From a virus, in IMG/VR virus record IMGVR_UViG_3300030102_006226, positions 1 through 30,493 of that record: a stretch of 30,493 nucleotides of DNA; one strand, 5' to 3'. The first letter of the stretch is position 1, and each line of letters begins with the position of its first letter. Below the pieces are notes generated by a model that searched no databases, was not told the origin of the DNA, and saw only the letters and a list, made by a program, of their open reading frames with translations. The translations under genes and the position numbers were made by a program. Positions 1 to 30,493 of the stretch are shown here, in pieces.

Positions 1-1
1 C

Positions 2-109
2 CCAAACGTTCGTATTGGTAAACACGACGAGTACATCTCAACTCGAATCATCTATAAAGATGAAGAGATACTATACAATTATCCACCACAAGACAGAATC
101 TGGCAATGA
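2..109 (+). CDS. C-terminal end of an unidentified phage protein (5' truncated)
   Basis: An open frame enters from the left edge and runs 35 codons to a TGA at 107-109. Its end, ...YPPQDRIWQ, overlaps the ATG of the next gene as ATGA, the tight coupling seen elsewhere in this window. The visible tail is rich in charged and tyrosine residues and contains no motif I can assign. Its position just upstream of the 222-aa protein and the baseplate genes suggests another structural or late gene, but that is inference. The first base of the window is not part of a complete codon in this frame. Confidence 0.7.
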   Translation, partial: PNVRIGKHDEYISTRIIYKDEEILYNYPPQDRIWQ

Positions 110-774
110 GCACATTAATTACAAATCTACCTGCATATGATGTATGGGTAAGAAAAGAATACCTTACAGACCATAAGAGTGGTCACGGTGAGTTTGAAAA
201 GGGAGTATGGGTATCTGCAAAGAGTATGCCTGGTCGTGCTTTCTACTTTGAAACATATCTACCAGAATATGCAGCAATGTTTGATAAGTTACCGATATCT
301 GCTTTCTTATCTCGTCCAGTGACACCAGATCCAGATATGACTCTACATAACCTACAGTTCTGGAACTGTATGGATTACGGTGTAGTGGCAGTACAGAAGC
401 AGTTTATCGGTTCAATGCACTATGAGGTCTATACTCGTGACTATGGCACTCAAACTGGCACATATGTGTGTACTCTAGACAACTATCATGCTGATGTAGA
501 TGCGATTGACTACTCTACAAGTGAGATACCAGCTGAACATAAGTCACATAACATCATTGAATTAGATAACGGACAGTTTTGTCTCTACCCAAACAATAGA
601 ATGAGGATATATGACAATAGTATCACTCCTGAGACACCTAAGAATCCCGATTTTAAGGTATCAACCGTGTATTATCAGGTGGAAAACGGTCATGATCGTG
701 ATGGATTAGGTTCAGAAGAGAATTATTTCTGGAAAACTGCTAAAGAACGCAAAAATGACCCAGAATTGGGATAA
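106..774 (+). CDS. Conserved hypothetical protein of marine T4-like phages (222 aa)
   Basis: A 222-residue soluble protein starting MSTLITNLPAYDVWVR. It resembles, from memory, a conserved protein of T4-like cyanophages that sits close to the baseplate genes; no function is known to me. It is rich in Tyr, Trp and Asp and has no signal peptide or membrane segment. The start is fixed by the ATGA overlap with the preceding gene. Its base composition is clearly higher in G+C than everything downstream (26 of 60 bases in 301-360), and leucine codons include many CTA/CTC rather than the TTA that dominates later genes. This suggests different selection or a different recent history from the AT-rich block that begins at about 778. 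A structural role is possible from position only. Confidence 0.85.
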   Translation: MSTLITNLPAYDVWVRKEYLTDHKSGHGEFEKGVWVSAKSMPGRAFYFETYLPEYAAMFDKLPISAFLSRPVTPDPDMTLHNLQFWNCMDYGVVAVQKQFIGSMHYEVYTRDYGTQTGTYVCTLDNYHADVDAIDYSTSEIPAEHKSHNIIELDNGQFCLYPNNRMRIYDNSITPETPKNPDFKVSTVYYQVENGHDRDGLGSEENYFWKTAKERKNDPELG

Positions 775-777
775 TGT

Positions 778-790
778 AAAAAAAAAAAAA
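778..790 (+). repeat. A13 homopolymer at a composition boundary
   Basis: Thirteen consecutive A residues follow the stop codon (772-774) of the 222-aa gene and precede the oxygenase start at 797. The tract marks the change from moderate to low G+C. It lies in an intergenic position if the oxygenase starts at 797, but would be coding (Lys run) if the upstream ATG at 755 is used. Confidence 0.9.
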
Positions 791-796
791 TTTATT

Positions 797-1381
797 ATGA
801 CTTATAAAATTAATATACCCAAGCTTTTCCTTAATAAAGACTTTATAGGAGTATGGGATAATGTTTTAGATGATGATTTTTGCAATGAAATCATAAAAAT
901 TGTTGATGAATCAACTCAACTTCGTCATAGAACTCATACTTATGTTGTAGACTCACAAGTAGATATTGGAGCATTTAATCCTTTAATTTCTAATCATATC
1001 ATGTGTGCAGTAAGAGTTTGTTTACAACAATATCTTGATTGGTTTCCCTTTTTAAAAAATTTTAATTTTCATAGCACTACTTGTTTGTTACAAAAAACAA
1101 TGCCTACTGAGGGATATCATGGATGGCACTCTGAATCAAATAATATTGTCACTGCAAATAGAACGTTAGTTTGGTCTGTATATTTTAATAATTTAGAAGA
1201 AAGTGGTGAGACAGAATTTTTATATCAAAAACTAAAACTAAACCCAAAAGTAGGTAGAGTATTAATTTTTCCTGGTTCTTTTACTCATTTACATCGAGGT
1301 AATCCACCATATCAAGCAAAATATATTGCTACTGGTTGGTTAGCTAGTAATGATAGGGGTTCCTCGATCTGCCTCATTTAG
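797..1381 (+). CDS. 2-oxoglutarate/Fe(II)-dependent oxygenase (prolyl-4-hydroxylase-like)
   Basis: Predicted 194-aa dioxygenase with the double-stranded beta-helix signature. Numbered from the ATG at 797, an HxE pair lies at His111/Glu113 within YHGWHSE, a distal histidine (His164 or His166) lies in FPGSFTHLHRGNPP, and Lys175 in KYIATGW is a candidate 2-oxoglutarate carboxylate ligand. Enzymes of this family hydroxylate protein side chains or small molecules using Fe(II), O2 and 2-oxoglutarate; the substrate here cannot be read from sequence. Relatives with the FTHxHRGNPP motif are frequent in marine T4-like phages. An in-frame ATG at 755 would add 14 residues reading through the A13 tract and overlapping the upstream gene; I prefer 797 because the fold normally begins shortly before VWDNVLDDDFC. 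It is much more AT-rich than its upstream neighbour. Confidence 0.85.
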   Translation: MTYKINIPKLFLNKDFIGVWDNVLDDDFCNEIIKIVDESTQLRHRTHTYVVDSQVDIGAFNPLISNHIMCAVRVCLQQYLDWFPFLKNFNFHSTTCLLQKTMPTEGYHGWHSESNNIVTANRTLVWSVYFNNLEESGETEFLYQKLKLNPKVGRVLIFPGSFTHLHRGNPPYQAKYIATGWLASNDRGSSICLI

Positions 1382-1389
1382 TATAAATA
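1382..1389 (+). promoter_or_regulatory. T4-type late promoter TATAAATA
   Basis: An exact match to the T4 late promoter -10 element, recognised in T4 by the gp55 sigma factor with the gp33 co-activator and sliding clamp. It starts directly after the oxygenase stop codon and ends 19 bases before the ATG at 1409. It would drive the 43-aa gene and the following gp25-gp6-gp7 baseplate block. Confidence 0.75.
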
Positions 1390-1408
1390 AGTCATTATGG
1401 AGTAAAAA

Positions 1409-1540
1409 ATGGTAATCAAAGTTGATAAAGATGAAGAATTTATTAAAAATGGTCGAAAATTAATTAGTGAATACGAGGGTGAAGCTTATTTTGAAGAAAA
1501 AGAGGAAGAAAAACCTCAATTTTTAAAAGAGGATCAATAA
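1409..1540 (+). CDS. Small acidic hypothetical protein (43 aa)
   Basis: A 43-codon gene, MVIKVDKDEEFIKNG... ending ...FLKEDQ. It has the best ribosome binding site of the region: GGAG at 1399-1402, six bases before the ATG, downstream of an exact late promoter. The product is highly charged, with a Glu/Lys-rich middle (EEKEEEK), and has no hydrophobic segment. I do not recognise a family. The promoter, ribosome site and uninterrupted frame support a real gene. It may be a small scaffold or regulatory partner expressed with the baseplate wedge, but nothing in the sequence shows this directly. Confidence 0.65.
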   Translation: MVIKVDKDEEFIKNGRKLISEYEGEAYFEEKEEEKPQFLKEDQ

Positions 1541-1543
1541 ATA
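1536..1543 (+). promoter_or_regulatory. Possible weak late promoter AATAAATA
   Basis: A 7/8 match to TATAAATA overlapping the stop codon of the 43-aa gene and about 54 bases upstream of gp25. AT-rich background makes chance matches common, so support is limited to its intergenic position. Confidence 0.3.
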
Positions 1544-1547
1544 TACC

Positions 1548-1574
1548 TATATCTTAAAAACCCTTATAGATATA
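1548..1574 (+). other. AU-rich inverted repeat before gp25
   Basis: TATATCT (1548-1554) is the reverse complement of AGATATA (1568-1574), with a 13-base loop. In RNA it would form a weak hairpin in the 57-base leader before gp25. It has no G+C-rich stem and no T tract, so it does not look like an intrinsic terminator. An RNA-processing or translation role is speculative. Confidence 0.3.
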
Positions 1575-1597
1575 TTAGGAAAAATATATCAAAATGA

Positions 1598-1999
1598 ATG
1601 GCAGTTCAAATTTCTCGTGCATTTAAGGACATAAGTTTATCATTTACAAGGCATCCTGTTACAAATGATGTAACTGTGCTGAAAAATGAAGATGCAATTA
1701 AAAGGTCGGTGATTAATTTATGCCGAACACGTATAAATGAGAGATTTTTTAACGATTTATTAGGTACATCAATTGAAGATTCTTTGTTTGAGACGAATTT
1801 AAATGATATTGCATCATTTTTAGAAAGAGAAATCACTGTTTTACTTAAAAATTTTGAACCAAGGATAAATTTAACTAGTGTAATAGTTGATTCTTTAATT
1901 GATTCGCATGAATTACAGATAAGAATTGAGTATGAAATTACAGGATTACCATTTCCAACACAAAATATAGAATTTTTACTTCAACCGACTAGGATATAA
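1598..1999 (+). CDS. 25: Baseplate wedge subunit gp25
   Basis: 133 aa against 132 in T4. gp25 is the lysozyme-fold-like wedge component that lies at the base of the tail sheath and links the sheath to gp6 in the baseplate inner ring, a core shared with type VI secretion systems. The family's hallmark EPR motif is visible as FEPRINL at about residue 87, following the usual helical region. The gene joins gp6 through a TAATG overlap (stop 1997-1999, ATG 1999-2001), so translation is probably coupled. In T4, gene 25 is located away from gene 6; its placement directly before gp6 is the arrangement of the marine T4-like phages. The ribosome binding site is weak (AGGA about 17 bases upstream). Confidence 0.95.
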   Translation: MAVQISRAFKDISLSFTRHPVTNDVTVLKNEDAIKRSVINLCRTRINERFFNDLLGTSIEDSLFETNLNDIASFLEREITVLLKNFEPRINLTSVIVDSLIDSHELQIRIEYEITGLPFPTQNIEFLLQPTRI

Positions 2000-3882
2000 T
2001 GACATTTTCACAGTTTACAAACCTAGATTTTAATACTTTAAGGGCTCAAATCAAAAATTATTTGAGATCAAACTCAAATTTTTCTGATTTTGACTTTGAA
2101 GGTTCTAATTTTTCAATTTTAATTGATACTTTAGCATATAATTCTTACATAACTTCGTATAATACGAATATGGCTGTCAATGAGGCATTCATTGATAGTG
2201 CAACTTTACGTGAAAATGTAATATCTTTAGCAAGAAATATTGGATATGTACCAAGATCTAAAAAATCTGCTGTTGCAAACATAAGTTTTTCAGTAAATGC
2301 ACCATCTAGAGCAAATGTGGTTAAGTTAAATAAAGGTTTAGTTGCTTTAGGATCAATAGAAGGTGGAAATTATGTTTTTTCAATACCAGATGATATTTCA
2401 GTAACTCCAAATAGTTCAGGAATTGCAAATTTTTCAAATATTTCCATATATGAAGGTAATTATCTAACAAAAACGTTTAGAGTAGACGATTCTCAAACAA
2501 ATCAAAGGTTTATTTTACCAAATGCAAACATTGATACCTCTTCTATTCGTGTTGAAGTTGAAGAAAGTGGTTCATCTTTAGTATATAATGCTTACACAAA
2601 CATTTTTGATGTTAACTCTGAGTCAAGATTGTTTTTATTCCAAGAAATTGATGATGAAAGATACCAAATTATGTTTGGTGATAATATTTTAGGAAGAAAA
2701 CCAGCAAATGGAGCTATAATTAGAGTAAGTTATATTGTTACAAACGGGATAGAGGGAAATAATGCCTCTAACTTTACATTTTCAGGTAATTTAACTTACA
2801 TTTTAGGTGGATCTGATGCATCTATAACAAGTGGTATATCGATTATAACGACCATACAGAAGTCCGAAAATGGAGATTCGATAGAATCTATAGATAACGT
2901 AAAATACCTTGCTCCAAGGGTCTATGCGTCTCAATATAGAGCAGTTACACCTAATGATTATAAGAGTTTAATACCTTTTCTATATCCAAATATTGATTCG
3001 GTAAGTGCTTATGGTGGAGAAGAACTAGATCCACCTGAATTTGGAAAAGTATTCATTACAGTTAAACCAAAAAATGGTGAGGTTCTCTCTGAAGTAGTTA
3101 AGGATTCAATTAAAAATGATTTAAAGAAATATACAGTAGCTGGGATTAAACAAGAATTTCTTGATTTAAAATACTTGTATGTTGAATTTGATTCAACTGT
3201 TTCATTTGATACTGGTTTTATTTCTGATAAATTAAATTTACAATCTAGAATACTGAATGCTATTGAAACTTATGCCAGATCATCAGATATTAATTCTTTT
3301 GGGGGTAGATTAAAATACAGTAAACTATTATCACAAATTGATCGTGTTGATGATGGTATAACATCTAACATAACAACTTTAGTGATGAGAAGAGATTTAA
3401 AACCTCTTTACAATCAAATTGCAACATATGAAATATGTTATGGGAATGTTTTTCATGCTGATTTAGAAGGATTTAATATTCGTTCTTCATCTTTCAAAAT
3501 TGATGGAGTAGACGGTGATATACATCTAACTGATTTTCCGAATGACGATCAGCAAACAGGAATAATTAAATTTTTTAATATCAATGGTAATGTGATTACT
3601 TTTGTTAATAATAATGCTGGAATTGTAGATTATAAAAGAGGTGAAATTAATTTATTCCCCATTAATATTACATCTACTTCTATTTCTGAAAAAATTGAAA
3701 TAGAAGTAACTCCAGAATCTAATGATATTGTCGCAAAAGAGAATCTTTATATTGTGCTAGATACTAAGGGAAATAGCAAACTTAATTTACTAGAGGATGT
3801 TCTTGTATCAGGTTCCAACATTTCTGGAACAAATTACATACCACCATCCAGTTTTATTAGTAATAAAAAATATACAAGATAA
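1999..3882 (+). CDS. 6: Baseplate wedge subunit gp6 (baseplate J-like)
   Basis: 627 aa, near the T4 gp6 length of about 660. gp6 dimers form the continuous inner ring of the baseplate, clamp onto gp25 and gp7, and rearrange when the baseplate switches from hexagon to star. The N-terminal region YDFEGS-like FDFEGSNFSILIDTLAYN (residues about 32-49), followed by AFIDSATLRENVISLARNIGYVPRS, closely parallels T4 gp6 (DYDFEGSRLNVLCDLLAYN ... NLRSSVVQAAQDNGYLP). The central segment with RAVTPNDYKSL and VFITVKPKNG matches the J-like core. The start is set by the TAATG overlap with gp25, and the stop is three bases before the next gene. Confidence 0.95.
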   Translation: MTFSQFTNLDFNTLRAQIKNYLRSNSNFSDFDFEGSNFSILIDTLAYNSYITSYNTNMAVNEAFIDSATLRENVISLARNIGYVPRSKKSAVANISFSVNAPSRANVVKLNKGLVALGSIEGGNYVFSIPDDISVTPNSSGIANFSNISIYEGNYLTKTFRVDDSQTNQRFILPNANIDTSSIRVEVEESGSSLVYNAYTNIFDVNSESRLFLFQEIDDERYQIMFGDNILGRKPANGAIIRVSYIVTNGIEGNNASNFTFSGNLTYILGGSDASITSGISIITTIQKSENGDSIESIDNVKYLAPRVYASQYRAVTPNDYKSLIPFLYPNIDSVSAYGGEELDPPEFGKVFITVKPKNGEVLSEVVKDSIKNDLKKYTVAGIKQEFLDLKYLYVEFDSTVSFDTGFISDKLNLQSRILNAIETYARSSDINSFGGRLKYSKLLSQIDRVDDGITSNITTLVMRRDLKPLYNQIATYEICYGNVFHADLEGFNIRSSSFKIDGVDGDIHLTDFPNDDQQTGIIKFFNINGNVITFVNNNAGIVDYKRGEINLFPINITSTSISEKIEIEVTPESNDIVAKENLYIVLDTKGNSKLNLLEDVLVSGSNISGTNYIPPSSFISNKKYTR

Positions 3883-3885
3883 AAG

Positions 3886-6800
3886 ATGCCTGATAAAAAA
3901 GTAAAAATTTCAAATATTCTTGGTAGTCAGATACCAGATTTCATACAAGCAGATAATCCACTTTTTAAGGAATTTCTAACGCAATACTATGAATCTGAAG
4001 AGCGTGAGTATGGAGCAACATACTTATCTGATAATATCCCATCTTTTAAAAAGATATCAACTGTATCAGACGTATCTTTAATTGAAAAACAAGTAACACC
4101 TGCACCAAATAGCACTTCACCTGAAAAACCAGTACTTTTGCAATCTTTAATATATGCGTATGATGATGAAATAACTGTAGATAGAGGTGAAGGATTTCCT
4201 GAAGCATATGGTCTTTTAAAAATTGACGATGAAATTATTACTTACACAGGAAAAAGGAAAAATTTAACAAATATTGCAATAGTTAACGGTGAGATTGATT
4301 TTGCATATGATAAAACTATAAGTGGAATAAGCACTACAAATATAAAAATTAACGACATTGTAAGTTTATATTCAGTTGAAGATAGAGAAAAAGGTAATAA
4401 CATCGCAATCATACCTGCAACAAGAGTTTCAAGCATTGGTACTGATACAATAACAGTTGATAGACCCATTTCTGGAATTTCAACTTCAGTCATAAATGAT
4501 CAGAATCCTGTGAGAGGTTCATTTTCTTTTACAAGGGAAAGTTTCACATTTACAGGATGTGTTCGTGGATTTAGTGGAATATCTGAGATTGAAACTGCTG
4601 GCAACCCTCAATTTTTAACATTTAGTGAAACCAATGCAAATTCACATGTTTCTAACTCATTAGTCACAAATTTAAGTTTTCTTTTTGTAACACAATTTTA
4701 TAAAAAATTCAAAAAACATTTTTTACCTGGTTTAGAAGGGAAAAATTTTAAATATGGATTAAATGTAGAAAATATTTTATCGAGAGCAAGAGATTTTTAT
4801 AGTTCTAAGGGAACAGATACATCTCTACAAATTTTATTTCAGGTTTTATATGGTGAAGAAGTTGATATAATCAAACCATTTAATCAAACTTTCATGCCAT
4901 CTGATGCAGAGTGGGATGTAACTGATGATGTTATTGTAGAAAGTTTGACTGGAAATCCAATAAACTTAATTGGATTAAAAATATATCAAGATTCTTTTGT
5001 AAATCCAACAGCAAGTGGAGCTGTATCAAATGTTCAGGAAATTTATTTAAAAAATAAAAAATATTATAAGATTTCCTTTTCCAAAGGTACAATATCAAAC
5101 AAATTTAAAGTTTCAACAAAAACAAAAGTAGTTGGAACTTCACCAACCACTGAGGTCACAACAGTAGATTCAACATCTGGATTTTTAAATAATGGTAATT
5201 TTTATTATTTAAATTCAGATAATATCTATACATTAGCAACATATAAATCAAAATCAAATAATCAATTTTTTGGGTGTGTTGGTATCACAACTACATTATT
5301 AGAATCCGATCCAATTATTGATGGTAATTTTGTTTATGGGTATGAAAATAACGATTTGAGTAAGATATGTACAATGAGAATTACTGGATCAATCTCTCAA
5401 ATTTCTAGTAATTTTAATACTACAAAATATTTTGATATTGATGATAAAATAAGAGTTAAACACTTAGGCGAAAAAGTCTCTATCAATGATAGTAAATTTA
5501 ATACTTGGTTTTATAATAATCTATCTTATGTTGATGTACTTAATCATGACGGAAGTGAGACTTTTACTACTGAAGTAGACCATTTTCTTAAAAAAGGTGA
5601 TATTGTAGATATTATTTTAAAATCAAATGGATCAATAAAAGCTGAAAATGTAAAAGTTAAAAGTGTAGGTAAGTCAAATCAATTTAGTGTAGAAATTACA
5701 AGTGCACCAAATACATTTGGTGATTATCAAATAAGAAAAAAAGTAACTTTTATTGACAGTAGATTTGGTATTACTAATTTGATGGGTAATATTCAAAATA
5801 CATTTGTTGATAAAGATAAAAATACTTATGTTTCTTTTTCTGGTTATCCCTCTTTTGAAACTGATACAACTAATAGATCTAAACAATTCAATTCCTCAAT
5901 TGGAGTTAGCACTAATCAAGGTACTTTTAATATAGATAATCATAATTTTTTAAATGGTGAGGAGGTTTATCTTGAACTAGGAAAAGATTTAATATATTCA
6001 AGGGGATCTGGATTAATTGGTATTAACACTGGATTTTATTTTGTTAATGTTATTGACTCTAATAAAATTAAATTATCTTCAACGAGATCTAATTTATATT
6101 TAAATTTACTTGAGGAAGTTAGATATGTTGGTAGCAAAAATGATACTACAACTGGAATCAATACTATTTTTAAAGATGTAGTTCATACAATTACTCCTGC
6201 AGACATATACAAAAGAAAAGAATTAAAAAATCAAAATAATTTTAAAAGAATTTACAAAAATCCAATTATATCCACACAAAATGAAAATATAGTAGGTTCA
6301 GTAGGTGTTTCATTAAATGGAGTAGAATATCAATCTCCAATTTCAAAAGATTCTATAAGTTATGGACAATTAGATGAAATTGAAGTATTAAATTCTGGAG
6401 AGGGTTATGATATTATAAATCCCCCAAAACTACTCATAACTGATGCTTCTGGAAATGGATGTGATTCTTTTGGTAATTTTTCTGGAAATCTATCTGAAAT
6501 AGTATTAACTAATAAAGGATTTAATTTCACGAAAACACCTTCAGTAACAATATCTGGAGGAAATGGGTCTGGTGCTAGTTGTGAAGCTATAATGAAAGGA
6601 TTTACACACAGTAAGTTCTTTACTGATTTCGATATCAGTTTGTCCGCAAATACATTTAATGGTGAACATAGATTTTTAAATGGTGAGGAAGTTGTATATA
6701 CTACTACTGGAGATCCAATAGGTATTAAAACAAATACAAATGTTGGTTTTAATACTGATAAATTATCTTCGGATACTTCATATTTTATTTCTAAAAAATC

Positions 6801-9800
6801 TGATACATCATTTTCACTTACTGTAAATAAAAACGATGCCATTGCAGGCATAAACACGATATTCTTTATTAAAAATGGTTCAGGAACACATACTTTTCAA
6901 TCAAGAAATGTAAGAAAAATAATTGATAGAATAGTAATTACTAATTCTGGATCTTTATATTCAAACAAAAAAGTAGAAATTTTATCACAACAATATCCTA
7001 CTTTAAATCAAAAGGATTTATTTAAGACGTTTGTTGGTATAAACACATTTAATGATTATATATTTGCTAAAAATCATAATTTTAAAAATGGTGATAATAT
7101 TGTATATCAATGTACAGGAACTGTTATTTCTGGGTTATCTACATCTAAGGTTTACAAAGTAACTGTTATTAATAAAGACAAATTTAAGTTAAGTGATTCG
7201 GGAACACTATCAGAGATTACAAGCACTAATTATAATAGAAAAATATTTAGTAATTTCAATAGTGTTGGAGTTGGCACACATATATTCAAATATCCTGATA
7301 TCAAAGTTAATATTAGTAATGATGTTGCTATAGGTTTAACATCAGTCATACCAAATTATTATATAGCAACTGCAGATGCTGTCATAAAGGGTGGTTTAGA
7401 TAATATTTTTATTAAAAATGGTGGAGTAGGTTATGGCGTAACTGATATTATAAATTTCGAAAGAGAACCAAAAATATCTTTCCTAACTGGTAAAGATGCT
7501 GAATTAAATCCAATAATTATAGATGGAAAAATAAGCAATGTAATTATTTCTAATGAAGGTAGTGAATATACCACACCTCCAATTTTAGAGGTGGTTGGAG
7601 TAGGAACAATTACTGGATCATTTGCTAAACTAAAGGCTTTTGTTTCCGAAGGAAAAATAACTAATGTGCAGATTATCGAACAAGGATTTGGATATGATCC
7701 AAATAAAACCTTTATAACGATAACTCCAACTGGAAAAGATGCATTAGCTTTAGCAAAAATTCATGAATGGAATATAAATTTTGTGGAGAGATATAAAACA
7801 TTTTTAGATAATAATAATCAATTACTACAAATAAATTCTGAACTAGCAGTTAATGGTAATAAAGTTTGTTCTTTTTATCCCTCAACAGAGTTAAGAAATA
7901 GCATTGGTGATAATAATAATACAAGCAATCATTCAAAGATACTAGGATGGGCCTATGACGGAAATCCAATTTATGGGCCAATAACTAATGATCCAGTTGG
8001 TGTGGGATTAACTTTTGCTGAATCAAGTTATAGTATTTCTATAGTAAATGATTCTAACCTCAGACCCACAGGTTATCCTAATGGTTATTTTATTAATGAT
8101 TATGTTTATAACCAAATTGGTGATTTAGATGAGTTTAATGGCAAATTTACAAAAACACCAGATTATCCAAATGGTACATATGCATATTTTACAACTGTGA
8201 ATAAAAGTAGTTTTGAACCAACTTTTCCATACGTCACTATTAAACATCGTAATCATACAGATGAATTTAATTATAATTTATCAAATGATCAGTTGGATAG
8301 CACAATTAATAATGGACTATACAAAAGAAATGTCACACATTTGGGATCAAATGAAGTTCACAGAAATTATCCTTTACTATCAGATCCTATAGATTCTAAA
8401 GCTTTAATTAAAGTAAATGGTGTAAAGTCTTCTAATATAACAAAAGTATCAATTGATGAATCTGGAGAAGATTATAAAGTAAATGATAAATTAAATTTTA
8501 ATGATCCTACCATATCTTCTAATGTTAATCAAATTTTAGGTAAATCTATAATATCAGTTGGAACTACAAATACTATAGTTAATAATTTAAAATTTTCAAT
8601 ATTTGATGAAAAAGTAACTGGATTATCAACTATTCCACATGGATTGCTTGATGGAGATGTAATTAGTATTTCTGGTATATCATCAACAAAATATAAAAAT
8701 ATCGAAGGAGTAAAAATTATTGGTGTATCTACTGTAACTTCATCAATATCAACATCTATAGTAAATTCTCCTGCTGGTATTTCAACATTTGTAACTTTTT
8801 CTGATTCGACTATTAGTAGAAAATTTAAGGTTAATGATATAGTAAAAATTGGAACAGAAGAATTGTTAATTATCGATCATGATGACGTTAACAATAAACA
8901 TAGAGTAATAAGAGGTCATAATTCAACTACTCCAACTGCTCATGATTCAGGTTCAGTGGTATCTAGATTAGAAACAGAATTTACGTATACAATTGATAAA
9001 AAATTAGAAAATAAAAATATAGAATTTCCAAAAGTTCAATATTTTGAAGCTATAAAATCAGTAGGAATTGGAACTAGTTTTACTAACGTTATTGTTGGAA
9101 GAGTAGGAACTAATTCAGGTGTGGGAACAATTTTCAAATCAGTTCCACCAAAGGCAATATTTTTACCAAATCATAAATTTAAGAATGGTGATGAATTATC
9201 TCTTGTTTCTTTAGGGTCTACAATTTTAGCATCTCGTAACTTAGATCTATCCAACCCATTTAATTTAAGTTTATTTGATAAATTATTCTGTGTTAAATTA
9301 AATAATGATTTTATTGGATTATCAACAGAAAAGGTAGGATTTAATACAACTAGTGTATTTTTTAAGCAAATTATAACTGGTTCAACTGATAACGCTAAAT
9401 TGGAATTATTATTTGATAATGTAACTGGTGAAGCAAGAAGAGTAAATGGAAAAGTTATTGTTGCAAGTGCAACGACCACAGGAAAACAACATAATTTGAC
9501 TGTTGGTGATGAATTCAAACTTAATATAACAGCAAATAAATCTCAAACTTTTGATTTTAGATACAATGAAAGTCTTAGAAAATTAGTTGTGAATCCTGTT
9601 TCATTTACATCAACAGGAATTCAAACTGGAGCAAATTTATCAACAATCACAATTAATAATCATGATTTTGAAACTGGTGATATTATCGTATACAATTCAT
9701 CAACACCAGCTAATCCTTTAGTGGATAATGGAGTCTATCATGTCATAAAAGACTCATTAAACACTATTAGATTAGCAGAAAATTCATATGATTTATCCAC

Positions 9801-12800
9801 ATTCCCATTTAATCACATAGGTATCGCAACAACTGGTGGAGACAATCATCAAATTTCAAAAATAAATCCCCAATTAATTTTATATAAAAATAATACAGTT
9901 GAATTTTTAACTTCTGATGCTAGTTTAACAGATTATGATATAGAGTTTTACAATGATCTTAATTTTAAATCAAAATATGATACTAATTTAATTTCTAAAA
10001 ATGGTATTAATGGGGACGGTAACTCTACAACTAAAATTACTATATCTGTTAATGATTCTTTACCTGAACAGTTTTACTATAGAATTTTAGGAAAATCAAA
10101 TAATTACACAAAAACATTATTTAATTTTGTTAACGAAAATGTTCCTAATCATTCTACTATTAAGATAGTAGAGTCAAAATTTAATACGAATCATAAAATT
10201 ACAGGAATTGGAAATAGCACTTTTGATTTTAATCCAGTAGGTGTTGCTGAGACAACACTTTACAATTTGACAGGATTTTCAACAGCATTTTATTCAACAA
10301 ATTCTATTACAGAGACTGGTGGAATACATTCAGTAGAAATTTTAAATAAAGGATTTAGTGTATCTACATTACCAATTTTAACTTCAATTGGAACATCCAC
10401 AGGTAAAAATGCTATTTTATCAATTGAGTCGGATGAAATAGGTCAAATTGATAGTACGCAAACAATAGTACAAGGGATAGAATTTTCTCCTGCTAAAGAC
10501 TTGCAACCAAAAGCTGAAGGTAATTTAATTTTAGATTTAAAAAATGTTTTTACTCTAAAATCAATAGAAGTTGAATTTGGTGGAATTGAATATACAACTC
10601 CACCAAATGTAATAATAGTTGGTAATTCTAATATAATTGCAAGATCAAAAGTATTGGGATCTGCTGTGGTTGATGTGGATATATTAACTAATGATACTGG
10701 ATTGAGTGGTGATGTTAGAGCAGTTCCAATCAATAATTCAAATGGTATTATTGTGAAGGGTGGTAAAACTGATAGTAATGGATTAGTTACTTTAGAATTA
10801 AAGGCACCAAATCCAGAAACAGGATCTGGTGATAGTGGATTTTTTAATCAGGGCAATGAATTTCCATTTAAAGAAGGTGATGAAATATTCGTAGAAAATG
10901 TAAAAATACTTAAAAATTCTGATGGATCACCTACAGGAGATGGATTTAATTCAAGTGATTATGGTTATCGTTATTTTACTGTTGTTGGTGTTAATACTGT
11001 AGGTGACGGTGAAGAAATAACATACTCTTTAAGTGGAATAGGATCAACTGGAGGAACTTATCAAGAAGAAAATAATTTTGGAAGAGTTATCAAAAGAGAT
11101 CATTTAGCTACCTTTACTCCTACATTTAATAAAGTTTCTTTCTTTGATGATGAGACAATAACAATTTTAGGAAAAGATGGATCTGGAGTGGTTGCTGAAA
11201 AAGGATGGAATTCAAAATCAGAGTCTTTAAAATTATTCAATATTATTGGTGAATTTTCTAAAAATGACATAATTGTTGGTTCACAAAGTAATAATAAATC
11301 TACTATAGAAAATTTATTTGAATTTGATTTTGATCTAAATGTTGATAGTTCAACTAAAATTGAAAATAATTGGAAAAAAGAAACTGGAAAGTTAAACTCA
11401 AGTATTCAAAATTTACATGATAATGATTATTATCAAAGATTTTCTTATTCAATTAAAGGAACAACACCATATGATACTTGGAAAGATGCTGTTAACAGTT
11501 TAGATCATGTTGCTGGATTTAAAAATTTCTCTAATTTAGGAGTTCATTCCGAAGCTATTCATGTATTAAAATCAGACACACTACTAGAATTTGATGTAGA
11601 TATTGAAGAAGAGGCATCTGTTCATGAAAAATTTTACTATGATTTAGTAAGTGAAAACACCACTGACCCAAATTTATCAAAATTAGTTACTTTTGATACT
11701 AAGATAATAACAGATTATAATGAATCAATTACAAATAAAGTATTATTAATAGATGATATCAGTTCACAGTTCACGGGAATTGTGACTTCTACAGGTGGAG
11801 GAGTTATTGGAACAACTAGTTTTAATGTATTCACCAATGGTGATGGTTTATTTCACAGGGAATTAAAAATTTCTGGGATATCAACCACTACAAACCAAAT
11901 AGAAATTCCTAGACACAATTTTAATACAGGTGAAAGATTAATATACAAACCAGAAATAGGAAAAAATTCAATAGGTATCGCTGTTACAAGTTCTATTGGT
12001 GTCGGTGCTACAAATCTATTACCATCTAATTTATTTGCAATTAAAATAGATGATGATAATATTCAAGTAGCAATTGCTGCTAGTTTTGCTAGTATTCAAT
12101 CTGGTGTAGCATTTACTGGTCTTACTGGAATTGGAAATACCCACACCCTATCAGTTCCTTCTGATGATGCAACTATTAGAACATTAATTAGTATTGATAA
12201 CGTAATTCAAAGTCCCATAGGAATAACAACTGCTATCTTGGTTGGATTGGCAAGCACTGTTGGAGTAGCATCTACTTCAATTTTCCTAAATGATGTTTCT
12301 GAAATAGCAGGTAAATCTTTACTTAGAATTGAAAATGAAATTATAAAGGTAAATTTAGTTGGTGTTGGATCTACAAATTCCTTAAGTGTTAGTAGAGGGG
12401 AGATGGGAACAGTTGCTGCAGCACATACAGTGGGTGCAGCAGTTACAGTAATTAAAGGTGATTATAGAATTAATGAAGGTAAAATATATTTTTCTGAAGC
12501 ACCATATGGGCCAAAAGGAGTTTCTGATCCAGAAAGTCAAACTAATCCTGTCGGTGTAACTACATTTTCATCATTCTTAGGAAGAGCATATTATAGATTA
12601 TCATACGATACAAATAAAATATTAGATGATATATCTGATAGGTTTGATGGGTCAACTGATAAATTTAATTTAACCTCAAATGGAGTTGATGCAACTGGTA
12701 TAACAAGTAGTTTTGGTGCAGTTTTAATTAACAATATTTTCCAAAAACCACATCTTGGTCTTGTTGGTGATGCTAATTTAGCTGATTATACTTTAGTTGG

Positions 12801-14664
12801 GACGGGACAAACAATTGATTTTACAGGAACTAATGGTAACAAAGATTTACCAAGAGGTGGTATTATTAATGAATTTGATGTGGGAATAGGAAGTGGTTAC
12901 CAATTCCCAAGAAAGGCAATATTCAGTGCGGTTGTTTCTAATTCTGGAACTATACAATCTGTAGGTATAGAAACTGGAGGAGCTGGTTATCTATCTAATC
13001 CTTTGGTTTCAGTTAATTCAACAACTGGAGTTGGTGCTGCATTTACTGCTTTTGTTACTGCTGGTGTTGTCACATCTATTACAATTAATAATGTAGGAAG
13101 TGGATATACTAATACAGGTATATCTACGGGATTAAATTTCATAACTGTGGCACCACCTAGTCCTTATAAAAATATTCCATTAACTGGTGGAAGTGGATCT
13201 GGTGCATCAGTAGATGTTGTTGTTGGAACTGGCGGTAGTATATTATCATTTGATATGTCAAATCGTGGTATAGGTTATGAGATTGGTGATAATTTAACAT
13301 TATCTACATCGGTAATGCCATTCCAAGTTGGTGCAGCGACAAGTTCATTTAATATCACAGTTAAAAATAAATATCAAGATAAATTTGCAGGTTGGTGTTT
13401 TGGTCAGTTATTAGAACTTGATGATTTTAGTGTTCAGTTTAATGGATTTAGAAAATCATTTTTAATTACAAGAACAACTGATAAAAAAGAATTTTATAGT
13501 ATAGTTGCACAGGAGGGATCTGGAATAATATTACAAAATAATCTTTTACTGTTCATTAATGATATACTACAAACTCCTGGTGAGGATTATATTTTTAATG
13601 GTGGAACAAGAATAACATTTAGGGAAGCACCAAAACGTGGAAGTAAATTTAAAATGTATTTCTATGGTGGATCAACTCAAGATTATAAAGAAATTGATGT
13701 TGATGAGACTATAAAACCTGGTGATGAGTTGAGACTACAAAAATTTGGTGGCATCTCTGAACAGGATAATAGAGTAATCTATGCTTTAATTTCTGCAGAC
13801 ACTGTAGAGACACAAACTTATTCTGGAGTAGGTATATCAACCGATACAACTTTCTTAAGACCAACTATGTGGAGAAAACAAACAGAAGATATAACAATAG
13901 ATGGTTTAAGAATATCTAAGGAAAGAAATTACTTAGAACCACAAATAATCCCTACAACTAGTATTATTAAATCCATTACTCCTAGTGATTCCAAAATATA
14001 TGTAAGAGATACTTGGGCTTTTTCAAAAGTTGATAAATTAGGAGTTGATTTAAATAATATTACCATAGTTGGTATTGAATCATCAACTCCAAAAGTTGAA
14101 CAGATTAAAAAACCAACTTATTTTGGAGATTACGGTGATGTGGTTGGTATTGGCACAAGTTTGGTTGGTATTAATACTACTGGCCCTGCTTTATTCTTTG
14201 AATTGAAACCAGATTCAACCATTTTCCCTGTAGATGTAAATAATGTTCAGAATAATGAGTTACTCAAGACTGGAATTACTACTGGTGATTATTTTGTAAT
14301 TCAAGACACTTTCATAGGCAGCACTACAAATGGAGTTACTGGAATTAGAACTACTACATCTGGGCCAGAAATAGTTGGTGTTGGTGTTAGTCATTTAGAT
14401 AATGTTTATTTTGCAGAAGATATTGTAAGTGTTGGATCTTCTATTGTAAGAGTATTCTCAAATGTTCAGTCAATCTCTGGAATTAATACAATCGGATTAA
14501 CAACTCATTTTAGATCAGGAAAATATAGTTGGGGTGCTATAAGTGTAAACAGAGGAGCAAATTCCAAATCATTTGAATTTTTCAATCAAAATGGTATTCT
14601 TGGTATAGAAACCTCTGCTCAGATTAAAAGAAGCACTGCAGTAAAAACAAGTTATACCACTTAA
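3886..14664 (+). CDS. 7: Giant baseplate wedge protein with a gp7-like core (3,592 aa)
   Basis: It occupies the T4 gene 7 position between gp6 and gp8. Residues about 255-365 resemble the C-terminal core of T4 gp7: ARDFYSSKGTDTSLQILF, then VLYGEEVDI (residues 301-328), mirrors T4's SYDFYSTKGIEASYKFLFKVLYNEEVEI, and NPLFKEFLTQYYES (about 24-37) mirrors its NFEAFCEAYIQYLS. gp7 initiates wedge assembly by binding gp10, gp8 and gp6. The remaining roughly 3,200 residues are absent from the 1,032-aa T4 protein. They carry 'HxFxxGD' repeats (His686, 928, 1064, 1585, 1763, 1926, 2677), 'GxGYxxPP' repeats, RG-loop modules (about 1648-1692, 2806-2855), a YHYH-like domain (1326-1462), and fibre-type 'INDILQTPGEDY' segments near 3223. 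No signal peptide or membrane segment is seen. The frame is open throughout. The gene symbol reflects the core and position only. Confidence 0.88.
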   Translation: MPDKKVKISNILGSQIPDFIQADNPLFKEFLTQYYESEEREYGATYLSDNIPSFKKISTVSDVSLIEKQVTPAPNSTSPEKPVLLQSLIYAYDDEITVDRGEGFPEAYGLLKIDDEIITYTGKRKNLTNIAIVNGEIDFAYDKTISGISTTNIKINDIVSLYSVEDREKGNNIAIIPATRVSSIGTDTITVDRPISGISTSVINDQNPVRGSFSFTRESFTFTGCVRGFSGISEIETAGNPQFLTFSETNANSHVSNSLVTNLSFLFVTQFYKKFKKHFLPGLEGKNFKYGLNVENILSRARDFYSSKGTDTSLQILFQVLYGEEVDIIKPFNQTFMPSDAEWDVTDDVIVESLTGNPINLIGLKIYQDSFVNPTASGAVSNVQEIYLKNKKYYKISFSKGTISNKFKVSTKTKVVGTSPTTEVTTVDSTSGFLNNGNFYYLNSDNIYTLATYKSKSNNQFFGCVGITTTLLESDPIIDGNFVYGYENNDLSKICTMRITGSISQISSNFNTTKYFDIDDKIRVKHLGEKVSINDSKFNTWFYNNLSYVDVLNHDGSETFTTEVDHFLKKGDIVDIILKSNGSIKAENVKVKSVGKSNQFSVEITSAPNTFGDYQIRKKVTFIDSRFGITNLMGNIQNTFVDKDKNTYVSFSGYPSFETDTTNRSKQFNSSIGVSTNQGTFNIDNHNFLNGEEVYLELGKDLIYSRGSGLIGINTGFYFVNVIDSNKIKLSSTRSNLYLNLLEEVRYVGSKNDTTTGINTIFKDVVHTITPADIYKRKELKNQNNFKRIYKNPIISTQNENIVGSVGVSLNGVEYQSPISKDSISYGQLDEIEVLNSGEGYDIINPPKLLITDASGNGCDSFGNFSGNLSEIVLTNKGFNFTKTPSVTISGGNGSGASCEAIMKGFTHSKFFTDFDISLSANTFNGEHRFLNGEEVVYTTTGDPIGIKTNTNVGFNTDKLSSDTSYFISKKSDTSFSLTVNKNDAIAGINTIFFIKNGSGTHTFQSRNVRKIIDRIVITNSGSLYSNKKVEILSQQYPTLNQKDLFKTFVGINTFNDYIFAKNHNFKNGDNIVYQCTGTVISGLSTSKVYKVTVINKDKFKLSDSGTLSEITSTNYNRKIFSNFNSVGVGTHIFKYPDIKVNISNDVAIGLTSVIPNYYIATADAVIKGGLDNIFIKNGGVGYGVTDIINFEREPKISFLTGKDAELNPIIIDGKISNVIISNEGSEYTTPPILEVVGVGTITGSFAKLKAFVSEGKITNVQIIEQGFGYDPNKTFITITPTGKDALALAKIHEWNINFVERYKTFLDNNNQLLQINSELAVNGNKVCSFYPSTELRNSIGDNNNTSNHSKILGWAYDGNPIYGPITNDPVGVGLTFAESSYSISIVNDSNLRPTGYPNGYFINDYVYNQIGDLDEFNGKFTKTPDYPNGTYAYFTTVNKSSFEPTFPYVTIKHRNHTDEFNYNLSNDQLDSTINNGLYKRNVTHLGSNEVHRNYPLLSDPIDSKALIKVNGVKSSNITKVSIDESGEDYKVNDKLNFNDPTISSNVNQILGKSIISVGTTNTIVNNLKFSIFDEKVTGLSTIPHGLLDGDVISISGISSTKYKNIEGVKIIGVSTVTSSISTSIVNSPAGISTFVTFSDSTISRKFKVNDIVKIGTEELLIIDHDDVNNKHRVIRGHNSTTPTAHDSGSVVSRLETEFTYTIDKKLENKNIEFPKVQYFEAIKSVGIGTSFTNVIVGRVGTNSGVGTIFKSVPPKAIFLPNHKFKNGDELSLVSLGSTILASRNLDLSNPFNLSLFDKLFCVKLNNDFIGLSTEKVGFNTTSVFFKQIITGSTDNAKLELLFDNVTGEARRVNGKVIVASATTTGKQHNLTVGDEFKLNITANKSQTFDFRYNESLRKLVVNPVSFTSTGIQTGANLSTITINNHDFETGDIIVYNSSTPANPLVDNGVYHVIKDSLNTIRLAENSYDLSTFPFNHIGIATTGGDNHQISKINPQLILYKNNTVEFLTSDASLTDYDIEFYNDLNFKSKYDTNLISKNGINGDGNSTTKITISVNDSLPEQFYYRILGKSNNYTKTLFNFVNENVPNHSTIKIVESKFNTNHKITGIGNSTFDFNPVGVAETTLYNLTGFSTAFYSTNSITETGGIHSVEILNKGFSVSTLPILTSIGTSTGKNAILSIESDEIGQIDSTQTIVQGIEFSPAKDLQPKAEGNLILDLKNVFTLKSIEVEFGGIEYTTPPNVIIVGNSNIIARSKVLGSAVVDVDILTNDTGLSGDVRAVPINNSNGIIVKGGKTDSNGLVTLELKAPNPETGSGDSGFFNQGNEFPFKEGDEIFVENVKILKNSDGSPTGDGFNSSDYGYRYFTVVGVNTVGDGEEITYSLSGIGSTGGTYQEENNFGRVIKRDHLATFTPTFNKVSFFDDETITILGKDGSGVVAEKGWNSKSESLKLFNIIGEFSKNDIIVGSQSNNKSTIENLFEFDFDLNVDSSTKIENNWKKETGKLNSSIQNLHDNDYYQRFSYSIKGTTPYDTWKDAVNSLDHVAGFKNFSNLGVHSEAIHVLKSDTLLEFDVDIEEEASVHEKFYYDLVSENTTDPNLSKLVTFDTKIITDYNESITNKVLLIDDISSQFTGIVTSTGGGVIGTTSFNVFTNGDGLFHRELKISGISTTTNQIEIPRHNFNTGERLIYKPEIGKNSIGIAVTSSIGVGATNLLPSNLFAIKIDDDNIQVAIAASFASIQSGVAFTGLTGIGNTHTLSVPSDDATIRTLISIDNVIQSPIGITTAILVGLASTVGVASTSIFLNDVSEIAGKSLLRIENEIIKVNLVGVGSTNSLSVSRGEMGTVAAAHTVGAAVTVIKGDYRINEGKIYFSEAPYGPKGVSDPESQTNPVGVTTFSSFLGRAYYRLSYDTNKILDDISDRFDGSTDKFNLTSNGVDATGITSSFGAVLINNIFQKPHLGLVGDANLADYTLVGTGQTIDFTGTNGNKDLPRGGIINEFDVGIGSGYQFPRKAIFSAVVSNSGTIQSVGIETGGAGYLSNPLVSVNSTTGVGAAFTAFVTAGVVTSITINNVGSGYTNTGISTGLNFITVAPPSPYKNIPLTGGSGSGASVDVVVGTGGSILSFDMSNRGIGYEIGDNLTLSTSVMPFQVGAATSSFNITVKNKYQDKFAGWCFGQLLELDDFSVQFNGFRKSFLITRTTDKKEFYSIVAQEGSGIILQNNLLLFINDILQTPGEDYIFNGGTRITFREAPKRGSKFKMYFYGGSTQDYKEIDVDETIKPGDELRLQKFGGISEQDNRVIYALISADTVETQTYSGVGISTDTTFLRPTMWRKQTEDITIDGLRISKERNYLEPQIIPTTSIIKSITPSDSKIYVRDTWAFSKVDKLGVDLNNITIVGIESSTPKVEQIKKPTYFGDYGDVVGIGTSLVGINTTGPALFFELKPDSTIFPVDVNNVQNNELLKTGITTGDYFVIQDTFIGSTTNGVTGIRTTTSGPEIVGVGVSHLDNVYFAEDIVSVGSSIVRVFSNVQSISGINTIGLTTHFRSGKYSWGAISVNRGANSKSFEFFNQNGILGIETSAQIKRSTAVKTSYTT
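4648..4980 (+). other. gp7 core region within the giant protein
   Basis: Residues about 255-365. This segment contains FVTQFYKKFKKHFLPGLEG, then the conserved DFYSSKGTDTS and VLYGEEVDI motifs and a trailing ESLTGNPINLIGLKIYQ that parallels T4 gp7's SDSLTEDLVGQTIYT. It is the basis for assigning the giant gene to the gp7 family. Confidence 0.8.
5941..11950 (+). repeat. Dispersed 'HxFxxGD/E' protein repeats in the giant gp7-like gene
   Basis: Seven copies of a segment with consensus H-[NRKDG]-[FL]-x-x-G-[DE] followed by a hydrophobic strand occur at residues 686, 928, 1064, 1585, 1763, 1926 and 2677. Most are followed 20-40 residues later by a second strand pair resembling 'Y.V...N..KLS'. Copies at about 5947 and 6671 share an identical 17-base run (TTTTTAAATGGTGAGGA), which suggests at least one relatively recent duplication. 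The likely structure is a string of small beta domains. Confidence 0.75.
7861..8271 (+). other. YHYH-like domain embedded in the giant protein
   Basis: Residues about 1326-1462 contain GWAYDGNPIYGP (about 1354-1365), a GYPNG-Y segment, GDLDEFNGKFTKTPDYPNGTYAYF (about 1412-1435), and a closing FPYV. This is the ordered pattern of the YHYH domain family (GxAYDGxPIYG ... LDExNGRF...TPxYPxGTYHYxxT). The eponymous YHYH is degenerate here (TYAYF). The domain's function is not established; it occurs in secreted bacterial proteins and in large phage structural proteins. Confidence 0.75.
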
Positions 14665-14692
14665 AAAAACAACTTGTACTAAACAGGTATAA
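14652..14692 (+). repeat. Inverted repeat around the gp8 leader
   Basis: TTATACC (14652-14658, inside the last codons of the giant gene) is the exact reverse complement of GGTATAA (14686-14692), separated by 27 bases. The right arm overlaps the late promoter TATAAATA. It might shield the promoter region in read-through RNA, or be coincidental. Confidence 0.35.
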
Positions 14693-14695
14693 ATA
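14688..14695 (+). promoter_or_regulatory. T4-type late promoter TATAAATA upstream of gp8
   Basis: An exact late-promoter match in the 50-base gap between the giant gene and gp8, ending 19 bases before the gp8 ATG. This is the same spacing as at 1382. AAGG at 14708-14711 is a short ribosome-binding element. The promoter would give gp8 and the DUF4815 gene their own late transcript. Confidence 0.75.
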
Positions 14696-14714
14696 ATCAA
14701 AAATCATAAGGTCA

Positions 14715-16337
14715 ATGCCCGCAATAATCACTGATCAGTATCGTATATTAAATGCCGAAACTTTTGTAGATAGTTTTGTAGGTATTGGTACTACTGGAAA
14801 AAATAACTATTACACATTTTTAGGACATCCAAATCCAACAAATATTACTGATGACATAGGTTATGGTGATTCTAGATGGGCGGTAGAACCCCCTAATCCT
14901 ATTGATAATTTTGATCAGGAAAACAGATATCACGACAGTATGCTTTTTTTAAAAAAAGTCACTTCTAGTGATGTTAGGAGAGTTATACCAAGAATTAATT
15001 GGCAAAGTGGTACCATCTATGAGATGTATAGAAATAATTACAGTTCAACTAATAGAACTCCTCAAACTGCCACCTCTGGTTTATATGGGTCTAATTTTTA
15101 TGTCTTAACGTCTGAGTTTAAGGTATATCTATGTATTAATAATGGATCAGATCCAGAACATCAAGAAGGAAATGTTTCTAAATTTGAACCAACACATACA
15201 TCAACAACAGTTCCAGCAGCAGATAATACTGCATCGGGAGATGGTTATCAGTGGAAATATCTTTATACTATAGCACCCTCTGATATTGTAAAATTTGTTA
15301 CATCTACATATATTCCACTACCTGAAAAATGGGGAGATGTCTCAAATAAAGTTATAAAAGATGCAGCTGTAGATGGAAAGTTAGAAACAATAGTAATTAA
15401 AAGAAGAGGAACTGCGAATGTTAATGGAACTGATGGAGAAGTGAACGTTAAGATAATTGGAGATGGATCCGATGGATTAGCAACTGTAGAGGTTAAAAAT
15501 GGAGTGGTTAACACAATTAAATTAACAAACACCAACTCAAAAGGTTATACCTATGGTGCAGTTCAATTTCTTGGTGGATCCTATGGTGCTAATAAACAAT
15601 TAACTGTGGGGACTGGTTCAGATGAACCTCAATTTGAAGTTATAATACCACCAAAAGGTGGACATGGTGCTGATATTTTTCGTGAATTGGGTGGATTTAG
15701 AGTCATGGTTTACTCTAAATTTGATAACAATATTAATGATAAATCAGATTATATAATTGGAAATACTTTTTCTCGTGTTGGATTAATCAAAGATCCTTTG
15801 GATTTAAGTGGAACTTCTGTTCTAAATAAAAGGACTGCAACATCATTAGGTGCATTAAAATTAAAAGTTCCTGATAATTCAAGCACTGTTTTATCAAAGG
15901 TTGTCTACAAACCAAACACAAAGATAACACAATATTCAAGTGATTCCACTGTAGGTGTTGGAACAGCAGTTGCATATGTTGCTTCTTGGGATTCTAATAC
16001 TGGAGTTTTGAGATATTATCAACCTGTTGGTTTTTCAACTCAATCCGTGCATGGTTACGAACTTCGTAATTTTGTAGGAGTTACTACTTCAATAACGGGT
16101 GCAACTCACATTGAAGCTAATAACACTGTAGATAATTTAACCGTTGATACATCATTCAATGGTGAATCTGTTACCGTCGGTCAAAGAGATGAGGCTTTAG
16201 GTCATAATTTTGTAAGTGGAATCGCTAATCCTGAAATTAAAAAATATTCTGGAGAAGTGATATATATTGATAATAGAGCACCCGTAACAAGGACATCTTC
16301 ACAAAAAGAAGAAGTAAAAATAGTAATAGAATTCTAA
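14715..16337 (+). CDS. 8: Baseplate wedge subunit gp8
   Basis: 540 aa against 334 in T4. gp8 dimers bind gp7 in the baseplate wedge. Three landmarks match: the N-terminal FVDSFVG...NNYYTFLGHPNPW-like opening with DSMLFLKKVTSSDVRRVIPRINW (T4: ...VLPSMLDAVIPRRDW); the central GDGYQWKYLYTIAPSD (T4 GDGYVWEYLFEIPPD); and the C-terminal SGEVIYIDNRAPV...EEVKIVIEF (T4 SGEMIYMENRPPI...EEINILFTF). The extra length lies mainly between about residue 180 and 500, including a GGHGADIFRELGGFRVMV segment and several G-[IV]-x-T motifs. It has its own late promoter and is followed five bases later by the next gene. Confidence 0.92.
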   Translation: MPAIITDQYRILNAETFVDSFVGIGTTGKNNYYTFLGHPNPTNITDDIGYGDSRWAVEPPNPIDNFDQENRYHDSMLFLKKVTSSDVRRVIPRINWQSGTIYEMYRNNYSSTNRTPQTATSGLYGSNFYVLTSEFKVYLCINNGSDPEHQEGNVSKFEPTHTSTTVPAADNTASGDGYQWKYLYTIAPSDIVKFVTSTYIPLPEKWGDVSNKVIKDAAVDGKLETIVIKRRGTANVNGTDGEVNVKIIGDGSDGLATVEVKNGVVNTIKLTNTNSKGYTYGAVQFLGGSYGANKQLTVGTGSDEPQFEVIIPPKGGHGADIFRELGGFRVMVYSKFDNNINDKSDYIIGNTFSRVGLIKDPLDLSGTSVLNKRTATSLGALKLKVPDNSSTVLSKVVYKPNTKITQYSSDSTVGVGTAVAYVASWDSNTGVLRYYQPVGFSTQSVHGYELRNFVGVTTSITGATHIEANNTVDNLTVDTSFNGESVTVGQRDEALGHNFVSGIANPEIKKYSGEVIYIDNRAPVTRTSSQKEEVKIVIEF

Positions 16338-16341
16338 TCAG

Positions 16342-19300
16342 ATGCCACAAAATACTAATTTAAACGTTTCTCCATACTTTGATGATTTTAATGAAAATAA
16401 AAATTATCATAAAGTATTGTTTAAACCTGGTTTTCCAGTACAAGCAAGAGAATTAACAACATTACAATCAATTTTACAAAACCAAGTTGAAAAATTTGGA
16501 AGACACTTCTTTAAAGAAGGTTCAATGATTATTCCTGGTGGAACTTTCTATGATGACAGATATTTTGCGGTAAAAATAGATCCTAATTTCTTAAATATTC
16601 CAGTTAATAACTATACAAAAATTTTAGCAGATAATAATATAAAAATTGTAGGAGATACATCTGGTGTTGAAGCCACAGTAGTCAATAGATTGACTGCAGC
16701 AGAGTCAATAGATGGATTTGATACATTATATGTAAAATATTCAAAATCTGGATCTGACGGGATTACAAGAGTGTTTCAGGATGGTGAAAATTTAATAACT
16801 CTTTCAGGGATTAATTTTTTAAATACTAGTATAGCAGCTAATAGTCAGTTTGCTAGATGTATTATTTCTAGTTCAACATCCACTGCCTCTTCTTTTTCTG
16901 TTAATGAAGGAGTATATTTTATCCGTGGATTTTTTGTTAAAACAATCGCATCTACAGTAATTTTAGATCAATATTCTAATTCTCCTAGTTACAGAGTTGG
17001 ATTTTTAATTAAAGAAGAGAAAACATCTGCATCTTCAGTTAATTCTGATTTATATGATAATGCTTTAGGATTTTCTAATGAAGCTGCACCAGGAGCAGAT
17101 AGATTAAAAATTTCAACAACCCTTCATAAAAAATCTTTAGATGACATTGATGATAAGGATTTTGTTGAACTTTTAAGAGTTGAAAATGGAATAGTCCGAG
17201 AGATGGTGACTAAAACGGAATATAATATTTTTGCAAGAGAGTTAGCAAGAAGAACATATGATGAATCTGGAGATTATTATATAAGACCATTTTCATTAGA
17301 TGTAAGGGAGTCCTTAAATGATAGAGTAGGTAACAGGGGAATATATTTTGATACACAACAAACTCAAAATGGAAATACACCTTCAGATGACATCATTAGT
17401 CTCCAAGTTTCTTCAGGAAAGGCGTATATAAGGGGATATGAGGTTGATAAAATATCATCGTCATCTATAGATGTTCTTAAACCAAGAACAACTAAATTAG
17501 AGGAAAATGTAAGTGTTCCAGTAAGAATTGGAAAATCAATGGAGATTACAAATATTCTTGGTTCTCCACCAGTGGGATTTACTGCAACTCCGATAAAACT
17601 ATTAGATAGAAGGTTAGATGCAGATAAAAGTGCTCATAATTCAGCAACAATTATAGGAAATGCAAGAGTTTATGATTATTCTCAAAAATCAATAACAGGA
17701 ATAGGTGTAACTACTTTTGATTTAAAATTTTATGATTTTCAACTGTATACGGTTTTAGAACTTGCAAGTACAATAACACATGGAGTTGATGCTCATATAA
17801 AAGGAAAATTTAGTGGAGCAGTCGGATATGCTGCATTAGGAGCAAAAACTAACGTAAGTGAAGTTACTCTTCGTGATGTTACTGGTGAATTTCAAATAAA
17901 TGAACCATTGATAGTTAATGGATCTGAGAAAGGGAATAATATAAAATCAATAATAGATAATAGTTTTGAGGATATTAAATCTGTTCATAGTGATATTGGT
18001 GAAATTAACAGTGTTGGAACTGGAAATACAACTTTTGCTGCAGATACAGTTTTAGATCGCACAAAACAAGTGTTTGATAAAAATGTAGATTTCAACATAA
18101 CTGGTGGTAGCAAATTGAAATCAGCACAGGTTGCTGATTTTAGAAGTCAATTAAAAGTAGGTGATATTATTTCTTATGCAAAAAATGGAAATGTAGATCC
18201 TACATTTAATACAGTAACAAATGTCGAAAAAACTGAAGTTACTCTCCAATTAAATGCAGATGTTTCTGGAGTTTGTAAGGGTGCTGTTTCTAACTTAAAT
18301 CCTGTTTCTGTTTCTGTTGTAATTCCAACATTAAATGCATCTGATGATAATGGATTTAGAATTAAATTAGCAGATAAATTTGTTTCATCAATGAATGTTT
18401 TAGATAGTTCATGTGTTATAAGAAAACAGATAGCTACAAGTAGTGCCTTTTCAAATAGTCAAGTAACATTTAATATATCAGACGTAACAGGTTTAAATAC
18501 TGATGATTTATTTTTCGAACCATTTACCACTTCCAATTATACTTTAGAAATTGACACAACATCAGATTCTGGATTTGTTGAGACACTTCGTGATTCAATG
18601 GTAAATGTTGCAACAAATGGAAAATCAATAGAAATAAAAGGTTTATCAAAAACAACTGGTGATGCAGTTTTAACTGCTGCTATTAAAAGAAGTAAATTAT
18701 CATCAAAAGAAAAATCAATCACAAGATGTAGTAATTTAGTCGTATCCAAATCAGAATCTGAAGCTTCTGGAACTGGAGGCACTACTTTAAACGATGGTTT
18801 AACTCATAGTGAATTTTATGGAACAAGAGTTCAGGATGAAGAAATATCATTAAATGTTCCTGAAGTTACTCGTGTTTTAGCAATTTTAGAGTCAAATGAT
18901 GTAAATGATCCAGATTTACCAACTATAAGTGTAACTGATGCAACCGCATCATTTACTGGAAATGTAACAGTTGGGGAACAATTTATTGGTGGAAGATCTG
19001 GTGCTGTTGCCCGTGTAGTTTCTATACTATCACCATCTCAACTTACATTTGTTTACGAAAATCAAAATATTTTTGAGGTCGGAGAAAATATATCTTTAAA
19101 AATATCTGGAATATTTGCAAAATTAACTAGTGTTCTTCCTGGTGATAGAAATTTACTTAGAAATTTCAATCTCGATGACGGTCAAAAATTAGAATTTGCA
19201 GATTATTCTAGAATAGTAAGAAAAGCAAATGCAGAAAAACCTAGTCGTAAATTAAGAATTATTTTTGATCATTTAGTAAACAATGAAGGTACTGGAACCA

Positions 19301-22300
19301 TTGAAACAGTTAATAGTTATAATACTTTAAACTATAGTAAAGATATACCATTTGTATTTGATAGATTTGCTTCTGATTTTATTGATTTTAGACCTAGAGT
19401 AGAACCATTTACAGCAAATAATAAATCACCTTTTAGTTTCGGATCTAGATCTTTTGCAAATTCACAATCTGAAATTATAGTATCTAAAAAAAGTATTGTA
19501 GTTGATTATTCATATTATCAAGGTAGAGTTGATAGACTTTATTTAACAAAAGATGGTGTATTTAGTGTTAAAGAAGGAAAACCATCTAGATTACCTAAAT
19601 TACCCCTACCAAATGAAGAGGGATTTGAAGTAGCTTCAATTTCATATCCACCATATGTTCGCAATGCTAATAGAGAAGTTGTTGTAAAAACAATAAAACA
19701 TAAAAGATATACTATGAAAGACATTGGTAGTCTTGAAAATAGAATTAAAAACTTAGAAAATTACACTACTTTATCTTTACTTGAGACAGATACTAAAAAT
19801 CTATCAATTAAAGATCCAAACACTGGATTAGATAAATTTAAATCTGGATTTTTTGTAGATAATTTTAAAGATCATAGGACACATAATTTAAAAGGAGAAT
19901 CTAAATTTGATATCGATCTTACTAGAGGTGAATGTAGACCAAGATCTACTGAAAGAAATGTTCCCTTAATGCATGAAACAAAAACAACATTATCAAATCC
20001 AATTACATCTGATTATAGATGGGTAGAAGATTTTGTTGATGGTAATATTTCAAGAAATGGCCCTGCATTAGTTTTAAAACATACAGAAGTTGAATTTTTA
20101 TCTCAACCATTTGCAACAAAAACAGAAAATCTTAATCCTTTCCATATAGCTCTTTACGCAGGAACAATAGAATTAAATCCAGAATCTGATTTTTGGATTG
20201 AAGAGGTTCCATTGGGTGCACCTGATATTTTCAAAATTGATAGTGCATATAGTGCTATTGCAGAAATTTTAGGAGTAGAAGATCGTGAAAATGGTGGAAT
20301 GGCCTCTAGTTTTTGGAATTCACATGAACAGACTTGGAATGGTCGTGATAGTGCTACATTATTAGGTGAAGAAATAACTGATACTACTGTTTTATCTGAA
20401 AATACAACTGTAGAACATTTAACTGGAAATGGTGTTAGAGATATAACAACAAATACTCAAGAATTATTAAATACAATCACACAAACATTTGAAGAAACTG
20501 GAATTGAAAAAACATTTAATCTTCAATTAACACCTAATGATGAGGTTATTGATTTAGGAAATAAAGTAGTAGGAGTTGATGTTTTATATAATGTTAGATC
20601 TAGAAATATCGAAATTGTTGGTAGGAAATTAAAACCAAATACAAGGTATTATGTTTTCATGGAAAACATTGACATGTCAGCGTACGCTGTTCCTAAACTC
20701 TTACCAATAACCATGAACAGAGGTTCATTTTCAGTTAACGATATAGTTGATAGTGCAAATCCACCTGGATCTGCTACTGCAAGTATAAGATTTAGAGTAG
20801 CATCTGCAAATCATAAAATCGGCCCATATAACAACGCTAGTGAGATATATTCAAATAATCCATATAACAGAGAATCTTTATCTAGTGCATATTCTAGCAC
20901 TAGTACAATTTTAAACGTTGATACTGGCGGGTTAGCGTTCCATACAACTCCAGATCATTTGGGATGGGTTAAAAAAGATATGAAATTAGTGGATATTAAT
21001 GGAAATGCAGAAGCAACTATTGGTGATTTAAGTTTAGTGAGTGATGAAAAAGGTGATTTAATTTTTTCATTACATATACCAGATCCAACAGTAGAGGGCA
21101 ATCCATTATTTTCTACAGGTAATAATACGATTAGAATTACTACTAGTCCTACAAATGCAAGTCAGTTAGACGCTGGTGAAAGTTCAGCAGAGGCAAATTA
21201 TCTTGCTAGTGGATACCAAACAAATACTCAAGAACAATCTTTATCAATTAGAAGTCCTCAAGTTGAAAGAAGACAAGTCGGATCCGATCAGCCTATTTCT
21301 AGAATATTTACTGACACTAGACAAGAAGAAGAAACTGTGGAGAATATTACAGATACTGGTTGGTATGATCCTCTAGCACAATCATTCTTAGTTGAAAGAG
21401 ATAAGTATCAAGATGGAATCTTTATTACCAGTGGTGAACTATTCTTCAAGACTAAAGATGATACTGTTCCTGTAACCGTGCAGTTAAGAACAATGCGTGA
21501 TGGTACTCCCACAACAACAATATTACCTTTTGGTGAAACACAAATAGATTCATCAGAGGTTAAGTTATCAAATGATGGTAGTATTCCTACAAACTTTAAA
21601 TTTAAAACACCAGTTTATTTGCAGAGTGGGTATGAATATTGTATAGTTTTAATTGCACCTACACAAAAATATAATACATTCATTACTAGAATGGGTGAGG
21701 AAGATCTAATACTTCAATCAGTAAGTAATAGACAACCATATCTTGGTTCATTATTTAAATCACAAAACAGTTCTACATGGGATCCTAGCCAATTAGAAGA
21801 CCTTAAATTTAAATTGAATAAAGCAAAATTTGTTACTAATACACCTTCTAGTGTTCTTCTTCCTAATAGTGAATTACTTCTACAAAAAATTAAAAAAACA
21901 AATCCAGTAACAGGATATTCTAAGAGATTAAACATTTCTATAGCATCAAATTCAACAACTTTTGAATCTGGATCCGAAGTTAGACAAGGAACAAATACTG
22001 GTAAAGTAACTGCTTCTGGTGGAAAAATAACTACAACTGGATCGGGAACCGTTAAAGTAGTTGCAAATACTGGAATAGGATTAACAGATGGAACATTTTC
22101 AGGTATTGGATTTACCAGTTTAAGTGGATTTGGAGCTGGAGCAGTTGGAGTTGTAACTATAGCATCTAATACACTATCAGATAATAGTATTACCATTACA
22201 AATGGTGGAACTGGATATCAAGTAGGTGATTTACTACTTATGAATTCTGTAGGATTTAATGGTTCAGGAGTAAGAGTAATAGTTCAAAATACTACTGACA

Positions 22301-23676
22301 CTAATTTACTTGTGGTTGATAATGTTAAGAATAATTTTATAGACAGTCAGGATATAACTCATGTTGCAATCAATGGAACTCAAACTGTGATTGGAAACTC
22401 TAATGTTACTGGAATTAGTTCAGACCCAATAAGAGATGGGTATACACTTAAATTTGATCATAGAAATCATGGAATGCACTCAAGCACTAATAGAGTAAGA
22501 GTATCCAATTTCCATCCAGATGTAAAACCAACTTCTTTAACTTCTAATATAGATGATGATACAACTACAATAGATCTTACAAGTGGATCAGACTTTACTA
22601 CATTTGAAGGAACTACAGTAGGAACAGGACATACTGGTTATCTATTAGTTGACAGAGAGGTTATTTCTTATAATGCAATAACAAATAATCAATTAACAAT
22701 TACAGATAGATCTGTTGATTCTAGTTTAAAATCAAATCATACTTCATCATCTCTAGTTTACAAATATGAATTTAATGGATTTTCATTGAGAAAAATAAAT
22801 ACAGATCACAATATTGATTCAAGAGAAAGAACGTTTGATAGTTATCATTTAAAGGTTGCAACTGGAGGCAAAACATTTGATGCAACTAAAGTTGGTGGTG
22901 GTGGTGAACTTCATGTTTCTCAAAATATTCCATTCGAAGTGATTGATCCAAGAATTACATCAATAACACCTACTGGAACTAATGTAACTGGTAGAATAAA
23001 AACAACATCAGGAACTAGTTTAAGTGGAAATGAGGCATCATTTAATGATGAGGGATATGAAAACATAGCTCTCAACCAATTAAATTATCTTGATAGTCCA
23101 AGAATTATTGCATCAAAGATAAATGAAGAAGATTTATTAGGAAATGAAAAATCTTTTGGTTTAGAACTGACACTTTTAACTACAAAAGAAGATGTATCTC
23201 CTGTGGTTGATTTAGATACTTTAAATGTAATCACAATTAGTAATTTAGTTGATGATAAAGTGGTTGATTTTGAAACAGACAATAGACCAAAAATTTCTGG
23301 ATTAGATCCAAATACAGCAATTTATGAAACTAAAAAAATTAATTTAGAATTTATTTCAAATTCTATTTTCGTACAATTTGATGGACATAGAGAACCTGAA
23401 GGTCAGTTTAGAGTATTTTACAAGTTGTTTAGGGGGGATGGTGATGATAAGAATCAAAATTACATACCATTTAATGGAAATGGGTTGCCCGATAAGGATG
23501 TAAATGCAAATGTTGGTAGGAATTCATTTAGTGAATATAAATTTACTGTTGAAAATACTGCACAGTTTAGTGGATTTATGATTAAAGTAGTCATGACATC
23601 TACAAATCAAGCAAAACCACCTAGACTTAAAAACTTTAGAGCAATAGCTTTAAGGTCATTCCAAATTGATGATTAA
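16342..23676 (+). CDS. Giant DUF4815-type virion structural protein (2,444 aa)
   Basis: A very large structural protein in the T4 gene 9-12 slot. The N-terminus (LNVSPYFDDFNENKNYHKV, then FKPGFPVQARELTTLQSILQ, residues about 6-47) is the hallmark opening of the DUF4815 family of large marine myoviruses. A conserved middle helix follows near 1123-1150 (YTMKDIGSLENRIKNLENYT), and a later module begins at Trp1674 with WYDPLAQSFLVE and continues with GIFITSGELFF..KDDTVPVTVQLR. From about 1870 it carries decorating modules also found in the gp7-like protein: GGTGYQVGD, a His-rich segment near 2038, and an RG-type loop at about 2073-2140. Its position suggests a distal baseplate or fibre-attachment role, which is inference. 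The stop overlaps the next start as TAATG. Confidence 0.88.
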   Translation: MPQNTNLNVSPYFDDFNENKNYHKVLFKPGFPVQARELTTLQSILQNQVEKFGRHFFKEGSMIIPGGTFYDDRYFAVKIDPNFLNIPVNNYTKILADNNIKIVGDTSGVEATVVNRLTAAESIDGFDTLYVKYSKSGSDGITRVFQDGENLITLSGINFLNTSIAANSQFARCIISSSTSTASSFSVNEGVYFIRGFFVKTIASTVILDQYSNSPSYRVGFLIKEEKTSASSVNSDLYDNALGFSNEAAPGADRLKISTTLHKKSLDDIDDKDFVELLRVENGIVREMVTKTEYNIFARELARRTYDESGDYYIRPFSLDVRESLNDRVGNRGIYFDTQQTQNGNTPSDDIISLQVSSGKAYIRGYEVDKISSSSIDVLKPRTTKLEENVSVPVRIGKSMEITNILGSPPVGFTATPIKLLDRRLDADKSAHNSATIIGNARVYDYSQKSITGIGVTTFDLKFYDFQLYTVLELASTITHGVDAHIKGKFSGAVGYAALGAKTNVSEVTLRDVTGEFQINEPLIVNGSEKGNNIKSIIDNSFEDIKSVHSDIGEINSVGTGNTTFAADTVLDRTKQVFDKNVDFNITGGSKLKSAQVADFRSQLKVGDIISYAKNGNVDPTFNTVTNVEKTEVTLQLNADVSGVCKGAVSNLNPVSVSVVIPTLNASDDNGFRIKLADKFVSSMNVLDSSCVIRKQIATSSAFSNSQVTFNISDVTGLNTDDLFFEPFTTSNYTLEIDTTSDSGFVETLRDSMVNVATNGKSIEIKGLSKTTGDAVLTAAIKRSKLSSKEKSITRCSNLVVSKSESEASGTGGTTLNDGLTHSEFYGTRVQDEEISLNVPEVTRVLAILESNDVNDPDLPTISVTDATASFTGNVTVGEQFIGGRSGAVARVVSILSPSQLTFVYENQNIFEVGENISLKISGIFAKLTSVLPGDRNLLRNFNLDDGQKLEFADYSRIVRKANAEKPSRKLRIIFDHLVNNEGTGTIETVNSYNTLNYSKDIPFVFDRFASDFIDFRPRVEPFTANNKSPFSFGSRSFANSQSEIIVSKKSIVVDYSYYQGRVDRLYLTKDGVFSVKEGKPSRLPKLPLPNEEGFEVASISYPPYVRNANREVVVKTIKHKRYTMKDIGSLENRIKNLENYTTLSLLETDTKNLSIKDPNTGLDKFKSGFFVDNFKDHRTHNLKGESKFDIDLTRGECRPRSTERNVPLMHETKTTLSNPITSDYRWVEDFVDGNISRNGPALVLKHTEVEFLSQPFATKTENLNPFHIALYAGTIELNPESDFWIEEVPLGAPDIFKIDSAYSAIAEILGVEDRENGGMASSFWNSHEQTWNGRDSATLLGEEITDTTVLSENTTVEHLTGNGVRDITTNTQELLNTITQTFEETGIEKTFNLQLTPNDEVIDLGNKVVGVDVLYNVRSRNIEIVGRKLKPNTRYYVFMENIDMSAYAVPKLLPITMNRGSFSVNDIVDSANPPGSATASIRFRVASANHKIGPYNNASEIYSNNPYNRESLSSAYSSTSTILNVDTGGLAFHTTPDHLGWVKKDMKLVDINGNAEATIGDLSLVSDEKGDLIFSLHIPDPTVEGNPLFSTGNNTIRITTSPTNASQLDAGESSAEANYLASGYQTNTQEQSLSIRSPQVERRQVGSDQPISRIFTDTRQEEETVENITDTGWYDPLAQSFLVERDKYQDGIFITSGELFFKTKDDTVPVTVQLRTMRDGTPTTTILPFGETQIDSSEVKLSNDGSIPTNFKFKTPVYLQSGYEYCIVLIAPTQKYNTFITRMGEEDLILQSVSNRQPYLGSLFKSQNSSTWDPSQLEDLKFKLNKAKFVTNTPSSVLLPNSELLLQKIKKTNPVTGYSKRLNISIASNSTTFESGSEVRQGTNTGKVTASGGKITTTGSGTVKVVANTGIGLTDGTFSGIGFTSLSGFGAGAVGVVTIASNTLSDNSITITNGGTGYQVGDLLLMNSVGFNGSGVRVIVQNTTDTNLLVVDNVKNNFIDSQDITHVAINGTQTVIGNSNVTGISSDPIRDGYTLKFDHRNHGMHSSTNRVRVSNFHPDVKPTSLTSNIDDDTTTIDLTSGSDFTTFEGTTVGTGHTGYLLVDREVISYNAITNNQLTITDRSVDSSLKSNHTSSSLVYKYEFNGFSLRKINTDHNIDSRERTFDSYHLKVATGGKTFDATKVGGGGELHVSQNIPFEVIDPRITSITPTGTNVTGRIKTTSGTSLSGNEASFNDEGYENIALNQLNYLDSPRIIASKINEEDLLGNEKSFGLELTLLTTKEDVSPVVDLDTLNVITISNLVDDKVVDFETDNRPKISGLDPNTAIYETKKINLEFISNSIFVQFDGHREPEGQFRVFYKLFRGDGDDKNQNYIPFNGNGLPDKDVNANVGRNSFSEYKFTVENTAQFSGFMIKVVMTSTNQAKPPRLKNFRAIALRSFQIDD

Positions 23677-23900
23677 TGGAAAAGTATTTAAAGGTTGATT
23701 CTGATGTATCTTTAGTTAGAGATACGTTATCTAATGCAATTATAAATCAAAATAAAGGTGAATTTGATAAATTTTTAAAAGTTTCCCAGAAAAAATACGA
23801 GGAAAAAAGAAAATTTGATATTATGCGTAGTGATTTAGATTCTCTAAAACAGGATATGAACGAGATAAAAACTCTCCTTAAAAATATTATGGATAAATGA
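23676..23900 (+). CDS. Small coiled-coil protein (74 aa)
   Basis: Translation is coupled to the DUF4815 gene through TAATG. The 74-aa product is strongly helical and charged. The C-terminal half, RSDLDSLKQDMNEIKTLLKN, shows a heptad-like spacing of Leu, Met and Ile and probably forms a coiled coil. There is no signal or membrane segment. Similar short proteins follow the large structural gene in marine T4-like phages, from memory. It may be a small structural or chaperone partner of the DUF4815 protein; T4 uses dedicated chaperones such as gp57A and gp38 for fibre folding, but there is no sequence evidence linking it to them. Confidence 0.8.
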   Translation: MEKYLKVDSDVSLVRDTLSNAIINQNKGEFDKFLKVSQKKYEEKRKFDIMRSDLDSLKQDMNEIKTLLKNIMDK

Positions 23901-23902
23901 TT

Positions 23903-23910
23903 TATAAATA
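23903..23910 (+). promoter_or_regulatory. T4-type late promoter TATAAATA before the fibre cassette
   Basis: An exact late-promoter match starting two bases after the preceding stop codon and ending 29 bases before the ATG at 23940, in a 39-base intergenic gap. It would serve the fibre cassette and possibly gp13-gp14 downstream. Confidence 0.75.
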
Positions 23911-23939
23911 TTCCAAGATAGATTCTAATTAGTTAAATA

Positions 23940-24278
23940 ATGGCAGCATATATTAGTAACATAGTAATTGATGCTGGTGCAGATTTTGACCAAGTTTTTA
24001 ATTTAGAAACTTCGGCAAATTCACCTTTAGATTTGACTGGTTTTACGGCCACTTCAAAACTAAAGAAACATCCTGCTTCATTAAAAGAAAAGGCCTCTTT
24101 TTCAGTTTCTTTTCCGAACCGAACTCAGGGTCAATTGAAAATTTCGTTGGGATCTTCAATAACATCTGCCATAAAAGCAGGTAGATATAGTTATGATGTG
24201 TTATTAAATGATGGTTCTTTAAAAACAAGAATTGTTAGTGGAAGTGCGATTGTTACTGCTGGAGTTACTACAGGTTAA
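23940..24278 (+). CDS. Small beta-rich virion protein (112 aa)
   Basis: First gene of the fibre cassette, 112 aa. The sequence has an IVIDAGADFDQVFNL opening followed by LDLTGFTATSKLKKHP, a central segment ending GQLKISLGSSITSAIKAGRYSYDVLL, and a G-V-T-T-G end. This order (dissipating-charge start, 'LTGxTxxxxxR', 'GxxxxxL...t..l..G.Y.YdV') is typical of phage baseplate-upper-protein-like domains with an immunoglobulin-like fold. It is likely an adaptor between baseplate and fibre, by analogy. The next gene starts five bases after its stop. Confidence 0.78.
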   Translation: MAAYISNIVIDAGADFDQVFNLETSANSPLDLTGFTATSKLKKHPASLKEKASFSVSFPNRTQGQLKISLGSSITSAIKAGRYSYDVLLNDGSLKTRIVSGSAIVTAGVTTG

Positions 24279-24283
24279 TCTAT

Positions 24284-24511
24284 ATGGCTAATATAAAAGT
24301 CAGAGTCGGTTCAAGAAACGCTAATAAAGTTATATCCACAATATCTGGTGGAGGTGATACTTTAGTTGGACTATCAGATGTTGACATATCTGGTGGTTTA
24401 CAAAATGGAATGGTATTAGTTTTTAACGCAGCAACAAGTAAATTCGAAGCAACCTTGGATTTTACACCAGGAGCAACACAAAATTTAGACATTAACGGGG
24501 GAAGTTTTTAA
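24284..24511 (+). CDS. Small virion/fibre-associated protein (75 aa)
   Basis: 75 aa, MANIKVRVGSRNANKV... ending ...NLDINGGSF. It is glycine-rich and beta-prone, with the segment VGLSDVDISGGLQNGMVLVFNAATSKFEA. That pattern ('L.DVdisg...G.vL.yn..t.kwe') is common in the shaft repeats of phage tail fibres. The stop codon directly abuts the ATG of the 473-aa fibre-like gene (TAAATG). It is probably a short fibre accessory or a split-off fibre module. I cannot assign it more precisely. Confidence 0.75.
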   Translation: MANIKVRVGSRNANKVISTISGGGDTLVGLSDVDISGGLQNGMVLVFNAATSKFEATLDFTPGATQNLDINGGSF

Positions 24512-25933
24512 ATGGCCAGCATAATACGAGTAAGAAGATCGACTGGCACTGCTGCACCTGCAACCATAAACTTTGGTGAACTTGCGGTCACAGTTTCAAG
24601 CGGAACTCAAGGTAATTTAGGTGGAAGATTATTTGTTGGTGATAATACAAATCCAGATCCAGATCCGATAGTTATTGGTGGTAAATATTACACCGATATG
24701 ATGCAAAATACACCAGGTTCGGTGAAAGATGGTGCTAATATTCACAATCCGTCTTTAAGTAATGGATTTATACCAATTCTAGATGTTAGTTACACTGGAC
24801 ATCCTGGTGGTAGTTCTTCAGGATTTGGGCCAGCATATGCATCACAAGTTTTACCAAGAGTTGATACATGGACAGTAGATAATCTTACAATTGATGGAAA
24901 TACAATATATTCAAATAATAATGATGGAGATATAAAATTTGTAACTAACGGTGGTGGTCAAGTCATTATTAATGATGATACTAAATTGACTTTTGGTGCA
25001 AGTGAGGATTCAAGTATAGAATATGATGAAGATGGAACAGATAAAGTTCAAGTAACTGGTGCACCTTGGGTGTATAATGGAGTTCCTGTTGAAATAATTA
25101 CTCCTCCAGGTGGTGGTGAATTCATTGTTGATAATATTGGTATTTCTTCTAATGTAATTAGATCTAAATCTGGTGGTGGAAATACAATATTCATTGACCC
25201 ATTTCCAGATGGTTTAGATAGTGATGGAATGGTGATAATTAAAGGTAGTTTACAGGTTGATGGAACAACCACCACAGTTAACTCTACAAACACAACATTA
25301 AATGATCCAATAATGAATATTGGTGATGTTGTGAGTAAGAGAACTGTAATGGCAGTTGTTGGTTCTGGAACTTCTGAAATTACTTTAGATTCAATTGTTG
25401 GTATTAATACTGGAGACCAAATAAGTGGTAGTTCCTCGTTACCAGGTGCAGGTACGACAACCATACACTCTTCTTCAGGATCATCAATTTTTATTGACGG
25501 GCAAACAACTGCTGGTATAACATCTACTACTCAACTGACAATTACTCACGGATTTGATACAAATACTGATCGTGGTATTACTTTTAATTACAATACAAGC
25601 ACTGGAATAGCAAATAATAAACTTGGATTTTTTGGATTTGATGATAGTAGACTTGCAGTTGATAATAGTAGAATGTGGACTTATGTTCCTGAAGCTACTA
25701 ATACTGGTAATGTTATAAGTGGTACAAAAGGTTTCCTAGATATACGTGGAATATATTTCCAACCTGGTGAATTTGCTACTGCTGGTAATGGTATTGTTTA
25801 TGCTGATAGCACTGGTAGATCAATAGTTTCTGCTGGTACAACTGCTGGTATAACTACTTCAAACTTTGTACTGACAACTGATGCCAGTGGCACACCTAAA
25901 TGGACAACAACTATAGACGGAGGACAATTCTAA
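24512..25933 (+). CDS. Tail-fibre-like virion protein (473 aa)
   Basis: A 473-aa glycine, threonine and asparagine-rich protein. The N-terminus IIRVRRSTGTAAPATINFGELA, followed by GRLFVGDNTN and VIGGKYYTDMM, is a recognisable N-terminal attachment module of marine phage fibre proteins. Shaft-like segments follow: WTVDNLTIDGNTIYSNNNDGDI (about residue 121), then VIIKGSLQVDGTTTTVNSTN near 243-262, a very common fibre repeat. The C-terminus has LGFFGFDDSRLAV...GFLDIRGIYF. It is located where T4 has gene 12 and wac, so a short tail fibre or whisker-like function is plausible. No receptor-binding tip or intramolecular chaperone domain is recognisable. If it is the only fibre gene here, the long fibres must be encoded elsewhere. 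Confidence 0.85.
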   Translation: MASIIRVRRSTGTAAPATINFGELAVTVSSGTQGNLGGRLFVGDNTNPDPDPIVIGGKYYTDMMQNTPGSVKDGANIHNPSLSNGFIPILDVSYTGHPGGSSSGFGPAYASQVLPRVDTWTVDNLTIDGNTIYSNNNDGDIKFVTNGGGQVIINDDTKLTFGASEDSSIEYDEDGTDKVQVTGAPWVYNGVPVEIITPPGGGEFIVDNIGISSNVIRSKSGGGNTIFIDPFPDGLDSDGMVIIKGSLQVDGTTTTVNSTNTTLNDPIMNIGDVVSKRTVMAVVGSGTSEITLDSIVGINTGDQISGSSSLPGAGTTTIHSSSGSSIFIDGQTTAGITSTTQLTITHGFDTNTDRGITFNYNTSTGIANNKLGFFGFDDSRLAVDNSRMWTYVPEATNTGNVISGTKGFLDIRGIYFQPGEFATAGNGIVYADSTGRSIVSAGTTAGITTSNFVLTTDASGTPKWTTTIDGGQF

Positions 25934-25937
25934 TACT

Positions 25938-26114
25938 ATGAACAGTGAAGTTGATGTGAACATTTTGATTAGTCATTATCATAAAAAATTATCGACAATA
26001 GTTAATCAAAATATATTATTAGAGGCAAAAATGGAATCTATGTCAAAAGATTATATGCTTTTAAAAGAACAATTTGATGAATTGCAAAAATCCAAAAGAG
26101 GAATTAAGAAATGA
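25938..26114 (+). CDS. Small coiled-coil protein upstream of gp13 (58 aa)
   Basis: A 58-codon gene from ATG 25938 to TGA 26112-26114, four bases after the fibre stop and overlapping the gp13 start as ATGA. The product, MNSEVDVNILISHYHKK..., ends with KRGIKK and is predicted to be helical. Leu, Ile and Met recur at heptad-like positions through ILLEAKMESMSKDYMLLKEQ, suggesting a coiled coil. Its position and the coupled start argue for a genuine gene conserved with the neck operon. The function is unknown. Confidence 0.78.
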   Translation: MNSEVDVNILISHYHKKLSTIVNQNILLEAKMESMSKDYMLLKEQFDELQKSKRGIKK

Positions 26115-26926
26115 GTAAACCATCCACTAGACAGGAACTAATAGACTATTGTCTGCGAAGACTTGGATTTCCTGTGTTGGAAATTAATGTGGATGAAGAT
26201 CAAATTGAGGATTTAATTGATGATGCAATTCAATATTTTCAAAATCGTCATTTTGATGGTTCTGAAAGAATGTTATTGAAACATAAAATTACAAAAGAAA
26301 ATAGAGAAACATTAAGAACTGGAATTACCACCACAACAGCTGGATCAACGGTTGGTATCACAACAACTACTTTTGAAGAAAATCAAAACTTTATACAATT
26401 GCCAGATCATGTATTAGGTGTAGAAAGAGTCTTAAAAATGGATAATAACACTATATCCAGTGGATTATTTAATATAAAATATCAAATATTTTTAAATGAT
26501 CTTTACTATTATGGTGCACTTGATCTTTTAAATTATACGATGACCAAGACATACTTGGAGGATTTAAGTCGTATTATCACACCAGACACTCAAATAAGAT
26601 TCAATAGAAAGCGAGGAAGATTATATCTTGATATAGATTTTGAACAGATGAATGATGATACATTTATAGTAATCGATGGTTATCGTCTTTTAGATCCTAA
26701 TGATTCATCTAAAGTTTACAATGATTTTTGGTTAAAAAAATATGCAACTTCATTAATTAAAAAACAATGGGGAATGAACTTAATTAAGTTTCAAGGTGTA
26801 ATGTTACCTGGTGGAGTTCAATTGAATGGAAGACAAATATATGAAGATGCAATTAGAGAATTAGAAGAATTAGAAAATACACTCAAGACAGAATACGAAT
26901 TACCACCTCTTGACTTTATAGGATGA
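26111..26926 (+). CDS. 13: Neck protein gp13
   Basis: 271 aa against 309 in T4. gp13 completes the portal end of the filled head and, with gp14, forms the neck to which the tail joins. The N-terminal STRQELIDYCLRRLGFPV...DEDQIEDLIDDAIQYF...HFDG matches T4 gp13 ([29 protein letters not shown]..YHFDG). The C-terminal YATSLIKKQWG followed by FQGVMLPGGVQLNGRQIYEDA matches T4 (YATALAKELNG...[21 protein letters not shown]). Between them a Thr-rich insertion (about residues 73-90, TGITTTTAGSTVGITTTTF) is unlike T4. The start is preceded by GAGG at 26098-26101 with nine-base spacing and overlaps the previous stop (ATGA). Confidence 0.95.
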   Translation: MSKPSTRQELIDYCLRRLGFPVLEINVDEDQIEDLIDDAIQYFQNRHFDGSERMLLKHKITKENRETLRTGITTTTAGSTVGITTTTFEENQNFIQLPDHVLGVERVLKMDNNTISSGLFNIKYQIFLNDLYYYGALDLLNYTMTKTYLEDLSRIITPDTQIRFNRKRGRLYLDIDFEQMNDDTFIVIDGYRLLDPNDSSKVYNDFWLKKYATSLIKKQWGMNLIKFQGVMLPGGVQLNGRQIYEDAIRELEELENTLKTEYELPPLDFIG

Positions 26927-26930
26927 TATT

Positions 26931-28376
26931 ATGCCACTTTCTCCATATTTTCTACAAGGATCACAAGGTGAACAGAGATTAGTACAAGATCTAATTAATG
27001 AACAGTTAAAAATTTATGGGCAAGATATAGTTTATCTTCCTCGTAAAATTATAAACAAAAAAACAATCATGAAAGAGATTGTAGCCTCTACTTTTGACGA
27101 TGCTTATCGCATGGAGGCATATCTCTTAAGTTATCAAGGATTTGAAGGTAATGGTGATATTTTACAAAAATTTGGAGTACAAACTACTGACGCAGCAACA
27201 TTTGTCATATCTAAAGAGAGATATGAAGATTTTATCAGTCCATTTTTAACTTCTGATACTGAAATAGAATTAGCCACTAGACCTGAAGAGGGGGATTTAA
27301 TTTATTTTCCTCTTGATAATACAATGTTCGAAATCAAATACGTTGAGGGAAAAAAACCTTTTTATCAACTAAATGATCTTTATGTCTATACTTTAAGTTG
27401 TGAAGTAATGGATTATGCACTTGATGAGGATATTGATACAGGAATTGAAGAAGTAGATAGAGCAGCAATTGAATTTGGTTATACTACCAGATTAAATATG
27501 GTAAGTATTGCTGCATCAACTGCAACAGCTACAGTGCAATTATCTAAAAATGCAGGAAATACTAATGTTGGAAAAGGTGTTGTATTCATAGATTTGATTA
27601 ATGATGGAACTGGATATACATTACCACCTTTGGTTGGAATAACATCTGCACCAACTGATGGTATCAATGCAACTGCTGTTGCGATTATGACGAGTAGACC
27701 AGGACAAAATGGACAGTCAATAGACCGTATTGAATTAACAAATCCTGGTTTTGCTTACACAATCCCACCAACAGTTACAATTAGAAGTCAAAATGCATTT
27801 GGAACTGGTGCTGCTGCAACTGCGGTCATAGCAGAGGGAACATTATCATCACCAACCATAACAAATGCAGGTGCAAGTTATGGTATTATTCCAAATGTAT
27901 CTGTAAATGCTGTTGGACTAGATACAAATATTGGAATTGGATCAACTGCAAAAGCAGTAGCAATAGTCAATACTCTTGGTGAAATCGCTTCAATTAGATA
28001 TTCTTTTGCTGGTATTGGGTATACTTTGACTCCAACTATCACAATTGATCCACCAGCAAGAGCTGGACTAGCAACTGGTAACTATCAGTTTAAAGAACTT
28101 GTTAGAGGAGTTTCAACAGGAACAACAGCAGTCGTTGCTGACTGGGATAGAGATGATAGGATACTTAAAGTTACTAATGTTGGTGGTGTTGGATTTGCAC
28201 CTGGTGAGTCAGTTGTAGGTATTGGAACTACACTCTTGGGATCTGATTCTGAATACATTGTAAGAAGTGTTTCTGATCAGGATGAGTTTGACAACTTTAA
28301 TGAAAACATACTTGTAGAGTCCGAAGCAGATTCAATTATAGATTTTTCCGAAGACAATCCATTCGGTGATTTCTAA
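26931..28376 (+). CDS. 14: Neck protein gp14, with inserted beta-repeat region
   Basis: 481 aa, nearly twice the 256 aa of T4 gp14. gp14 joins gp13 at the head-tail neck. Residues 1-165 match the family: [19 protein letters not shown]...[25 protein letters not shown], then [28 protein letters not shown] (T4: [32 protein letters not shown]). The last ~35 residues, ending [10 protein letters not shown], correspond to T4's ESSPFDNDFMD. Between about 190 and 440 an extra region carries four 'GxGYxxPP' beta repeats (from about 219 to 377) of the kind found in the giant gp7-like protein. The AGGATGA at the end of gp13 is a likely ribosome binding site; the gap to gp13 is four bases. Confidence 0.93.
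   Translation: [481 protein letters not shown]
27585..28061 (+). repeat. Four 'GxGYxxPP' repeats inside gp14
   Basis: Residues about 219-377 of gp14 contain four units with the core N-x-G-x-x-Y-[TG]-x-x-P, seen as [30 protein letters not shown] and [10 protein letters not shown]. Each is followed by a short strand such as xVTI and an Ala/Gly-rich link. The same unit recurs in the giant gp7-like protein (for example SEYTTPP and IEYTTPP) and in the DUF4815 protein (GGTGYQVGD). Confidence 0.8.
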
Positions 28377-28379
28377 ATA
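28372..28379 (+). promoter_or_regulatory. Possible variant late promoter TCTAAATA before gp15
   Basis: A 7/8 match to TATAAATA overlapping the gp14 stop codon and ending 24 bases before the gp15 ATG, in the only sizeable gap of the neck operon. The identical octamer occurs at 29839, 22 bases before the last gene, which makes a shared role more plausible. Confidence 0.45.
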
Positions 28380-28403
28380 GTTTGGATGAGTCCTGTTTAA
28401 GTT

Positions 28404-29456
28404 ATGTTAGGAACCTATTATTATCACGAAATTATTAGAAGGACTATTATATCCTTTGGCACACTTTTTAACGAAATAGATATAAAACACCAAACATCTG
28501 CAGGTGGAGCATTTTCAACTGTGAGAGTTCCAATTGCTTATGGCCCAACAGAAAAGTTTTTAGCAAGATTAGAGCAGAAACCAGATTTAAGAAAGAGAGT
28601 TGCAATAACTCTACCTCGTCTAGCATTTGAAATGGACGGTATATCATATGATCCTGCAAGAAAAGTTTCAACAATGCAAACTTTTAAAGCATTTACAAAA
28701 GATGGATCTAAAAGTGCAAGAAAAGTTTTTATGCCTGTTCCATACAATTTGAGTTTTAAGTTATATGCAATGACCCAATATAACGAAGATTCTTTACAGA
28801 TTATAGAACAAATATTACCATACTTTCAACCATCATTCAATTTGACTGTAGATTTAGTTAAAGCAATTGGTGAAAAAAGAGATATACCAATGATTTTAGA
28901 TAGTGTAACTTTTGATGATAATTATGAGAGTGGATTCGATCAGAAAAGAGTCATAACTCATACATTAGGATTTACAGCAAAAACATATCTATTCGGCCCT
29001 GTATCTGATTCTGGAACTGGATTAATTAAGAAAGTTCAAGTTGATTATCATACAAGTACAAACACTAAAACTGCATCAAGATTTAAAAGATATGTTGCTA
29101 CACCTAGAGCTCTTAAAGATTATAATGATGATGGAGTCACAAGACTTGCAGAGGATATAACAAAAACTCAAAGAAAATTCTTAGTACAAAATACTGAGAG
29201 TTTGGTTGTGGATACTTATATCGCTATTGGTAATGAACTAATGTTTATTAAAGAAATTGATGGGAATAATATTACTGTCAATCGTGGTGAAGATGGAACA
29301 ACTATAGATACTCATATAAACGGTGATATAATTGATGCAGTAAACGCTGCTGATGACGCACTTGTTGAGGTTGGTGATGACTTTGGATTTAGTGAACAGA
29401 GATTTGATTTACCAGACTACAGATCTTATAGTCCAACAAAAGGAGTTGATGTATGA
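28404..29456 (+). CDS. 15: Tail completion / sheath stabiliser protein gp15
   Basis: 350 aa against 272 in T4. gp15 forms the hexameric cap that closes the tail tube and sheath after polymerisation and provides the docking face for the neck. The N-terminal YYHEIIRRTIISFGTLFNEI.IKHQ...VPIAYGPTEKFLARL parallels T4 (YNSSFRRYATLMGDLFSNIQIKRQ...VPITYASKEHFMMKL). The central QIIEQILPYFQPSFNLTVD is nearly identical to the T4 motif VEQILPYFQPHFN. The extra length is mostly at about residues 254-311, a module with IGNELMFIKEIDGNNITVNRG then GTTIDTH, which also occurs in the gp7-like giant. The stop overlaps the gp16 start as ATGA. The start lacks a good ribosome site. Confidence 0.94.
   Translation: MLGTYYYHEIIRRTIISFGTLFNEIDIKHQTSAGGAFSTVRVPIAYGPTEKFLARLEQKPDLRKRVAITLPRLAFEMDGISYDPARKVSTMQTFKAFTKDGSKSARKVFMPVPYNLSFKLYAMTQYNEDSLQIIEQILPYFQPSFNLTVDLVKAIGEKRDIPMILDSVTFDDNYESGFDQKRVITHTLGFTAKTYLFGPVSDSGTGLIKKVQVDYHTSTNTKTASRFKRYVATPRALKDYNDDGVTRLAEDITKTQRKFLVQNTESLVVDTYIAIGNELMFIKEIDGNNITVNRGEDGTTIDTHINGDIIDAVNAADDALVEVGDDFGFSEQRFDLPDYRSYSPTKGVDV
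29163..29336 (+). repeat. RG-GTT-H module in gp15
   Basis: Residues about 254-311 of gp15 contain ExMFIKEIDGNNITVNRG followed by DGTTIDTHINGDII. The pattern [IE]xxExM/I...I.V.RG..GT....H..G matches segments at residues about 1648-1692 and 2806-2855 of the gp7-like protein and about 2073-2140 of the DUF4815 protein. It appears to be a portable beta-domain added to a tail-completion protein. Confidence 0.7.
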
Positions 29457-29872
29457 GTAAATTTGAAGAGATAGATGAATTTTTGGATATAGAACCGATT
29501 GATGTTCCAAAAAAGAATCAGATTAAAAAGATAGAGAAAAAAGATGATCCTACTCTTGACTATGAGTATTCAAGAGGTAATTTATATTCTTTAATTGAGA
29601 AAGGACAAGAAGCAATAAATGGTATTCTAGATGTAGCACAAGGAAGTGATCATCCTAGAGCATATGAAGTTGCAGGACAATTAATTAAAAGTGTTGGGGA
29701 TACAACTGATAAGTTGATAGATCTTCAAACCAAAATGAAAGCATTAAAAAAGGAAGATGATAGTTCACCAAAAACTGTAAACAATGCACTATTTGTTGGA
29801 TCAACATCAGAACTTTCAAAATTATTGAAGAAAGGTGTTCTAAATAATAAGGTGGAAAAGGAAGAAGAATGA
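29453..29872 (+). CDS. 16: Terminase small subunit gp16
   Basis: 139 aa against 164 in T4. gp16 is the ring-forming small terminase that recognises concatemeric DNA and stimulates the gp17 packaging motor. The central helical hairpin LYSLIEKGQEAINGILDVAQGSDHPRAYEVAGQLIKSVGDTTDKLIDLQ is the coiled-coil core of the T4 small terminase family, where the PRAYEV segment is a hallmark. The N-terminus is acidic and lysine-rich and should be flexible. It begins within the gp15 stop (ATGA) and ends within the next start (ATGA), so it is translationally coupled on both sides. The large terminase gene expected next in T4 order is not in the window. Confidence 0.93.
   Translation: MSKFEEIDEFLDIEPIDVPKKNQIKKIEKKDDPTLDYEYSRGNLYSLIEKGQEAINGILDVAQGSDHPRAYEVAGQLIKSVGDTTDKLIDLQTKMKALKKEDDSSPKTVNNALFVGSTSELSKLLKKGVLNNKVEKEEE
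29839..29846 (+). promoter_or_regulatory. Possible variant late promoter TCTAAATA before the last gene
   Basis: The same octamer as at 28372, here inside the 3' end of gp16 and ending 22 bases before the ATG at 29869. A purine-rich stretch (GGTGGAAAAGGAAGAAG) between element and ATG supplies a ribosome binding site. Its location within coding sequence lowers confidence. Confidence 0.4.
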
Positions 29873-30493
29873 AAACATTCAAAGAATTTATACAAGAAAG
29901 CAGTCTTTCGAGAATTAAAAGTAAAGCAGATAAGGGTGGTATGGCTATCCTTTCTGGAAGTCGTGGTGATAAATCTGCAAAAGAAAATCGTGCAAGAGCA
30001 AAACAATTAGATAAGGATATTCGTGGAAAGTTTGGAAAGGGTGCAACAAAAGTAACTGGAAAGTATCTTGAAAAAGATGAAAAAACTGGAGAAGAGAAGA
30101 AAGTGAAAGAAAGAAGTCATATTGTGACTTCTGGTAAGATGGGTAAGAGAAAATTTAAAAAGGCAGTCAAAGCATTAGGTAAAAAATATGATCAGGATGC
30201 AGTAATTACACAAACAAAAGGTGGTGGAGGGGCTACACTTAAAAGAACTCGTAAAGGTGGATTACCAAAAAGAAATATAAAACTTGGAAAGATGAAACCT
30301 CAAGGTAGAAATCCAGAGGCAGAAACTCAAGTTAAAGGTAAAACATTTACTTATGAGTCATATCTTCGTATTCAAGAGAGAGGCAAAACTTATACAATAG
30401 CACTTAACTGGAGAGGAAAATTAATTACTACTCAAATGTTTATACCATCATTTAAGAGACCATCAAAAGCAGAGATGACAGCAGAAGTACAAA
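29869..30493 (+). CDS. Putative capsid-targeted basic internal protein (3' truncated)
   Basis: An open frame of 208 codons runs off the right edge. The N-terminus MKTFKEFIQESS closely matches the capsid-targeting sequence of T4 internal proteins (IPIII begins MKTYQEFIAEA), which directs them into the prohead and is removed by the gp21 protease after [IL]-x-E; I8-Q9-E10 fits. The following ~130 residues are strongly basic, with SGSRGDKSAKENRARAKQLD, later SHIVTSGKMGKRKFKKAV and LGKKYDQDAVITQ. This order resembles a DUF3293-like domain, a tentative match. The visible C-terminal part, TYTIALNWRGKLITTQMFIP...FKRPSK, resembles a module of cyanophage proteins. It starts at an ATGA overlap with gp16. 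I infer a DNA-associated protein co-packaged in the head and possibly ejected. Confidence 0.75.
   Translation, partial: MKTFKEFIQESSLSRIKSKADKGGMAILSGSRGDKSAKENRARAKQLDKDIRGKFGKGATKVTGKYLEKDEKTGEEKKVKERSHIVTSGKMGKRKFKKAVKALGKKYDQDAVITQTKGGGGATLKRTRKGGLPKRNIKLGKMKPQGRNPEAETQVKGKTFTYESYLRIQERGKTYTIALNWRGKLITTQMFIPSFKRPSKAEMTAEVQ

Follow-up and report, generated by a model that had tools for sequence, protein, structure and literature searches.

An oxygenase gene inserted ahead of the baseplate wedge genes of a marine T4-like phage, with a probable source in tail-fibre clusters

Gene content of the window

The window (the whole stretch of 30,493 nucleotides analysed here) corresponds to bases 1-30493 of a 30,869-bp virus fragment in IMG/VR, and its open reading frames, together with Pfam and PHROG profiles, reveal the structural block of a marine T4-like myovirus (Table 1). 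The nearest named relatives of its gp6, among the phage records listed, are cyanophages. To the left of gp25 the gene order is p3704 (phrog_3704), a 2OG-Fe(II) oxygenase gene and a 43-aa ORF (orf43).

p3704 is the last gene of a higher-GC upstream module and forms the left border of the site described below. Its conservation is far above that of its neighbours, with 84% identity to P-SSM2 compared to at most 56% for gp6 among the phage records listed, and database labels on the phrog_3704 protein vary between purM, ferredoxin and transcriptional regulator. The 222-aa protein has no Pfam match, a profile search of the PDB gave best E-values of only 0.22 and 0.86, and AF2 produced no usable model (pLDDT 29). 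At the other end of the window lies an S-adenosylmethionine lyase-like gene (29869-30492, cut by the window end; PF23780, 62.8 bits against a cut-off of 28), which is also matched in two relatives' contigs, G001 and G002, of the 12 records searched. Rfam gave nothing in the window at gathering scores, NCBIfam gave no match for the p3704 and oxygenase proteins at E 0.1, and psbA (PF00124) was found in none of 17 relatives' records, every one of which is a fragment.

Table 1. Features of the window, with the evidence for each
Feature	Position	Strand	Evidence
p3704 (phrog_3704), conserved 222-aa protein	106-774	+	phrog_3704 E 2.3e-111; 84% identity to P-SSM2; GC3 0.329
612-bp inserted block	771-1382	+	empty-site alignment A1; ATAA at left bound, ATAAATA at right bound
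A13 tract, leader of inserted gene	778-790	+	A11 in L207
2OG-Fe(II) oxygenase, probably of protein-hydroxylase type, 194 aa	797-1381	+	PF13640, 31.4 bits (cut-off 27); phrog_61 1.1e-41; alignment A2; fold
TATAAATA, T4-type late-promoter motif, right border of insert	1382-1389	+	27 nt 5' of orf43 start
orf43, small conserved 43-aa ORF 5' of gp25	1409-1540	+	
gp25 baseplate wedge	1598-1999	+	PF04965, phrog_261
gp6 baseplate wedge	1999-3882	+	phrog_219 3.1e-190
further baseplate wedge protein	14715-16337		
gp15	28404-29456		
terminase-like gene	29453-29872		slightly below its Pfam cut-off

Filled and empty sites in relatives

Relatives were sampled as the best 80 loci of each scan, and tblastn with the window proteins gave 49 close loci holding both p3704 and gp25, which reduce to 48 distinct contigs (L102 and L201 being one contig). 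Among the matches listed, the oxygenase site is empty in 47 of the 48 and filled only in L207, at a nucleotide position identical to that of the window. The initial annotation had read the oxygenase as an accessory gene and its site, ahead of the baseplate block, as a likely insertion or recombination junction; the gene order of close relatives, all but one of which lack the gene, bears out the insertion. Alignment A1, consisting of the window, L207 and six empty loci chosen from the close set, places the edges: the empty loci read ...GAATTGGG|ATAAATAAGTCA... with small variations, and the window reads GGG-ATAATGT-A13, the oxygenase gene up to its stop TAG, and then TATAAATAAGTCA. The 612-bp block sits between the p3704 stop and the late promoter TATAAATA. 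Two codon-degenerate DNA patterns from two regions of the gene, specific to the window and L207, each matched only the L207 contig in an exact-match search of the viral collection, from which the window's own record was possibly excluded.

Between the window and L207, dS is 0.097 for the oxygenase (dN/dS 0.27) compared to 0.796 for p3704, 0.447 for orf43 and 0.675 for gp25. The oxygenase value is far below those of its flanks, so exchange of the insert, or its movement between these lineages, took place well after the flanks had separated, and the insert is young relative to the flanking genes. The C-terminal ends of p3704 differ between the two phages, and the identity profile has no clean step at the edges, as 60-bp stretches outside the insert reach 0.95-0.97 (586-705 and 1486-1605).

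An oxygenase that was ancestral at this site and lost in other phages would also leave exact junctions common to L207 and the window, and gene loss is easy in phages. There is nevertheless very little chance that this is the explanation: besides the 47 empty close contigs, 57 distinct more distant loci have a slot that is empty or holds other genes, with this oxygenase in none; the cultured phages S-8S55 and Sf-FS3 have no oxygenase annotated at the site; the dS of the gene lies far under that of its flanks; and the gene nests within a clade from tail-fibre clusters (see below). An assembly chimera at the homopolymer is barely credible. A long homopolymer does adjoin the junction of a contig taken from a virus collection, with the reads not at hand, but both junctions recur in L207, and that contig diverges from the window by 4% in the insert and by 14-19% in the flanks, so it is no duplicate of the window's assembly.

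A self-moving element of the homing endonuclease or transposon type could account for a discrete insert with ATAA on both sides at one site in two phages. This too is very unlikely, since the only listed plus-strand ORF in the block is the oxygenase and the ATAA repeat is part of the late-promoter motif. No nuclease or transposase was found in the block, whose sole listed ORF of at least 60 aa is the oxygenase, and its ends carry no conserved terminal inverted repeat. The pair at 794-805 and 1387-1398 was rejected as such a repeat, because its right arm lies in the recipient and L207 does not preserve it. An 11-nt direct repeat, TGGGATAATGT (767-777 and 854-864), was likewise dropped, as short pairs often occur by chance and its first copy differs in L207.

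The interval between p3704 and gp25 also holds other genes. A survey of p3704-gp25 loci, 97 distinct ones once 18 identical regions, L201 and the window had been removed, found NATAAATA in 95. The slot has no cargo in 66 loci (39 close and 27 more distant), this oxygenase in one, a SpeD-like gene in 18, a short ORF in ten, and a 233-aa and a 149-aa protein in one each. The SpeD-like genes, called by tblastn with PF02675 confirmed on three query proteins, lie before NATAAATA in more distant phages (L082, L085, L094 and 15 more loci). The proteins at L109:5859-6560 (233 aa) and L129:6867-7316 (149 aa) have no Pfam match, and the short ORF ('u101', 53 aa in L101) may be only the counterpart of orf43. 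In S-8S55 and Sf-FS3 the order is p3704, a small ORF, gp25 and gp6, with no cargo annotated. In P-SSM2, p3704 adjoins purM, and for P-SSM3 and S-CAM22 the annotation shows no baseplate gene in the 3 kb on either side of p3704.

Composition step and A-tract

The initial annotation had taken a fall in G+C at an A13 run as the sign of an insertion or recombination junction. Both features exist as described: by hand count, G+C is 26/60 (43%) at 301-360 and 14/60 (23%) at 1021-1080, and the A13 run is followed by the oxygenase gene. The compositional outlier is p3704 (GC 0.395, GC3 0.329), not the oxygenase (GC 0.302, GC3 0.160; window GC 0.308), because the 16 window genes other than p3704, oxygenase included, have a GC3 of 0.112-0.203 and none of 285 sampled 666-bp windows downstream reaches the GC of p3704. 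The insert matches the structural genes and the window average in composition.

The step is also present in relatives. Among full-length close loci (gp25 identity at least 84%), p3704 exceeds gp25 in G+C in all 33 compared, 32 of which lack the oxygenase (L102 and L201, both among the 32, are one contig). Upstream ORFs have a GC3 of 0.34-0.48 compared to 0.15-0.28 for downstream ORFs, and are higher in 14/14 relatives, drawn from 15 hand-picked ones (one without downstream ORFs) and including some near-copies; p3704 is also above the rest of its own locus in 99 of 104 full copies, with near-copies counted. As relatives without the oxygenase show it too, the step is an ordinary, older boundary between a higher-GC upstream module and an AT-rich structural module. 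The upstream genes do differ from the average composition, but they do so in the relatives too.

That the step and the A13 run themselves mark a recombination junction is highly improbable. The step, the A-run and the insert edge do fall within about 30 bp of one another, the left edge at 771 lying 7 bp before the run, but p3704 exceeds gp25 in G+C in 32/32 full-length close loci without the insert, the GC3 difference is found in all 14 relatives measured and the insert has an average composition. The A13 run is the sole A-run of at least 8 in the window, but its length by itself could be due to chance, as 5 of 30 first-order Markov sequences matched in composition contain a run of at least 13. 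The accessory insertion proposed at the outset thus stands, and the composition step and A13 run offered as its evidence do not.

In L207, the single relative with the same insert, the run is A11. The oxygenase start was taken as the ATG at 797, which fits its relatives; the first listed ATG of the ORF, at 755 within the 3' end of p3704, is in frame with the gene only via A13, and L207 (A11) has no such start. The length of the A-tract could change an N-terminal extension of the oxygenase.

Late-promoter motif and junctions

NATAAATA is the late promoter reported for S-PM2 in PMC2984593. By sequence, the right border of the insert carries a T4-type late promoter, with NATAAATA shortly upstream of a late gene. 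On the plus strand TATAAATA occurs at 1382, 14688 and 23903, in each case 27-37 nt (27, 27 and 37) before a gene start, and on the minus strand it does not occur; the count is not above chance (4.4 expected per strand), and it is the placement that is telling. In the 47 empty close contigs the motif is invariably GATAAATA, which overlaps the p3704 stop in 44, so that T in the window and L207 (TATAAATA) stands against G in 47/47 empty close relatives. TATAAATA is the form found at tail-fibre loci, where it lies no more than 60 bp after the oxygenase in 32 of 36 measurable cases compared to 0.8% of random stretches, but it follows SpeD in the slots of other phages too, so the T at 1382 need not derive from a tail locus. 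At the left edge, the leader ATAATRTAA precedes 8 of 36 tail copies (28 lack it) compared to 1.1% of random stretches.

Both crossovers can be placed in ATAA/ATAAATA, which is common to donor-type flanks and the recipient promoter, and short-homology recombination is therefore the likely route of insertion, judged from the shared letters at the junctions. A simple consensus scan of positions 1-4000, by which real sites can be missed, found neither a terminator-like stem nor a plus-strand sigma-70-like site at 754-797 or 1370-1410, whereas a PeSL (promoter early stem-loop) cassette would have an early promoter and a stem-loop at the gene border.

The oxygenase protein

The oxygenase belongs to PF13640 (2OG-FeII_Oxy_3), with a score above the curated cut-off (Table 1). 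In an alignment of 30 sequences (A2), H111, H166 and K175 are invariant (30/30), and position 113, an E in the window, is also E in at least 90% of rows and D in the two paralogues. H111, E113 and H166 are accordingly the predicted iron ligands of an HxE...H site, with K175 as the putative 2OG-binding residue. Profile searches of the PDB gave Bacillus anthracis prolyl 4-hydroxylase (P4H; 1.5e-10) and the PBCV-1 enzyme 5c5t (9.9e-9). The AF2 model (pTM 0.82; pLDDT 79.4, falling under 50 at 109-120, next to the predicted iron site) has the double-stranded β-helix fold of the P4H/PHD type; Foldseek gave 6.9e-10 to 5iav, structural comparison gave a Z of about 15, and the fold neighbours include B. 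anthracis P4H, the PBCV-1 collagen prolyl hydroxylase (vCPH), PHD2 and a mimivirus lysyl hydroxylase. On the strength of this model, the gene probably encodes a protein hydroxylase of the prolyl/lysyl type.

The P-SSM2 protein labelled 'denV, DNA endonuclease V' (L236:18414-18983) also matches PF13640 (27.3 bits against 27). This label, and that of phrog_274, may be wrong, as the protein looks like a 2OG oxygenase.

Tail-fibre clusters as the source

In a maximum-likelihood tree of 84 distinct proteins, the window and L207 copies pair (100/100) within a 33-row set that otherwise contains 31 tail-fibre-cluster copies (100/97). The window copy thus belongs to a tail-fibre clade of oxygenases; its sister group inside the set is poorly supported and the branch to the pair is long (0.31). 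Among the matches listed, the closest relatives (L002-L028, 70-79% identity) have the oxygenase directly 5' of a chaperone match in 27/27 loci, and none of six relatives at 62-64% (L029-L034) has a chaperone match behind it. The proteins of L003, L008, L009 and L020 were scanned for tail-locus content: the chaperone is PF16778 (3.1e-20), and the genes upstream of the oxygenase in the inspected loci encode collar or collagen-like fibres (PF01391 at 1e-18 and Gp10_C in L003).

The pairing was also examined from the chaperone side. The oxygenase is directly upstream in 59 of 98 loci with a chaperone match and not in 39. Under an author-chosen filter for close standalone chaperone genes (match from residue 5 or earlier, identity of at least 65%, identical copies removed), it is directly upstream in 39/39 distinct genes among the matches listed, and because the query chaperone was taken from a locus with the oxygenase, and the oxygenase itself served to retrieve part of the loci, this figure holds for close chaperone relatives only. 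None of the 39 loci without an adjacent oxygenase passes the filter, and in 36 of them the match begins only at residue 13 or beyond.

Among the matches listed, the closest candidate donor reaches 79% over its full length (82% over the partial copy L039). The window locus and the tail-fibre loci are known from separate fragments: five tail-fibre contigs (G018-G022) are without the window's 271-aa gene, and among 14 window-type contigs, all fragments, only that of L207 has an oxygenase match. On the 20-kb tail-fibre contig of L002 (G020) there are four oxygenase matches, and one contains an internal TAA. Insertion of the gene together with its origin from a tail-fibre cluster is, on this evidence, the probable history of the locus.

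Candidate substrates

A virion protein, one of the targets that the initial annotation had considered, is a plausible substrate. G-X-Y runs of at least 8 occur in 30 of 39 tail loci compared to none of 74 baseplate loci, a contrast that is confounded, since tail loci are where fibres are encoded, and that is no test of substrate. The window itself contains no collagen-like repeats. Of the 1631 triplets in such runs at tail loci, 746 have Lys at the Y position and 75 have Pro; collagen lysyl hydroxylase modifies lysine that is followed by glycine. Lysine in G-X-K repeats is consequently the first candidate, as a lead and not a test. That the enzyme acts by hydroxylation on a tail-fibre protein is a possibility which we hold tentatively.

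Action on nucleic acid or on 2-oxoglutarate pools, in repair or nitrogen signalling, is a doubtful though serious competitor. For cyanophage relatives, two papers propose AlkB-like DNA repair, with genes near uvsX/uvsY (PMC2984593), and 2OG/NtcA signalling (PMC3037559), and in P-SSM2 such oxygenase genes adjoin uvsX and gp46. The window copy, however, falls in the tail-fibre clade, and most of its best fold matches are protein hydroxylases, although a fold does not show the substrate.

Discussion

The insertion of the oxygenase block and the position of its edges are directly observed; the route is our proposal. A related marine T4-like phage would have supplied a 612-bp one-gene cassette, copied from its tail-fibre cluster. 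During a mixed infection, short-homology recombination in ATAA/ATAAATA would have placed this cassette downstream of p3704 and ahead of the late promoter of orf43-gp25-gp6, with the late-promoter motif restored at the cassette's right edge. Later, phages with far more diverged flanking genes would have exchanged the cassette. As it lies upstream of the late promoter, the oxygenase would presumably be expressed by read-through from further upstream, not from the late promoter itself, and the enzyme might hydroxylate a residue of a tail-fibre or adhesin protein and so alter fibre stability or host binding.

This is a known enzyme family in a new place. The cyanophage 2OG-Fe(II) oxygenases (phrog_61; T4-GC 101/240) belong to the same profile family and, like the window copy, have a scattered accessory placement in T4-like marine phages, but the best listed phage record is only 48.5% identical, all 432 records with a match are below 60%, and the window copy sits in a separate, tail-fibre-linked clade. 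In PBCV-1 and mimivirus a viral hydroxylase is found together with collagen-like proteins, and HxD is the usual motif in such hydroxylases. The folds of PBCV-1 vCPH (5c5t/5c5u) and the mimivirus L230 lysyl hydroxylase (6ax6/9nev) match the window protein (Z 14.4-14.9), which differs in identity (14-22%), in its HxE in place of HxD and in coming from a phage and not a eukaryotic virus. B. anthracis prolyl 4-hydroxylase (3itq, 5hv0, 5v7y), at about 20% identity, gives the best sequence-profile match and the top Foldseek rows; the title of 5v7y names EF-Tu as a target.

PeSL shuffling in T4-type phages (Arbiol 2010, Comeau 2014), as described by citing papers, likewise involves exchange at regulatory sequence on gene borders, although the border here is a late-promoter motif. 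Phage proteins with an EGLN3-like structure, most of them annotated as 2OG-Fe(II) oxygenases, have been described (PMC12774648). PMC7029224 reports that the structural operons of pelagi- and cyanomyophages encode some proteins with collagen repeats, that freshwater pelagimyophages have a 2OGFeDO gene, and that promoter methods developed for cyanophages gave unsatisfactory results in the phages studied there. A title- and abstract-level literature search, with subscription journals mostly outside it, found no description of a phage tail-fibre hydroxylase or of the p3704-gp25 slot. The fullest picture, in which marine T4-like phages have a dedicated lysyl/prolyl hydroxylase for collagen-like fibres, carried by a one-gene cassette that enters at late promoters, and the p3704-gp25 junction is a general cargo slot (SpeD, hydroxylase and others), is speculative and on balance unlikely.

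Marine T4-like phages widely carry 2OG-Fe(II) oxygenases as accessory genes with no settled substrate. One clade is tightly paired with a tail-fibre chaperone, and this pairing would offer the fibre as a concrete, testable substrate, as against repair or nitrogen signalling. At base level, the comparison of empty and filled sites illustrates how such a gene can enter a conserved structural region with the late-promoter motif unbroken.
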